Of a stretch of DNA of 64,000 bases, positions 1 to 64,000 are shown one piece after another (the stretch's first letter is position 1; every line of letters begins with the position of its first letter). This DNA comes from Colwellia sp. MB3u-45. Lineage in GTDB: Bacteria > Pseudomonadota > Gammaproteobacteria > Enterobacterales > Alteromonadaceae. The DNA lies in assembly GCF_014077005.1 (NCBI RefSeq), contig NZ_JACGVC010000033.1, positions 62,001-126,000 on the forward strand. Reading direction: 5' to 3'. Below the pieces are notes generated by a model that saw only the letters and a list, made by a program, of their open reading frames with translations, was not told the origin of the DNA and did not search any database. The translations under genes and the position numbers were made by a program.

Positions 1-679
1 ACATAGGTAAGTTTTACACAATAAACAAGAAAGAAATAATAGCGGTATTTTACACGGGTAAAAACAAGCGACAAGAAAAATACCCTGATAATGTCCAAGA
101 TAGTAGCAATAATGTTGTCATAACTTGCTCAGAGTAATTTAAATGATAATTTGCGGCTAACCTCGAGCTAAAGTTAATATTTTCAGGGGTTAACTACAGT
201 ACTAAAAATAACACTAATGACGTTAATGTTAGCAGCACTAACTAACAGCACTAATAATCACTCGCATATACTGCCACTAAACAATAGTTTCAGCTCAGTG
301 GCTTTAGCAAAATTAGCCTTAAGCACTAGCGCAAAAATAGCTGGACCAAGCACACTTTTTTCATGGGTGATGATGTAATTAACGCCAGCTTCGAGTTGAT
401 ATTTTAATCGCTATAGTGGCTGATTTTTAAGCGCTTAATTCAGTCATTAATTCACTCATTAATTACCGCATCAACTCAGGTTAAATTTTATATTTATCTG
501 GCTCAAACATTTGTTTATTAAAGCGTAAATAAAACTAATTTTGTCTACAAAATTAAGTTATTATCAAACAAAATAAAATTACAATAATAAGAAAAAAGCT
601 CGGTAAAAACTTGGATGTTAACTTAGTGGCCTTTTTCAATACTGACATCCTTTTAACCCTTTAAGTGTTTTTTATAGCT
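1..679. other. gene-free AT-rich left edge
   Basis: I see no convincing coding region, RNA gene or repeat in this stretch. It is AT-rich with stops in all frames and probably holds the promoter of the HDOD gene, but I cannot place it. Confidence 0.5.
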
Positions 680-1807
680 ATGTTCAACAAACTATTAAGT
701 CAATTATTTCAAAAAACTGAAAGTAGTACCCCCAATGTATATTTTTTCGAAGAAAGCAGACAAGATGTTGATTCAGAAAAAGAAGTTGAAAATCAGCAGG
801 CTAATAAAAATCGTAATATAAACAATAATACAAACCACGATGGACTGATGTTTTACTCATTTGAAGATGAATATCAACAAAATTTTTATGACTACCTATT
901 AGGCGAATCTAACCAGGTAGAGTCACCAAATGACCATGAACTATCGCAACTTATATCATCAAAAATACAAGGTTTATTGAAAAATCCAAAATTGATTTTA
1001 GATGTATTACCTATATTACCCTTATCTTTAACAAAAATTATTCAGCAGATAAATAACCAAGACTTTGATACTGAAGCTTTAATCCAATTAATTCAGCAAG
1101 AGCCTGCCATTGCCGCAAAGGTTATTGAGCTAGCTAATTCGGTTTATTATAATCGTAACAATAAAGAGATCACGGATCTTAAATCTGCTTTTTTGCTGTT
1201 AGGTGCCAACGGTTTATCAGAAGGCGTTATTAACGGCTTTGTTAATAAGCTAGTACCAAATTCAACTATTTACTTTAGACAATATGGTCAGAAAATATGG
1301 CAACATAGCTTATCTACCGGCATAACAGCAAAAGCACTGGTTGCTAAATCGTCCATAAAAGCTAGTGCAGCTCAAGCTTACTTTATCGGTTTAATTTGTA
1401 ATTTAGGCGACCTTGTCATTTATCAGTTACTCACTGATGCGTTTGCTATTGTTCATCCAGATTGTCAGCCAAACTCTACCTTATTTAAAAATTTGATGGC
1501 TAAAGAATCAAAGAAATTGACTTATTTTATTGCTAAACATTGGAATTTTCCTGATTCAATATTAGACGCATTAGCCTTACAAGCAAAAGTTAAACGCGCA
1601 GCATTATTACCAACATTGCACCATAAAATGCCCCTAGCCTGTTATGTTTATGAAGCAAAAATCATTAGCCAACTTGAGCTAAGACTCGCGCATAGCGCCA
1701 TTGATGATGAATATATTAAAGAAGTGTCAACCTCATTACTTTTCACGGAAGAAGCCAATAATCAGTTGCAGCAAGTATTAGCCGATAAGCAGTTAGAGAA
1801 AACTTAA
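680..1807 (+). CDS. HDOD domain signalling protein
   Basis: Protein of 375 residues. Residues about 100-300 resemble the HDOD domain, an HD-like helical fold without the metal-binding HD pair; the place where an HD-GYP protein would have HD reads GLICNLGD. HDOD proteins are usually regulatory adaptors in stress, motility or c-di-GMP signalling, and no catalytic activity is expected. Residues 1-95 are low-complexity, rich in Asn, Gln and Glu, and look disordered. The ATG at 680 is preferred over the in-frame GTG at 665 because MFNKLLSQLF looks like a genuine N terminus. The Shine-Dalgarno sequence is weak for both. The gene stands alone. Family assignment is from sequence style; the partner is unknown. 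Confidence 0.75.
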   Translation: MFNKLLSQLFQKTESSTPNVYFFEESRQDVDSEKEVENQQANKNRNINNNTNHDGLMFYSFEDEYQQNFYDYLLGESNQVESPNDHELSQLISSKIQGLLKNPKLILDVLPILPLSLTKIIQQINNQDFDTEALIQLIQQEPAIAAKVIELANSVYYNRNNKEITDLKSAFLLLGANGLSEGVINGFVNKLVPNSTIYFRQYGQKIWQHSLSTGITAKALVAKSSIKASAAQAYFIGLICNLGDLVIYQLLTDAFAIVHPDCQPNSTLFKNLMAKESKKLTYFIAKHWNFPDSILDALALQAKVKRAALLPTLHHKMPLACYVYEAKIISQLELRLAHSAIDDEYIKEVSTSLLFTEEANNQLQQVLADKQLEKT

Positions 1808-2403
1808 CATAATAGCCGTTATTTATTTTTACTGAGCTCATGGCATTGTTAAGGTAAGTAATACATCCTAAAAATTCATACCGACGATAACATCAGCACA
1901 AGTATATTATTCGCTCAACTCCATCGAAATATTATGTACTGCTGCACATTTTTGGTCACTATTCAGTGCCTATATAATGACCATAAATATGCAGCCGTAG
2001 TTGTCGTGAGCGCAAACATCAATAACAAACACTGGACTTAAAGTCAGCATTTCATCTTCTCACCCATCACTTCGGTGTTCTAAATTTTTGCGACTCAGTT
2101 GGCTTTCACCGCAAAGAAAGCTGCAGCGAATACTAGGAAAAAATCACCTTTAGTGCATCATAAATCTAACCAGGCGTTCTCTAGCGGTAATTATCAAGCA
2201 CCCGACTTGACTAATGTGCTAATCCTGAAGAGGGCTCGATAATTTGCAATTAACTTTGGCTGTTGTTAATTTTGATAACGATAAGCTTGGTTATAAAAGT
2301 TATCGTTATCAATACACACTTATTATCTTTACAATATTGCTACTGTTTAATTATTTTTTTAATAGTGATCGTTATTAAATGTCACTGTCTGAGTCTCATC
2401 ACC
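1808..2403. other. intergenic region before the MFS gene
   Basis: No gene is recognisable from 1808 to about 2260. The last 140 bases hold the dyad at 2272-2312, listed separately. An open frame runs in from a weak start at 2263, but its first 47 codons overlie the dyad and encode an atypical Leu/Ile-rich run, so I treat them as untranslated. Confidence 0.5.
2272..2312. promoter_or_regulatory. 13-bp dyad upstream of MFS gene
   Basis: Perfect inverted repeat: TTGATAACGATAA at 2272-2284 and TTATCGTTATCAA at 2300-2312, separated by 15 bases. It lies about 92 bp before the MFS start. The GATAAC/GATAAG hexamers resemble halves of Fur- or Zur-type operators, but the spacing is not that of a standard 19-bp Fur box. 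It is a likely operator for the downstream exporter gene; the binding protein is not known. Confidence 0.55.
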
Positions 2404-3612
2404 ATGATTGAAATAAAAACACCCGCTTACCGCCGCGCAAGCTTCGCGTTAGCCTTAGGGTCTTTCCTCGTATTTTGCAACTTGTACATGTTCCAACCTA
2501 TGTTGCCCTTGATGGCTGAAACCTTTAGCGCCAGTGCCATTGAAATTAACTGGTTACTCGCGGCATGTACGTTAACGTTAGCGCTTACTCTTGTGCCATG
2601 GGCTATCGGTTCAGAAATGATTGGCCATCGTAAGGTCATGATACTGAGTCTTTTTTTATTACCATTTACGGGTATAGCCATGTTGCTAGCCGATTCATTG
2701 CTCACGTTAACGCTAACACGCGCGGTGATGGGCATCTCTCTTGCTGGTTTTATAGCCGTTGCAGTCGCATATATGGCTGAAGAATTCACCCCAACAGCCT
2801 TAATACTTGCGATCGGTGGCTATATTAGTGCTAATTCATTAGGGGGAATTTTTGGGCGTTTATATGGTGGTTTTATCACTGAATATTGGGGATGGGAACT
2901 CGCGGTAATAGGTATGGCTATTTTCAGTTTATTCGGTGCGTTACTCGTTAACCGACTGTTACCCGAGCAGCAAAATTTCATCCCAACAAAGGGGCAGTTT
3001 CGCGTTCATAGTCGTCATGTTATTGGTCACTTGAAAGAGCGTAAATTGTGGTTGGCTATGATGATTGGTGGACTAAATTTCTCATTGTTTGTTAACCTTT
3101 ACACGGTAATGGGATTTCGTCTTGTCGCACCACCCTATTCACTGTCAATTAGCTTAACCTCGATGATTTTCTTGTGTTATCTCACCGGTACAATTACCGC
3201 AAAGTTAAGTGGCCGTTGGAGCCAAATTTACAGCCCGATTAGTGGCATAGTATTAGGAACAACAATCAGTGCGATAGGCATGTGGGTTGCAGCTTATGAC
3301 TCATTACCCGCAATGCTTATGGGTTTATTGCTTATTAGTTCTGGCGCTTTTTTCACCCACTCACTTGCTTATGCATGGGTAAGTCAAAAAGCGAGTACAG
3401 CGAAAGCTACTGCCACTGCGTTATACCTTGTACACTATTATGTTGGCGGTAGCCTAGGTGGTTTTTACTTAATTGCCTGCTGGCAGTATGGAAGCTGGAA
3501 TGGCGTACTTACTGGAGGAATGGTGCTTTATAGTTTGATTTATCTGCTCTGTTGGCAATTACACCGCAGTACTTTTTCACCGTTGAAAACAAAGGCACAA
3601 AGCAATATATGA
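2404..3612 (+). CDS. MFS transporter, YnfM-like
   Basis: Major facilitator superfamily protein of 402 residues with about 12 predicted membrane helices. The loop after helix 2 carries SEMIGHRKVMILS, a variant of the MFS motif A region. The overall pattern, with an N terminus followed by FCNLYMFQPMLPLM, resembles the YnfM/DHA1 drug-exporter branch. It would work in the inner membrane as a proton-coupled exporter; the substrate is unknown. The ATG at 2404 is chosen because the 47 codons upstream overlie a regulatory dyad and look unlike a protein. The gene is followed by intergenic DNA and then an insertion sequence, so it is probably monocistronic. Confidence 0.8.
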   Translation: MIEIKTPAYRRASFALALGSFLVFCNLYMFQPMLPLMAETFSASAIEINWLLAACTLTLALTLVPWAIGSEMIGHRKVMILSLFLLPFTGIAMLLADSLLTLTLTRAVMGISLAGFIAVAVAYMAEEFTPTALILAIGGYISANSLGGIFGRLYGGFITEYWGWELAVIGMAIFSLFGALLVNRLLPEQQNFIPTKGQFRVHSRHVIGHLKERKLWLAMMIGGLNFSLFVNLYTVMGFRLVAPPYSLSISLTSMIFLCYLTGTITAKLSGRWSQIYSPISGIVLGTTISAIGMWVAAYDSLPAMLMGLLLISSGAFFTHSLAYAWVSQKASTAKATATALYLVHYYVGGSLGGFYLIACWQYGSWNGVLTGGMVLYSLIYLLCWQLHRSTFSPLKTKAQSNI

Positions 3613-4361
3613 AGCTAGGTGTAGAAGCTGAGTAAAGTTGGAAGCATCTAAATAAAAATGGAAACACCCAATAGGAAAAATCAACTAAAGTTGGAAGCTC
3701 ACCATTCTTTGCGTTAAGCGAAAGCTAGCTATCGGTCGTTTCTTAGGTTAGCTGACTAAGATTTATCGCAATAAATAGTCCGCTTAGGCACCATCAATGT
3801 CATACATTTTTGAATTATTAACAATCACTTTTTGCGCAAGGAATAAGTTAGATTTTATATTGTGAGCGTTGCTCTAGGTCAGCTGTACACCCGTTAGTTG
3901 ACCTAGACAGATCGACAGCTAACTTAATCATTCTTGGTATAGCAGACGTTCCCAAAATCGGTTTTTTGAGACATTTTCTGACAATAAAAAGAAAAATATG
4001 GTTATAGGTGAGAGTACTATGTCTGTCTCCTGCAAGCTCATAGCGGTCTAAAATCACAAGTAATAATCACCTCAATTAATGGTAACTAAGATACGAAAGA
4101 AGACCTTAGCCTTGGCTTATCTAGCGACATTTTAATCGATGAAAATCAGCCCTGTGTTAGATAATAGAATTGTTCTAAATTTCATCAGAAATCTATAAAG
4201 TCTACAATTCTAATTTGATTATAAAATACCAAAGCGGACATTAGATTAATTTGATTTTCGGTATTAAATTCTATGATTCTATGGCGATTCGGGGCACATA
4301 GCGATTTATGGACTTTACTCCCTTAAGCTATGTTTTAGCTAACTATTCAGGAGAACATACA
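3613..4361. other. intergenic DNA and left flank of IS110-type element
   Basis: A 13-bp direct repeat (TAAAGTTGGAAGC) occurs at 3633-3645 and 3686-3698. A perfect 9-bp inverted repeat, TAGAATTGT at 4165-4173 and ACAATTCTA at 4204-4212, lies about 150 bases before the transposase and may belong to the left end of the insertion sequence. No terminal inverted repeats or target duplication could be fixed by eye. Nothing else is recognised. Confidence 0.45.
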
Positions 4362-5372
4362 ATGTTAAAATTTAATGTTATCGGTATTGATTTAGCAAAA
4401 AACGTACTTCAAATCTGTGTTATCAGCAAACATGGTGAATTAGTCAGTAATAAAATGGTCAGTCGTCAAAAATTAAAAGAGAGATTAGCCAAATCATCAC
4501 CTTCGATTGTTGGTATTGAAGGTTATGTTAGTAGCCATTATTGGGGGCTGTTAGCCGAATCATTCGGTCATGATGTGCGTATCATCAGCCCTAAAAAAGT
4601 AAAAGGGTTTCTCGAAGGTCATAAAACAGATGCAAATGATGCGCTTGCTATTGCAAACGCTGCTATGCAAATAGGATTAAAATACAGTAAGCCTAAAAAT
4701 GAAGAGCAACAATCACTTCAATCTCTTGAAGCTATTCGTATTTTTCTTTCTAGGAATATCACATCATTAAGTAACCACATTCGGGCAATGTTATACGAAT
4801 ATGGCATTGTTAGTGCTAAAGGGGCTGCTAGACTAAGAAAGGTTATTGAAGATACGTTTGAAGAAAACAATGCGCTTCCTACTTGCCTGATATCTACATT
4901 ATCAATTGTGGGCACAATATCTAAACTTGAAAAAGCTAAAAACTCGATAGTTCGTCAAATAAAGCCATGCAAGCAACTGATGGCATTAGAAGGTGTCGCA
5001 GAAGTTTGTGTTGGTATGCTTTATTCTTCTATAGGTAATGGAAAACAGTTTAAAAATGGCAGAGAGGCCTCAGCCTTCGTTGGATTAACACCAAAACAAT
5101 ATAGCTCTGGCGGTAAAGTATTCATGATGGGTATTGATAAAAAAGGTGGGGTTAAAGAATTAAGAACCGTTTTATATCAAGTGGCTATGTCAATAGTTAC
5201 ACATTTGCCAGATGAACCGAAAAAAGTTAAGCAAGCCTGGCTAATTCAATTGGTAAAGCGAATCGGTATTAAGCGAACATGTCTTACGCTGGCCAATAAA
5301 ACCCTTAGAACAGCTTGGGCAATGCTCAGGCATGAAAGTAAACATGAGCAACAACAATTAATTGCAGCATAA
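4362..5372 (+). CDS. IS110/IS1111 family transposase
   Basis: Transposase (recombinase) of 336 residues. The N-terminal RuvC-like DEDD domain shows VIGIDLAKN with the first Asp, GIEGYVSS with the Glu, and KTDANDALAIA with the last Asp pair. The C-terminal Tnp domain has GLTPKQYSSGGK, which carries the conserved Ser of this family, followed by KELRTVLYQVA. Members cut and join DNA through both domains, guided by a bridge RNA made from the element's own noncoding end. The ATG at 4362 follows a good Shine-Dalgarno (AGGAG at 4349-4353) with 8-nt spacing. Upstream in-frame codons from 4308 are rejected. The frame is intact, so the element may be active. The SSGGK pattern fits the IS1111 side of the family. 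Confidence 0.92.
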   Translation: MLKFNVIGIDLAKNVLQICVISKHGELVSNKMVSRQKLKERLAKSSPSIVGIEGYVSSHYWGLLAESFGHDVRIISPKKVKGFLEGHKTDANDALAIANAAMQIGLKYSKPKNEEQQSLQSLEAIRIFLSRNITSLSNHIRAMLYEYGIVSAKGAARLRKVIEDTFEENNALPTCLISTLSIVGTISKLEKAKNSIVRQIKPCKQLMALEGVAEVCVGMLYSSIGNGKQFKNGREASAFVGLTPKQYSSGGKVFMMGIDKKGGVKELRTVLYQVAMSIVTHLPDEPKKVKQAWLIQLVKRIGIKRTCLTLANKTLRTAWAMLRHESKHEQQQLIAA

Positions 5373-5820
5373 TAATTCAGCATAAACGTTAAGACCAACC
5401 TATTAAAACCTGTCTATCTCGAAAGTCATAAAGACTGCCATAGCAAAAAGAATAATAGGTGCGCAAACATCATAGGCTAGAGAATAGCTCTCTCAATAAT
5501 AAGCCGTATATACGACGGCATCTTACTTGGTAAGACTTACTTGACATATCGCACTTCTAGTGCTAAAGATACATTTAGATGTCTGATTTAAAATAGAATA
5601 AATAGATGTCTGATTTAAAATAGAATAAATTCTTAATATAATAGTAGTTTATGGATCACAAAGTTTCAGGCTGAATTCACTTTCTTGAACAATAATTTAA
5701 TCACAGGTGCCTTTTTTCTTATTAGGCATAGTTATCTTTAAGCGAAAAATACGGTTTTCTGCCGGTAACGTGCCAACTAACCTGTATTCAATGACGAACA
5801 AATAATATTTGAGGTTCATG
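5373..5820. other. right flank of IS110-type element; possible bridge RNA region
   Basis: There is no gene in these 448 bases. Two adjacent hairpins occur at 5503-5519 (GCCGT/ACGGC) and 5521-5535 (TCTTAC/GTAAGA), with a smaller GAGA/TCTC pair just before them. In IS1111-type elements the structured bridge RNA is encoded in the end downstream of the transposase, so this is the natural place to look. The element's right boundary is not determined. A tandem duplication at 5576-5629 follows, then the leader of the histidine kinase operon. Confidence 0.4.
5576..5629. repeat. 27-bp tandem duplication
   Basis: A 27-bp unit beginning TAGATGTCTGATTTAAAA is present twice, head to tail and identical (5576-5602 and 5603-5629). 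It lies between the insertion sequence and the kinase operon, about 190 bp before the kinase start, and looks like a recent replication slip. Confidence 0.9.
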
Positions 5821-8800
5821 ATGCGTATAACTATTCGATTTAAACTCCTTGTCAGTTTTGTTTTATTTTCCATGCTATTAGTTTTTTCAGCTTATTACGG
5901 TGTTAATTCATTACATGAAGTTAATAACGGTTTTAACGCTCAAAAAATTAAACTTGCGGCGCGTATAAATCAAGGAGTAATTGCAGTATCACGCGCTGAA
6001 AAAAATATTATATTATCAATAGATACCGATGAGATTGATGAGTATATCGATTTTATTCGCTTTACCACCGAAGATATGGAACAACGTCGTCAGTTGTTAC
6101 GTAGCTTAGTTGATGATGAAAGTAATGTATTACTCGATAAGTTTTCTAAAACCTGGGGGGGGTACTTAAGAATAAGCAATAAAATAAACAACTTAGGAAG
6201 GGTTAACGCTAATACACATGCCAGAGAACTATCACAAGGCGAAGCACGGGAAGCATTCGATCGCGCCGCATTAGCAGCACAAAAAATTGCCGATTCAAAT
6301 GAGTTACAAGCCGTTGCCGCCAAAGAGATTGAAATATTAAGAAAAGTTGTTGTTAAAATAAAACTAGGTACTCAATTAGCCTTAGCCTTAACCGAAATGC
6401 AACGGGCAGAAAAAAACTTTATTTTGGCTAAAACACAAAAAGAAATGCAAGAATATATCGCTACCGGTAAATTACGAAAAGAAGAAGTCAGTAATTTATT
6501 TGAAGTATTAAAACCTTTATTAACAGAAGAAGGACGATTACTAGGTAATCGTTTTATTCAATCCTATAACGATTATGAGCTGTTATATAACAAAGTTCAA
6601 GAATTAACCCTCCTTAATACCAATGCCAAAGCGTACAATTTATCTACTGGTAAAGGGCGTCAATTAAATGATTTAGCACAAAAGCAAATGGCTGCCATTG
6701 TTGAAAAGGCGGAATCGGACTTAGATGCCGACAAAGCCGCTAACGACCAGCGCATTGAAGATGCTCGCAACTTCCTCATTACCTTAACCCTCATTAGCCT
6801 TATTATTATCGTTTTTATCGCACTCTTTTTAACCAATACCATTAACAGTTCATTATCTGATGCCATCATTTATTTAAAAAGTATCGCCAAAGGGGATTTA
6901 ACTTCTAGCCTTGAAAAAAAGCGTGATGATGAAATTGGTGAATTAATTGACAACATCAATGCTATTAACGTCTCTCTACAAGAAGTTAACGAAACCACCA
7001 ATAACATTGCCAACGGCAATTATGATCAAAAAATCGTGGAACGTAGTACTCATGATGTGCTTTCCCAGTCTTTAAATGTTATGAGCAAAAGGCTAGCCTC
7101 TATCACCTTAAAAAACAGTGATAATGAATGGTTAGCTCAAGGGCAAATAGAGATTAATAAAGTTATTCGTGACGTCAAAAATGCCAAAGAACTCGCCGAA
7201 GCCATCATCAGCCACACCACACAATACATTAATGGCCAAGTAGGCACTTTCTATGAGCTTGCTGATGATACTGAAAATGAGCAAGATGAATTTTTCCTTA
7301 CAGCCAGCTACGCTTTTACTCACCGTAAAGGCGACAATAATCGCATTACAATAGGGGAGGGTTTATTAGGGCAAGCTGCTTTTGAGAAAAAAATATTATC
7401 GATCACTCATCTACCGGAGCATTACACCCGTATAAATTCATCTCTGGGTGACACCTTACCCAGTAATGCGTTATTGATCCCATTACTTATTGCTAACAAG
7501 GTCGTAGGCGTCATTGAAATAGCGGCTGTTACCGAGTTTACTTCATCACACCTGAAATATTGTGAAGTGATAGCTCAAGCTATCGCGGCGGGTTTACAGG
7601 CGCGTAAAGGTAAAGACAGAATTGATAACTTACTAGCAGATGCACAAAGCCAAACTGAAGAGTTAGCATCACAATCGGAAGAATTAAGGGCGACTAATGA
7701 GCAGCTTGAAGAGAAAAATTCAGCGTTAGATCAACAGAAAAAAGATTTACAAAAACAAGCGGAGGATATCGCCGAGAAAGCCGCTGCCATTGAAGTTAGC
7801 AGCAAATATAAGTCTGAATTTCTCGCCAATATGTCTCATGAATTACGCACCCCGCTAAATAGTTTTTTATTACTGTCTAAAGCATTGAGTGATAATCCCA
7901 AAGGCAACCTGGATGAGGAGCAACTTGAAGATATCAAGATTATTTATGAAGGCGGTACAGATTTACTGCATTTAATAAATGACATTATGGATTTATCTAA
8001 GGTTGAGGCCGGCAAGTTAACACTTCAAAATGAGGAAGTTACATTAGATCACATCTGTAAAAACCTACAGAATTTATTTTCCCCAAGTGCAAAAGATAAA
8101 GCATTAGCCTTCACTGTGACACGAGACGATGACGCGCCGGCAACGATTATTTCGGATCAGCAACGCTTAGAGCAAATATTAAAAAACTTTTTATCAAATG
8201 CTTTTAAGTTTACCCCTTCAGGTACTATTGAATTTACCATTAAGAATGTTCCCAATAATGTTCGTTTTTTACATGCTAACTTACAGCCAACGAGTGCAGT
8301 GGCACTTTCAGTAACTGATACAGGCATCGGTATTGCTGCTAATAAACAACGCGAAATATTTGAAGCCTTCCAACAAGCTGATGGTTCAACCAGCAGAAAA
8401 TATGGCGGCACTGGTTTAGGTTTAACCATTTCTAAAGAATTAGCACACCTGCTTGGTGGTGAAATACAACTCAGTAGTATTCCAGGGCAAGGCTCTACTT
8501 TCACCTTATATTTACCTATTGCTAATGCTGCACTGTCGAATACGACAGAGCACACGATAAACAACTACACCACACCCTCTTTGGTAAATGAACCAATAAT
8601 TGAAATACAACAAAGTCTTATAGAGACCACCCCCATTAATAACGTTGAAAGCCTCATGGGGGATGATAGTCATAACATCAGTGAAGGTGATAATGTTATT
8701 TTGATTATTGAAGATGATGAAGCATTTGCTAAAACCTTATTAAAAATGGTGCGCGGTTATGGTTATAAAGGCCTCGTAGCCACTGATGGTAGAAATGGCT

Positions 8801-9864
8801 TGTATAAAGCGTTTGAATATAAACCTAAAGGCATATTTCTTGATCTGGGTTTACCTGACTTATCCGGTAAAGAGGTATTGGAACAATTGAAGTTCCATTT
8901 ATCGACCAAACATACCCCAGTTCATATCATTACCGGTACAGAAGAAGATACCGAGCTACTGAAAATGGGCGCTCGTAGTTTTGCACAAAAGCCGGTAGAC
9001 GCAGACGATATAGAAAAATTACTACAAGATATTGAATATATCAATTCCGGGGAAATACGAAAAATTCTCATCATCGAAGATGACGAGAATAGTAGGCACG
9101 CCATTAGCCAACTCATTGAAAACAAGGGCATTAAAACATCTAGCATTAATAGCGGTAATGGCGCCCTTACATACCTTCATGATAATGAGGTTGACTGTAT
9201 TATTCTTGATTTAGGCTTACCCGATATCAGTGGTTTTGATTTTTTAGACATATTAGCTGATAACCTTAGTATTAAAAAGACCCCTGTTATTGTCTTTACT
9301 GGCGCAGAACTCGATGATGAGCAGCGCAGTCAACTTAACAAACACTCGGTTAGTTTAATTTTAAAAGATGCGGCTTCACCAGATAAACTATTAGATGAAG
9401 CCTTAATGTTTATGCATAGTATGAGTAAAGATTTATCCTCTACCCAGAAAAAATCCATCTACAATATTCATGATGAAAGCAAGCTACTAACCGGGCGAAA
9501 AGTATTACTGGTTGATGATGATATACGCAATACTTTTGCTTTATCAAAAAACTTGCAACGATTAGGCTTAACCATTTATGAAGCTGACAATGGCCAAACC
9601 GCACTGAATAAATTAGTCCAGCATAATGATATTGAACTAATATTAATGGATATTATGATGCCAGTGATGGACGGCTATGAGGCAATGAAAAAAATAAGAC
9701 AAGACCCCCTTTATAAAGATGTGCCTATTATAGCCTTAACAGCTAAAGCCATGCCGCAAGATCGCGCCAAATGCATTCAAGCAGGGGCAACTGACTACCT
9801 CACTAAACCGATTGATTTTGACAAGTTATGTTCCATGTTAAAAGTCTGGTTATTTAAAAAATGA
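5821..9864 (+). CDS. hybrid sensor histidine kinase with three receiver domains
   Basis: Protein of 1347 residues. In order: membrane helix (about 8-28), a periplasmic helical sensor with two similar halves each carrying RAEKN (58 and 195), second membrane helix (about 318-339), HAMP, GAF (about 455-595), coiled coil, HisKA with SHELRTPLN and phospho-His 673, HATPase with the DTGIGI and GGTGLGL boxes, then three receiver domains with phospho-Asp at about 1008, 1130 and 1277. It senses a periplasmic cue and relays phosphate inside itself. The ATG at 5821 is chosen for GAGG at 5811-5814; the ATG at 5818 is too close. The stop overlaps the CheR start by 4 bases, so the two are translationally coupled. 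Such kinases with CheR and CheB form alternative signalling systems rather than flagellar chemotaxis. The ligand is unknown. Confidence 0.93.
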   Translation: MRITIRFKLLVSFVLFSMLLVFSAYYGVNSLHEVNNGFNAQKIKLAARINQGVIAVSRAEKNIILSIDTDEIDEYIDFIRFTTEDMEQRRQLLRSLVDDESNVLLDKFSKTWGGYLRISNKINNLGRVNANTHARELSQGEAREAFDRAALAAQKIADSNELQAVAAKEIEILRKVVVKIKLGTQLALALTEMQRAEKNFILAKTQKEMQEYIATGKLRKEEVSNLFEVLKPLLTEEGRLLGNRFIQSYNDYELLYNKVQELTLLNTNAKAYNLSTGKGRQLNDLAQKQMAAIVEKAESDLDADKAANDQRIEDARNFLITLTLISLIIIVFIALFLTNTINSSLSDAIIYLKSIAKGDLTSSLEKKRDDEIGELIDNINAINVSLQEVNETTNNIANGNYDQKIVERSTHDVLSQSLNVMSKRLASITLKNSDNEWLAQGQIEINKVIRDVKNAKELAEAIISHTTQYINGQVGTFYELADDTENEQDEFFLTASYAFTHRKGDNNRITIGEGLLGQAAFEKKILSITHLPEHYTRINSSLGDTLPSNALLIPLLIANKVVGVIEIAAVTEFTSSHLKYCEVIAQAIAAGLQARKGKDRIDNLLADAQSQTEELASQSEELRATNEQLEEKNSALDQQKKDLQKQAEDIAEKAAAIEVSSKYKSEFLANMSHELRTPLNSFLLLSKALSDNPKGNLDEEQLEDIKIIYEGGTDLLHLINDIMDLSKVEAGKLTLQNEEVTLDHICKNLQNLFSPSAKDKALAFTVTRDDDAPATIISDQQRLEQILKNFLSNAFKFTPSGTIEFTIKNVPNNVRFLHANLQPTSAVALSVTDTGIGIAANKQREIFEAFQQADGSTSRKYGGTGLGLTISKELAHLLGGEIQLSSIPGQGSTFTLYLPIANAALSNTTEHTINNYTTPSLVNEPIIEIQQSLIETTPINNVESLMGDDSHNISEGDNVILIIEDDEAFAKTLLKMVRGYGYKGLVATDGRNGLYKAFEYKPKGIFLDLGLPDLSGKEVLEQLKFHLSTKHTPVHIITGTEEDTELLKMGARSFAQKPVDADDIEKLLQDIEYINSGEIRKILIIEDDENSRHAISQLIENKGIKTSSINSGNGALTYLHDNEVDCIILDLGLPDISGFDFLDILADNLSIKKTPVIVFTGAELDDEQRSQLNKHSVSLILKDAASPDKLLDEALMFMHSMSKDLSSTQKKSIYNIHDESKLLTGRKVLLVDDDIRNTFALSKNLQRLGLTIYEADNGQTALNKLVQHNDIELILMDIMMPVMDGYEAMKKIRQDPLYKDVPIIALTAKAMPQDRAKCIQAGATDYLTKPIDFDKLCSMLKVWLFKK

Positions 9865-10682
9865 ACCCGCATGATATAGAAGAATTTGAGTTAGATACCA
9901 TACTTGACTTAATTGATAAATGTTACGGTTACAATTTTAAGGATTACTCGCGTGCGAGTATTAAACGAAGAATTCAAAACCTCGCTAGCGCCTGTAATTG
10001 CGAGCATATTTCTGAGTTGATACCTAAAGTATTATATCAAGATAACTTTTTGGATAAATTCCTAAAAGGTATGTCGGTCACAGTAACTGATATGTTTCGT
10101 GACCCATGGGTTTTTAAGATATTTAAAGAAAAAATCATTCCGCAGTTGCGTATTCACCCACAAATTAATATCTGGCATGCCGGCTGTGCTACTGGTGAAG
10201 AAGTTTACTCCATGGCAATATTACTTAAAGAAGAAGGTCTACTTAAATATTCTCGTATTTACGCCACAGACTTTAACAATCATTCTTTGGATATTGCTAA
10301 AAAAGGCATTTATCCACTTGAAAAGATGCAACGTTATAGTAAAAATTACCTAGATGCGGGGGGTAAATATTCGTTATCAGAATATTACGATGTTAAATAC
10401 GATGTAGCCAAATTTAGTCGTGAATTAACTGAACGCATTACTTTTAGTCATCATAATATGGGGGTTGATCAAGCATTTGGTGAAATGAATCTAATAATAT
10501 GCCGCAATGTACTGATATATTTTAATAAAACCTTACAAAACCGCGTATTTACCTTGTTTTATGACAGTTTAATGCCGAGAGGGGTTTTACTATTAGGTGA
10601 TAAAGAAAGTATTGATTATTCGGAAATAAATTCTAAACTTACTGCGGTTTCTAGTAAAGCAAGAATTTATCAAGTGAGATAA
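9861..10682 (+). CDS. cheR: CheR-type protein-glutamate methyltransferase
   Basis: Protein of 273 residues. An N-terminal helical CheR domain (about 1-75) is followed by an S-adenosylmethionine-binding methyltransferase domain with HAGCATGEEVYS (motif I) and ICRNVLIYF (the conserved RNVLIYF signature). It would methylate glutamates on a receptor or sensor. No MCP gene lies nearby, so the substrate is probably the helical sensor region of the kinase just upstream. Its ATG overlaps the kinase stop (ATGA), and CheB follows after 1 base. The gene is intact and of normal length. Confidence 0.92.
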   Translation: MNPHDIEEFELDTILDLIDKCYGYNFKDYSRASIKRRIQNLASACNCEHISELIPKVLYQDNFLDKFLKGMSVTVTDMFRDPWVFKIFKEKIIPQLRIHPQINIWHAGCATGEEVYSMAILLKEEGLLKYSRIYATDFNNHSLDIAKKGIYPLEKMQRYSKNYLDAGGKYSLSEYYDVKYDVAKFSRELTERITFSHHNMGVDQAFGEMNLIICRNVLIYFNKTLQNRVFTLFYDSLMPRGVLLLGDKESIDYSEINSKLTAVSSKARIYQVR

Positions 10683-10683
10683 C

Positions 10684-11256
10684 ATGAACAACTACGAAGC
10701 TATTGTTATTGGTGTTTCTGCTGGAGGTTTACACGCATTAAATCGTATTTTACCTCACTTTGATCAATCGTTAAAAACCCCTGTCATTATTGTACAACAT
10801 CGACAAGACGAGCACGAAAATATGTTATCAAACCTGTTAAATAACATGACTACAACGCAAGTAAAAGACGTTGAGTTTAATGAAGTGATTAAACCACAAA
10901 CCATTTATGTTGCCCCATCAGGATACCACCTGCAAATAGAGGCAGATAAAAGCTTTTCACTATCACGTGATCCTAAAGTGGAATATTCCCGTCCCTCTAT
11001 TGATGTGTTGTTTGAAAGTGCTGCCGATGTTTTTAAAAATAAATTAATTGCCGTTATTCTTACCGGTGCCAATTATGATGGGAGTAATGGTTTAAAGAAA
11101 GTTAGAGAATTACGCGGACTAGCCATAGTAGAAAACCCCGCTACCGCAGGGTTTTCTACCATGCCTGAGCGAGCAATAACAATTGCAGGAGCCGATCACG
11201 TGTTATCGATTGATAAAATTGGTCAATACCTTAAGGAATGTTGCAATGGTCCATAA
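10684..11256 (+). CDS. cheB: CheB-type methylesterase, no receiver domain
   Basis: Protein of 190 residues containing only the CheB catalytic domain. The triad is visible as Ser12 in GVSAGG, His39 in VQHRQ and Asp132 in LTGANYDG. Classical chemotaxis CheB carries an N-terminal receiver domain; this one lacks it, like CheB paralogs that sit beside large hybrid kinases. It would remove the methyl groups added by the upstream CheR, or deamidate glutamines. The gene follows cheR by one base, and its end overlaps the next gene by 11 bases, so the four genes form one operon. Confidence 0.92.
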   Translation: MNNYEAIVIGVSAGGLHALNRILPHFDQSLKTPVIIVQHRQDEHENMLSNLLNNMTTTQVKDVEFNEVIKPQTIYVAPSGYHLQIEADKSFSLSRDPKVEYSRPSIDVLFESAADVFKNKLIAVILTGANYDGSNGLKKVRELRGLAIVENPATAGFSTMPERAITIAGADHVLSIDKIGQYLKECCNGP

Positions 11257-12985
11257 CATTGATGGCAAGGCACAAGCGCCACGACCAAATTTGCTTGTTG
11301 TAGATGACAACCCTAAAAATTTGCATTCAACTAAACGTATATTACAAGAATTAGAAATCAATATTATTACGGTCGAGTCTGGTGAAGACGCGTTAAAAGC
11401 GGTGGTAAACCACAGTTTTTTCTTAATTTTAATGGATGTAAACTTACCTAATATGAGCGGCTTTGAAGCCGTGACCTGCATACATTCAAATGATAACTAT
11501 AAACACATACCCGTTATATTCCTTACGGCGGTTAATAAGGATGAAATTTTTGTAAAACAGGGATACGATACTGGGGCGGTAGACTACCTAATAAAACCCA
11601 TTTCATCACATATATTAATCAGTAAAGTAAAAATATTTCTAGATTTGAATGCCGCCCACGATGAAATGTATCGATTAGCGACAACTGATACCTTAACTAA
11701 ATTACCTAACCGAGCTCACTTTCAAAGTTACGAATTATCGGTACTTAATTCGGCGGTTCGAAATAAAAGTATCTTTGCCATTTTATTTTTAGATCTTGAT
11801 AATTTTAAAGAAATCAACGATACCTTAGGTCATGATGCGGGTGACATATTATTAAAATCTGTTGCTAATAATATAAAGGATTGCTTGCGTAATAGTGATA
11901 TTGTTGCACGTATGGGCGGGGATGAATTTGCCATTATTTTGTCAACGATTACTTGTTCTGAAGATGCCGGAGTCGTCGCCCAAGAAATATTAAAGAAAAT
12001 TAATGTTATTACTAAATATCTTGATGATGAAATACGAACGACAGCCAGCATAGGTATTGCCACTTACCCTAGCTGCGGTGAAAGCTGTGCTGAATTAAAT
12101 AAATCAGCAGATATCGCCATGTATAAAGCCAAAGAAGCTCGTAATGGTTTTCAGTTTTATAATGCTGAAATGCAGAAGAAAATGTTGATGCGTTTATCGA
12201 TAGTACAAGGTTTACACCATGCTATTGAAAATAATGAATTTGAATTGCATTACCAACCTAAGGTCGATGTTAAATCCAATGTCATTATAGGAATGGAAGC
12301 GTTATTACGCTGGAACAGTGCGAAAATAGGAGTCATAGGTCCAGATAAGTTTATTCCTATCGCAGAAGATACCGGGCAAATTATCACTATCGGCAATTGG
12401 GTATTGAAACAGGCTATTGAGCAAGCTGTACTTTGGAATAAAAATAATGCACCTCACTTACAAAAATCAATGGCGGTAAACGTTTCGGTAAAACAATTAA
12501 CAAGTAAAGACTTTATTAATACTCTCAAAAAAAACCTAACAAGTTCAGGGCTTGCACCAAGTTTACTCGAGCTTGAGGTGACAGAAACAGCATTGATGGA
12601 AAACAAAGAATATGCCACTACATTATTAAACGACATTCATGAGTTAGGCGTTAAAATTTCGATTGATGACTTCGGTACGGGTTATTCTTCACTGAGTTAT
12701 TTACAAAAATTGCCTATTGATACCATCAAGATAGATCTCTCTTTTGTTAGAGCGATTAATACTGATAAAGGTACCGATTTAATTATCAAAGCAATCATTG
12801 ATTTAGCACATACTCTAGGGATGATTGTTATCGCTGAGGGTGTTGAAAACTTAAATCAAGTTCAGTTCTTAACCCAGCTTGGTTGTGATGTATTTCAAGG
12901 ATATTATTTTGGCAAACCGAAACCCGAAAATCGATATGATGCTATTAACTTAACCGATATTACTAATCTAAATAGTGCGATATAA
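11246..12985 (+). CDS. response regulator with GGDEF and EAL domains
   Basis: Protein of 579 residues. The receiver domain (about 14-130) has the acidic pair at 20-21 and phospho-Asp64 in LMDVNLP. The GGDEF domain (about 145-305) has an intact GGDEF at 224-228 and RNSD at 215-218, spaced as the allosteric I-site. The EAL domain (about 320-570) begins EALLRW at 351 and has DDFGTGYSS and the KID and AEGVE motifs. Both diguanylate cyclase and c-di-GMP phosphodiesterase activities are therefore plausible. The ATG at 11246 is chosen for AAGGA at 11233-11237; the TTG at 11183 lies deep inside cheB. It is probably the output of the hybrid kinase operon. Confidence 0.94.
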   Translation: MVHNIDGKAQAPRPNLLVVDDNPKNLHSTKRILQELEINIITVESGEDALKAVVNHSFFLILMDVNLPNMSGFEAVTCIHSNDNYKHIPVIFLTAVNKDEIFVKQGYDTGAVDYLIKPISSHILISKVKIFLDLNAAHDEMYRLATTDTLTKLPNRAHFQSYELSVLNSAVRNKSIFAILFLDLDNFKEINDTLGHDAGDILLKSVANNIKDCLRNSDIVARMGGDEFAIILSTITCSEDAGVVAQEILKKINVITKYLDDEIRTTASIGIATYPSCGESCAELNKSADIAMYKAKEARNGFQFYNAEMQKKMLMRLSIVQGLHHAIENNEFELHYQPKVDVKSNVIIGMEALLRWNSAKIGVIGPDKFIPIAEDTGQIITIGNWVLKQAIEQAVLWNKNNAPHLQKSMAVNVSVKQLTSKDFINTLKKNLTSSGLAPSLLELEVTETALMENKEYATTLLNDIHELGVKISIDDFGTGYSSLSYLQKLPIDTIKIDLSFVRAINTDKGTDLIIKAIIDLAHTLGMIVIAEGVENLNQVQFLTQLGCDVFQGYYFGKPKPENRYDAINLTDITNLNSAI

Positions 12986-13856
12986 GTCGCTTAAAATAGG
13001 AGAGGAATTTCTTGTATTAGCTATGTATCATCAAAATCCTTGTCACTTACCTTAAATGAATTCATGAAGTTGAATGAACAAATACCGTTTATTTTACCTC
13101 CTCAAAACAGTCATAAACCTTATGTTTTTAATTAGAGAGTAATCTTTTGCTAATATAAACCTACCTTTGTATGGTGCTATGGGGCGTTAGTGCCTTAGAC
13201 TTAATACTCTATATTTATTCAAAACTTAAATAATTCCAATGTCTGCTTTGGGGATTTGAGATCTAACGCCATGCAAAAGTTTTAGTCATAATTTTAGTTG
13301 TGAATGGATGTGAATTTTGAATGAAAAAGGAAGTTTTAGAATCTCTGATCTGCTGTTATTAACTCAAAAACTAATGTCAGGTAATGGCTATCAGTTGTCG
13401 TAAGGCTTAACTAATATCCTATGACCGCAATGGTGGCGAAGTTGCCAGTCAGGCTAACAGGTAATTAGCAAAAAGTTCTCATCAAATAACTCATATTCTC
13501 ATCTATGGGGAACGTCCGCTATCAGGAAACGGCTAATGCAATATGGTTGTTAAGCCATGTCCGCTGTAGATCAAAACATACAAAACTTTTCAGTATAAAT
13601 TCTAAAATGCTAAGGTCAGCAGTGTAGCATTTGTTAGCGTTCAGAAACAAAAAGCTATCGATGAATTTGAACTTGAAGCGGACGTTAGGGTTAACGAGTT
13701 GCTAACTTCCCCTTCGCGTACCAATAAGTCAGGTTCTATCTTTATTCACCAAAGCCCATTTTGCTCACCGGTATGAATAGACTTGCATGGAATTTTTGTT
13801 TCGATCTTTATTTAGCTTCTACACTAGGCGTTGTTTACATAGCGTAATCGTTTAAA

Positions 13857-13884
13857 GTTAATCAGTAATTAATTACTGATTAAC
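13857..13884. repeat. perfect 28-bp palindrome
   Basis: GTTAATCAGTAATT is followed directly by its exact reverse complement, with no spacer. Such a fully symmetric site suggests a dimeric DNA-binding protein site or a cruciform. It lies between two convergent genes and is not an obvious terminator. Confidence 0.9.
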
Positions 13885-13909
13885 AATTATGCTGCAGAAT
13901 AAAGGCCGG

Positions 13910-13949
13910 CAGTTTCAAGTTTTAAACAAATATTTATAACTTGAAACTG
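13910..13949. repeat. 12-bp inverted repeat, possible terminator
   Basis: CAGTTTCAAGTT (13910-13921) and AACTTGAAACTG (13938-13949) form a perfect 12-bp stem with a 16-base AT-rich loop. A further 7-bp symmetric pair TGAGTCA/TGACTCA overlaps the right edge. It could end transcription from either side, but there is no adjacent T-run. Confidence 0.6.
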
Positions 13950-14000
13950 AGTCACTGACTCAAGTGTATAGCAGGTAATATAACGAAAAAAATCAGGATG

Positions 14001-14024
14001 AAAAAAAGCGACTTTCGTCGCTTT
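14001..14024 (-). terminator. intrinsic terminator of the M14 peptidase gene
   Basis: Stem AAAGCGAC (14005-14012) and GTCGCTTT (14017-14024) with loop TTTC. Read on the minus strand, the stem runs into seven T residues. It lies about 120 bases after the stop of the minus-strand peptidase gene. Confidence 0.8.
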
Positions 14025-14143
14025 AATAAAATTTACTTTAATACAGGGCTATTGATATTTTAGTAAGCCCTACTTAACCTCGCTAAGTGTTAAATAAATG
14101 GGCTCTATAACTGTACTAGCTATAAAACCAATCAGCTTAGCTG

Positions 14144-16852
14144 TTATCTCAATGGCTTAGCGTGGGCTGCAGCTCTGAAAATAGTATTCATTAACATAAT
14201 ATTTAGCCCATCTAAATAGGCTCTAGTGGTTGGCTCTTGGGTAAAAGCGATCACCATGCCTTGTTCCATAGGTTGATGAATAAGGTAGGGTTTATAAGCC
14301 AATTGCTTTTTATTTTCTGCCCATAAATAACCACTTGCTAACACATTTTCTGCATCAGTAAACCAAGCAAGGTTTTTACCTGACGCTAGTTTTATCGGCG
14401 CATATATATCGCTGCCATAGGCAATAGCGGTAAGCTTGTTATGTACCCCAGCCGTTAGCCAATGTTCTTGATCAACTTCAATATTAGCCAAAACGCCGGC
14501 AACAAAGTCAGGTTTTTCTTTTGGATTTTCACTGGCTGACACTAGCGCCTTTTTAGTGGTAAATAACTGCCCGTCAACCATAGACTCGCCTTCAACTTCT
14601 TTAACCTCTTTAGCTGCATTTGATTTATCATCTTTATTGTCTTTAAACGCGCGTTCTCTTTTGACATCTAACAAGGCAATATCATGCTCTGCAGCAAATT
14701 GCGTTGCACTACCCAGTGTGATCAATACGCCACCACGCTTTACCCATTGCTTGATATTTTCAGCGCCACTGATGCCCAGCAACTCTTTATAGTCACCCGA
14801 GGGTAAAATAAGCACTTGGTAATTTGATAGATTGGCACTTTTAAGCGTGTTGGTACGTATTGCCGTTACGGGGTAATTAAACTGACGTTCAATAACGAAG
14901 CGAGTATTACCTGCACTTAGCGAACTCACAGGTTCGTCCCATGCCATAGCAATATTGGGTGCTGTCATGGTAACGGTATTGCTACTACCAAAACTGGGGC
15001 CTTGAGTAACCCAACTTGAATTAACCCCTTGCACTTGCGCGCCTGAAGCTTTGGCTATTTTCATCACTTTTGTCGCTAAGTCATCGTCATTAGTTCGCTT
15101 TTCGATGATCAAGGTACCGGCATTGTATGTTTTTTCAGCTAAGGTAAAAGCTTTATCCGCGCTTTTAACAATAATGTTTTGCTGCAGTGCTGCGGTTAAA
15201 AATCGACCAGCGGCCATATCGCCCCAAGATACCAAATAGGCAACGCTAGCGTCAGGATTAATCACCTTGCCGATAAGTGGGTCATCACTTTTAACCCTAT
15301 GGCTTGCTACTTTCACGGCTTTTGAACAGGCGTCAACATCAACATCGAACATTAACGGCAATGACCAACCCGTAACATCATAGATTTCATCGGCTAATTT
15401 TCTGGCGCGTCGACGCTCTTGCTCTTTAACAAAGGCAGGTGCCATATCAACTTGCTTGGTAAAGGTGGTGGTAACAAAACGACCTTTAGGCTGAGCTGTA
15501 TCAATAAAATAAGCACCGGCTTGATAGCTTTTACCACATTGTTTAAAGGCCTTGTCGGCTTGTTTTACTTCAACGCCGTGCTGCGCCATCAGTGTTGCAA
15601 GGCGATGACCTCCTGCGACATTTCTGCGGTTAGGTAAAATATAGACCCGTTCTTTTTTATTTTCTTTACCTGCTCCAATCGCACTGGTTTGATAATGGTA
15701 ATAGTCATTAAGTAATTTATCGTGACGGTCAGCAACACCTTCCGCCGTAGAAATTGAAGCAACAAAATGTCGTTGAACGGTATCTTTATAGGTTAACGTT
15801 TCACCGGTTTTCTTTTTAAAGATCTCACCTCTTGCAGAAGAAACCTCATAGGTTGACGCAGACGCACCATAAAATGTTGGCCAACTATCACCATAACCCG
15901 GGTAAAAAGCGTCAAAGACTTCACGGGTAAAATAATCAAAACCAAGACGGTCGAAATGTTTGCCATGGTTTTTACCAATAGCGGTCATGTTATCAATTTG
16001 AGTTTGCGTCATGTGCGGGTTAAAAGGCTGTGCTGCGGGTGAAAAGTAATAACTGCTATCACCGCCCATTTCATGTAAATCAATCACCACTAATGGCCGA
16101 TAATGATTCATCACACGAATACGGCCTGCGGTTTCAGGTTGTGTTATCGCTAACCAATCTCTGTTCATGTCAAATAGATAATGGTTTGAACGGCCACTTG
16201 GCCAAGGTTCGTTATGCTCAGCGCTTAATCTGTCGGCACTGTGTTGCATGCCCACGGTGGCATAATAGCGACTGGTAAATCGGCTGCGCCCATCTGGATT
16301 TTGTAAAGGATCAATAAAAACGATGGTGTTTTTTAAAATTTTACGATTAGTCGCTTCATTGGGCGCGGCTAATAAATGATAAGCGGTCATCATCGCCGCA
16401 TCCGTGCTACTAATTTCATTGCCATGAACGCCATAGCCTAACCATACTGAAGCAGGCAGTTGAGCAATTAACTGTTTCGCCGCCTCTTTATCGGTGATAC
16501 GTGGATCAGAAAGTTTTTGCATTTTATTGGCAAAATCATCCAGATTATCAATAACATCACTTTTACCAATGGCGACATAAATAAGCTTACGGCCTTCCCA
16601 TGTACGGCCGTATTCAAATAATTTAATTTGCTTGGGCGCTGCACGTTCGAGCGCTTCAAAGTAGCGCAGCATATCACCGTAATGAGTGATTTTTTCGCCA
16701 ACGTCATAACCTAAAACGTCGGCAAAAGTTGGTATTGAGTTGTCATATTCACTGCCAGGCCACATCTGTTCGGCACTATTGGCTAAAAGTGTAAACGAGC
16801 AAACAAAGCTGATCAGGAGTGAAAAAAGTAATGGGGAGCATTTTTTTAGCAT
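14144..16852 (-). CDS. secreted M14 family zinc carboxypeptidase-like protein
   Basis: Protein of 902 residues. The N-terminal signal peptide is about 27 residues (hydrophobic core LLFSLLISFVCSF, cleavage near ANSA). The peptidase domain lies at about 50-370. The zinc ligands are visible as His143 and Glu146 in VHGNEIS and His260 in IDLHEMGG; substrate-binding Arg lies in NPDGR and DMNRDW; the likely catalytic Glu336 lies in STYEVSS. Residues after 380 form a long extension with a glutamine-amidotransferase-like part (VLILPSGDYKEL). It would cleave peptides in the periplasm or outside the cell. This two-part architecture of about 850-900 residues is common in marine gammaproteobacteria. It is monocistronic, with its own terminator. 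Confidence 0.88.
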   Translation of the reverse strand: MLKKCSPLLFSLLISFVCSFTLLANSAEQMWPGSEYDNSIPTFADVLGYDVGEKITHYGDMLRYFEALERAAPKQIKLFEYGRTWEGRKLIYVAIGKSDVIDNLDDFANKMQKLSDPRITDKEAAKQLIAQLPASVWLGYGVHGNEISSTDAAMMTAYHLLAAPNEATNRKILKNTIVFIDPLQNPDGRSRFTSRYYATVGMQHSADRLSAEHNEPWPSGRSNHYLFDMNRDWLAITQPETAGRIRVMNHYRPLVVIDLHEMGGDSSYYFSPAAQPFNPHMTQTQIDNMTAIGKNHGKHFDRLGFDYFTREVFDAFYPGYGDSWPTFYGASASTYEVSSARGEIFKKKTGETLTYKDTVQRHFVASISTAEGVADRHDKLLNDYYHYQTSAIGAGKENKKERVYILPNRRNVAGGHRLATLMAQHGVEVKQADKAFKQCGKSYQAGAYFIDTAQPKGRFVTTTFTKQVDMAPAFVKEQERRRARKLADEIYDVTGWSLPLMFDVDVDACSKAVKVASHRVKSDDPLIGKVINPDASVAYLVSWGDMAAGRFLTAALQQNIIVKSADKAFTLAEKTYNAGTLIIEKRTNDDDLATKVMKIAKASGAQVQGVNSSWVTQGPSFGSSNTVTMTAPNIAMAWDEPVSSLSAGNTRFVIERQFNYPVTAIRTNTLKSANLSNYQVLILPSGDYKELLGISGAENIKQWVKRGGVLITLGSATQFAAEHDIALLDVKRERAFKDNKDDKSNAAKEVKEVEGESMVDGQLFTTKKALVSASENPKEKPDFVAGVLANIEVDQEHWLTAGVHNKLTAIAYGSDIYAPIKLASGKNLAWFTDAENVLASGYLWAENKKQLAYKPYLIHQPMEQGMVIAFTQEPTTRAYLDGLNIMLMNTIFRAAAHAKPLR

Positions 16853-17163
16853 ATTATTTCTCGTTCATGAGTCTGAATTAAGCTCAGAAGTTAAGTGTGT
16901 CGACTTAACGAAAATATTACGCGAAAAATAGCCTAAGTAGCGAATTTATCGATGAAATTTATAAAATATCAGTTGAATGCCCTTCTGACCCCATAACTTG
17001 TCGCTAAAACTAAAACTCTTAAAAAATTTTAGCTGACACTAAGTGCTTTAACCTATTGCCACTGAAAGCACTTAGTGAAGTGGCTATGTATATAATATAT
17101 ACCCCCTTCACTATAGCGTTTCAGCGCTAAGTAAAGAAAGTAGATTAAGGCGTAATAACAGGC
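16853..17163. other. intergenic region between glgA and M14 gene
   Basis: The region contains a 13-bp inverted repeat, CACTAAGTGCTTT (17037-17049) and AAAGCACTTAGTG (17065-17077) with a 15-base loop, about 90 bases after the glgA stop. It may end glgA transcription, but the U-run is poor. The remainder should hold the promoter of the M14 gene. Confidence 0.5.
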
Positions 17164-18774
17164 TTAATTACGGTATAAATGTTTAAGGTAGTCATGTGCA
17201 ACATCACTCCACAAGTACCTTGATTTAAAAGCATTAGTTGAGATTTTAGTCCAACTTTTTGGGCTTTTTTGTTTTATTGCTAATACCGACTGAAAACGGC
17301 TGAGCATATTTTCAGCTTGTTGTAGCGGATTATCGCCATTGAAGGTAAAACCGTTTTTATTATCGCTTATTGTGTCACTCAAGCCACCTACGCTGTGCGC
17401 TAAACAGGGTTGCCCAGCTCGCATTGCCAACATTTGACTGATACCACAAGGTTCAAATGAGCTTGGCATTAAGAATAAATCGCCAGAATTATACATACTG
17501 ATTGATAACGCTTCTGAGTAGCCTTTTAAGAAAATAAAATTACTATGCTTCGAGGCTACCTGGGCTAAAAACGCTTCTAGCTTATTATCGCCACTGCCTA
17601 ATAAGATAAAAACACCCTGATCAGACAAGCGTGTTAATAATTGCTCTAACGCGGTTTCGCCATTGGCCATTACTTGTTGAAAAAGCCGTACCTTTTGATC
17701 GGTAATGCGTCCAACTGACGTTAACACTAAAGGCGGTTTTTTATGCTTTTTCGTGGCCAGTTGTTTTAACCGCGTTATCGCGATTAAATGTGCGTTATCA
17801 ACTAAAGGCTTATCGGCTAGCCACTTCATAACTTCCTGTTCACAAAGCGTCAGTAAATCTGTTAAGTTAAGGCGAACATTGACTTTATCTGGGTATTCGC
17901 AACCATTCAATATACCGTGCAAGCGTCCTGTAGCAGCGGCATGGCGCAAGTCATTTTCTAAACCTTCACCGCCATAATAGCCATGTTGGTCATTGCTGGG
18001 TAATAATATTTCTTTGGCGTAAGTAGGTGACACTGCATGGACTTTATCTGACAGGTTAATGCCAGAACGCATCGGGTTATAACAGTTGTGGTATCTAGGA
18101 TCTTTGATTTGGTTTTCATCGAAAGCTAAGTCAGGAAACCAAGCCTTTAATGATGATTCATCGCCATCAAGGGGTCTAATACCTTGCAGTGCTATATTGT
18201 GAATAGTGTAAACGGTTTTAATGGCTTTTAAGGCTTGATATTGGGGATCGTATGCGCGCAATACTGACACCATAGCGGTATGCCAGTCGTGTAAGTGTAT
18301 TACATCAATTTTACCAAAAACATCACTGATAACCGCTTTAGCCACCGCTGCGCTAAATAAGGCAAACTTGCTGGCGTCAGACGCAAAAGGTCGATTACTG
18401 GGGTCATCACAGTAAATTTCACCTATGCCACCAATGGCAAACAAAGGATGTTCAATCACCCATTGCGTCACTTTTTTTTCTGACGTGTCTGATAAAGAGC
18501 CTGATAAAGTGCCTGACGAAGTCGTTGGCGATGGTGTTAATGAAATCTTGAAAATATCAACGCTTTGCGCTTGCCCACCAAACATAACCTCTAATGCTGT
18601 CACATGTTGGGCACCGGCAAGCTTAGAAAAACTACCATAACCTGGCATGACCACATCAACCTCTTGACCTATTTTGGCTAAAGCGAGTGGAATATCTCGA
18701 ACTACGTCACCAATACCACCAACTTTTCCGCGCGGTAAAGCGTCATTCTCTGCCGCCGCCATTAATATTTTCAT
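17164..18774 (-). CDS. glgA: glycogen synthase (ADP-glucose type)
   Basis: GT5 glycogen/starch synthase of 536 residues, which transfers glucose from ADP-glucose to the growing alpha-1,4 chain. The N-terminal nucleotide-sugar loop reads KVGGIGDVVRD where E. coli GlgA has KxGGLGDV. DVIHLHDWHTA, YTIHNIALQG and the C-terminal PSSFEPCGISQMLAMRAG signature are all present. It is longer than the usual 475-490 residues because of a Ser/Thr-rich insertion at about residues 80-105 (PTTSSGTLSGSLSD). The ATG at 18774 is chosen because AAAGGT lies just upstream; the ATG at 18789 is an alternative. It is the last gene of the glycogen cluster, 135 bases after pgm. Confidence 0.92.
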   Translation of the reverse strand: MKILMAAAENDALPRGKVGGIGDVVRDIPLALAKIGQEVDVVMPGYGSFSKLAGAQHVTALEVMFGGQAQSVDIFKISLTPSPTTSSGTLSGSLSDTSEKKVTQWVIEHPLFAIGGIGEIYCDDPSNRPFASDASKFALFSAAVAKAVISDVFGKIDVIHLHDWHTAMVSVLRAYDPQYQALKAIKTVYTIHNIALQGIRPLDGDESSLKAWFPDLAFDENQIKDPRYHNCYNPMRSGINLSDKVHAVSPTYAKEILLPSNDQHGYYGGEGLENDLRHAAATGRLHGILNGCEYPDKVNVRLNLTDLLTLCEQEVMKWLADKPLVDNAHLIAITRLKQLATKKHKKPPLVLTSVGRITDQKVRLFQQVMANGETALEQLLTRLSDQGVFILLGSGDNKLEAFLAQVASKHSNFIFLKGYSEALSISMYNSGDLFLMPSSFEPCGISQMLAMRAGQPCLAHSVGGLSDTISDNKNGFTFNGDNPLQQAENMLSRFQSVLAIKQKSPKSWTKISTNAFKSRYLWSDVAHDYLKHLYRN

Positions 18775-18909
18775 TTCAATACCTTTCATTTGTTCTTATA
18801 TTGTTGGTTTTTTTTCAGCAGTATGCTTATAACTCTATACTTAAAAAATAGGCTAACACACTAATGATAAAGCTAATTTTAGTAGGCAATTGCAATTACA
18901 TTATCAGCG

Positions 18910-20574
<1,665 letters not shown>

Positions 20575-20612
20575 TTACCCTTAAAAATAATCTGTCTTTG
20601 ACTAGAATCACC

Positions 20613-20767
20613 TGTAGGTTGAACTTCAGTCCATCAGGTTAAATAAAATTTAACTGCTCTGCTATCAATGCTGGTCGAAAAAGCTGGTCAAAAAAAACGC
20701 TGTATTTTTTTTGGCCCAGCCTATTAATGGCCTGCTTAACGGTTGACGGACTGAAGTCCGATCTACA
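20613..20767. repeat. 155-bp MITE-like inverted repeat element
   Basis: The ends TGTAGGTTGAACTTCAGTCC (20613-20632) and the reverse complement of 20748-20767 match at 17 of 20 positions. There is no coding capacity inside. The right end also folds on itself (CGGACT/AGTCCG). It looks like a non-autonomous miniature element or REP-like unit inserted between glgB and pgm. Confidence 0.6.
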
Positions 20768-20860
20768 AAACACTTGCCCAACGCCGCATTATCACTCCTA
20801 ATCACTAGAAAGATAATGCTAGCTGGCGATCAATTTATGACGGCAATTTATGACTGCAAC

Positions 20861-23104
20861 TTAGTCTTTTGCTTGCCATTCAAAAATCATGGTCGCTAAA
20901 GGAGGAACAGACATAATAAGTAGGTTTTCTTGACCTGCGTAAGGCTCATTTACCGAGTAAACACCACCGCCATTGCCGATATTACTACCGCCATAGTTGC
21001 TACTGTCAGTATTTAAACATTCTCGATAAAAACCTGACAAAGGCACACCGACACAAAAATTTTCGTAACTGCTGGGTGTCAAATTAACAACAACCAAAGC
21101 GGGTGCTGTGCCTGCTTGCCCTTTTCTTAAATAAATCAATATTGATTGTTTATTATTTTGTGAGTCTAACCATTCAAAACCGCTATTGTCACAGTCAAGC
21201 TCATGTAACGCTGGGATATTTCGATAAGTGTGATTAAGATCTTTAATCAGCGTTTGTACGCCTTTATGATTATCATGCTCAAGTAAATGCCAATCTAAAC
21301 TTTGGTCATGATTCCATTCTTCACGTTGAGCAAATTCACAGCCCATAAACAATAACTTTTTCCCGGGATGAGTCCACATAAAGCCGTAATAGGCGCGTAA
21401 GTTGGCAAACTTTTGCCAATCATCCCCCGGCATTTTATTGAGTAGTGAGCCTTTACCATGCACGACTTCATCATGACTAATAGGCAAAACAAAGTTTTCA
21501 CTAAAACTGTAAACTAAACCGAAGGTCATTTCGCTGTGATGATGTTGACGATGAATGGGATCACGCGCCATAAATTTTAACGTGTCATTCATCCAGCCCA
21601 TGTTCCATTTAAAACCAAAACCTAAACCACCAGCGTCAACCGGTTTAGACACACCGGGCCAAGCGGTTGATTCTTCAGCAATCATCATAACACCGGGATG
21701 TTTTGCATAAGAGCGAGTATTAACCTGTTGTAATAATTCAATCGCTTCTAAGTTTTCTCGGCCGCCATGAATATTAGGTAACCACTCGCCCGCTTCTCGG
21801 CTGTAATCTAAATACAACATAGAGGCAACGGCATCAACGCGTAAGCCATCGATATGGAATTGGTCTAGCCAATAAATAGCATTACTGATCAAATAGCTTT
21901 GTACTTCTGCGCGACCGTAGTTATAAATAAGGGTTTGCCAATCGGGATGAAAACCTTTGCGAACATCTTCGTGTTCATAAAGACAAGTGCCATCAAAGTT
22001 ACCCGTACCATGCTTATCCGTTGGAAAATGTCCCGGTACCCAATCCAGTAGCAAACCAATACCGGCGCGGTGACAACAATCAACAAAAAATTTAAAATCA
22101 TCGCTACTACCAAAACGTGCCGTAGGTGCGAAAAGTCCAATCGGTTGATAACCCCATGAACCGTCAAAAGGGTATTCACTTACCGGCATAAGTTGCAGAT
22201 GGGTAAAGCCCATTTCTACGGCATAAGGGACTAATTGCTCAGCTAATTCACGGTAAGTTAAATAACTTGGCGCGTGAATATGATCAGCATTATTTTCTTG
22301 GTTTCTTTTCCAAGAGCCTAAATGCACTTCGTAAATAGAAACCGCGCCATTATATTGATTAGATGACGTGTCGCGTTCATTTATCCACTGCTGGTCTTGC
22401 CATTGATAGTCACTGTTTTGCATCACTTTAGACGCAGTTTCAGGGGCAAGTTGCATAGAAAAAGTATAGGGGTCGGCTTTTAAAGGTTGAATTTGAAAGT
22501 TTTGATCGGCTATTTCGTATTTATAACTGGCACTAGCAGCAACATTAGGGAGAAATATTTCCCAAATGCCAGAGCTTAGATATTTGCGCATAACATGACG
22601 TCGACCATCCCAAAAGTTAAAGTCGCCCACTACAGAAACACGAGACGCGTTAGGCGCCCACAAAACAAAATGCGTTCCTTGGACATTATCTACTGTCACT
22701 TCATGCGAGCCCATCCATTGATAGGTTTGTTCGTCAGTACCTTCACAAAAAAGGTATAAGTCTTGATGCGTTAATAAAGAGGGATAACGATATGGGTCAT
22801 CGACAATAATGCTTTCATTTTTATAATAAATGCGTAAACGATAATCAAATGTATTTCTTCTTCGACCTAATTTTCCTTCAAAAAGTCCAGCTTGATCAAC
22901 TCTATTGAGTGTTGCCACCAATTTATTATTTTTGCTATCGATTACCTCGACACTGAGTGCTTCAGGTAGAAAAGCTCGCACAATTAACCCGCTCACTGTT
23001 GGGTGATTATGCATACCTAAGACAGAAAAAACATCTTGATGTTGCAGATTAACTATTGCTTTAACCGATTCGTTATCTAACAAGCTTTTTGCTAGGTTAT
23101 CCAT
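20861..23104 (-). CDS. glgB: 1,4-alpha-glucan branching enzyme
   Basis: GH13 branching enzyme of 747 residues, which makes the alpha-1,6 branches of glycogen. It has two N-terminal beta-sandwich modules (about 20-120 and a CBM48 at about 130-230 with VLWAPNASRVSVVGDFN), a catalytic barrel from about 260 with YEVHLGSW, the nucleophile Asp424 in GLRVDAVAS, the acid Glu477 in MIAEEST and SHDEVVHGKG, and a C-terminal beta domain. Its length matches E. coli GlgB with the full N1 module. It lies 255 bases downstream of glgC on the same strand, a gap long enough for its own promoter. Confidence 0.96.
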   Translation of the reverse strand: MDNLAKSLLDNESVKAIVNLQHQDVFSVLGMHNHPTVSGLIVRAFLPEALSVEVIDSKNNKLVATLNRVDQAGLFEGKLGRRRNTFDYRLRIYYKNESIIVDDPYRYPSLLTHQDLYLFCEGTDEQTYQWMGSHEVTVDNVQGTHFVLWAPNASRVSVVGDFNFWDGRRHVMRKYLSSGIWEIFLPNVAASASYKYEIADQNFQIQPLKADPYTFSMQLAPETASKVMQNSDYQWQDQQWINERDTSSNQYNGAVSIYEVHLGSWKRNQENNADHIHAPSYLTYRELAEQLVPYAVEMGFTHLQLMPVSEYPFDGSWGYQPIGLFAPTARFGSSDDFKFFVDCCHRAGIGLLLDWVPGHFPTDKHGTGNFDGTCLYEHEDVRKGFHPDWQTLIYNYGRAEVQSYLISNAIYWLDQFHIDGLRVDAVASMLYLDYSREAGEWLPNIHGGRENLEAIELLQQVNTRSYAKHPGVMMIAEESTAWPGVSKPVDAGGLGFGFKWNMGWMNDTLKFMARDPIHRQHHHSEMTFGLVYSFSENFVLPISHDEVVHGKGSLLNKMPGDDWQKFANLRAYYGFMWTHPGKKLLFMGCEFAQREEWNHDQSLDWHLLEHDNHKGVQTLIKDLNHTYRNIPALHELDCDNSGFEWLDSQNNKQSILIYLRKGQAGTAPALVVVNLTPSSYENFCVGVPLSGFYRECLNTDSSNYGGSNIGNGGGVYSVNEPYAGQENLLIMSVPPLATMIFEWQAKD

Positions 23105-23359
23105 TGTGTCTTCCTAGTATATCGTTAACTCTTTATGTGATTACTTTTACCAAGCTAGATTTTATGACTTTAAAATAAATCATTAAAAACAAGAGATTAA
23201 TTGTAATTAATCAAGATAAAACCTAAAGATTTACTCACGATAGTTCATGACAAACTAACCTTTGTAAACTGCTATAAAAGTTAAGTAAAATTGATAATAA
23301 CTTAGGTAATTTCATCGATGTTCGAAATTACCCGTTAAATTAATCATGCTTATCACTAA

Positions 23360-24631
23360 CTAGTTAGTATGCTTCTCTAGTTTTTCAAGCATATCTCTAG
23401 TGACTAAAACCACGCCTTTATTAGTAACCCTGAAGCCATTGGCACGGTCATCATCATGATTTATGCCAATTTCCATGCCTTCTGGAATAACACAGCTTCG
23501 ATCGATAATGGCTTTTTTAATTTTACTGTTACGATTAATAATAACCCCAGGTAAAACAACTGCTTCATCAATATCACAATAAGAGTTAACTCTTACTTTT
23601 GAAAATAATAAAGAGCGTTTCACTGTAGAACCCGAGACAACAACGCCGCCAGATACTGTAGAGTCAATCGCTATACCGCGACGATTGTCTTGGTCAAAAA
23701 CAAATTTTGCTGGGGCGGTTTGTTCTTGAAAAGTCCAGATAGGCCAGTTTTCATCGTACATATTAAGTTGCGGCTCAGGCTCAACTAATTCCATATTAGC
23801 TTCCCAGAAAGAATCTAAAGTACCTACGTCACGCCAGTAAGGTTGTTTTTCACTATCAGGGTCTTTAAATGGAAAAGCAAATACCCGATGAGATTTGATT
23901 ATTTTAGGAATAATGTCATTACCAAAATCGCCACTTGAGCCTGCTTCTGCGGCATCTTTTTCTAGTTGCTCAAATAAGAATTCAGTATTAAAAACATAGT
24001 TACCCATTGATGCTAATGTAACACCAGGTTTACCAGGCACTTCAGATGGATTGGCCGGTTTTTCATCAAATCGACAAACACGACTGTCTTCATCAACGGT
24101 CATTACACCGAACTGACCCGCCGCTTCTTCAACCGAGGTTTCAATACAACAAACCGTCATATCAGCTTCATTAGCAACATGCTGCGCCAGTAATGGACCA
24201 TAATCCATACGATAAACATGATCACCTGATAAAATCATCACGTATTTTGGCAATTCATGCCTGATGATATCAATGTTTTGAAAAACAGCATCTGCCGTGC
24301 CTAGATACCAACCATCACCCTTTTGCTGTGATGCCGGTAAAATTTCAATTGACTCACCTAATTCTTTTTTAAAGTGTCCCCAGCCACGGCTGATATGACG
24401 AATCAGCGAGTGTGATTTATATTGAGTTGCAATACCAACGCGCCTAATGCCTGAATTAATACAGTTAGATAAAGGAAAGTCTATGATCCTAAATTTACCA
24501 CCAAAAAATGTTGCCGGCTTAGCTCTTTTGTCTGTTAATTCATACAATCTTGAACCTCGGCCCCCCGCCAAAATCAACGCATAAGTCTCTTTTGTTAAAT
24601 TACTTATTCTTCTTTCTACATTATTGGGCAT
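23360..24631 (-). CDS. glgC: glucose-1-phosphate adenylyltransferase
   Basis: ADP-glucose pyrophosphorylase of 423 residues, which makes ADP-glucose from ATP and glucose-1-phosphate, the committed step of glycogen synthesis. The N-terminal nucleotidyltransferase motif is [15 protein letters not shown], followed by [31 protein letters not shown] carries the metal site, and [15 protein letters not shown] is typical. The C-terminal left-handed beta helix begins near residue 295. It starts 68 bases after the glgP stop, so it is probably co-transcribed with glgX and glgP. Allosteric control by sugar phosphates is known for the family. Confidence 0.96.
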
Positions 24632-24699
24632 AACTTATCCTTTATAAACATTAATTAACGTTCAAGAAATAGCGTTTTACTTTTTAAGTAAGTAAATTA

Positions 24700-27162
24700 C
24701 TAAAGCTTCCATATTTCATCTCGATACTGCCTGATCGTATGATCGCTCGAAAACACACCACTAGCCGCAGTGTTTAAAATACTCATTTTGGTCCACAATT
24801 TTTGATCGCTATAAGCTTTATCAACAAGGCGTTGAGCTTGAAAATAACTGTCAAAATCATAAGCGGTTAACCACATATCATCTGGATTACGAATAGCATT
24901 AATAATTGAATCGAAAATACAGGGTTCAAATAAATTAAAGTGACCACTTTCTAACAAGTGCATTACCGCCGATAACGTGGCGGAATTAGCTATAATGTCG
25001 TTAGGTTGATAATTTGCTCGAATAGCTGAAATTTCGTGAGCTTGAGCGCCGAATAAGAAAAAGTTTTCTGCGCCAACGGCATCTCTAATTTCAATGTTTG
25101 CGCCATCTAATGTCCCTATAGTTAGCGCACCATTCATCATAAACTTCATGTTACCCGTACCCGAGGCTTCTTTACCTGCCGTTGATATTTGCTCAGACAA
25201 GTCAGTTGCAGGGCAAATAATTTCCATCGCAGAAACATTGTAATTCGGTACAAAAGCAACTTTTAAGTACTTAGCGGCTTTAGGGTCTAAATTGATGGTG
25301 TCAGCGACATTATTAATCAGTTTAATAATCTCCTTCGCCATCACATAGCCTGGAGCCGCTTTACCGCCAATAAGTACGCAACGCGGTGTAATATCAGCGG
25401 TATCGCCTTTACGAATACGATCATACAAGCCAATAACATGCAAAATATTCAGTAGTTGACGTTTGTATTCATGAATACGTTTAACTTGCACATCAAACAT
25501 CATATCAACAGCAAACTTAACGCCTGTTGCTTTTTCTACATAGTCAGCTAAAACGGCTTTATTGGCCTGTTTACTTGCGCGCCATTTTTCTTGAAAAGCA
25601 TGCTCTTCAGCATATTTACTTAATTGAACCACATGAGCAAAATCAGCAACCCAGCCTTTATCAATTTTACTTGAGATAAGTTTAGCTAAACTGGTATTGC
25701 AATGAGATAACCAACGGCGTGGTGTAACACCGTTCGTTTTATTGTTGAATTTTTCAGGCCAAAGTTGGTAGAAGTTATTAAATAATCCAGCTTTTAACAG
25801 TTTAGTATGCAAAGCCGCCACACCATTAACTGAATAACTACCCACAATCGCTAAGTGTGCCATACGTACCTGTGGTTCATGGCCTTCTTCAATTAATGAC
25901 AATGCTTGTTGCTTACTCGAATCTCCAGGCCATGCAACAGCAACCTGTTGAAGAAAGCGGGCATTAATTTCATAAATAATTTCTAAAATACGCGGAATTA
26001 ACTTAGCAAATAAACTAACAGGCCACTTCTCTAAGGCTTCAGGTAATAACGTATGATTGGTGTAGGCCATTGTTTGTGAGGTAATATTCCAGGCGTCATC
26101 CCATGACATAAAATAGTCATCCATCAAAATACGCATTAATTCAGCGACAGCAATGCTTGGATGGGTATCGTTGAGTTGAAAACTATTCAGTGCAACAAAT
26201 TGATCAAAGTTGTCACCACAATTTTCAACATAACTATTAATGGTATCTTGCAGAGACGCTGAAGATAAAAAGTACTGTTGTCTTAGGCGCAGTTCTTTAC
26301 CATTTTCACTACTGTCATTTGGATAAAGTACCATAGTGATTTGTTCAGCTAGATTTTTTTTAGCGACTGATTCAGTATAACTACCAGCGTTAAATTCATC
26401 TAAATCAAATTCATCTGTCGCTTCAGACTTCCATAGTCTTAAGGTATTAACAATACCATTTTGATAGCCTGGAATCGGCATATCATAAGGCACGGCAAGC
26501 ACGTCTTGGGTATTATTCCATTGGCGATGCTGTTGCCCATTGCGCTCTTTAATCACATCAACATGACCAAAAAATTTAACTCTGATGGTTTTTTCAGGTG
26601 CGGCAATTTCCCATGGATTACCATTACGTAACCAATTATCAGGATGCTCAACTTGCGCGCCATTTTTAATTTCTTGATTGAACATGCCGTATTCATAACG
26701 AATACCGTAGCCTATAACGGGTAAAGACAAACTTGCACAGCTATCTAAGAAACAGGCCGCTAAACGTCCTAAACCACCATTACCTAGGCCAGCGTCATGT
26801 TCTGCTTGTTCAACATCTTCTAGATCACAGCAATAACCTTTTAAAGCATCACGAACGGTATCATCTAAATCTAAATTCAAAATGGCGTTATTAAGTGTGC
26901 GCCCCATTAAAAATTCTAATGAAATATAACCCACACGGCGCTGATGACCTCGAGATTCTCTGGTGGTTCGCCATTGTGCAACTAAACGATCACGAATGGT
27001 GATCGCGAGCGCGTTATAAAGGTATAGGTGAGACTTTTGCATCTTGTCACGACCTAATGAAAAATGAAAATGTCGGGCTAAATCTTCTGAAAAGGTGTGT
27101 TCATTCATCAGAACACTTCCATCTGATGCAGTAACTTCACATTGGGTATTTTTTTTATTCAT
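24700..27162 (-). CDS. glgP: glycogen phosphorylase
   Basis: GT35 phosphorylase of about 820 residues, releasing glucose-1-phosphate from glycogen chain ends with pyridoxal phosphate as cofactor. Signatures include RRVGYISLEFLMGR, GNGGLGRLAACFLDS, NDTHPSIAVAELMR and the PLP-lysine segment SGTGNMKFMMNGALTIG. The start is uncertain: ATG 27162 (MNKKNTQ) is used here with ATAGGA about 11 bases upstream; ATG 27174 and TTG 27195 are in frame, and the TTG would overlap the glgX stop. Coupling to glgX is likely either way. Together with GlgX it degrades glycogen. Confidence 0.94.
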   Translation of the reverse strand: MNKKNTQCEVTASDGSVLMNEHTFSEDLARHFHFSLGRDKMQKSHLYLYNALAITIRDRLVAQWRTTRESRGHQRRVGYISLEFLMGRTLNNAILNLDLDDTVRDALKGYCCDLEDVEQAEHDAGLGNGGLGRLAACFLDSCASLSLPVIGYGIRYEYGMFNQEIKNGAQVEHPDNWLRNGNPWEIAAPEKTIRVKFFGHVDVIKERNGQQHRQWNNTQDVLAVPYDMPIPGYQNGIVNTLRLWKSEATDEFDLDEFNAGSYTESVAKKNLAEQITMVLYPNDSSENGKELRLRQQYFLSSASLQDTINSYVENCGDNFDQFVALNSFQLNDTHPSIAVAELMRILMDDYFMSWDDAWNITSQTMAYTNHTLLPEALEKWPVSLFAKLIPRILEIIYEINARFLQQVAVAWPGDSSKQQALSLIEEGHEPQVRMAHLAIVGSYSVNGVAALHTKLLKAGLFNNFYQLWPEKFNNKTNGVTPRRWLSHCNTSLAKLISSKIDKGWVADFAHVVQLSKYAEEHAFQEKWRASKQANKAVLADYVEKATGVKFAVDMMFDVQVKRIHEYKRQLLNILHVIGLYDRIRKGDTADITPRCVLIGGKAAPGYVMAKEIIKLINNVADTINLDPKAAKYLKVAFVPNYNVSAMEIICPATDLSEQISTAGKEASGTGNMKFMMNGALTIGTLDGANIEIRDAVGAENFFLFGAQAHEISAIRANYQPNDIIANSATLSAVMHLLESGHFNLFEPCIFDSIINAIRNPDDMWLTAYDFDSYFQAQRLVDKAYSDQKLWTKMSILNTAASGVFSSDHTIRQYRDEIWKL

Positions 27163-27185
27163 CAATCCGTACATCCTATTTGTTT

Positions 27186-29270
27186 TTATAAACAATCATT
27201 TAATAAAACAATTGTTGAAAATGGTGCCATGGTAATCAGTCGTTCTGCCGGTATATTTCGTACTTCTGCTTGCTCACTGCTCGACGTTGTATCAATCATA
27301 ACTTGCCAGTGTTTTACGGTATCAATCTCTGGCAATTGAAATTCTATCGGCTCTGCTCCGGCATGAAAAAGGCATAGAATAACCGGCGTATCTGGCGCTT
27401 TCTCTTGTATCAAATAACCTAATGTTGCCGCATGATGAGAATGCCAATGATCTTTTTGCATGGCGAATCCTGACGGATGGAACCAGGTGATATCCACGGG
27501 AGATTTTTCATCATCTTTATGAATAAAACGATCATGGGTTAACATAGAAAAACGTTTTCTTAGTTCAGCCAAGCTAGCGGTAAATAATTTAAGTTCTTGC
27601 GCATAAAGCGCGTTTTCATCCCAATCTAACCAATTTATTTCATTGTCTTGGCAATAAGCATTGTTATTGCCCTGTTGACTACGCCCTATTTCATCTCCTG
27701 CCAGCAGCATAGGTACGCCTTGAGACAACATAAGCGTTGCCATCATATTTTTTATTTGCCGTAATCTCAGCGACAAAATAGCCTCATCGCTAGTTTCACC
27801 TTCTATGCCGTAATTATGGGCAAAATTATCGGAATGACCATCGCGATTTTTTTCACCGTTGGCTTCATTATGGCGGTCTTGATAACTGACTAAATCACGT
27901 AAAGTATTACCATCATGACTGCAAAGAAAATTGATGCTGGCAAAGGGTTGGCGACCACTGTGTTCAAAAATATCACTTGAGCCATGAATTCTGCGGGCAA
28001 ACTCAGGCAACAAGCCTTTATCGCCTCGCCAATAACGTCTCATGGTATCTCGATAACGGTCGTTCCATTCAGACCACGGCGATGGAAACCCGCCTAATTG
28101 GTAGCCTCCGGGACCAATATCCCATGGCTCAGCAATCATTTTTACACTATTGAGAATGGGATCTTGTAAAACAGCGTCTAAAAAGCCATTACTTTTATCA
28201 AAACCATGTAGCTCTCGCCCTAAAATAGTGGCTAAATCAAATCTAAAGCCGTCAACACCCATCACCTGAACCCAATAACGTAGACTGTCCATCACCATTT
28301 GCAATACACGGGGATGACTAATGTTCAGGGTATTTCCACAGCCAGTGTCGTTAATGTAATATCGGGGTTCAGCAGAATTTAAGCGATAGTAAGAAAGGTT
28401 ATCTATGCCTCTAAAGCTTAGCGTTGGCCCTAATCTATTCCCCTCACACGTATGGTTGTAAACCACATCAATCAACACTTCAAAACCCGCCTGATGCAGT
28501 TCATCAACCATGCGTTGAAAATCAAGTATTTGATTATGGTTTAAGTAATCTTGATGGGGCACAAAAAACGCCAATGAGTTATAGCCCCAATAATTAGACA
28601 ATTTTTTGTCCGTTAAAAATTGCTCTGAAATGAATTGCTGTACCGGTAGTAATTCTATCGTTGTGATACCAATAGCACGATAATGAGCGATCATCGCCGG
28701 ATGACTAATACCTAAAAAAGAACCGCGTAAGTGTTCAGGTACTTGCGGGTTAAGTGCCGTTAGGCCTTTAACATGTCCTTCATAAATAACAGTGTTTTTC
28801 CACGCAATGGGCTTTCTTTGTACAAGCGTTGCAGAAACGTCGGTAACCACAGCTTTGAGCATTACATCGGCATTATCTCTAGCATCAAACGATAAATCTT
28901 TTTTAGGATCATTGACATTATAAGCAAAGTGACGCTCTGACCATGAAAAGTTACCTGTTAATGCTTTTGCATAGGGATCTAACAATAATTTATGATGATT
29001 AAAGCGATGACCAAACTCTGGATTATAAGGCCCATAAACGCGATAACCATAAACTAAACCGGCTTTAGCACCTTTAAGAAAGCCATGCCAAATATCATGT
29101 TCACGTTGGGGTAAAACAAAGCGTTTTAATTCTTTGCTGCCATATTCGTCAAAAACACACAGTTCAATTTTTTCAGCATGAGCTGAAAAGATAGCAAAAT
29201 TAACCCCAGTCTCGGTAACAGTTGCGCCTATTGGATAGACACTGCCGGGCTCCATTCTATAATGTTCCAT
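27186..29270 (-). CDS. glgX: glycogen debranching enzyme
   Basis: GH13 isoamylase-type debranching enzyme of 694 residues, which cleaves alpha-1,6 branches of phosphorylase-trimmed glycogen. The N-terminal CBM48 (YPIGATVTETGVNFAIFSAHA) is followed by the barrel with DVVYNHTCEG, catalytic DGFRFDLATILG, MIAEPWDIGPGGY and FLCSHDGNTLRD. The length fits GlgX (about 650-700). The start follows GAAACATGG with no strong Shine-Dalgarno. It is the first large gene of the minus-strand glycogen cluster, and glgP starts within a few bases of its stop. Confidence 0.95.
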   Translation of the reverse strand: MEHYRMEPGSVYPIGATVTETGVNFAIFSAHAEKIELCVFDEYGSKELKRFVLPQREHDIWHGFLKGAKAGLVYGYRVYGPYNPEFGHRFNHHKLLLDPYAKALTGNFSWSERHFAYNVNDPKKDLSFDARDNADVMLKAVVTDVSATLVQRKPIAWKNTVIYEGHVKGLTALNPQVPEHLRGSFLGISHPAMIAHYRAIGITTIELLPVQQFISEQFLTDKKLSNYWGYNSLAFFVPHQDYLNHNQILDFQRMVDELHQAGFEVLIDVVYNHTCEGNRLGPTLSFRGIDNLSYYRLNSAEPRYYINDTGCGNTLNISHPRVLQMVMDSLRYWVQVMGVDGFRFDLATILGRELHGFDKSNGFLDAVLQDPILNSVKMIAEPWDIGPGGYQLGGFPSPWSEWNDRYRDTMRRYWRGDKGLLPEFARRIHGSSDIFEHSGRQPFASINFLCSHDGNTLRDLVSYQDRHNEANGEKNRDGHSDNFAHNYGIEGETSDEAILSLRLRQIKNMMATLMLSQGVPMLLAGDEIGRSQQGNNNAYCQDNEINWLDWDENALYAQELKLFTASLAELRKRFSMLTHDRFIHKDDEKSPVDITWFHPSGFAMQKDHWHSHHAATLGYLIQEKAPDTPVILCLFHAGAEPIEFQLPEIDTVKHWQVMIDTTSSSEQAEVRNIPAERLITMAPFSTIVLLNDCL

Positions 29271-29330
29271 GTTTCTCCAGTAACCTAATACAGATGGCTA
29301 TCGTTTAATTTATACAGAGTGCCATCTTAA

Positions 29331-29437
29331 TTAAAGTAATAAATTAAAGTAATAAATTAAAGTTGCTTATAAGTTGAATCATCAAAAGCTAAACTTGAAG
29401 TAGACATTAGCTTTTTATTTTTATTTTTATTTTTATT
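29331..29437. repeat. two short tandem repeats before glgX
   Basis: A 13-bp unit TTAAAGTAATAAA is repeated twice and partly a third time (29331-29364). A T-rich 6-bp unit (TTTTTA) is repeated about four times at 29412-29437. Both lie in the 255-bp gap between the CBM48 gene and glgX, where the glgX promoter should be, so length changes could affect expression. Confidence 0.75.
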
Positions 29438-29525
29438 CTATTAAAATAGTGTTCGTCGTTTATAAAATAAAAGACAAAGGCTTTATTCAATACTTGCCCA
29501 TCATAACCATAGTTTCAGTTACATT

Positions 29526-29822
29526 TTAAGGCGTAGTGACTACGACACTATTTTCACTGCCAAATTCATTGGGTAAGTATTGGTCAGCTTGATAATCATT
29601 TTCCCACTCAGTAGCATTTAACAGATAACGAAAATGAAAAATGCCCCCTTTAGGTAATCTCAGCTTAGTTTTAAAACTCTGTGTTTTTTTATTAAACTTC
29701 ATTTCAATGGCTTGCCAGTCATTAAAATCACCAACGAGTGCGGCTCTTGTTACGTCACTTCTATTAAATTCAAAAGTGACTTCAGTTTCATCTTTGGTTT
29801 TAAAAAATTTCTTAGTTAGCAT
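29526..29822 (-). CDS. stand-alone CBM48 (isoamylase N-terminal-like) protein
   Basis: Small protein of 98 residues made almost entirely of one carbohydrate-binding module, family 48/AMPK glycogen-binding type: EVTFEFNRSD, ALVGDFNDW, and LPKGGIFHFRYLLN followed by an Asn/Trp-containing turn. It has no signal peptide or catalytic domain. It probably binds glycogen and may act as a targeting or regulatory factor for the cluster. The ATG at 29822 has GGAG 8 bases upstream; the longer frame from 29861 is rejected. The gene lies just upstream of glgX on the same strand. Confidence 0.82.
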   Translation of the reverse strand: MLTKKFFKTKDETEVTFEFNRSDVTRAALVGDFNDWQAIEMKFNKKTQSFKTKLRLPKGGIFHFRYLLNATEWENDYQADQYLPNEFGSENSVVVTTP

Positions 29823-30190
29823 TGTTATTCTCCATAAATAATGCACTAATTGATCTAACATCAGTGATTGCGCTTTATTTAAGTGCTAAATCTTACAACT
29901 AATTGCCCATAATGCGCGTTGTTGATTGCAATAGTCATTTATATATCACCATGATAGAAAAGTATAAATCGAGTCAATTATAAAAACTAACCAGCATCAT
30001 TAAAGTGATTTTACTATTTTGCTTATGTGTAACTTTATTTTTGTTGTAAAGTTATGTAAAAAAATTACATTTAATAAGTTAACAGCTAAAAAAGTACTAT
30101 AAAAAGCTTTTATCGCTGTAATTCTAAACTATAAATTGTTAAAATTACAACAATATGTAATTTTATTTCATGATAAAAAAGAGAGTTTAC
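29823..30190. promoter_or_regulatory. divergent intergenic region, CBM48 gene / malQ
   Basis: This is the shared upstream region of the minus-strand glycogen cluster and malQ. It is very AT-rich. An 8-bp inverted repeat AAAATTAC (30141-30148) and GTAATTTT (30157-30164) lies about 27 bases before the malQ start, and another TGTAA/TTACA pair lies further upstream. These may be operators. No site for a named regulator is recognised. Confidence 0.45.
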
Positions 30191-32425
30191 ATGAGTCTCA
30201 TCGAACAATTAGCCGATATAGTTGGTTTTCACTCAAGTTACACAGGGACATTTGGCGATCAAGTGTATGCTAAAGACCAAGCGAAACGGGCGTTGTTAAA
30301 AGCAATGGGTTTTGAATTGGATGACAAGTCATTAACTGAATCAATCGATTCATTAAAGCAAAGTCAGTGGCTTAATATTTTACCTGTTGTTCATATTGCC
30401 AAACTTGAAGAACAACAACATGTGATTAGAGTAAGTCTGCCTAAAATGGGCAAGTTATTACTCAATTGGAAGGTCACACCTGAGGTAGGCAGTGAGATAG
30501 AGAGTGGCGTAGATAGTGGAGTAGAGAGAAAAATAGCCAGTGAAGTCATAGGCTCCATTAACGTTGGCGACATGCAAATTATTGCTGAGCAAAAAATAGC
30601 TGAAACACAATATTGCCAATATTTATTAATTTTACCTAAGGTTGAACAAGGTTATTACCAACTGACGATAAGTTTTGGTGATGTTCAAGCGAGTTGTCCG
30701 CTGCTCTATGCACCTAAAAACTGTTACAGCGCTCAAGAAGCTTCAGTGAATAAAATATGGGGCTACACTGCCCAGTTGTATTCACTGCGCAGTAAAAATA
30801 ATTGGGGCATAGGTGACTTTACTGATTTAGCTAAACTGGTTGAAACCTCTGCGCAGCAACAGGCCTCTGCTATTGGATTAAATCCATTGCATCCGCTTTA
30901 TCAAAAAAATCCTGCTCATCGTAGCCCTTATTCACCATCAAGTCGTTGCTTTTTAAATCCACTTTATATAGATGTCACCAAGGTAGCCAACTTTGAACAC
31001 TGTGAACTTGCACAAATAAAAGTAAAAACTAAAACCTTTCAGCAAAACATTACCGATGCTAAAGCCAGTGATTTGATTGATTACTCTGCGGTTGCAAAAC
31101 TTAAGTTTGAAATCACCGAGTTGTTGTTTGAAGATTTTTATCACTACGATACCAGTGCTAATCAAACCGATTTTTATAAAAAAATGTCAGTCGAGTTTGA
31201 TCATTTCAAACAAATAAATGGTCAAAAATTACAGCGTTTTGCAACCTTTGATACTTTGTATGAGTATTTTAATATCGCGGATAAAAATGCTTATGGTTGG
31301 CAAGATTGGCCAACCAGCTTTCAAGATCCAGATAGTGAAGAGGTCTATAGATTTCAACTTGCTCATGCTGCACGCATTGAGTACTTTTGTTTCTTACAAT
31401 GGATAGCACATCAACAATTGAGTGCCGTCACTCAATATACCGTCGACAAAGATATGGCGATTGGCTTATATCTTGACTTAGCTGTGGGTTGTGATGGCTC
31501 AGGCTTTGATGTTTGGTCTGATAAGGAACTTTATGTTGCTGGTGCTGCAATTGGCGCACCACCCGATGGTATGAACCCGCTAGGACAAAATTGGGGATTA
31601 ACGCCAATTAACCCTGTCGCATTACAAAAACAGGGCTATCAGCCATTAGTAAAAGCACTTCGTAGCAGTATGCAATATGCCGGTGCTTTACGTATTGATC
31701 ATATTTTAGGCTTAATGCGGCAATATTGGGTAGCGCCAGGCATGGCAGCAAATGAAGGTGTTTATATTAATTTTCCTTGGGATGATATTTTACGGGTGAT
31801 CGCCTTAGAGTCTCGTCGTAATCATTGTGTTGTGATTGGCGAAGACCTGGGTAATGTGCCTGAAGGATTTAGCGAAACTATTCAAAATGCAGGTCTTTTA
31901 TCTTTCAAAGTATTGTTTTTTGAGCGCTGGGAGTCTGGTTTATTCAAACGTCCTGAAAATTTCCCCACTCAATCAGTGATAACGGTTGCCACCCATGACA
32001 CCGCAACATTAACGGGTTGGTGGCAAGGGCGAGATTTACAGTGGCGTCAACAGCTTAAGCTTTATCCTAATGATGAAGCCGGACATGCAGATAGAGATGC
32101 ACGCGCCAGTGAACGCGAAAACCTGCTTGCGGCTTTAGACGATCTGCAAGTAATCGATATGAGCAAAGCGCCACCACTTGAACCCGCACTGATGAATAGC
32201 GAACTGAGCATTGCTGTGCAAAAATATTTAGCCACTTCGCCAAGCCATATTCAACTCATTCCATTGGAAGATGCCTTAGAAGTATCAGAACAAGTGAATA
32301 TTCCAGGTACCATTGATCAGCACCCTAATTGGCTACAAAAATTACCGGTAGCGCTAGAGGATTTTTCTCAAACCAGTTCAGTGAGAAAAATAGCTCAAGC
32401 GATGAATATAGCGAGGCCGAAATAA
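30191..32425 (+). CDS. malQ: 4-alpha-glucanotransferase (amylomaltase)
   Basis: GH77 enzyme of 744 residues, which transfers alpha-1,4-glucan segments between maltodextrins and releases glucose. Visible signatures: GYTAQLYSLRSKNNWGIGDF, LRIDHILGLMRQYWVAPG with the nucleophile Asp, VIGEDLGNVP with the acid/base Glu, and VATHDTATLTGWW. The N-terminal 190 residues form the extra beta-rich domain of the E. coli type. The ATG at 30191 is chosen for GAGAG just upstream; the ATG at 30170 is an alternative. It is divergent from the glycogen degradation genes and would process the dextrins they release. Confidence 0.94.
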   Translation: MSLIEQLADIVGFHSSYTGTFGDQVYAKDQAKRALLKAMGFELDDKSLTESIDSLKQSQWLNILPVVHIAKLEEQQHVIRVSLPKMGKLLLNWKVTPEVGSEIESGVDSGVERKIASEVIGSINVGDMQIIAEQKIAETQYCQYLLILPKVEQGYYQLTISFGDVQASCPLLYAPKNCYSAQEASVNKIWGYTAQLYSLRSKNNWGIGDFTDLAKLVETSAQQQASAIGLNPLHPLYQKNPAHRSPYSPSSRCFLNPLYIDVTKVANFEHCELAQIKVKTKTFQQNITDAKASDLIDYSAVAKLKFEITELLFEDFYHYDTSANQTDFYKKMSVEFDHFKQINGQKLQRFATFDTLYEYFNIADKNAYGWQDWPTSFQDPDSEEVYRFQLAHAARIEYFCFLQWIAHQQLSAVTQYTVDKDMAIGLYLDLAVGCDGSGFDVWSDKELYVAGAAIGAPPDGMNPLGQNWGLTPINPVALQKQGYQPLVKALRSSMQYAGALRIDHILGLMRQYWVAPGMAANEGVYINFPWDDILRVIALESRRNHCVVIGEDLGNVPEGFSETIQNAGLLSFKVLFFERWESGLFKRPENFPTQSVITVATHDTATLTGWWQGRDLQWRQQLKLYPNDEAGHADRDARASERENLLAALDDLQVIDMSKAPPLEPALMNSELSIAVQKYLATSPSHIQLIPLEDALEVSEQVNIPGTIDQHPNWLQKLPVALEDFSQTSSVRKIAQAMNIARPK

Positions 32426-32836
32426 ATAAATTTTTATAGCATATAAACTCTGCTGAAAAGTTTATAACTCAGTAAGCCTAACTAAATGTTCAATAAAATA
32501 TAACAGAACAAAAGCAAATATGGGTAAAGTGCAGATGACAAAGGTTCATTATTGATCTGCACCTTACTATAGTGCTAATTTCAAGCTATATGTTGGCAAA
32601 AAATATAACGTCCATTCATTCGTTCATTCTATTCTGCCATTAAGTATCACATCCTGTGACTTATTGGCTGATTTAATCTACCAATAACCACTTGATAGCA
32701 ATGCTAATATCATTTAAAAACTGCTTATTTTAATGCCTCTAAAACATTTTTCATCTAACGGATTTAAGCTTAATCATCCAAGTAATAGTCATAAGATACT
32801 AATCTTAAGTAGGCCATAAAACCTAGCTTGTTTTAG
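32426..32836. other. intergenic region between convergent genes
   Basis: An 8-bp hairpin TATAAACT (32442-32449) and AGTTTATA (32459-32466) lies 17 bases after the malQ stop but has no T-run, so it is only a weak terminator candidate. Nothing else is recognised. Confidence 0.4.
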
Positions 32837-33271
32837 TTAGTGAATCACTGCTGCATGTTGTTTTAATAAACCTTTTAGTGAGGTAAAGTTCTCTAGGCAG
32901 TTCTCACAGATTGGATGCTTTTTAGCGAACATTAAAATAGGTGATAAGGTTAGCCTAAGGCCATTAAAAGCGGTAACTTTTGCATCTTCTTCTGCGCTTT
33001 TTGAGTTAGCTATACTGAGTAAATATTCATGTGGAACTGTTAGGAATTTCAATGATAATTCCAAATGGTTGGTTGACTCGTACAAGGCTGATAAATTATG
33101 ACAAGCGCAAATCCAGGCCATCAGTGTTTCGGTGCACATAGGATGATTATGATAAGATAACGCCAATAAATTATAGGCTTCACTATAAAACAACTCTGCT
33201 TGGCTCCACTGTTGTTGATGAAAGGACTCATTGCCCAGTTGTAATAATGATTGCCACTGTTTATCTTCCAT
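32837..33271 (-). CDS. TPR-like cytoplasmic protein, possible DUF2753 family, Fur-box controlled
   Basis: Protein of 144 residues, probably all-helical. A TPR-like pair is visible: GNESFHQQQWSQAELFYSEAYNLL, then ACHNLSALYESTNHLELSLKFL. A C-terminal part carries HPICENC. It recalls short Vibrio proteins annotated DUF2753, but this is from memory and weak. Function is not known. Two starts have Shine-Dalgarno sequences: ATG 33271 (AAAGGA) and GTG 33328 (AAAGGAG, adding 19 residues). I prefer 33271 because the family-like helix pair begins there. A perfect Fur box lies upstream at 33391-33425, so the gene is probably iron-regulated. Confidence 0.65.
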   Translation of the reverse strand: MEDKQWQSLLQLGNESFHQQQWSQAELFYSEAYNLLALSYHNHPMCTETLMAWICACHNLSALYESTNHLELSLKFLTVPHEYLLSIANSKSAEEDAKVTAFNGLRLTLSPILMFAKKHPICENCLENFTSLKGLLKQHAAVIH

Positions 33272-33390
33272 TTGCGAATCCTTTATATTTTTGATATCTG
33301 TAACAACGCGTTGTTTACTTATCTCCACGACAGCTCCTTTAATTCAGTCATTAATCTCTCATCTTTTATTGTCATTCTTGCGAACAACCC

Positions 33391-33425
33391 ACAACACAAA
33401 TGATAATCATTATCATTTGTGTTGT
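33391..33425. promoter_or_regulatory. Fur box within a perfect 35-bp palindrome
   Basis: The core TGATAATCATTATCA matches the classical Fur (ferric uptake regulator) operator. The symmetry extends to 17-bp arms (33391-33407 and 33409-33425) around a central C, beyond the normal 19-bp site. It lies 62 bp before the GTG and 119 bp before the preferred ATG of the minus-strand TPR-like gene, a position suited to iron-dependent repression. Confidence 0.88.
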
Positions 33426-33710
33426 CAAATGAAGTGATCAAACTTTTTAATAGTATTTTTCACCATCGACTTATTAAGTGCGTTTAAATACACATAAGTA
33501 CAGATCAATACGCTTAGATGCTATTAAAAAACATAGATGAAAGCAGAAAGTTTTGTCAATAACTCAGCATTAAAACGACTTACAATATTGCGTATTAAGC
33601 CTTTGTATATGATTAATTATTTTTGATGATGAGGTAACTAAAAATGCGTAGATTTAGCTGAAAGGTACAGGAATAAAACCGTTAATTTATCTCAAAAAGT
33701 AGTTTACTGG

Positions 33711-33760
33711 TAATAAAAAAAGCAGGGTTTTATAAGTATTAAAAATATAAAACCCTGCTT
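33711..33760 (-). terminator. intrinsic terminator of the aldehyde dehydrogenase gene
   Basis: Perfect 15-bp stem: AAGCAGGGTTTTATA (33720-33734) and TATAAAACCCTGCTT (33746-33760), with an 11-base loop. On the minus strand it is followed by a T-run. It lies 68 bases after the stop codon. Confidence 0.9.
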
Positions 33761-33828
33761 GTTATTGTACCAACACGCATAATATTTAGTGAATAATGTG
33801 CAAGTTTTCGATGTTGATATTCAATGAA

Positions 33829-35247
33829 TTAGCTACTGATTGATTTAGTTTCCAGAAAATCATCAAAACCAAACTCGCCCCACTCTCGGCCATTACCCGA
33901 CTGTTTAAAACCGCCAAAGGGTGAATTAAAACCATGCGCAGCGCCATTGATACAAATCATACCTGCGCGTAATTTTCTGGCGACTTTGTGTGCTCGCTCA
34001 GGACTTGCTGATTGAATAAAGGCGGCTAATCCATAAGGAGTATCATTGGCGATACTAATCGCGTCGGCTTCATCTTCATAAGGGATCATCACCAATACTG
34101 GACCAAAAATTTCTTCTTGCGCAATAGTCATATCATTAGTGACGTCGCTAAAAATAGTTGCTTGGGTAAAGTAACCGCTTGCAAAACCTTCAGGCTTGCC
34201 TACCCCGCCAGCAACCAATGTTGCTCCTTCATCAATACCCGCTTGGATCATGGCTTGCACTTTTTCAAACTGAACGGCACTTACTAATGGGCCGATATGA
34301 TTACCCGGCTCAGCAGGGTTACCCACCTTTATTTTTGCTGCAACCGCTTTTGCTACCCTAACCGCTTGTTGATATTTACTTACCGGTACCAACATACGTG
34401 TGGGTGCGTTACAAGATTGACCAGTATTACTCATGCAATGAAATACACCATGGGTTACCGCTTTATCGATATTAGCATCATCTAAAATAATGTTCGGTGA
34501 TTTACCCCCTAGCTCTTGTACTACACGCTTAACGGTATTCGCTGCCGATTTTGCAATGGCAATGCCCGCACGAGTTGAGCCGGTAAATGACACCATATCG
34601 ATATCTTTATGAGCAGAAATGGCTGAGCCAACCCCCACGCCGTCACCATTAACCATGTTATACACACCTGCGGGATAACCAGCATCATGTATCATTTGTG
34701 AAAACAATTGCGCTGATAAAGGCGCAATTTCACTTGGCTTAAGGATCATGGTACAACCTGTGGCTAGTGCCGGTGCTACTTTACAAACGATTTGGTTAAT
34801 CGGCCAATTCCAAGGCGTGATAAAACCACAAACCCCAATAGGCTCTTTTATAATTTGAGCATTGCCAACAATACGTGAAAATTCAAAAGCTTTTAGTGTG
34901 GCTAATGCTGATTCAATATGAGCTTTACCCGCATAAGCTTGTGCCTTGGTAGAGAAGTCGATAGGCGCGCCCATCTCCAATGAAATAGCATGAGCCATGG
35001 CGTCATAGTTATCCATGTACTGGGTTAATAGCGCTTCTAATAACGAAATACGTTCTTCTACGCTGCTGTAACCAAAAGTCGCAAAAGCATTTTTCGCAGC
35101 GCTAACGGCTACATCAACATCTTGGCTTGAGCCTAAAGAAATGGTTGCAATTTCTTGTTCAGTTGCCGGATTAAGTACAGCATAGTCTTGTTTTACTAAT
35201 GGCTTAACCCACTGACCATTAATATAAAATTGACGGTAATCTTTCAT
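33829..35247 (-). CDS. NAD(P)-dependent aldehyde dehydrogenase
   Basis: Aldehyde dehydrogenase superfamily protein of 472 residues, oxidising an aldehyde to its acid. It has the cofactor-binding region FITPWNWPINQ, LKPSEIAPLSA and SFTGSTRAG, the general base Glu in QELGGKSPN, the nucleophile Cys in NTGQSCNAP, and EEIFGPVL. The family is broad and the substrate cannot be read from sequence. It is on the same strand as glutaryl-CoA dehydrogenase, 297 bases downstream, with a hairpin between them, so it probably has its own promoter. A role with gcdH in lysine or aromatic acid breakdown is possible but unproven. Confidence 0.9.
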   Translation of the reverse strand: MKDYRQFYINGQWVKPLVKQDYAVLNPATEQEIATISLGSSQDVDVAVSAAKNAFATFGYSSVEERISLLEALLTQYMDNYDAMAHAISLEMGAPIDFSTKAQAYAGKAHIESALATLKAFEFSRIVGNAQIIKEPIGVCGFITPWNWPINQIVCKVAPALATGCTMILKPSEIAPLSAQLFSQMIHDAGYPAGVYNMVNGDGVGVGSAISAHKDIDMVSFTGSTRAGIAIAKSAANTVKRVVQELGGKSPNIILDDANIDKAVTHGVFHCMSNTGQSCNAPTRMLVPVSKYQQAVRVAKAVAAKIKVGNPAEPGNHIGPLVSAVQFEKVQAMIQAGIDEGATLVAGGVGKPEGFASGYFTQATIFSDVTNDMTIAQEEIFGPVLVMIPYEDEADAISIANDTPYGLAAFIQSASPERAHKVARKLRAGMICINGAAHGFNSPFGGFKQSGNGREWGEFGFDDFLETKSISS

Positions 35248-35544
35248 CTAAATCTCCAAATTAATTGTGACTGCCTATTTATAGCCCGCTTATGTTTATG
35301 TTTATAAATAAAAATGCTATCAACAGCAAGCGCATGGGTCAGTATTAATTGTCATAAAATTAATAAGGGCATGCCAACTCTCATTGACATGCCCTTAACT
35401 TATGCTGTGGCCGTTGTTATCTAGCTGATATGCTTATAACAATCTCACTCATTATCTGATCATTTTTACTGGTTAAAATAACCCACTACTGCGTTATTTA
35501 TTTAATAATTAGCACAGCTATTTTTGTTATTTATGCGCTAATCG
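35248..35544. other. intergenic region, gcdH / aldehyde dehydrogenase
   Basis: The region holds a 10-bp hairpin TAAGGGCATG (35364-35373) and CATGCCCTTA (35388-35397), about 150 bases after the gcdH stop and followed on the minus strand by a T-rich stretch; it is a probable gcdH terminator. The remaining bases should carry the aldehyde dehydrogenase promoter. Confidence 0.55.
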
Positions 35545-36726
35545 TTAACAAAAAGCCTGAAGGCCTGTAATGGCACGACCTAAAATTAGCGCATGAACAT
35601 CATGTGTACCTTCGTAAGTATTAACTGCTTCTAGGTTCATCATATGACGAATTACACCATATTCATCACTAATACCATTGCCACCGTGCATATCACGAGC
35701 AACACGAGCAATATCAAGTGATTTACCACAGTTATTACGTTTCATTAATGAGATTAATTCAACCGGACATTGATCCGCATCCATTAAACGGCCCATTTGT
35801 AAGCAGCCCTGTAAACCAAGCGATATCTCAGTTTGCATATCAGCAAGTTTCTTTTGAATTAACTGATTAGCCGATAGAGGACGACCAAATTGTTCGCGAT
35901 CTGCGGTGTAGTTTCTCGCTGAATTAAAGCAAAACTCTGCCGCTCCTAATGAGCCCCAAGCAATACCATAACGCGCTTTATTTAAACAACCAAAAGGCCC
36001 AGCTAACCCTGTAATTTCAGGGAACATATTTTCAGCAGACACAAACACGTTATCCATAACAATTTCGCCAGTTATTGAAGCACGTAAAGAAAATTTACCT
36101 TCAATTTTTGGCGCAGATAAACCATCCATACCTTTTTCAAGGACAAAGCCACGAATTTTACCCTCAAGTTTTGCCCAAACAACAAAAACATCAGCGATAG
36201 GTGAATTCGTGATCCACATTTTGTTACCCGTTACGCAGTAACCACCATCGACTTTCTTAGCGTGAGTGGTCATAGAGGCTGGATCGCTGCCTGAATTAGG
36301 CTCAGTCAAACCAAAACAGCCAACCCATTCACCTGAAGCAAGTTTAGGCAAATACTTCATACGTTGTTCTTCACTGCCATAAGCATAGATCGGGTGCATA
36401 ACCAATGACGATTGCACGCTCATCGCGCTGCGGTAACCACTATCAACGCGCTCTACTTCACGAGCAATTAAACCATAGCTAACATAATTGACTTCACTGC
36501 CACCATATTGAGCGGGTAGAGTAGCACCCAATAAGCCTAACTGACCTAACTCACGCATTATTTCGCGATCAAAGTGTTCATGTCTATTGGCTTCAAGCAC
36601 ACGTGGTTGAAGTTTTTCTTGGCAATAGTCATGGGCAGAATCGCGAATCATACGCTCTTCTTCAGTGAGTTGACTATCAAGAAACATCGGATCTTGCCAG
36701 TTAAAAGCAGTTAATTTTTGGCTCAT
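35545..36726 (-). CDS. gcdH: glutaryl-CoA dehydrogenase
   Basis: Acyl-CoA dehydrogenase family flavoprotein of 393 residues. The pattern matches GcdH, which oxidises and decarboxylates glutaryl-CoA to crotonyl-CoA in lysine and tryptophan breakdown: [36 protein letters not shown] (FAD site), [16 protein letters not shown], and the C-terminal catalytic Glu in [15 protein letters not shown]. Length and start are normal for the family. The divergently transcribed LysR gene, 130 bp away, is the likely regulator. I cannot exclude a related glutaryl-type dehydrogenase with other specificity. Confidence 0.92.
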
Positions 36727-36799
36727 AGGATTACCCTGTATGTACTGTTTTGCAGTAATAGTTTGATTTATGATTGTACTCTATCCTTAAAGCATAAAT

Positions 36800-36825
36800 A
36801 AATATAATATATAGTTATTATATTT
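36800..36825. promoter_or_regulatory. candidate LysR operator between gcdH and lysR
   Basis: Perfect 10-bp inverted repeat AAATATAATA (36800-36809) and TATTATATTT (36816-36825) in the 130-bp divergent promoter region, centred about 45 bp before the LysR start. LysR regulators usually bind such dyads near their own divergent promoter. The site is purely AT, so chance symmetry is possible. Confidence 0.5.
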
Positions 36826-36856
36826 TTCATAACTTTTACTTATAGCACTTACTCAT

Positions 36857-37738
36857 ATGAATTTGAAACGTCTTGAATATTTTTGTCAATTAGCCGTACT
36901 GGGCAACTTTACGCGGGCAGCACATAAAATAGGCATTGCTCAACCCGCATTAACTATTGCCATTCAAAAGCTAGAACAAGAAGTTGGGCTAAAGTTAATT
37001 AACCGTGCGGAAAAAAACGCTTTATTAACTGCTGAAGGTGAAGTGCTGTATAAACTGTCAACCCAACTATTAAGCCAAGTAAAACAAGTTGAATTAGAAT
37101 TAGAAGAGTTAAAAAATCTCGAACGGGGCACCATTCGTTTTGGCGTTTCAGCCATGATGGGCTCTTACTACTTCCCAAAAATATTGACCGCATTTAAACA
37201 AAAACATCCAAAAATAAAAATACACTTGGTTGACCAAGGTACCGCAGCGCTGGAGAAAATGTTATTGAACGGCGAACTTGATTTAGCCTTAGTACGTGGT
37301 GATTTAGAAAATTCACAACTGCGTTACACTGAGCTTATTAATGAGGAAGTTGTTGCCGGCATGGCAAAGTCGCACCCACTAGCTGCTGAGCGAACCCTAT
37401 CACTGGCACAGTTTTGCCAACAGCCACTGGTATTATTTCATGAAGGATATTTCTTACGTGAAGTGGTTAGTCAGTATGCAAAAAAACATCACTTAGCATT
37501 AGATGTTCGCATGGAAACTAATCTGATTGAGCTGCAAAAGTCATTAGTTCGCAATGGCGTTGGTATTACCACTTGTCTAGCGCGTATTTTACAAAACGAG
37601 CCGCAGATGACCTCCATACCCTTTGAGCCAAAAATTGAATTTAAATTGAGTTTAGCGTGGAAAAAAAATCATTCTGTTTCTCAAGCCAGTAAGGCTTTTA
37701 TGACTTATTTAAGCTCAATGGTTGAGCCTTTGGATTAA
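36857..37738 (+). CDS. LysR family regulator, likely of gcdH
   Basis: Transcription factor of 293 residues. The N-terminal winged helix-turn-helix (residues 1-60, with YFCQLAVLGNFTRAAHKIGIAQPALT) is followed by the substrate-binding domain (about 90-290). The type resembles GcvA/CynR-like LysR proteins that bind small acids or CoA-related metabolites; the ligand is unknown. It is divergent from gcdH, the standard arrangement for a LysR regulator and its target. Confidence 0.9.
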   Translation: MNLKRLEYFCQLAVLGNFTRAAHKIGIAQPALTIAIQKLEQEVGLKLINRAEKNALLTAEGEVLYKLSTQLLSQVKQVELELEELKNLERGTIRFGVSAMMGSYYFPKILTAFKQKHPKIKIHLVDQGTAALEKMLLNGELDLALVRGDLENSQLRYTELINEEVVAGMAKSHPLAAERTLSLAQFCQQPLVLFHEGYFLREVVSQYAKKHHLALDVRMETNLIELQKSLVRNGVGITTCLARILQNEPQMTSIPFEPKIEFKLSLAWKKNHSVSQASKAFMTYLSSMVEPLD

Positions 37739-38213
37739 GCCTAACGGTTTTATATCACTTATTTCATCTTAAAAGCAGTCGTAAGTACTGAGGCTAAGCG
37801 TACTTTAGCCACTTGTTATAACAGGGTTACAAAAGTGACACGCCGTTGATTAATTTTACGAAGGCAAGAATACTTAACTTAACTTAACTTAACGACATCT
37901 TGCTGTCACTTAACAGCATAAAACACTGATATTGCTGTTCATTGATAGTAATGAAGTTTTATCTTGATCACACGTGTAGACACAATGCTTTGATTGTTTT
38001 TTAAAGGGTCTGACTTCTTTTCCTTTTGCCCTTTTTCTCAAAGATATAAAAAACCAAACACCTGAATAAAGTCAGTGGCTAAAAAATGATTAATAACAAG
38101 GCTAAAAATAGCCAAACCCTGTAGAAACTTGCATTCCGAAAGTCATCCCCCTATGGTGGGTACTAAAAGCAAGCTAATGCTTTAATTAACCAACTACAAA
38201 GGGAGTGCGACGA
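37739..38213. other. intergenic region with TTAAC tandem repeat
   Basis: A 5-bp unit (TTAAC or its rotation ACTTA) is repeated about four times near 37873-37893. The rest is AT-rich. A strong Shine-Dalgarno for the small gene that follows (GGGAG at 38201-38205) lies at its right end. I see nothing else. Confidence 0.5.
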
Positions 38214-38426
38214 ATGGAAAACAACAACCAAAGCATGAATAACTTTGCCGCCATAAGAACCACCATAGCCAATAACGAAGAACAACGGCTCAAAGAATTA
38301 CTAGCGGGCCAAGTAATGCAAAAACTTGAAAAAAGCTACCTCATCGACCTAGCCAAAATAGGAAATAATCACGCGATTTTGAAGATCCTAGAAGACATTC
38401 CTGTGGAAAATCAAGAACAGCAATAA
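38214..38426 (+). CDS. small hypothetical protein, 70 residues
   Basis: Soluble, probably helical protein: N-terminal Asn/Gln-rich tail (MENNNQSMNN), then two amphipathic helices (EEQRLKELLAGQVMQKL; KIGNNHAILKILEDI). No family recognised. The ATG at 38214 has GGGAG at 38201-38205 with 8-base spacing, better than the GTG at 38205. The clear ribosome-binding site and ordered composition make it a likely real gene. Function unknown. Confidence 0.55.
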   Translation: MENNNQSMNNFAAIRTTIANNEEQRLKELLAGQVMQKLEKSYLIDLAKIGNNHAILKILEDIPVENQEQQ

Positions 38427-38546
38427 GCTGTGTTTCAACTTTATAAAAGTTTTGAAAAATAGTATGAATTTGATTAGCCACAATTTGATTCGAATTTTCA
38501 AGCTTTGTTATCATACTGCGACCTGCCTCAAAACTTACATTGCTAT

Positions 38547-38644
38547 CTAACGCCTAAGTTCAGGGGCATTTGAGTCGAAGCCTGTTTTTACGACAGCCAA
38601 AATGGGTGGCAGGTAAAATGTACGCTTCAACGATTTGTTAGGTA
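38547..38644 (-). mobile_element. integron attC-like recombination site
   Basis: Read on the minus strand the site starts ACCTAAC (RYYYAAC, R'') and ends GTTAGAT (GTTRRRY, R'), 98 bp apart. Inside, GTTGAAG and CCTGAAC pair imperfectly as L boxes. The TAACAA start and GGCGTTAG end are typical of attC sites in Vibrio- and Shewanella-type integrons. It lies 63 bases after the stop of the minus-strand DUF2141 gene, which is where a cassette's attC belongs. Confidence 0.6.
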
Positions 38645-38706
38645 CAGTAAACTCTCAATGGTCCTGCCTGATTGAAACAATGCCTAGGTATTCATGGAAA
38701 GGTCGC

Positions 38707-39225
38707 TCAATAAGTCAATCTAATCGTTAGATCAAGGTTTTGCCCATCGTACGAAAAGCTGGCGGTTTCAAACGATGGCGCGCTCATCAAGGCTTTTGCA
38801 CCGCTTGAAAAACCGTAGCCTTCCGTCGGGACCCCTAGCAAGTTAGTGCCAAGCTTACCGTCCATATTTTTATCATGAATGACAACCAACGCATACCTTC
38901 CCGGCGGGATATCTAAAAAGTTGCAACGCGCCTGCGTATCTCGAATTTTCATCATCATTATATTGGTTGCGGAGTGCAAAAATTCAGTTGGAAAACCTGC
39001 TGAAGATTCGAAAAGCGCACAAGCTACAACCCCAGTGCTATTTTTAATATTCGGAATTTTCACTTGAATTCCAGAGCACGTTGATTGAGCAAAGACCATA
39101 GCGGGAAGATGCGCAAACACCAGCACGATCCAGCATACTAAACACCGAATCCCTTTACAGAAGCGCCTCACCGGACGCCTGACAGTGGAGGCAAACGCAG
39201 ACTTCCTATTAATTAATTCACTCAT
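38707..39225 (-). CDS. secreted DUF2141-like protein, probable integron cassette gene
   Basis: Protein of about 172 residues. A basic N terminus (VRRPVRRFCKG) and hydrophobic segment (LVCWIVLVFAHLPAMVFA) suggest export, with cleavage after VFA. The mature part, with GVVACALFESSAGFPTEF, ARCNFLDIPPGRYALVVIHDKNMDGKL and GVPTEGYGFSSGA, matches the DUF2141 pattern (small beta-sandwich, function unknown). The ATG at 39225 has GAGGGA upstream; the ATG at 39237 is an alternative. GC content looks higher than in neighbours. An attC-like site follows in the same orientation and a GTTAGGC core-like site precedes (minus strand, 39278-39284), so this looks like a single mobile cassette. Confidence 0.72.
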   Translation of the reverse strand: MSELINRKSAFASTVRRPVRRFCKGIRCLVCWIVLVFAHLPAMVFAQSTCSGIQVKIPNIKNSTGVVACALFESSAGFPTEFLHSATNIMMMKIRDTQARCNFLDIPPGRYALVVIHDKNMDGKLGTNLLGVPTEGYGFSSGAKALMSAPSFETASFSYDGQNLDLTIRLTY

Positions 39226-39237
39226 TAGTTCCCTCAT

Positions 39238-39618
39238 AGCTTTTATTCCCCTAACCTGGTTGGATCCGCCATTAGACGCCTAACGTCTTGATAACCCGCG
39301 ACGGGTAGCCAGCAATGAAGCTGATCACTGACGGAACCTTGGCAAAACCAATGAACTTCGATTTGCCTCAGTGGCCATGGTCAGCGTTTATTAAATTGCT
39401 CAGCGATTTTTGCTGTTTGAGTCCAATATTGTCCATTTGGCCTCAAAATCGACAATGCGGCCTAGGAATATCAAGTACTACATGATACGTCAACCAGCAT
39501 TGCATTGAAATATTAGTTACCCAACGTGGCCATATCCCAGACTTGATAACGTTTCCCCTGGATTAATTTTTTAGGTTGATAAAAAATATTGATGCCGATA
39601 ACTAGGTCTTTTCTTGTA
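39238..39618. other. intergenic region upstream of the cassette gene
   Basis: It contains a GTTAGGC core-like site on the minus strand (39278-39284), which may be the 5' cassette boundary. No second complete attC could be found up to 39618. The sequence is GC-richer than the surrounding DNA. No gene is recognised. Confidence 0.4.
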
Positions 39619-40026
39619 TCATTGTACTATTTTTATATCATTTGTTTTCACACAAGTATTGTTGAAGTCGTCAAACTTATCGCATCTGGTTCGCACAAAC
39701 GACTTCTGCCCTGAGTCGAAAGAACACTTAGTCTGATAATGACAGCTGCTGTTGAACTTTTCCCAGTACTGACATTCTTCAACGCATTGGAGATTTTTGT
39801 ATGTATAAGTCTTTTTTTCAAACAGGCACTTTTTATTAAAATCGTCCCAGTACTGACAGTCTTTGAGAGCCTGCGGTACATCCTCAGTTAAGGTTAGGCC
39901 GCAGGTGACGGTGAGGTTTCCCTGGCGAAATGTTTCTCCCGTTTCAAGACTTACCTCTTTTGCGCAGACACTAACGGCTAAAAACGTCACCGCTCCAATG
40001 AAAGCCATTAAAAAAATTTTATTCAT
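39619..40026 (-). CDS. secreted cysteine-repeat protein
   Basis: Protein of 135 residues with a signal peptide (FLMAFIGAVTFLAVSVCA). Three copies of a short motif are visible: CQYWDDFNKKC, CQYWEKFNSSC and CDKFDDFNNTC, that is C-x2-[WF]-x2-FN-x2-C, with more cysteines between them. These would form disulfide-stabilised loops in the periplasm or outside the cell. I do not recognise the family. The start is an ATG with a signal peptide directly after it. It lies between the cassette and a divergent thioredoxin-like gene, which could supply disulfide chemistry, though that link is only inferred. Confidence 0.7.
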   Translation of the reverse strand: MNKIFLMAFIGAVTFLAVSVCAKEVSLETGETFRQGNLTVTCGLTLTEDVPQALKDCQYWDDFNKKCLFEKKTYTYKNLQCVEECQYWEKFNSSCHYQTKCSFDSGQKSFVRTRCDKFDDFNNTCVKTNDIKIVQ

Positions 40027-40484
40027 GATCTGATTCCTTATTAACTTAATTTTCTATAATCTAACAACACAACTGCAAAGACTGTAAGGTTTTGTTTCAT
40101 ATATCAAGGTTTCAAGTCGTTTTTATTTTTTAGCACTAACTGTGTAAAACTAACATCCCACTTAAAGAATTCAAATTGAATCATTTAGGATTTCCTTACT
40201 ACTGAACTGAGTTGTCACAAATAAAAGGATCATTCAATGACAGCTGTAGCGGCGAAGCAGACTATTTATTATGATGGTTTTGTACCTAAATTAGGTCAAT
40301 TTTGTGGCGTAAGTGACCGTTAAAGCAAATTTTCCAAGTAATTGCCATTTGGCCTTAAGAATTATTTATTGCTAACGACTTTTCAGTTCGCATTGAAAAC
40401 ATTAGAATAGTTAGTCTTAATGGAAACTATTCTCAACGAAAAGTGAAAATAATTAAAAAAATAGTCTTGTAGGAGAGGCAATAA
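40027..40484. other. divergent intergenic region with one tiny ORF
   Basis: Promoters for the cysteine-repeat gene (minus) and the thioredoxin-like gene (plus) should lie here. A 28-codon ORF with a fair ribosome-binding site (AAAAGGA) runs from 40237 to 40323 and is listed separately. A CTAAC/GTTAG pair at 40372-40414 was considered as a degenerate attC and rejected. Confidence 0.45.
40237..40323 (+). CDS. tiny ORF, 28 residues, uncertain
   Basis: ATG at 40237 with AAAAGGA about 10 bases upstream; the product runs MTAVAAKQTIYYDGF to QFCGVSDR. No family recognised. It could be a small peptide, a gene remnant, or chance. It is listed because the ribosome-binding site is reasonable and the composition is protein-like. 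Confidence 0.25.
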   Translation: MTAVAAKQTIYYDGFVPKLGQFCGVSDR

Positions 40485-40967
40485 ATGAAGTCGTGGTTAA
40501 AACAAATCTCTTTTATTGTCATCGTTTTTCTCATCACGAGTTTTGCTGTAGATACGTGGCGAACTTGGGGGATTGATCGACAATCACTGCCCGATCTACA
40601 AGGAAAGACAATCTATAATAAAACCATTAATTTAAAGGAGCTAAGTTTTGAACAACCCATCTTAGTGTACTTTTGGGGGACTTGGTGTCCAGTTTGTTCC
40701 TTTGTTAGCCCTTCTATAGATACTATGTCACAGCATTACCCTGTTTACAGTATTGCCATGCAATCTGGTGATAATAAGACACTACAAACATACATGGAAA
40801 TAGAAAGTTATCAATTTAATGTCATTAACGACGATAATAATCGCATAGCTAACTCGTTAGGTGTTCAAGTTACGCCATTAGTGATGGTGATTGACCAAGG
40901 TGAACTCGTTCACTTCACAACAGGTTATGTGAGTTTATTTGGTTTATGGTGGCGCATTGCTTTTTAA
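40485..40967 (+). CDS. membrane-anchored thioredoxin-like protein, ScsD type
   Basis: Protein of 160 residues with an N-terminal membrane anchor (ISFIVIVFLITSFAV) and a thioredoxin fold facing the periplasm. The active site is WGTWCPVC (CPVC) and the cis-Pro loop is GVQVTPLVMV. The pattern VYFWGTWCPVCSFVSPSID and NVINDDNNRIA resembles ScsD/TlpA protein disulfide oxidoreductases. It would reduce or exchange periplasmic disulfides; ScsD relatives are linked to copper tolerance. The ATG follows AGGAGA with 7-base spacing. It is divergent from the cysteine-repeat protein, a possible client. No other scs genes are nearby. Confidence 0.82.
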   Translation: MKSWLKQISFIVIVFLITSFAVDTWRTWGIDRQSLPDLQGKTIYNKTINLKELSFEQPILVYFWGTWCPVCSFVSPSIDTMSQHYPVYSIAMQSGDNKTLQTYMEIESYQFNVINDDNNRIANSLGVQVTPLVMVIDQGELVHFTTGYVSLFGLWWRIAF

Positions 40968-41335
40968 AGATCTCAGGGCGTTAAGCGGAAGGTAGCAGCT
41001 ATAATCTAGGGATAACGTAGCGATAAATTTTCTAATGCTTTGTTTTTTATGCGAGATAGGATATATACTTTTATCCTAATCTGATAATTTGTCAGTCATA
41101 AACGTTAAACGCTAAGGGAAATATCGATGGTCATAAATCAAAGACCTGATCCCGCAGGTTTATTGGCGATGGCAGACAATCCCTGATATTTCGGGACTGT
41201 CGCAAAAACAACATACTGAATAGGACCTCTTTAGTAGCGCTGACAAAATAAAGGTAGATTATCTCGTTACTGCTTTGCTTATTAGCGCTGTAAACAGTGA
41301 TAGTCGAATCCTTTAAATCACATCTATTAATTGTC
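40968..41335. other. intergenic region
   Basis: I recognise no gene or structured element. It lies between the convergent thioredoxin-like and VF530-like genes. Confidence 0.4.
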
Positions 41336-41653
41336 CTATGTTGGCCAAACAAAGGGAGCGGGCTTGGTGGAAGTCGTTTCTGATACGGCTGTTTTCTGAG
41401 AGAGTATCCCCCTGATTACTTTCCCCGTTGCTTTATGCTTACTACAAAATGTTTTTAGGTATAAAATTTCAACTCTACTGCGTGCCCAAGGGGTTGTACG
41501 AAGAAATTTTAAACTTGATTTAAGACGTGGTTTATTAGTGAAACAACGAATATTAAGTAATTCACCCATCTTATCCCAACCAACTTCCTTCTCCAGTTCG
41601 GTTAGAATCTGTTCAAGTTTAATGCCGTGTAGAGGCTCATTACTGTTATTCAT
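41336..41653 (-). CDS. VF530 family DNA-binding-like protein
   Basis: Protein of 105 residues. The first 65 match the VF530/DUF2132 pattern: PLHGIKLEQILTELEKEVGW, INIRCF-like LNIRCFTNKPRLKSSLKFL, and RTTPWARSRVEILYL. The family is a small helical fold with proposed DNA-binding ability. Members are usually 70-85 residues; the C-terminal 35 residues here (TAVSETTSTKPAPF) look unlike the family and may be an extension created by a frameshift or read-through. The start is ATG 41653. No partner gene is evident. Confidence 0.8.
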   Translation of the reverse strand: MNNSNEPLHGIKLEQILTELEKEVGWDKMGELLNIRCFTNKPRLKSSLKFLRTTPWARSRVEILYLKTFCSKHKATGKVIRGILSQKTAVSETTSTKPAPFVWPT

Positions 41654-42111
41654 AGACCACCTAAAATCAAAAATAGCATTGTAACAAGTTTCCTAAATAT
41701 TGACAGACTTATGCGTTTAACTCAGGTAAAGCTATACGAAATGCCTATCTATGGTTTATTTTGACGGCATTTATTGCTTCGTTGTCATTTTACTGGCTAC
41801 TAACATATCAACATGATCAATCATCCGCTCAACCTCGTTTGTGAAGTTGAACCAGAAATAATAATCTATTTCATAATTTTTATTTCTATAATCGCTAGAG
41901 CTACTACTTTTAATGACGAGTATAAATTACCTTGATTTTATCTTACCTTACAGTAGACTCGTGAAATAACTGGCAACTATTAATGAAAATTAATAGGCGC
42001 AAAGCTACCAGCCTAAGTGCATTGCATAAGGTCGTGGGGTTGCAATTTATATGGATATTTTTACAACCTTTACTGTGATTTATTAATTACATCATTTATT
42101 AGAGGTTGTGG
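41654..42111. other. intergenic region before the lipoprotein gene
   Basis: No gene recognised. The promoters of the VF530-like gene (minus) and the lipoprotein gene (plus) should be here. The lipoprotein ribosome-binding site is AGAGG at 42101-42105. Confidence 0.4.
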
Positions 42112-43491
42112 ATGTTTTTCTCAAACAAGTATTTTATTCAATTCGTTGTTATTTTTCTCCTAAGCGCCTGTGGCGGAGGTGATAGTAGCGATACCGTCTC
42201 AAATCCACCACCAGTAACAACGCCTCCTGTAGCCACGTCACCTGTAACGGCTTCATGCGTCAATCCTCATTCTGCTGACTACCCTGAATTATATAAGGGT
42301 AAATTTGAAACCCCCTCCCCCAGAGGTAAACTTTCTAGCCATATAGTGAGAGGTATTAGTTTTAAAGACTACTCCCCTAGTTGGATTTATGATGGCCTAT
42401 CCCAGTCTCAACGGGATAATTGTTCCAGAGATGAATATGTAAAATTAATGTATCTTGAAGCATTACAAGCAATGAATGCTTCTGGTGCACAAAGGGTTTG
42501 GGTTTACAATTATGGTCAGTGGAACGATAGCCAAGAACCATGGGTAGTCGCCGAAGCTAATTATCATACGCCTAAAAAATATATAGAATATATTGTCGAG
42601 CAAGCACGTTTGCTCAACATCGATATTTATTTTTCTTGGCAGTTTACTCAAAACAATGTCGATGGCGATATTATTGTTGAGCAAGGTGAGAAACTCACGT
42701 TGGACAAGCTTAAAATCATATTAGATGCCCATCAAAACAATATGATTATTCAGGCAAAACATGCCCAAAAAATAGCTATAAAAGGTATTTCTGCTGACTG
42801 GAATGCGATGTGGCTCACCTTGCATACCGACGAATTAAAAGAATATTATATTGAGCGATTTGCCGAAATTATCGATGATATCAGAGCCAATTTTGACGGT
42901 GAGATTACTTGGGGTCAAATAGGCACTGTAATTAATGATCAACGAATATTTTCCAGAGTAGATAGTATTTTAATCAATGCGTTACAGTGCTGCGGAAATC
43001 AATTTAACGCCGAAGAAGATGCCAAGCTAACAACGGAACTGATCAAGCAGAAAACCTTTGAGTCACTGACCAATCAGCATATGCAAATATATTGTGGTGA
43101 TATTAACCAACCATGCTGGCACGGTACGTCAAATATAGAATTACCAGTAACACTTATTATTCAAGTACAAAGTCGTGAAGACTTTTTTCTCAATGGCTGG
43201 AAAGAAGATGGTTTCTGTACCCCAGGAAGTTTAGAAGACGGGACTGAAGTCAGTTGTATTCAAAAAAGTTTTGTCACTGACTTTTCTGTGCAATCAGTGG
43301 GTATAGAAGGCATTATGCAAGCGATTGAAGAGCAAGATACCTTTATGATTAACAGCGTCGATATTCATACCGGCTATTGGCTTTCACCCACGTTAACTCC
43401 CAATTTTGAAGGTTTCCCTAACACCTCTCAATCTATCCGCGGTAAACCGGCAGAGGATATTGTTAAGTATTGGTATACCGGACAAGAATAA
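42112..43491 (+). CDS. predicted lipoprotein, possible glycoside-hydrolase-like barrel
   Basis: Protein of 459 residues. A signal peptide with lipobox (FLLSACGGG) gives a lipidated Cys near residue 20, followed by a Pro/Thr linker. The body from about residue 70 (IVRGISFKDYSPSWIYDG, AQRVWVYNYGQWND, IDIYFSWQFTQNN, IKGISADWNAMW, EITWGQIG) alternates strand and helix like a TIM barrel with conserved Trp and acidic residues, as in sugar-active enzymes. I cannot name a family. The ATG at 42112 is chosen for the AGAGG site; the TTG at 42106 is rejected. Several Cys pairs fit an extracytoplasmic protein. It is monocistronic. Confidence 0.65.
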   Translation: MFFSNKYFIQFVVIFLLSACGGGDSSDTVSNPPPVTTPPVATSPVTASCVNPHSADYPELYKGKFETPSPRGKLSSHIVRGISFKDYSPSWIYDGLSQSQRDNCSRDEYVKLMYLEALQAMNASGAQRVWVYNYGQWNDSQEPWVVAEANYHTPKKYIEYIVEQARLLNIDIYFSWQFTQNNVDGDIIVEQGEKLTLDKLKIILDAHQNNMIIQAKHAQKIAIKGISADWNAMWLTLHTDELKEYYIERFAEIIDDIRANFDGEITWGQIGTVINDQRIFSRVDSILINALQCCGNQFNAEEDAKLTTELIKQKTFESLTNQHMQIYCGDINQPCWHGTSNIELPVTLIIQVQSREDFFLNGWKEDGFCTPGSLEDGTEVSCIQKSFVTDFSVQSVGIEGIMQAIEEQDTFMINSVDIHTGYWLSPTLTPNFEGFPNTSQSIRGKPAEDIVKYWYTGQE

Positions 43492-43709
43492 TTCACCTTA
43501 TGTTAACGTAATGGCCGGTAAATTTACCGCTCATTACTTTTAAATCCACCATGTGCTAAAAGTAGATAAAAATCGACTGTTGATTATTCTTAGTTATTTT
43601 ATCAGCGTAAATAAAACGAATTATCCATCATGCGCTTAACCTCACCTTTAACACTTAGCCATTAATAGTGGTTGAATTGCCATTTTTATAAATATTATTT
43701 AAGCAGCGA

Positions 43710-44843
43710 CTAAAAAACAAACGGAGAAACATACTCATCGTAAATATAAACTGCAATTTCTAGTCCGCCAAATATGATAGCGATATCACGTACCAAAACG
43801 AGTGTTTTATTTTCTTTTTTTGCATTAATCTCTTCGTCCAATGGCATTGGAAATAGTTCGTCAAGATGATCAAAATCCACATATTTACCTTCCGCATTAA
43901 TAGCCAGTAGCGCTTCTTGTTTTTTTAAGGTCAGGTCATTGTTTGCGTCTTTAATCCAGCTGTTAATGATATTTGAAGGCATAGTCATTGCGAAATAAGT
44001 AATGATGAAGAAAAATATCTTTTGAATTGCTCGCCATGCTTCAGGCCACCAGCCCTGTGAAACGTCATATGATAAGGTGGATACCACCCCTGCTAACGCC
44101 ATGAAGTAAATGGCGGTCCAAGGTACGTAAATGACATATTTTAATCGAGTGAAATACTTTATAGCATCTTCATGAACCCAATATTGCTCACGTATTTTTT
44201 CAGCCGTCTTAGCTAAAAGAGCCTCTTTTTGATGCTGCTCAGCAAGTGCATGACATGCTTCTGCATTTAATTTGATATAGTCCGCGCATCCTCTGCCATA
44301 TGCTGCTTTCATATCTGCATCTTGAAATGGCGGATAAATCATAGAAATAACGTCTCCAGCATCGTTAAAGACAAAGTGTACTTTTGGGTAGGCGGTAAAG
44401 AAGAAAACAAATTCTTTGCTTTCATGTCGGATACTGAAACTATCATGACAGTTCCCATCCGCACCGGCATTATAGGCCATATCAAGCATATATTGGCTTG
44501 TTGCGCCGATAATCCCTACGTCTTTCAACCTAGCTAAAAAGCCTTGAATGATAAGGTCGCGTATTCGAGAATCATAGCCATAATCTGGCTTGCAGCTATA
44601 TGTCAGGCTACCATCTTCATTCAGGACATAGCGGTATGTAGCGACCTCAAAATCTATATTGTAGCCCCAGCCATATGCGTACCTGAATTGCGCATTCAAC
44701 CTAGATTGATTTTGTCGGTCTTCCTGATCCAAAAGGCTGCGGCGACAACTATGGCAGTACTTCCAAAGCATGCCAGAGTTGTCGCTATAATAATTATAAA
44801 AATATGAATCAGAACAACGTTCACAGGTACGCATATCAGACAT
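43710..44843 (-). CDS. zinc-ribbon membrane protein of unknown function
   Basis: Protein of 377 residues. The N terminus has two CxxC pairs (CERCSDSYF and CHSCRR), a probable zinc ribbon. The middle is soluble with no recognised domain. Two or three membrane helices lie between about 235 and 295 (VIYVPWTAIYFMALAGV; IFFFIITYFAMTM) and one near the C terminus (VRDIAIIFGGLEIAVYIY). A GGAG site lies 8 bases before the ATG. Zinc-ribbon-plus-membrane proteins are often accessory or phage/defence linked, but no neighbour supports a role. The gene stands next to an IS91-like remnant. Confidence 0.65.
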   Translation of the reverse strand: MSDMRTCERCSDSYFYNYYSDNSGMLWKYCHSCRRSLLDQEDRQNQSRLNAQFRYAYGWGYNIDFEVATYRYVLNEDGSLTYSCKPDYGYDSRIRDLIIQGFLARLKDVGIIGATSQYMLDMAYNAGADGNCHDSFSIRHESKEFVFFFTAYPKVHFVFNDAGDVISMIYPPFQDADMKAAYGRGCADYIKLNAEACHALAEQHQKEALLAKTAEKIREQYWVHEDAIKYFTRLKYVIYVPWTAIYFMALAGVVSTLSYDVSQGWWPEAWRAIQKIFFFIITYFAMTMPSNIINSWIKDANNDLTLKKQEALLAINAEGKYVDFDHLDELFPMPLDEEINAKKENKTLVLVRDIAIIFGGLEIAVYIYDEYVSPFVF

Positions 44844-44944
44844 TTAGTAAACTCCACATTTTTCATCGTGTTGATAGGTGAAGAAAAAACACCCGAATCA
44901 AGTCCAATGTAAATAGTGCTTTTGGTGGGCGTGGGCAGGATTTT

Positions 44945-45341
44945 GTATAGATAAAATAAAACATTATTTTTCATAAAATCAAATAACATCATGCCTCATA
45001 TTTTCCATCTTGACATCTATTTTATGTTTTTAAGGGAGTGAAACCTGGCTTTTTTCGTCTGTTATTTAACCGCCCTCACGTAATTAATAATTCAAAAAAA
45101 GCACTTTCTGCTGTTGTTAAAACCAGCGCTGAATATTGTTTATGATGATGAACGGCTTTTATTCAAACAGACTTATCTGAGGAGGCGATCTACTTTGTGG
45201 GGGCTATATGAGGCCAATAATTCAAGGCTAATAATTCAACGACTTCGACATTTTTTGCCTTCAGGTGACTGAGTATCTTTTGGATCACCAATGGATGTTC
45301 ATTAGACACATCTCTGTGTCTACCCCTTAGGGTGGCACTCG
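44945..45341 (-). mobile_element. IS91/ISCR-like remnant, copy A
   Basis: The part 45190-45341 (minus) reads as a decayed C terminus of an IS91-type transposase (VIQKILSHLKAKN). The noncoding part 44945-45189 is similar along its length to 57102-57328 (copy B), for example CATCTTGACATCTATTTTAT and AGCACTTTCTGCTGTTG. In IS91/ISCR elements the region beyond the transposase 3' end carries oriIS. The element abuts a truncated dehydrogenase gene, so it inserted there or caused a deletion. Confidence 0.6.
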
Positions 45342-45410
45342 CTATGCATATTGCTTTACGAATTCAAGACTTAATCCACGGTTTGCACCGGTAATAAAAA
45401 CAGTTGCCAT
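45342..45410 (-). pseudogene. 5' fragment of a short-chain dehydrogenase gene
   Basis: The minus strand encodes MATVFITGANRGLSLEF and then VKQYA before a stop. This is the glycine-rich NAD(P)-binding start of an SDR protein (TGxxxGxG region, C-factor/CsgA type). The remaining 200 or more codons are missing and replaced by IS91-like sequence. It lies 100 bases after the MFS gene on the same strand, behind that gene's terminator. Confidence 0.75.
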
Positions 45411-45444
45411 TACTATCTATCTATCCATTAAAGTATAAAAAATG

Positions 45445-45483
45445 CGAAAAAAAAGAAGCGGTATTTTTATAAATATCGCTTCT
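45445..45483 (-). terminator. terminator of the MFS gene
   Basis: Stem AGAAGCGGTATTT (45454-45466) and AAATATCGCTTCT (45471-45483), 12 of 13 pairs, followed on the minus strand by eight T residues. It lies 30 bases after the MFS stop. Confidence 0.85.
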
Positions 45484-45513
45484 AATGATGATGTGGTTAG
45501 ACTCTATTAAGAA

Positions 45514-46704
45514 TTAAGCGGTTCGCGTCATCAATGCCTTCTTCTGCGCTTTCTTGTCTAATGCGCCGCTAAAGCGTGTTAACACTAGCGCAAATAACAC
45601 CACAATCGCGCCAATCCAAGGTGTGTTCATTAGTCCTGCTTGTTCGACGATTAAACCGCCTCCCCAAGCACCCAGTGCAATACCCACGTTAAATGCGGCA
45701 ATGTTAAGGCCAGATGCAACATCAACTGCATCAGGTGTATGTTTTTCAGCCAGTTTTACGACGTAAACTTGCAGGCCAGGGACATTACCGAAGGCAAATG
45801 CGCCCCAAACTAAAATAGTGGCTACCGCTGCAATAGGATTCACCGCAGTGAAGTTGAACACCAGTAGCACAGTAGCAAGGCCTGTAAAAATAATGCTTAG
45901 CGCTTTAATTGGCCCCATTTTATCCGCCATTTTTCCGCCCCAGATATTACCTACAGCAACCGATACTCCATAGACCAACATAATCAGACCGATAGCGCTT
46001 GAATCAAAACCAGAAATCTGTTCCAGAATAGGTGCTAAGTAGGTAAAGGCAATGAAGGATCCGCCGTAACCAATCGCTGTGATTGCGTATACCAAGAGTA
46101 AACGAGGCTCCGATAGTACTTTCAATTGCGCGGAAATTTTAGTCGCTGCTGCCTGCTTTAAGTTATTTGGCACTAACAGCGCGCTGCCGATAAGTGCAAT
46201 TAAACCGAGTAGTGCCACCGCTAAAAAGGTTGCCTGCCAGCCGAACGTTTGGCCAATATAGGTCCCCAGCGGAACGCCCGTCACCAGTGCGACGGTTAAG
46301 CCCGTAAACATGATGGCAATCGCACTCGCCGCCTTGTCTTTTGAGACTAAACCTGTCGCAATAGTCGTGCCTATTGAAAAGAACACACCATGCGCCAAAC
46401 CCGTTAATATACGAGCGGCAATCAGTGTTTCATATCCGGGAGCTTGCCACGCCAGTAAGTTACCCGCGACAAAAAGCGCCATTACACAAAGCAATACATG
46501 CTTGCGGTTCCAGTTCCCTGTCAGCGCGGTTAAAACAGGTGCACCAATGGCAACACCCACTGCGTACAGGCTAACCAACAGCCCCGCGGAAGGCAGTGAT
46601 ACACTTAAATCCTGTGCCATGGTGGGGATTAACCCTACAATGACAAATTCGGTCGTTCCGATGGCAAAGGCGCTGAGCGCCAATGCGAGTAATGCTAACG
46701 GCAT
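45514..46704 (-). CDS. MFS transporter, DHA1 AraJ/YdhP-like
   Basis: Inner-membrane exporter of 396 residues with 12 predicted helices. The N terminus LALSAFAIGTTEFVIVGLIP is the hallmark of the AraJ/YdhP/PbuE-like DHA1 branch. Helix 5 contains TGVPLGTYIGQTFGWQATF, the antiporter motif C region. The substrate is not predictable; relatives export drugs, sugars or nucleosides. The ATG at 46704 follows AGAGAG; the longer start at 46743 adds a charged tail not seen in relatives. It is divergent from a LysR gene that probably controls it. GC content looks higher than in the flanking region, which may indicate transfer. Confidence 0.88.
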   Translation of the reverse strand: MPLALLALALSAFAIGTTEFVIVGLIPTMAQDLSVSLPSAGLLVSLYAVGVAIGAPVLTALTGNWNRKHVLLCVMALFVAGNLLAWQAPGYETLIAARILTGLAHGVFFSIGTTIATGLVSKDKAASAIAIMFTGLTVALVTGVPLGTYIGQTFGWQATFLAVALLGLIALIGSALLVPNNLKQAAATKISAQLKVLSEPRLLLVYAITAIGYGGSFIAFTYLAPILEQISGFDSSAIGLIMLVYGVSVAVGNIWGGKMADKMGPIKALSIIFTGLATVLLVFNFTAVNPIAAVATILVWGAFAFGNVPGLQVYVVKLAEKHTPDAVDVASGLNIAAFNVGIALGAWGGGLIVEQAGLMNTPWIGAIVVLFALVLTRFSGALDKKAQKKALMTRTA

Positions 46705-46863
46705 TATTTTTCTCTCTTTTTCTGCTTTAATATTGGAACACAATATGTGTTTTCGTTTGATGTGCGCATTATTGTTGATTTTTAAGTCGTGAAAAACCGT
46801 GTTATTAACAAATTACTTTTGTTAATATTGCAAAAATAAACTTTGAGATTGAAGAGAAAAAAC

Positions 46864-47748
46864 GTGCTGACTCGTTCCGATGATTTAGAAATCCTACTTA
46901 CGGTAATCGACAGTGGCGGCTTTTCTTCTGCAGCTGATAGCTTAGATATTCAGGTCGCTAGAGTGTCCCGCGCGGTGAGCAAAGTTGAAAAACAGCTAGG
47001 TGTCACCATTTTAAACCGCACTACAAGGCGGATCGAGCTGACTGATGAAGGGCGGCAGTTTGTTGAGTCTGTCCGTGTGGGACTGTTACATATTCGTCAG
47101 GCCGAAGAGCAGCTTATTTCTCGTGGAGAATTACCTGCAGGCAGGTTGCGCATTGATGCGGCAAGCCCTTTTGTATTTCATCAACTTGTTCCACTTATCC
47201 AATCGTTTAAAAAAGCGTTCCCTGACATTCAACTCGAGCTCACCTCTAATGAAGGTTTTGTGGATTTATTGGAGAAAAGAACCGATCTAGCGATTCGCAT
47301 CGGTAAATTAAACGATTCCACTTTACACGCCCGCCCGTTAGGAAAAAGTCTGCTGTATATGGTGGCTTCCCCTGAGTATCTCGCTAAAAGAGGTGTGCCA
47401 AAAAAAGTCAGCGACTTATCTTGCCATGACCTGATTGGTTTTACGGGTTCAAAAGTATTAAACCGCTGGCCATTAGCCGGGATTGACTATATTGAACCGA
47501 ATTTGACCGCCAGCAGCGGTGAAACCGTGCGTCAACTAACACTTGCTGGAAATGGCGTTGCCTGCTTATCCGGCTTTATGATCAATGAAGATATTGCAGC
47601 AGGTAGACTTATTGCTGTTTTAGAGCAAGGAAAACTCACCAATACGGATCGCGAGCAGATCAATGCCGTTTTTTATAAGTCTTCTTCGGTTGCTAGACGA
47701 ATCTCGGCTTTCATTGACTTCATCCAACCCAGGCTCACTCTAAACTAA
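46864..47748 (+). CDS. LysR family regulator of the divergent MFS gene
   Basis: Regulator of 294 residues. The N-terminal winged helix (SDDLEILLTVIDSGGFSSAADSL) is followed by a substrate-binding domain with AIRIGKLNDSTLHARPLG and LAGNGVACLSG. It belongs to the large AaeR/DmlR-like group near exporters and reductases. The start is uncertain: GTG 46864 (LTRSDDLE follows) has GAAGAG upstream and fits the family; TTG 46843 would add seven residues. It is divergent from the MFS gene with about 160 bp between starts. Confidence 0.88.
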   Translation: MLTRSDDLEILLTVIDSGGFSSAADSLDIQVARVSRAVSKVEKQLGVTILNRTTRRIELTDEGRQFVESVRVGLLHIRQAEEQLISRGELPAGRLRIDAASPFVFHQLVPLIQSFKKAFPDIQLELTSNEGFVDLLEKRTDLAIRIGKLNDSTLHARPLGKSLLYMVASPEYLAKRGVPKKVSDLSCHDLIGFTGSKVLNRWPLAGIDYIEPNLTASSGETVRQLTLAGNGVACLSGFMINEDIAAGRLIAVLEQGKLTNTDREQINAVFYKSSSVARRISAFIDFIQPRLTLN

Positions 47749-48142
47749 TGTTATAATTATATTTTTTTAAAAATAGCCTTACACTTATCGCACTATCTTC
47801 TAGCCAGAACACACATACAATAGTAGTTTTAACGTCATCTAATATGACCGTAAATTTACCTACGATGGGCATGTATTACTATGAAAAGTAAAAATATATC
47901 CGCGTGGTCGTATAAAACTTCCGCGCATTCACTTCTCGGGTCAGCATCAGTCTCTGTGGTGCGGCAATACTTACACCACCCGCTTCGGACACCGCTAACA
48001 TCATTTGATTGATTCATTGCTGGCATTCATCGGCCAGTATATTATCAAGCTAAACCGCTCTTTGTCTTAACACCGTATGACCTAGTTGAGCAATGGAAGA
48101 GCTATTATTTTTGGCTACCGTTTTAGTTAACCTGAACTTTGG
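47749..48142. other. intergenic region between convergent LysR genes
   Basis: No gene is recognised. A 43-codon ORF at 47881-48012 has no ribosome-binding site and no known pattern. The area may hold remnants of a lost gene but I cannot identify one. Confidence 0.4.
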
Positions 48143-49060
48143 TTAGTTAATAAAATTTTGTTTTTCATCTAATAACCATTGCTTAAAGCAGTTAATGGCT
48201 GAAGAAGAATGGTGTTGGATCAGGTAATAACCCGCATTTGCTTCTATGGGATTAAATGGCGAAACCAGTTTTCCTTGTTTAAAATCTTCTTCAACTAAGG
48301 CATATCGAGCCATGGCTATCCCTAATCCTGCTTCGGCTGCCGCCATAGCCATATCAGTTCGATTAAAATAATGTCCCTGATGACTGTCTGCTATAATGCC
48401 CATGTGCTTGAACCAATATTGCCACTCGGTATTTTTGCTTGCGCCATGCCATGGCTGAGCATCATGTAATAGGGTGACCGACTGCCAAATAGTTTGTTGG
48501 TTTTCTACAGAGGTATCTTGCCATTTAAAGGCTTTAAAATATCCAGGACTCATCACAGGAAGCAATTGTTCAGATAAAAATAAGTCACTTTTTTGCTGAA
48601 AATTAGCCGATTGGCTGTAATCAATGGCTAAGTCAAAGTTATTGCTTTGATGGTCAACTAGCGCACCTTCAGCAAATGTTTGAATGCTAATATTGGGATA
48701 ACGATTGTAGAATCTCTCAAGGCGAGGCACTAACCATTTGTATGCAAAAGAAGGCGTTAATTTTAATCTTACCTCGCCATCGAAATTTTCTTCTTGATGT
48801 AACGCTGCAATTACCTCGCTTATATCTCCAAGACTGCTTTTTACTACTTTATATAATTGTTGGCCCGCTTGAGTTAATCGAACGCCTCGCGAGTGCCTTT
48901 CAAACAAGATTATTGAAAGTTGTTCTTCTAGTAAGTTTATCTGCTGACTTATCGCACCTGTTGTAATGTTTAAATAAATGGCAGCCTGAGTAAAACTGCC
49001 TAATTCGGCCGCTACCTCAAACGTCACTAAACCCGATGCTATGTTACCTTTTAATTTCAT
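48143..49060 (-). CDS. LysR family regulator, GcvA-like, likely of dadA
   Basis: Regulator of about 305 residues. The helix-turn-helix region (LVTFEVAAELGSFTQAAIYLNITTGAIS) and the C-terminal domain (SFAYKWLVPRLERFYNRYP; NRTDMAMAAAEAGLGIAM) have the GcvA/DsdC/AmpR-type pattern, which commonly senses amino acids. It is divergent from the D-amino acid dehydrogenase gene, so it probably controls it. Start: ATG 49060 is used; the GTG at 49066 has a better-spaced AAAGG and is possible. Confidence 0.87.
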   Translation of the reverse strand: MKLKGNIASGLVTFEVAAELGSFTQAAIYLNITTGAISQQINLLEEQLSIILFERHSRGVRLTQAGQQLYKVVKSSLGDISEVIAALHQEENFDGEVRLKLTPSFAYKWLVPRLERFYNRYPNISIQTFAEGALVDHQSNNFDLAIDYSQSANFQQKSDLFLSEQLLPVMSPGYFKAFKWQDTSVENQQTIWQSVTLLHDAQPWHGASKNTEWQYWFKHMGIIADSHQGHYFNRTDMAMAAAEAGLGIAMARYALVEEDFKQGKLVSPFNPIEANAGYYLIQHHSSSAINCFKQWLLDEKQNFIN

Positions 49061-49181
49061 CAACACTCATAGCCTTTAGAATTACTAAACACAGAGATTA
49101 ATTAATATCGATTGTAGAAGATAGGTATTTTTCACATAGTAGTTAACTATTTTATGATTTAACAACATTTAAGTGATGAGT

Positions 49182-50435
49182 ATGAAAGTTATCGTTTTAG
49201 GCGCTGGCGTAGTCGGGCTAACCTCTGCATGGTATTTGGCTCAAGCAGGGCATCAGGTAACGGTTGTTGATCGCCAGAGCCGAAGTGCTGAAGAAACCAG
49301 TTTCGCTAATGCAGGCCAGTTATCTTATGGTTATTCATCTCCTTGGGCTGCCCCGGGTATTCCGCTAAAAACGTTGAAATGGTTAACCCAAAAACATTCG
49401 CCACTTATTGTAAAGCCAAGTGCTTCACCGATGTTTTATCTTTGGATGATGAATATGCTAAAAAATTGTAATGAGAGTCACTACCAGATTAATAAAAATC
49501 GTATGTTGCGCGTGGCGAATTACAGTCGAGCATGCTTGTCAGATTTAGCTAAAAATCATGACATAAAATATCAAGGTCGTCAGCGGGGAACGCTACAAGT
49601 TTTTCGTCACCATGCACAAGTTGAGGCGGTGCAAAAAGATATGAAGTTATTAGCCGAGAGTGATGTACGATTTAATCTATTAAATGTTGATGAGTGTGTT
49701 AAAGCTGAGCCAGGCCTTGCTTTGGTTAAAGATAAGCTTGTTGCTGGCCTGCACTTACCCGATGATGAAACGGGCGATTGTTACCAATTTTGTCAGCAAC
49801 TTACTGACATGGCTAAAATGGCGGGTGTTGAATTTAAATTCAATGTTCAGGTAAATAAATTACACTTTGATAATGCTAATATTACGGGGGTAGATACCTC
49901 TATTGGTGAGCTTAAAGCTGATGCTTATGTTGTCGCACTTGGTTGTTATTCGGTGCACTTATTGAAGCCAGTAGGTATTAATTTGCCCGTTTGCCCTGTA
50001 AAGGGCTACTCACTCACTATTCCAATGACGAATGAAAAATTTTCGCCTGTTTCGACCGTGATGGATGAAACTTACAAGGTTGCTATAACACGTTTTGATA
50101 ATCGAATTCGGGTGGCTGGTACGGCAGAATTAAACGGCTTTAATTTAGATCTACCTGAAAAAAGAAAAGCCACTATCGCTATGGTGGTTCAGGACTTATT
50201 TCCTAAAGCAGGTAACTTAGCCGAGGCAGAGTTTTGGACGGGGCTACGTCCTATGACGCCAGATGGCACGCCTATTATAGGTAAAACTAAGCTAGCTAAT
50301 TTATATACCAATACGGGGCACGGTACCTTGGGTTGGACTATGGCTTGTGGCTCGGCAAAACTATTAGCCGATATAGTCTCGGGCAATGAGCCAGATATTG
50401 ACGCAAGTGGATTAGATTCATTTAGGTATGTGTAA
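49182..50435 (+). CDS. dadA: D-amino acid dehydrogenase small subunit
   Basis: FAD-dependent enzyme of 417 residues, oxidising D-amino acids (typically D-alanine) to 2-oxo acids and passing electrons to the respiratory chain at the inner membrane. Signs: the N-terminal dinucleotide fold MKVIVLGAGVVGLTSAWYLA, EETSFANAGQLSYGYSSPWAAPG, YQGRQRGTLQVF, GLRPMTPDGTPIIG and NTGHGTLGWTMACGSA. ATG 49182 matches the family N terminus; ATG 49176 and GTG 49173 are alternatives. No alanine racemase gene (dadX) is adjacent. A LysR gene lies divergent. Confidence 0.93.
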   Translation: MKVIVLGAGVVGLTSAWYLAQAGHQVTVVDRQSRSAEETSFANAGQLSYGYSSPWAAPGIPLKTLKWLTQKHSPLIVKPSASPMFYLWMMNMLKNCNESHYQINKNRMLRVANYSRACLSDLAKNHDIKYQGRQRGTLQVFRHHAQVEAVQKDMKLLAESDVRFNLLNVDECVKAEPGLALVKDKLVAGLHLPDDETGDCYQFCQQLTDMAKMAGVEFKFNVQVNKLHFDNANITGVDTSIGELKADAYVVALGCYSVHLLKPVGINLPVCPVKGYSLTIPMTNEKFSPVSTVMDETYKVAITRFDNRIRVAGTAELNGFNLDLPEKRKATIAMVVQDLFPKAGNLAEAEFWTGLRPMTPDGTPIIGKTKLANLYTNTGHGTLGWTMACGSAKLLADIVSGNEPDIDASGLDSFRYV

Positions 50436-50463
50436 AGTAATAGCAAGGCCAATAGCCGGCGAT

Positions 50464-50570
50464 TTCTAGTCTATTACTCAAGGGTTTTCACATAATTCAG
50501 AATTCAAAACAATCGTTTTCTGCTGTTGTTAAAAAAAACTCTAAATATTACTTATGATGATGCGGTGCTT
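50464..50570 (-). mobile_element. IS91/ISCR-like terminal fragment, copy C
   Basis: This sequence matches parts of the noncoding ends of copies A and B, for example GTCTATTACTCAAGGGTTTT and TTTCTGCTGTTG. No transposase sequence is present. It lies 28 bases after the dadA stop and is more diverged than A and B. Confidence 0.5.
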
Positions 50571-50644
50571 GAGGCTTTTGATGGCGAACAAAGTCTTTAA
50601 TAAAAAAAATAGTCACAACTGGGCATGTGGTGGCAGATAAATCT

Positions 50645-50655
50645 CCCCCCCCCCC
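50645..50655. repeat. 11-base poly-C tract
   Basis: An uninterrupted run of eleven C residues in an otherwise AT-rich intergenic region, 145 bp before purT. Long C tracts slip during replication and can vary expression. It could also be a sequencing weak point. Confidence 0.8.
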
Positions 50656-50799
50656 TCTGCCTTACCTGGAAATTAAATACCTTTAATATTTTTCTTACAA
50701 ATATCAGAGGTTTTTTTATCCGATATCCTCAAAACATAAAAAATTCTGTTAATATCTTTGGCCATATCATCCCTTCAAATTTTCAGTGAGTCGAATAAT

Positions 50800-51990
50800 A
50801 TGAGTGTTTCAATTTTTGGCAGTGCAAAAGCGAATAGTGCGACAAAAGCCCTTCTTTTAGGATCTGGAGAGCTGGGTAAAGAAGTTGCGATTGAATTGCA
50901 ACGCTTCGGTATTGAAGTGATTGCGGCAGATAGTTATAAAAATGCACCGGCAATGCAAGTCGCGCATTCGTCCCATGTGGTCAGTATGCTCGATGGTGAA
51001 AAATTAGCAGAAATTATTCGCGCCGAAAAGCCTGATTTTATTATCCCAGAAGTAGAAGCAATCGCCACAGATACCTTACTTGCCTTAGAAGCAGAAGGTT
51101 TTAATGTGGTACCCACAGCCCGTGCGGCAAAACTCACCATGGACAGAGAAGGTATTCGCCGCCTCGCAGCTGAAACATTAGGTATAAAAACGTCACCCTA
51201 TATATTCGCAGACAGCAAAGAAGAATATTTATCCGCGGTCGACAAAATAGGTAAACCTTGTGTGGTAAAACCTGTCATGAGCAGCTCTGGTAAAGGCCAA
51301 AGTGTTGTAAAAAGCGATGCTGATGTAGACAACGCATGGACCTATTCTCAAGTTGGCGGTCGTAGTGGTGAAGGTCGCATTATTATTGAGGGTTTTGTGC
51401 CCTTTGATTATGAAATAACGCTATTAACAGTGAGTGCCGTTGACGGTATTCATTACTGCGCCCCTATCGGTCACCGTCAAGAAGACGGCGATTACCGTGA
51501 ATCTTGGCAACCACAAGCAATGTCAGCGCTAGCGCTGCAGCAAGCACAGGATATCGCCAAAAAAGTTGTCACTGAACTGGGCGGATATGGTTTATTCGGC
51601 ATGGAGTTTTTTGTCAAAGGCGATCAGGTTTATTTTAGCGAAGTATCCCCTCGCCCGCATGATACCGGATTAGTGACCTTGGTGTCACAGGATGCTTCAG
51701 AATTTGCCTTGCATGTTCGCGCCATTTTAGGTTTTCCTATTGGTCGTATTATTCAATATGGACCAAGCGCATCGAGTGTTATTTTAGGTAATGGCGTATC
51801 TGATGATATTAAGTTTGCCAACCTGGGTAAAGCACTCGGCAGCGTTGCCGGTGCGCAAATTCGATTATTTGCCAAACCGGATATTAATGGTCATCGGCGT
51901 TTAGGTGTCGCAATTGCACGTGGTGAAACAGTTGAAGAAGCCATTGATAATGCCAAGACTGTCTCGAATAACGTTAATATTATTTATTAA
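50800..51990 (+). CDS. purT: phosphoribosylglycinamide formyltransferase 2
   Basis: ATP-grasp enzyme of 396 residues, which formylates GAR with formate and ATP in purine synthesis, as an alternative to PurN. Signs: the N-terminal [94 protein letters not shown] and [11 protein letters not shown] 50800 gives the family N terminus (MSVSIFGSA is a slightly longer version); the ATG-less upstream extension from 50758 is rejected. Full length and intact, with its own terminator. Confidence 0.95.
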
Positions 51991-52021
51991 ATAACACCGC
52001 TTAAATTTTTCTTCAGTATAA

Positions 52022-52045
52022 AGGGTAACTTCGGTTACCTTTTTT
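52022..52045 (+). terminator. intrinsic terminator of purT
   Basis: GGTAAC (52024-52029), tetraloop TTCG, GTTACC (52034-52039), then six T residues. It lies about 30 bases after the purT stop. Confidence 0.92.
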
Positions 52046-52100
52046 ATGCCTGCCAGCTCACAAAACACATCCATCGCTTAAGTAAAGTACAGATAGTTAT

Positions 52101-52380
52101 GTGTTACCTAACTACATGCAAGCTAAAAATAGCATCAACTCAGTAGATAATGAATCACAACAATTAAGCCGCAAAAACCAGCTCAATGTCAGTTATCATT
52201 TAGCGAACTATCATGGATTGTTCGCCTATATGAATAATGTTCAGAACCGACGCTGGATATTATTTATCGCCCCCTCCCGGCAAGCCTAATTTTAGTTTTT
52301 TACAACGCTCAGGTATTCACCAAAGTCCCGTATTGACACTCGATGCCCATAAAGTAAAAATATTCACAATCGCTGCTTAA
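52101..52380 (+). pseudogene. frameshifted sulA-like remnant
   Basis: The first frame has NNVQNRRWILFIAP and then runs out. A +1 or -1 shift at about 52270 opens PGKPNFSFLQRSGIHQS and VLTLDAHKV. Together these follow the SulA pattern (RW-x-L-I-A-P-P, then a hydrophobic helix and 'GI...S-R/P-V-L-x-L'). SulA inhibits FtsZ in the SOS response. No LexA box was seen upstream. The assignment is tentative, but two adjacent frames with one family's pattern support a broken gene. Confidence 0.45.
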
Positions 52381-52620
52381 AAACACACTGCAAAATAGCA
52401 ACTATTCAACCGCTATAACCTAAGCGTCAATTTCAGGGATATTGCCAGGTAAGTAGAACAAACTGCTTTGTTTACTGTAAACAATAAGATCAACTTTCTA
52501 AAATTTATTATGCCCAAACTAGATGCGGATTAAGCGTTCCCCAAAATGCAAGAGCAGGACGTAACATGATGATGGTGGTTACTCCCTGCTAACGTGTTAA
52601 ATGCAGTGCTATTCTTGGCT

Positions 52621-54450
52621 TTAATCTAATCCCAAAAAACCACCCGTTTGGTGAGCCCAGAGTTGCGCATAGATCCCACTGGCATTAATGAGCTCTTGAT
52701 GGGTGCCTTGTTCAACAATACGACCTTGATCTAATACGATAAGTCTATCCATGGCCGCAATGGTCGAGAGTCGATGAGCTATGGCTATCACCGTTTTTCC
52801 TTCCATTAATTCATACAATGACTCTTGGATCGCCGCTTCAACTTCAGAATCTAATGCTGAAGTGGCCTCATCTAATAACAAAATAGGGGCATTTTTTAAT
52901 AACACACGTGCAATGGCAATCCGTTGACGTTGGCCACCTGATAGTTTTACCCCACGTTCGCCGACTTGAGCATCAAGCCCTTTATTACCAAAGGGATCAG
53001 ATAAGCTTTCAATAAAGCCAGCCGCTTGTGCTTGAGTGATTGCCGCCATTAATTGCTCATCACTTGCATCTGGGTCGCCGTAAAGGATATTTTCACGAAT
53101 CGAACGGTGCAACAGCGATGTATCCTGAGTCACCATACCAATATTTGCCCGTAATGAATCTTGAGTAATATCGGTTATAGGTTGATTATCAATGAGTATT
53201 TGACCTTTTTCAACGTCATAAAAACGCATTAATAAGTTCACTAAAGTCGACTTGCCTGCACCAGAACGCCCGACAAGACCCACTTTTTCACCCGCTTTAA
53301 TATTCAGGTTTAGCTGTTCAATGACACCCGCTTTTTCGCCATAATGAAAACAAACCTGATTAAATTCTATTTTACCTTGATTAACAACAATGTCTTTGGC
53401 GTCGGGTTTGTCTTGAATGGCAATGGGTTTAGACAGAGTATTCATCCCATCTATCACAGTGCCTATATTTTCAAACAGTGAACTAATTTCCCACATGATC
53501 CATTGTGACATGCCGTTTAGGCGTAATGCTAAACTTACTGCAATGGCAATAGCACCGACAGTAATCGCACTGTCAGCCCATAACCAAATAGACACAGCGG
53601 TAATGGTAAATGCTAAAAGATAATTGATGATTTGTACCAAAACATTAATGACAGTGACCAAGCGCATTTGGCCATAAACGGTTGTTAAAAAACGCATCAT
53701 ACTGTCTTGAGCGTAGTCAGCTTCTTGGCTGGTATGTGAGAATAGTTTTACCGTTGATATATTGCTATAACTGTCAACAATGCGGCCGGTCATGTTTGAA
53801 CGCGCATCGGCTTGTTCTGTTGATATCGCTTTTAGCTTGGGGACTAATTTCCATTGGATCAATACGTATGCCACGAGCCACGCAAGCATGGGTAACATTA
53901 AACGCACATCAGCAGCGGCAATCATGACCAGCATAGAAGTGAAATACACTAAAATATACATAAGTACATCCAGTAACTTCATCACCGTTTCACGCACCGC
54001 AAGCGAGGTTTGCATAACCTTTGTGGCAATTCGGCCAGCAAAGTCATCTTGATAGAATGACACACTCTGCTTGAGTAAATAACGATGCGCTTGCCAGCGA
54101 ATGGCCATGGGGTAGTTACCCAAAAGCGTTTGATGCACGATAGAAGAATGTAACCAGACAATTACAGGAATGACCACTAACACCATCACCGACATAGTGA
54201 TAAACCTTGTGCCTTCATCTTGCCACAATGTTTGCGGATCTTTGGTCACTAACAAATCCACTAATTGGCCCATAAAACCAAACAGCGACACTTCTAAGAT
54301 AGCCAGTACCGCCGTAAGTACCGACATGATAATTAATGGTAAACCAAATCCGCGGGTATAATGGCGGCAAAAGGCATATAAGGTGTTAGGTGGTTGAGTG
54401 GGTTCTTCTTCTGGTAATGCTTGGGTCAATGATTCAAAAAATTTAAACAT
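52621..54450 (-). CDS. ABC exporter, fused permease and ATPase
   Basis: ABCB-type half transporter of 609 residues, working as a dimer in the inner membrane. Six membrane helices lie in residues about 35-330, and the nucleotide-binding domain begins about 360. Walker A is GRSGAGKST (394-401), followed by signature LSGGQRQRIAIARVLL, Walker B LLLDEATSALDSE and H-loop IAHRLSTI. It resembles MsbA/multidrug or lipid exporters; the substrate is unknown. The start is ATG 54450. Residues 202-276 and the 5' end with upstream DNA exist again as a broken copy at 57708-58258. The gene itself is intact. Confidence 0.92.
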   Translation of the reverse strand: MFKFFESLTQALPEEEPTQPPNTLYAFCRHYTRGFGLPLIIMSVLTAVLAILEVSLFGFMGQLVDLLVTKDPQTLWQDEGTRFITMSVMVLVVIPVIVWLHSSIVHQTLLGNYPMAIRWQAHRYLLKQSVSFYQDDFAGRIATKVMQTSLAVRETVMKLLDVLMYILVYFTSMLVMIAAADVRLMLPMLAWLVAYVLIQWKLVPKLKAISTEQADARSNMTGRIVDSYSNISTVKLFSHTSQEADYAQDSMMRFLTTVYGQMRLVTVINVLVQIINYLLAFTITAVSIWLWADSAITVGAIAIAVSLALRLNGMSQWIMWEISSLFENIGTVIDGMNTLSKPIAIQDKPDAKDIVVNQGKIEFNQVCFHYGEKAGVIEQLNLNIKAGEKVGLVGRSGAGKSTLVNLLMRFYDVEKGQILIDNQPITDITQDSLRANIGMVTQDTSLLHRSIRENILYGDPDASDEQLMAAITQAQAAGFIESLSDPFGNKGLDAQVGERGVKLSGGQRQRIAIARVLLKNAPILLLDEATSALDSEVEAAIQESLYELMEGKTVIAIAHRLSTIAAMDRLIVLDQGRIVEQGTHQELINASGIYAQLWAHQTGGFLGLD

Positions 54451-55122
54451 CTAATGCTCTGACTTCATGATGATAATTCTGCCGCCTAGGATAACGTAAA
54501 ATGGCCACATGTCATGGGTTAAATTGTTACTATATACGAAACGAATGAGTTCAGTTTCCCGCGAGTCGTGGTGGTTGTACGGCTGTAAAGTAATAATATT
54601 AAAACGCAGTGAAGAGTAAATGGTTCAGTTTTACGATTAAACATCTTGAAGATGATAGAGATGAATAGACCAATAGCGAACATTAACACCGAGTTTATTA
54701 CGCCAAAAGAGTCGATGCTCAACGGATGTTACTCAACCTCATAAAGATAACCAAGTGAGTACTAACATAAAACTAATCACCTTAATATTAGCCTCTCGGC
54801 CCCCTCTTAACTGGTCAAAAACACTGAATTTTCATGCCTTTCGTCAAGTCGACAATATGGAGGTCATTGATAATGTTTCGGGCCGCTACGCTCAAACGTT
54901 TTCAATAATGGTGTGAAATGATTGTGTTACATTTCTGCGAATGCGGATAAACCTCAGCTTGATGTGAGTATTTACTTGCTTGATACCAATGATATTAAGT
55001 GCTTACACAATATTGTGATGCAATTACGCCATATGTTCGATTTGGATGCCGACATGAATGTTATCCAGCAGTATTAGCCGCCTCAGCAGGATAATTTCTC
55101 AACTCGCTTGCTTGAAATCTAT
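54451..55122. other. intergenic region with alkA-like remnant
   Basis: Bases 54451-54620 are the upstream DNA of the ABC gene that is repeated at 58089-58258. Bases 54780-55077 hold an alkA-like remnant (listed). No intact gene is present. Confidence 0.5.
54780..55077 (+). pseudogene. alkA-like (DNA-3-methyladenine glycosylase II) 5' remnant
   Basis: The plus strand reads PPLNWSKTLNFHAFRQV and VIDNVSGRYAQTFS, then a stop and frame change, then KPQLDVSIYLLDTND and HMFDLDADMNVIQQY before a stop at 55075. This order matches the N-terminal domain of AlkA (E. coli PPYDWSWMLGFLAARAV and SRLFDLQCNPQ, recalled from memory). The catalytic helix-hairpin-helix part is absent. It is a truncated, frameshifted gene next to the rearranged ABC locus. 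Confidence 0.6.
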
Positions 55123-56031
55123 TTAATATTCGCATGCTAACGGGCTTGGTAATTTCATACATTGCAACCTTAGCTCGGCTAAAAAATGTCTTGCCGCAGG
55201 GCCAAGGCTATCAACATCTTTAAAAATCAAATGAAGTTGTGATGAGCGTTTACTACTATGGCTTAATCGCAACGGTTTTAGCTGAACCGCTTCAAGTTGT
55301 TTTTTTATCGAAGTACCTGGTAGCCATGCAAAGCCCAACCCCTTACAAATCATGTCAATAGATGTTTGTTTATGGCTTACTGTCCAGCGCTGATTTGCCC
55401 CCAGCCAACCTTCATCTTTTTTAGTGGCAAGTGCAGAATCTCGGACAACGATTTGGCGATGGCCTTTTAGATCTTCTAGCGTTAACTCGCGATCAAGTGC
55501 ATGTAGCGCATGCTCAGGGCTGGCAACCGCAATAAATTCGATGTAACACAAAGACTCACTAAAACCATCACGCAAGGTAATAGGTGATATAGCGATATCA
55601 ACCTCAGTATTTTCTAGCAGTTCACTCGCGCCGTTGAGCACAGATTCAATCAATTCAATTTGCAGCATCGGGTATTGCATCGAGACATTTTCCAGCACTT
55701 GATAGAGTACCGACTGGGGGAAGATCTCATCAACAGCAATTCTTAACTTACTTTCCGTTCCTTGCCCTAAGGTTTGACCGACAGCTTCTATTTTTGCTGC
55801 TTCATCAAGTAAAAAATTTGCCCGCCTTAACATTAACTCGCCCACTTCAGTTAATAGCGTTTTTCGACCTACAATTTTGAACAGCTTAATTTTCAAAGAC
55901 TCTTCTATTTTTCCAACCGCATTGTGGATACTCGACTGACTTTTATGTACACCTTGTGAAGCTTGGTTAAAGCCGCCAAACTCTACAACAGAGCGAAACA
56001 TCCGCCATTGCTCTAACGAAATTCTTAACAT
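55123..56031 (-). CDS. LysR family regulator
   Basis: Regulator of 302 residues. The N-terminal winged helix (WRMFRSVVEFGGFNQASQGVHKSQSSI) resembles the AbaB/LeuO-like or CysB-like group that starts with LRISLEQWRMF. The substrate-binding domain covers about 90-295. It is divergent from an azoreductase gene, its likely target. An 8-bp tandem repeat lies directly upstream of its start. The frame is intact. Confidence 0.87.
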   Translation of the reverse strand: MLRISLEQWRMFRSVVEFGGFNQASQGVHKSQSSIHNAVGKIEESLKIKLFKIVGRKTLLTEVGELMLRRANFLLDEAAKIEAVGQTLGQGTESKLRIAVDEIFPQSVLYQVLENVSMQYPMLQIELIESVLNGASELLENTEVDIAISPITLRDGFSESLCYIEFIAVASPEHALHALDRELTLEDLKGHRQIVVRDSALATKKDEGWLGANQRWTVSHKQTSIDMICKGLGFAWLPGTSIKKQLEAVQLKPLRLSHSSKRSSQLHLIFKDVDSLGPAARHFLAELRLQCMKLPSPLACEY

Positions 56032-56434
56032 TGACGATTTCCTTTTTTATTTTAATTTTTTAACTTTTTAACTTTTTAACTTTCTAATTCTGTTAAGCAA
56101 ACAGCCTTCCACCTGACACCTGTTCACCCTATTCTAATGACTTTCGTTAACGAGTTATCAATAAGTCATTTGCGTCAGTGAGATTATTTCAACGTCTATC
56201 TTGCATAAAATAACCTATATTCGTTTAAATATAACAATATTTATTAAAATAAAACTATTTCTTGGTTTTTTAACCGTATAACTTTACATATAATATTATT
56301 AACAAAGGCTATAAACATTCTATTTAATAGAATGAAACGTGCGTATTTTAATAATTTTACTTTACTCAAAATTAACTAATACTTACGGCTACATCTTCAA
56401 CTTTAGTTTTATTTCTCTAGGTAGGTTTTTAATT
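56032..56434. other. divergent intergenic region, LysR / azoreductase
   Basis: An 8-bp unit AACTTTTT is repeated three times (about 56061-56086), just upstream of the minus-strand LysR start. The rest is strongly AT-rich and should hold both promoters. The frame that opens at 56339 upstream of azoR is not protein-like. Confidence 0.5.
56061..56086. repeat. 8-bp tandem repeat upstream of LysR
   Basis: AACTTTTT is repeated three times, the last copy with a C change. It lies 30-55 bases before the LysR start in the minus orientation. A change of copy number could alter promoter or leader spacing. Confidence 0.75.
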
Positions 56435-57043
56435 ATGAAAAATATTTTATTAATTAATTCATCATTAAACGGTGAACAAGGCAATTCAACAATATTAGCA
56501 AAAGAACTTTTATCAACGTTAGAGGCAAAATCTAAAGTTAATATTATTGAACGAGATTTAGCCAAACAAGCATTGCCTCATTTAAGCCAACAAGAAATGC
56601 TCGCTTGGATGACACCAATTAACGAGCGCAATGAAGAGCAAATACAGCTAGCAAGTACTTCAGATATTCTGGTTGAAGAGCTACAAGCCAGTGATATGAT
56701 TATTATTGGTATGCCCATGTATAATTTTGGTATTCCATCAAGCTTTAAAGTATGGATTGATCGCATAGCCAGAGCTGGTATTACCTTCAAATATACAGAA
56801 CAGGGCCCTGTCGGTTTGCTCGAAGGAAAAAAAGCTATCATTGTCGCCGCCCGAGGCGGAATGTATGTTGGAACACCAAAAGATACCCAAAGCCAATACC
56901 TTAAAGACATACTAGCTTTTATCGGCATTTCCGATGTTGAATTTATTTATGCCGAAGGTTTAAGTATGCCAACAAAAGTAGCAAGTTTACAACAAGCTAG
57001 CGTAGATATATCAGCATTAGCGAACAAGTTATTGGCTGTTTAA
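56435..57043 (+). CDS. azoR: FMN-dependent NADH-azoreductase
   Basis: Flavodoxin-like protein of 202 residues, which reduces azo compounds and quinones with NADH and FMN. Signs: N-terminal ILLINSSLNGEQGNSTILAKELL (phosphate loop for FMN), MPMYNFGIPSSFKVWIDRIARAG, and ARGGMYVGTPKD. The length is normal for AzoR (about 200). ATG 56435 follows GTAGG and gives the family N terminus; the in-frame upstream start at 56339 is rejected. It is divergent from a LysR gene, a common arrangement for quinone/azo-responsive control. Confidence 0.92.
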   Translation: MKNILLINSSLNGEQGNSTILAKELLSTLEAKSKVNIIERDLAKQALPHLSQQEMLAWMTPINERNEEQIQLASTSDILVEELQASDMIIIGMPMYNFGIPSSFKVWIDRIARAGITFKYTEQGPVGLLEGKKAIIVAARGGMYVGTPKDTQSQYLKDILAFIGISDVEFIYAEGLSMPTKVASLQQASVDISALANKLLAV

Positions 57044-57101
57044 GCTATAAACTATTTCATCTGAGGGGTGTCAGGTGTAGCCCCCATAATTACAAACTTA
57101 C

Positions 57102-57707
57102 GTGTATAGGCAAAATAAAACGTCATTTTTCATACAATCAAAATACATGATGTCTGATATTTTCCATCTTGACATCTATTTTATCTTCTTGAGGGAGTGA
57201 ACGTCGGTTATTTCAGTCTATTACTCAAGGGTTTTTACATAATTCAAAGTAAGCACTTTCTGCTGTTGTGAAAACCAGCACTGAATATTGTTTATGATCA
57301 TGAACAGCTTTTATTCAAACAGACTTATCTAAGGCTGTGCTCTACTTTGTGGCGGCAATAATTCGACGACTTCGTCATTTTTTGTCTTCAGCTGACTGAG
57401 TATCTTTTCGATCAACAATAGATGTTCATTAGATACATCCTTTTATCTAAACCCTGGGGGCAGCATTCGCTGTGCAAATCGTCTTTCCTGACGATTTTTC
57501 AATGCTTGCTATAGCCTTAACCGCACCACCGCATTGCTCACAGGTTTCTATTGCTATCCCAAAACCCGTTTAAGTCTTTGTGCCCAGATCATCGACTGGT
57601 GTTTTTGTGCCCGTGTTCCCACCGCCCTGTAGCCAATGCTTGTTTAGCCTTATTTCGTTTTGCCGGCGTTATTATCACGCGGTGCCGAGAGTTCGCAAGC
57701 AAGCCAT
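57102..57707 (-). mobile_element. IS91/ISCR-like remnant, copy B
   Basis: Minus strand: a transposase C terminus broken by at least two frameshifts covers 57329-57707, with VIITPAKRNKAKQALATG, then WAQRLKRVLG, then IETCEQCGGAVKAIA, then LLIEKILSQLKTKN. Its order matches IS91/ISCR Y2-type transposases. The noncoding part 57102-57328, beyond the transposase end, matches copy A and corresponds to the oriIS side. The N-terminal part with the catalytic tyrosines is absent, replaced by captured DNA. Confidence 0.72.
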
Positions 57708-58258
57708 TTGATGATTTGTACCAAGACATTAATGACAGTGACCAAGCGCATTTGGCCATAAACGGTTGTTAAAAAACGCATCATACTGTCTTGAGCGTAG
57801 TCAGCTTCTTGGCTGGTATGTGAGAATAGTTTTACCGTTGATATATTGCTATAACTGTCAACAATGCGGCCGGTCATGTTTGAACGTGCATCGGCTTGTT
57901 CTTTTGATATCGCTTTTAGCTTTGGGACTAATCTAAGATAGCGAGTACCGCCGTAAGTACCGACATGATAATTAATGGCAAACCAAATCCGCGAGTATAA
58001 TGGCGGCAAAAGGCATATAAGGTGTTAGGTGGTTGGTTGGGTGGGTTCTTCTTGTGGTAATGCTTGGGTCAATGATTAAAAAAATTTAAACATCTAATGC
58101 TCTGACTTCATGATGAAAATTCTGCCGCCTAAGATAACGCAAAATGCCCAGATGTCATGGGTTAAATTGTTACTAAATACGAAACGAATGAGTTCGGTTT
58201 CCCGCGAGTCTGTTGGTTGTGCGGCTGTAAAGTAATAATATTAATACGCAGTGCAGAA
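57708..58258 (-). pseudogene. captured, rearranged copy of part of the ABC exporter gene
   Basis: Block 1, 57708-57932, repeats 53624-53848 with about 4 differences. Block 2, 57934-58258, repeats 54296-54620, including the ABC gene 5' end and 170 bases upstream. About 447 bp between the blocks are missing here. Near-identity points to a fairly recent event. Block 1 abuts the IS91-like transposase fragment at its 5' side, the side from which one-ended transposition picks up neighbouring DNA. Confidence 0.88.
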
Positions 58259-58792
58259 TATGTTGTGATGCCTTAACCAGTTGCTTCAAAAACCTGTAGC
58301 TCTCTGTGTCGGTCACCATCTGTATGTTAATAGTAATTTTTGAGCTGAGTCTTGTTTATTGATATAACCTAGCACAGCACAATGTAATATTATTGCTGCA
58401 GACAATTCATCATCGTGCATTGATAAGACGATAATCCCCATTTGTGGTCACCAACAATAAAAATGTTTTGTACTTTTAGTCCAGACACTGACAAGATGGA
58501 AAGCATGAAGAATCATATTTTTTATTAACTTATGAAAAATAACGTTTTATTTTACCTATACACCATGTAGTATTTTTAAAATAAATATTGTGGTTGTTTG
58601 GTGTTTGAGTCATTTGCGCTATAATTTTTATATACATAGCCCCCACACACGGGATGGCAAAACCACGTCAACTTACCACAATATATTTTAGCAACAAAAA
58701 TACCCTTCGCACTTGATTTTTATGTAGCTTATAGACCAAGGATTTGAAAAATAGATGTTTATGCTCCTTTCAACCATGAGATAAAAACCACG

Positions 58793-59605
58793 ATGAATAT
58801 CATCAATAGGAACAATGTCAGAGTATACGGTAAAGGCGCTAAAACAATCGTTTTTGCCCATGGCTATGGTTGTGATCAGTCTATGTGGCGGAGAGTCAGT
58901 CCGTCCTTTGAAGATGAATATAGGGTGGTATTATTTGACTATGTCGGCGTAGGTTTGTCTAATGCAGATGCTTATGATCCTCTGCGTTATTCAAGTTTGG
59001 CCGGTTATGCCAAAGATATTGTCGAAATTTGTACAGCACTTGATTTGCAAAATGCGATCTTGGTAGGGCATTCGGTCAGCAGTATGATTAGCTTGTTAGC
59101 TGCAATCGAAATTCCCCATAGAATCTCAACGTTGATCATGATTTGCCCAACCCCACGCTATTTGAACGACCGACCCGATTACATAGGCGGCTTTGAACAG
59201 GCCGACATTGAAGGTTTGCTCGATACAATCGATCGCAATCAACCAGGTTGGGCAGCTCATCTCGCCGGTATTGTTGTAAATAACCCCGATCAACCAGAAT
59301 TGGCACAAGAACTGGAAGACAGTTTTTGTGCCATGGATCCCGCCATAGCTAAGCGTTTTGCCAAAGCAACTTTTTTGGCGGATAACCGTTCTGATCTGGT
59401 TGGTTTTGACAAGCCCTGTTTGATCCTCCAGTGTCAGAACGATTTAGTTGCACCGAATGTCGTAGGCGATTATTTACATCAACATTTGCTTAATAGTCAT
59501 TTGCAGCAGATGAAAGCGACCGGACACAGTCCTCATATGAGTCATCCGCTTGAAACCATCAAATTGATCAAAGAATACCTTGCCAGTCATGTAAAGCAGA
59601 ACTAA
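58793..59605 (+). CDS. alpha/beta hydrolase, RsbQ-like
   Basis: Alpha/beta hydrolase of 270 residues, the same size as Bacillus subtilis RsbQ. The lid and core pattern FAHGYGCDQSMWRRVSPSF and LFDYVGVGLSNADAY is very close to RsbQ and the plant KAI2/D14 receptors. The nucleophile is Ser94 in VGHSVSSM, with Asp217 in QNDLVAP and a His in GHSPHMSHP. RsbQ is needed to activate the PAS-domain phosphatase RsbP, probably by supplying a small molecule. Here the next gene, 16 bases downstream, encodes a PAS-domain protein, so a similar supply of a ligand is likely. Base composition is GC-richer than the surroundings. Confidence 0.88.
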   Translation: MNIINRNNVRVYGKGAKTIVFAHGYGCDQSMWRRVSPSFEDEYRVVLFDYVGVGLSNADAYDPLRYSSLAGYAKDIVEICTALDLQNAILVGHSVSSMISLLAAIEIPHRISTLIMICPTPRYLNDRPDYIGGFEQADIEGLLDTIDRNQPGWAAHLAGIVVNNPDQPELAQELEDSFCAMDPAIAKRFAKATFLADNRSDLVGFDKPCLILQCQNDLVAPNVVGDYLHQHLLNSHLQQMKATGHSPHMSHPLETIKLIKEYLASHVKQN

Positions 59606-59621
59606 AGAGTGAATATTTAGA

Positions 59622-62093
59622 GTGGATATTTCAAAATTTAATCTTATGGAGGCACCCTGCGGCTTGTTTATCTTTGATGACAGCTTAAGGGTAATGACGG
59701 TTAATCAAACCTTAGCCACTATGCTTAACCTTACGATACAAGACTTAGTGGGTAAAAATTTGGATGTAATGCTGACATCATCCAACCGTTTGCAATTTCA
59801 TCTGCAAGTGATGCCAATATTGCATCTTCAGGGGCATATTGAAGAGATTTCCATGTCTCTGGCTGGCGCAAAAGGGATCGAAATCCCGGTCATTTTTAAT
59901 GCCGTGCGACGAGAAGTTCAGGGGAGTGCCTATACTGAATGTGTGGTCATGGCTATGAACGAACGTAAACGTCTGGAAGATGAGTTGTTTAATATAAAAA
60001 AAGCAACCGAACAAGTGCCCGGTTCCCTTTATCAATTTCAGCTTTTTGCCGACGGGAGTACCTGCTTTCCTTACACGAGTGAGGGAATACGTGATATCTA
60101 TGAGTTAAGCCCGCTACAGTTAAAAAAAGACGCAGATTTAGCGTTTAAACGCATTCACTTGGATGATGTAGAGGTGCTCAAACAAGACATGGTGGATTCT
60201 GCCAAAAAGCTCACTGTATGGCATCAACAATATCGTGTGATTTTACCCAAAGCGGGCATCCGCTGGCTGGAGGGTAATGCCACCCCTGAAGCCCGCGCCG
60301 ATGGCAGTACAATATGGCATGGTTATATTAACGATATTACCGAGCGAAAAGCGTTAGAACTTTCGTTGTCCAACGAATTTGAACGCTCGCGAGTGACGCT
60401 AAGTTCCATCGGCGATGCGGTTATTACCACCAATGAGCGCCAAGTGGTCGAATACATCAACCCCATTGCAGAGCAATTAACTGGCTGGAAATTGGCCGAT
60501 GCCATAGGTCAACCCGTAACTAGGGTGTTTAACATCATTAATCAACATACTCGGCTGGTGGCAAAAAGCCCTATTGCCCATGTTTTGGACGATGGTGCCA
60601 TTGTTGGGCTAACTCGCGACACAGTCTTGCTCAGTAAGGATGGAAGTGAGTATTCGCTGGAATGCTCAGCAGCACCGATTTTTACCCTTGGTGATGTAAT
60701 AACGGGTGTCGTTATGGTTTTTCGTGATGTAACCGGCCAAAAAAGACTGAAGGAGGAAGTGGATCATCATCGTGCCAGTCATGATCATTTGACTGGACTG
60801 GCGAACCGCAGAGAATTTGATCGTAAATTACTTGAAATGTTTGATTCATCAATTTCTACTGGTGTTGCACATGTATTGTGTTCCATCGATTTGGATCAGT
60901 TTAAGATAGTCAATGACAGCTGTGGACATTCTGCTGGCAACACACTATTAAAAGAAATTTCGGCGATACTTACTCTAAACGTGTGTGACAAAGATCTGGT
61001 GGCGCGAACCGGGGGGGATGAATTTTCTCTTTTACTTGAGGGCTATGATCTCAAAGCGGCTCAACGAATAGCACAACAGGCTTGTGACAAAATTGCGAAC
61101 ATTCGTTTTTATCACAAAGGTAAATTTGTTCACGTCAGTGCCAGCATTGGCCTAGTAGCTTTCGATGGGAAATGGGAAAATGCCCAGGCAGTGCAACTGG
61201 CTGCCGTTAGCGCCTGTTTAGCTGCGAAACATCAAGGTGGCGGTCGTGTACAAATATATTCAGATACAGATTTAACGGTAATGGAGCTGCGAGATCAGAT
61301 GCAGTGGGCTTCTCGCTTGCAACAAGCCATTAATGAAAATCGCTTTGAACTTTTTGCCCAACCCATCATGGCACTTGATCAACAAGCAGAACAAGGACTA
61401 CATTTTGAAGTGCTATTGCGCTTACGTGATACCGATGGAAGTCTGGTCTCGCCTGCGTTATTTATGGCTTCCGCTGAACGATTTGGCTTAGCTGGGCAAA
61501 TCGATCGTTGGCTAGTAAATCGAGTCTTAGAGTGGATGAAAACCTATGCTCATGAGTTGGATAAAATTAATATAATCGCCGTAAACTTATCTGGAAAGTC
61601 GGTTGGTGATCGTGATTTTCATCACTTTTTGCTCGAGGCATTGGATCACGCTCAGGTACCGGTACAAAAAATTTCATTCGAAATTACTGAAACAGCAGCA
61701 ATCGATAACCTAGATATCGCCACTGAGTTTATTACTATGCTGCATCAGCGCGGTGCGAAAATATCCCTCGATGATTTTGGCAGTGGTATGTCATCAATGG
61801 CTTATCTTAAAAAACTTGCGGTTGATTATTTGAAAATTGACGGACAGTTTGTGAAAGATATGGCAAACGACAGAGTTGATTGTGCGATGGTTCGTAGTAT
61901 TAATGAAATTGCGCATTTAACCGGAAAAGTCACTATTGCTGAGTTTGTTGAAAATGCCGATATATTGATGTTATTAAAAGATATAGGTATTGATTTTGCC
62001 CAGGGATATCACATTGGCAAACCACAGCCAATCAATGAAATTTTTGCCTGGAAAAATATAACGAATACAAGACTAAGCGGTGAAGATCAGTAG
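59622..62093 (+). CDS. three-PAS protein with GGDEF and EAL domains
   Basis: Protein of 823 residues with no membrane segment. The PAS domains lie at about 8-115, 120-245 (PAS_3-like, ends WHGYINDITERK) and 250-375 (ends VFRDVTGQKRL). The GGDEF domain at about 385-540 has an intact GGDEF (464-468), but the I-site position reads CDKD (455-458), so product inhibition is probably lost. The EAL domain at about 560-815 reads FEVLLRLRD where EALLRW is usual, yet the other catalytic residues are present (ITETAAI, LDDFGSGMSS, YLKIDG, AEFVEN). The start is taken as GTG 59622; ATG 59646 is an alternative. It is in an operon with the RsbQ-like hydrolase, and its first PAS is the likely ligand receiver. 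Confidence 0.92.
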   Translation: MDISKFNLMEAPCGLFIFDDSLRVMTVNQTLATMLNLTIQDLVGKNLDVMLTSSNRLQFHLQVMPILHLQGHIEEISMSLAGAKGIEIPVIFNAVRREVQGSAYTECVVMAMNERKRLEDELFNIKKATEQVPGSLYQFQLFADGSTCFPYTSEGIRDIYELSPLQLKKDADLAFKRIHLDDVEVLKQDMVDSAKKLTVWHQQYRVILPKAGIRWLEGNATPEARADGSTIWHGYINDITERKALELSLSNEFERSRVTLSSIGDAVITTNERQVVEYINPIAEQLTGWKLADAIGQPVTRVFNIINQHTRLVAKSPIAHVLDDGAIVGLTRDTVLLSKDGSEYSLECSAAPIFTLGDVITGVVMVFRDVTGQKRLKEEVDHHRASHDHLTGLANRREFDRKLLEMFDSSISTGVAHVLCSIDLDQFKIVNDSCGHSAGNTLLKEISAILTLNVCDKDLVARTGGDEFSLLLEGYDLKAAQRIAQQACDKIANIRFYHKGKFVHVSASIGLVAFDGKWENAQAVQLAAVSACLAAKHQGGGRVQIYSDTDLTVMELRDQMQWASRLQQAINENRFELFAQPIMALDQQAEQGLHFEVLLRLRDTDGSLVSPALFMASAERFGLAGQIDRWLVNRVLEWMKTYAHELDKINIIAVNLSGKSVGDRDFHHFLLEALDHAQVPVQKISFEITETAAIDNLDIATEFITMLHQRGAKISLDDFGSGMSSMAYLKKLAVDYLKIDGQFVKDMANDRVDCAMVRSINEIAHLTGKVTIAEFVENADILMLLKDIGIDFAQGYHIGKPQPINEIFAWKNITNTRLSGEDQ

Positions 62094-62251
62094 ATGGAAT
62101 TTTCGTCGACAAAGGACTCATAGCGTTGAACGTTGTTAACGCATCTAGTTGAACGTTCTTAGCGCACTACTTTAACGTTTCTGACCCGTTGATTATTGAA
62201 GATAAACCCTGTGTTGATAGACATTGAAAATATTGTAACGCATCTAGACAG

Positions 62252-62815
62252 TCATTCAACCGCGACTCGAACCGCCTTGCGTGTTCGTGTGTTGTAGGCA
62301 ACAATCTCGCCGGACGAAGCCCCAATTCCAGATACAGCCTGGATGACCACTTGATGCGTGACCATTAGTGTAAGACTATTTTGGCTGAGCGCTGCAAGCT
62401 TTTCTTGCAGCAACTTAAGTGTTTCATTACGATCAGCATGCTCTTCAAAAAATGAGTTAAGACCAGCAAATCTTTCAACTTCGCCAAGTTGTAAAAGTTT
62501 GGCTGTTTCGAGGCAACGACACCAATAGCTTGAATAAATTTTATCAATCACTATAGCCGACTGCTTTAACTGCTGCCCTAATGAGATAGTTTGACTTCGA
62601 CCAACGGCATCCAGATTTCGCTGTGTATTGCATTGGTTAATAACAAAATTAGCGGGATCACCAAAACCCGGAGCAATAGCATGGCGCATCAATAGTACGT
62701 TGGCATCGATTTTCCGTAGCTTATCCATAATAGAATCAACATTTGTCGTGGCAAAGGCGTTCTGCACGCTAGCTGATAATATGACAAGAACTAATAATAA
62801 ATTACCTACTAGCAT
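62252..62815 (-). CDS. exported histidine-phosphatase-superfamily protein
   Basis: Protein of 187 residues. A signal peptide (LLLVLVILSASVQNAFA) directs it to the periplasm. The RHG-type motif is LLMRHA (Arg44, His45), followed by SSYWCRCLETAKLL with the second Arg, and VTHQVVIQAVSG with the second His. This places it in the phosphoglycerate mutase/SixA-like superfamily; a phosphatase role is likely, the substrate unknown. ATG 62815 is preferred for the signal peptide. The ATG at 62872 overlaps an inverted repeat and would add 19 residues before it. It follows the fatty acid transporter gene on the same strand. Confidence 0.85.
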   Translation of the reverse strand: MLVGNLLLVLVILSASVQNAFATTNVDSIMDKLRKIDANVLLMRHAIAPGFGDPANFVINQCNTQRNLDAVGRSQTISLGQQLKQSAIVIDKIYSSYWCRCLETAKLLQLGEVERFAGLNSFFEEHADRNETLKLLQEKLAALSQNSLTLMVTHQVVIQAVSGIGASSGEIVAYNTRTRKAVRVAVE

Positions 62816-62854
62816 GTATTTTGAGCCACTGTTGGTTAATATTATGATTAATAC

Positions 62855-62890
62855 AGTCACCTGATGTAACATATATTACATCAGGTGACT
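62855..62890 (-). terminator. 15-bp inverted repeat after the transporter gene
   Basis: AGTCACCTGATGTAA (62855-62869) and TTACATCAGGTGACT (62876-62890) form a perfect 15-bp stem with loop CATATA. It lies 44 bases after the transporter stop and about 40 bases before the phosphatase start. The following sequence on the minus strand is T-rich but not a clean T-run, so it could be a terminator or an operator. Confidence 0.55.
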
Positions 62891-62933
62891 TAGCACTGAG
62901 TTTAAACGATTTATAGCGTCCCTTTATAAAAAA

Positions 62934-64000
62934 CTATAAAAAAACTAATCCTAATGATATAACAATGCCAGAATAGACAAGTATAACTAAGCAATAACCC
63001 ATAATATCTCTTGCTCCAAGTTTAGCAATCCCCAACAATGGTAAAGCCCAAAATGGTTGTATCATGTTTGTCCAAGCATCTCCCCAGGCAATTGCCATTG
63101 CCGTTCTGGCCGTATCTACGCCAAGTTCAATGGCTGCTGGCATCATAATAGGTGCTTGAACAACCCACTGTCCTCCACCCGAGGGGACAAAAAAGTTCAC
63201 AACGCCTGCACTTAAAAAAGTAAATAAAGGAAAAGTATTTACTGTAGAGATATTAACAAAACCTTGTGAAATATATCCAGCAAGTGAAACACCATCTGGA
63301 CCCATAAATTTCATCAGTCCCATTATTCCAGCATAAAAAGGGAATTGTAGTAAAATACCACCGACATTTTTTGACGCATCAGCCACTGCACGTACTACTT
63401 TAATGGGTGTGCCATGTAAAATAATGGCAGTAAATAAGAAGATAAAATTAATTATATTCAAATTTAAAGCAAATCCATTTTCGATAAAATAAGTGAAAAT
63501 AAAACTATATCCTAAAACACCCAGTGCTCTATTTATCCATTTAGAATTTTCAAGCTTTTGCGCTGGCGTCATATTATTTTTATCTAATGTTTCCACTATT
63601 TCAGCTTCAAATAAGCGGGTATCCACTTCAATGGTTTTTTCTTTTGAAGGATGCATAAACTTTAGAATAAAAGGTAATGTAAGCACAAGTATGGCGACAA
63701 TAATTAAATTATATGACGAAAATATGGTTTCGCTTGTTGGAATAGCTTGTGTTAATGCCCCATTGGTTATTTCTGCTAGACCAGTAGATGAGGCAATCGT
63801 TAATGGAATAGAGCCTGAAAAGCCTGCATGCCAAATCAAAAAACCAACGTAGGCAGAAGCGATTAATAATGGATAATGAACACCTTTTACTTTATGAGCG
63901 ACTTCTCTCGCAAAAATTGCCCCAATAACTAAACCAAAGCCCCAGTTAATAAAACTGGCAACTAATGCAACAAAACTGACCAGAAGTATCGCTTGTCCTG
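62934..64000 (-). CDS. atoE: short-chain fatty acid transporter, AtoE-like, partial
   Basis: At least 355 residues; the 5' end runs off the right edge. The protein is a multi-helix membrane protein (more than seven helices visible). The beginning seen here, SFINWGFGLVIGAIFAREVA and SAYVGFLIWHAGFSGSIPL, and the C-terminal part NFFVPSGGGQWVVQAPIMMPAA with AWGDAWTNMIQPFWALPLLGIA match E. coli AtoE and the SCFA transporter family. It would import short-chain fatty acids such as acetoacetate or butyrate. A hairpin follows its stop. The gene name is by family resemblance. Confidence 0.9.
   Translation of the reverse strand, partial: GQAILLVSFVALVASFINWGFGLVIGAIFAREVAHKVKGVHYPLLIASAYVGFLIWHAGFSGSIPLTIASSTGLAEITNGALTQAIPTSETIFSSYNLIIVAILVLTLPFILKFMHPSKEKTIEVDTRLFEAEIVETLDKNNMTPAQKLENSKWINRALGVLGYSFIFTYFIENGFALNLNIINFIFLFTAIILHGTPIKVVRAVADASKNVGGILLQFPFYAGIMGLMKFMGPDGVSLAGYISQGFVNISTVNTFPLFTFLSAGVVNFFVPSGGGQWVVQAPIMMPAAIELGVDTARTAMAIAWGDAWTNMIQPFWALPLLGIAKLGARDIMGYCLVILVYSGIVISLGLVFL

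Follow-up and report, generated by a model that had tools for sequence, protein, structure and literature searches.

The window, a 64,000-nt stretch of DNA, contains two adjacent genes that, judged from their sequences, form an unusual branch of the known RsbQ-PAS module. With a probability of roughly 0.6, we read the pair as a module of this kind in which an RsbQ-type hydrolase would gate a c-di-GMP enzyme, most likely a net phosphodiesterase. New here are a clade of 12 members, changed contact residues on both RsbQ and the first PAS domain (PAS1), and movement as a unit. The idea of a hydrolase-to-c-di-GMP module was already published in 2011, when RsbQ genes were described next to genes for PAS proteins whose output is a phosphatase, a kinase or a diguanylate cyclase (Nadezhdin, Brody, Price 2011; PMC3183031). 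That survey included three RsbQ-linked PAS proteins with an EAL domain, and reported a Psychromonas ingrahamii protein whose second PAS is followed by cyclase and phosphodiesterase domains in tandem (PMC3183031). The initial annotation proposed a hydrolase-to-c-di-GMP pair resembling RsbQ/RsbP; family membership and gene linkage support this general reading, but the proposal was not new. The features of the locus are:

58793..59605, + strand: rsbQ-type gene, alpha/beta hydrolase, 270 aa (from ORF, Pfam and PDB match)
59622..62093, + strand: PAS-PAS-PAS-GGDEF-EAL gene, 823 aa, GTG start (from ORF and Pfam)
59622..59990, + strand: PAS1, RsbP-type, residues 1-123 (from profile match, AlphaFold2 model and Foldseek)
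60072..60311, + strand: PAS2 (Pfam PAS_3), residues 151-230
60390..60731, + strand: PAS3 (Pfam PAS), residues 257-370
60774..61244, + strand: GGDEF domain, residues 385-541 (Pfam)
61314..62024, + strand: EAL domain, EVL variant, residues 565-801 (Pfam), with the usual catalytic motifs
58545..62256, no strand assigned: apparent mobile cassette (from blastn against genome G399 and upstream alignment)

Both open reading frames agree with the initial annotation, which placed a 270-residue hydrolase 16 bases ahead of a PAS/c-di-GMP gene. Its domain order also held, four domains being recovered by Pfam and PAS1 by a custom profile and its fold. The hydrolase matches Pfam Abhydrolase_1 (E=1.3e-20). 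Its top PDB match is B. subtilis RsbQ (1wom, E=2.2e-97), ahead of plant KAI2/D14 (about 1e-56 and weaker), which agrees with the label RsbQ-like given to it earlier. The catalytic triad is Ser94, Asp217 and His245, the three residues already picked out, with His245 being the His of GHSPHMSHP. An alignment of 163 RsbQ sequences shows S94 and D217 in every one and H245 in 162. In the AlphaFold2 model (pLDDT 94.6), four lid helices lie at residues 136-148, 150-162, 168-180 and 183-194; such a lid is typical of RsbQ-type hydrolases. An upstream riboswitch or other known RNA was considered and rejected, as 58300-62400 gave no Rfam match up to E=1. Promoter and terminator scans were close to shuffled sequences (10 vs mean 9.6, sd 2.8, and 4 vs mean 3.1, sd 1.9, respectively).

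Across genomes, an RsbP-type PAS lies directly downstream at 167 of 172 testable RsbQ loci, so the pairing is far beyond chance; the neighbourhood conservation that the initial annotation had wanted examined is thus present. The spacing is at most 100 nt in 161 of the 162 open-frame pairs, whose partners had been sought up to about 400-500 nt away. A single apparent fusion, combining RsbQ, PAS and GGDEF in 582 aa, was detected in genome G018. Six further loci with long open frames (L203-L208) were rejected as fusions, RsbQ ending there at its usual length.

The 12-member clade to which the window pair belongs comes from three genomes of the window's order (its own included) and from nine that share a family with an Oxalobacteraceae MAG, and RsbQ-PAS adjacency is found in all 12. 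When the window was compared with 19.9 kb around the pair of G399, which represents another family of the window's order, the only blastn match was 58545-62256 (3.7 kb, 88.8% identity), including about 250 bp of non-coding DNA on the upstream side and 160 bp on the downstream side. Between the two, dS is 0.126 for rsbQ and 0.263 for the PAS gene, but 1.441 for rpoB. Since only the cassette matches and its dS is far below that of rpoB, the two genes appear to have been transferred together from one bacterial family to another. Values of dN/dS (rsbQ 0.20, PAS gene 0.37) indicate purifying selection on both genes, that of the PAS gene being higher than for rpoB (0.116). Carriage of the clade by phages or plasmids was considered and rejected. 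No RsbQ was found in phages at E<=1e-20, and RsbQ in 68 of 72,556 plasmid records (E<=1e-40) was always below 60% identity and hence outside the window's clade; residues 1-359 of the PAS protein, used as query against plasmids, returned 119 records, again all below 60%. No tRNA was found in the window, L056 or L057. In G399, a weak IS200-like transposase match, under the Pfam cut-off, adjoins the cassette.

PAS1 of the window stays under the Pfam cut-off (PAS_7, 20.8 bits vs 27). It matches a profile of RsbQ-linked PAS domains, built from 20 domains with window PAS1 among them, and is predicted to fold as a PAS domain (AlphaFold2 mean pLDDT 94.2; top Foldseek match 3olo_A, E=3.3e-07). Its Falpha helix comprises residues 53-70, in which Gln58 corresponds to RsbP position 55 and Gln62 to position 59. 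In B. subtilis, the RsbP PAS substitutions F55A and Y59A reduce RsbQ binding (PMC3183031). At position 55, F or Y occurs in 128 of 151 PAS1 domains outside the clade, whereas the clade (Q,Q,L,E,M,M,M,M,M,E,G,G) has an aromatic residue in 0/12; at position 59, Q or R in 12/12 stands against H/Y/F in 141/151. PMC3183031 gives nine residues for the RsbP-PAS class, with Tyr or His at 59 as a rule. The class residues C10, L48, E72 and P86 are kept in the window (C, L, E, P). Positions 13, 53 and 56 (L13, Q53 and C56 of the class, for which the paper's text gives no consensus letters) are Phe, Arg and Phe; outside the clade, the same residues occur in 22, 69 and 49 of the 151 domains, respectively. 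The DIT motif is absent from the end of PAS1, which reads MNERKRLEDEL, and D[IV]T follows PAS1 in only 2 of 163 domains.

On the hydrolase side, lid position 150 is Gln in 12/12 clade members vs Y/F/H in 148/151 others; two residues beyond the lid, at positions 36 and 59, likewise distinguish the clade. If the lid and Falpha are indeed the docking faces, the docking surface would have been rebuilt on both partners in the window's clade. The changes map to a single branch of the tree, so that these clade counts do not represent independent events. Outside the clade, seven PAS1 domains have Gln (6) or Arg (1) at 59 together with Y, F or H at RsbQ 150, and locus L074 combines Gln150 with His at 59. 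Covariation was calculated from 162 pairs (effective number about 100), and its strongest RsbQ-PAS1 pairs look phylogenetic, the top one being RsbQ 214 with PAS 119. PAS 62 (RsbP 59) had the largest covariation excess with the lid (122-190) among 127 PAS columns, and the second largest without the clade; when ranked by how many of its top ten partners lie in the lid, it came 4th and 7th. For PAS 58 (RsbP 55), the top partner was RsbQ 150 with and without the clade, while its rank by top-ten lid count was 6th with the clade and 40th without. Covariation weakly supports a lid-Falpha contact.

Heme sensing by PAS1 was also considered. Foldseek matches include the heme PAS domains of FixL and DosP, and His60 (RsbP position 57) is invariant in the 12-member clade (His in 21/151 others). 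In a profile alignment with FixL 1d06, the heme ligand, which is the His preceding Asp, falls at RsbP position 56, a Phe in the window. This register carries some uncertainty, as a count backwards from the Gly at the end of Falpha leads one residue on, to His60. Heme sensing is not supported.

These observations bear on two other explanations of the pair. First, the hydrolase could act on an ester or lactone and release a diffusible product that is read by a PAS sensor working on its own, with no need for protein contact. The triad, intact in 12/12 clade members and 150/151 others, would suit such a role, as would the loss of the contact-linked F55 and Y59. However, contact is suggested by near-obligate adjacency, the apparent fusion, movement as one unit and the change that lid position 150 shows in parallel, and in B. 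subtilis RsbQ binds the PAS domain directly, with the triad also required (PMC3183031). We regard this explanation as unlikely. Product-as-signal belongs to Model 1 of the two models in that paper, which left open which partner senses, although Model 1 also assumes contact (PMC3183031). The initial annotation let the PAS region read a product or bound ligand; this comes close to one published model, but has to be set against direct contact in B. subtilis and against F55/Y59 not being kept here. Second, the changed Falpha may have uncoupled the hydrolase from PAS1, the pair being kept by hitch-hiking. Both contact-linked positions are indeed lost, but purifying selection on both genes, adjacency throughout the clade, the retained triad and the parallel lid change make this very improbable.

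With regard to output, residues 243-805 have P. aeruginosa PA0861 (5xgb) as nearest solved relative (E=3.6e-134). The EAL domain retains EVLLR, VNLSG, FEITET, DDFGSG, LKID, AEFVE and AQGY, corresponding to the catalytic motifs of EAL phosphodiesterases (E(V)L, N, E, DD, K, E, Q). All 12 clade members, the window's included (RTGGDEF), have an intact GGDEF motif, so net cyclase activity is possible. Net synthesis, with GGDEF dominant and EAL regulatory or decaying, would also fit the RxxD site being kept in 11/12 and the prevalence of GGDEF among RsbQ partners in the window's order (47 of 56 match GGDEF, only 3 EAL). In addition, EAL is degenerate (E->Q, DD->DN) in two clade members, L192 and L194, with GGDEF and RxxD intact, so the polarity of the output may differ within the clade. 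For the window protein itself we consider net synthesis improbable: its EAL motifs are intact, and EAL is better kept than GGDEF relative to G399 (88 vs 70% aa identity). RxxD is a product-inhibition site that not all diguanylate cyclases have. In the window it reads CDKD; this loss of Arg would by itself relieve cyclase inhibition and therefore argues neither way. For the GGDEF-EAL part of RbdA (PA0861), one study reports phosphodiesterase but no cyclase activity, and cites another in which RbdA with PAS has cyclase and GTP-enhanced phosphodiesterase activity (PMC7825114).

In the preferred reading, that of an RsbQ-gated enzyme, RsbQ would bind and probably slowly cleave a small molecule, and its lid would dock against PAS1 on the Falpha side. 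From PAS1 the resulting change would pass along helical linkers to PAS2 and PAS3 and on to the GGDEF-EAL tandem, with c-di-GMP breakdown by EAL as the most likely output; GGDEF would either bind GTP as a regulator or add cyclase activity as a second function. Because the surface seems rebuilt on both partners, cross-talk with the canonical RsbQ-PAS-GGDEF pair of the same cell may be absent.

Such a second pair is present in 3/3 clade hosts of the window's order, and in the window's genome its RsbQ is 47% identical to the window RsbQ. As RsbQ is common in the genera concerned (8/17 in the window's genus, 4/24 in that of G399), this co-occurrence is only suggestive. A second RsbQ was found in 0/9 Oxalobacteraceae-type family hosts (E<=1e-40), so paralog insulation cannot explain the interface change there, and push-pull as a general rule was rejected. 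A wider reading, which we hold as doubtful, is that of an orthogonal, self-contained RsbQ-PAS cassette with lid and Falpha rewritten together. In the three hosts of the window's order it would form a c-di-GMP-degrading arm beside a resident c-di-GMP-making pair; the two receptors, related but possibly binding different ligands, would then drive one messenger in opposite directions. The window's genome has 29 EAL matches, so an effect of the pair could be local and leave the overall c-di-GMP pool unchanged. The cue of the module was called mysterious (PMC3183031), and our literature search (titles and abstract openings) found no paper naming it. The rewritten-surface branch, the apparent natural fusion and the moved two-gene unit allow direct tests of the RsbQ docking site on PAS and of whether docking can be re-specified.

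Compared with known systems, the window pair shares with the RsbQ-PAS module an rsbQ gene immediately 5' of a gene whose most N-terminal domain is an RsbP-type PAS, and the lack of DIT after PAS1; it differs in Falpha 55/59, in Gln at RsbQ lid 150 and in its apparent horizontal movement. Like the EAL-bearing module member A1SX34 of P. ingrahamii, the protein has extra PAS sequence followed by GGDEF-EAL, although A1SX34 has one heterologous PAS behind the first whereas the window protein has three PAS domains in all. Two c-di-GMP pairs in one genome, as in the window's host, were reported for P. ingrahamii too. RbdA resembles the window protein in its PAS-GGDEF-EAL part, and its sensory N-terminus differs. 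The passages of PMC7825114 consulted mention no RsbQ partner. B. subtilis RsbQ/RsbP has the nearest solved hydrolase and the same gene order (PMC3183031), but RsbP carries F55 and Y59 and has a PPM phosphatase at its C-terminal end. By sequence, the hydrolase belongs to the same branch as plant KAI2/D14, to which it is more weakly related than to B. subtilis RsbQ, and its model has the triad and four-helix lid. KAI2/D14 also have a four-helix lid, and their partners are F-box and SMXL proteins, not PAS domains. If active, the pair would represent a bacterial hydrolase receptor that sets c-di-GMP and is kin to the plant karrikin/strigolactone receptors.

The two genes under study lie in the same direction, separated by 16 bases, and are followed by a gene on the opposite strand.

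58793-59605, + strand: RsbQ gene, 270 aa
59622-62093, + strand: PAS-GGDEF-EAL gene, 823 aa
62252-62872, - strand: histidine phosphatase superfamily gene, neighbour of the pair

Past the histidine-phosphatase-like gene, a short-chain fatty acid transporter gene (62934-63998, - strand; SCFA_trans, E = 3.4e-137) runs off the window end. The top solved relative of the hydrolase was Bacillus subtilis RsbQ (1wom, E = 2.2e-97), followed by Olei00960 (3qvm, 1.1e-76) and then by plant KAI2 proteins (about 1e-56). Its triad comprises Ser94, Asp217 and His245; the complete triad was found in 162 of 163 aligned RsbQ sequences, the sole exception having Asn at position 245. The lid helices span residues 136-148, 150-162, 168-180 and 183-194 in an AlphaFold2 model (mean pLDDT 94.6). 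In the 823-aa protein, Pfam detected PAS_3, PAS, GGDEF and EAL domains, and residues 243-805 matched PA0861, i.e. RbdA (5xgb, E = 3.6e-134). The most N-terminal PAS domain (PAS1) scored under the Pfam cut-off; it was confirmed with a profile of RsbQ-linked PAS domains (the window protein being 1 of the 20 seeds) and by its model (mean pLDDT 94.2; 469 Foldseek matches at E <= 0.001, top 3olo_A). Reading frames, the 1wom match, Pfam and the PAS1 model thus bear out the initial annotation, which described a hydrolase with Ser94, Asp217 and a His 16 bases ahead of a PAS-PAS-PAS-GGDEF-EAL gene.

At a threshold of E <= 1e-40, the window's genus had RsbQ matches in 8 of 17 genomes, its family in 73 of 295, and the order, class and phylum samples in 19 of 394, 3 of 369 and 20 of 398, respectively; these samples overlap, and each includes its centre genome. 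Two further samples gave 4 of 24 (genus of G399, a genome of another family in the window's order) and 100 of 294 (Oxalobacteraceae-type family, i.e. that of locus L076 from an Oxalobacteraceae MAG). In total, 173 mostly best-scoring RsbQ loci were inspected (56 + 80 + 37), and L093, which stops at a contig edge, was left out of the linkage count. An RsbP-type PAS domain lay directly 3' of RsbQ in 167 of the remaining 172 loci, 163 via an open frame (counting a fusion) and four via six-frame search, among them L126 with its PAS split between frames. The five loci without it downstream were L206 and L208 as well as L157, L182 and L190, the last three covered over just 1.5 kb. Conservation of the pair in other genomes, for which a neighbourhood check had been proposed, is thereby confirmed. 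Among the first 131 partners, Pfam outputs were GGDEF (at least 62), HATPase_c (at least 52), SpoIIE (at least 10) and EAL (at least 4), lower bounds because locus ends truncate some of the partners. One single-contig genome, G018, carries an apparent natural RsbQ-PAS-GGDEF fusion (L060, 3178-4926, - strand; 582 aa, GGEEF motif) as well as a separate RsbQ-PAS-GGDEF pair; the fusion frame may reflect sequencing error.

Within its own family, the window RsbQ was at most 52% identical to other RsbQs, except that of G012 in the same genus (93%). Further relatives were found in G399 (94%) and in nine genomes of the Oxalobacteraceae-type family (63-73%, including that of L076). These 12 sequences form a monophyletic clade (support 100/99 in a tree of 50 chosen rows of 163; 100/97 in a 131-row tree for the four members then known). 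All 12 have a partner directly downstream (805-841 aa, the 841 reflecting an over-long start) that aligns across PAS1, PAS2, PAS3, GGDEF and EAL; Pfam was run on six of them (window, L076, L192, L195, L056 and L057). The order, class and phylum samples contained no further member, and none besides L076 was among the matches listed (best 80 named loci of the genome collection), which may omit near relatives. A separate RsbQ-linked PAS-PAS-GGDEF-EAL protein (L201 in G1035, 2677-4848, + strand) falls outside the clade in the tree, so that an EAL output must have been acquired or retained on more than one occasion.

Compared by blastn with 19.9 kb of G399, the window matched only at 58545-62256 (88.8% over 3718 bp), a cassette that takes in about 250 bp of non-coding DNA upstream of the pair. 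Between the two genomes, rsbQ had a dS (NG86) of 0.126 and the PAS gene one of 0.263, vs 1.441 for rpoB. Both genomes and G012 have an extra RsbQ-PAS-GGDEF pair (L002, L059 and L058, respectively); the RsbQs of L002 and L059 are 56% identical, with saturated dS. These comparisons indicate that the two genes travelled horizontally as one unit. The three copies from the window's order group with loci L191, L193 and L195 (97/95, 50-row tree) and are nested within the Oxalobacteraceae-type group, which was therefore probably the donor side. Since G012 and the window share cassette flanks, the cassette seems to have entered the genus before their split.

Just upstream of the cassette, 57701-58260 is a truncated copy of part of an ABC transporter gene (52621-54450, - strand) and its upstream DNA, in three blocks 94-97% identical and a fourth at 90%. 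A dispersed repeat family occupies 44944-45332, 57102-57459 and 50463-50562, with an inverted end at 58517-58563; 57102-57300 has six matches within its own genome. The inverted pair 57102-57134/58531-58563 (33 nt, 94%) lies to either side of the ABC fragment and adjoins the cassette at its left edge (58545). In G399, a weak IS200-like transposase match under the Pfam cut-off (L057, 5615-6595, - strand) adjoins the cassette.

PMC3183031 reports that F55A and Y59A in RsbP each lowered RsbQ binding, and puts forward two models, both with direct contact; a 2RsbP/2RsbQ complex modelled with AlphaFold2 has RsbQ between PAS domains and linkers (PMC12143880). In RsbP numbering, C10, E72 and P86 of PAS1 are retained in all 12 clade members. 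Position 59, in contrast, is Q/R in 12 of 12 vs H/Y/F in 141 of 151 non-clade pairs, and proline 62 occurs in 2 of 12 vs 147 of 151. Position 55 reads Q,Q,L,E,M,M,M,M,M,E,G,G in the clade, against F/Y in 128 of 151 others (V/L/I in 21). On the RsbQ side, all 12 clade members have Gln at position 150, vs Y/F/H in 148 of 151 others, and positions 148, 151, 159 and 181 are also clade-specific. The lid (122-194) holds five of the seven most clade-specific RsbQ positions (p about 0.02, with the seven-position cut and lid bounds chosen after the list was seen; position 270, covered in just one other sequence, was dropped). As all these changes fall on one branch, they offer a lead rather than proof. 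At RsbQ 150, the ten non-clade pairs departing at PAS position 59 (one a gap) show Y, F or H, and L074 combines RsbQ Gln150 with PAS His59. Covariation backs an altered contact surface weakly.

As for output, the usual catalytic motifs occur in the EAL domain of the window protein (in EVL form), and the GGDEF motif is intact, with an RxxD site lacking its Arg; identity to G399 is 88% for EAL against 70% for GGDEF. EAL motifs and this difference in identity favour a predicted phosphodiesterase regulated by its GGDEF domain, as reported for RbdA, on whose cyclase activity studies disagree (PMC7825114). In L192 and L194 the EAL is degenerate (FQITET, DN for DD) and GGDEF and RxxD are intact, so other clade members may be cyclases. 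The window's genome has 29 EAL matches. We put the probability that the window pair works as an RsbQ-gated c-di-GMP enzyme, most likely a net phosphodiesterase, at roughly 0.6. A second RsbQ was absent (E <= 1e-40) from all nine clade hosts of the Oxalobacteraceae-type family; a push-pull design is thus conceivable solely in the window's genome, G012 and G399.

The open literature surveyed yielded nothing joining RsbQ, PAS domain and KAI2 and, besides PMC3183031, only one paper with RsbQ and c-di-GMP, each mentioned once. The RsbQ/PAS pairing itself was published in 2011 (PMC3183031): that paper describes 45 cases of RsbQ adjacent to an RsbP-PAS gene, whose outputs are PPM, histidine kinase or diguanylate cyclase; EAL is also present in three of the cyclase partners. 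The window pair is real, conserved and mostly described before in kind; new relative to the literature surveyed are the clade, in which both partners have altered probable contact residues, and its spread as a cassette. According to the same source, Psychromonas ingrahamii carries one PAS-GGDEF and one PAS-PAS-GGDEF-EAL copy; G000 (the window's genome), G012 and G399 likewise have two pairs each.
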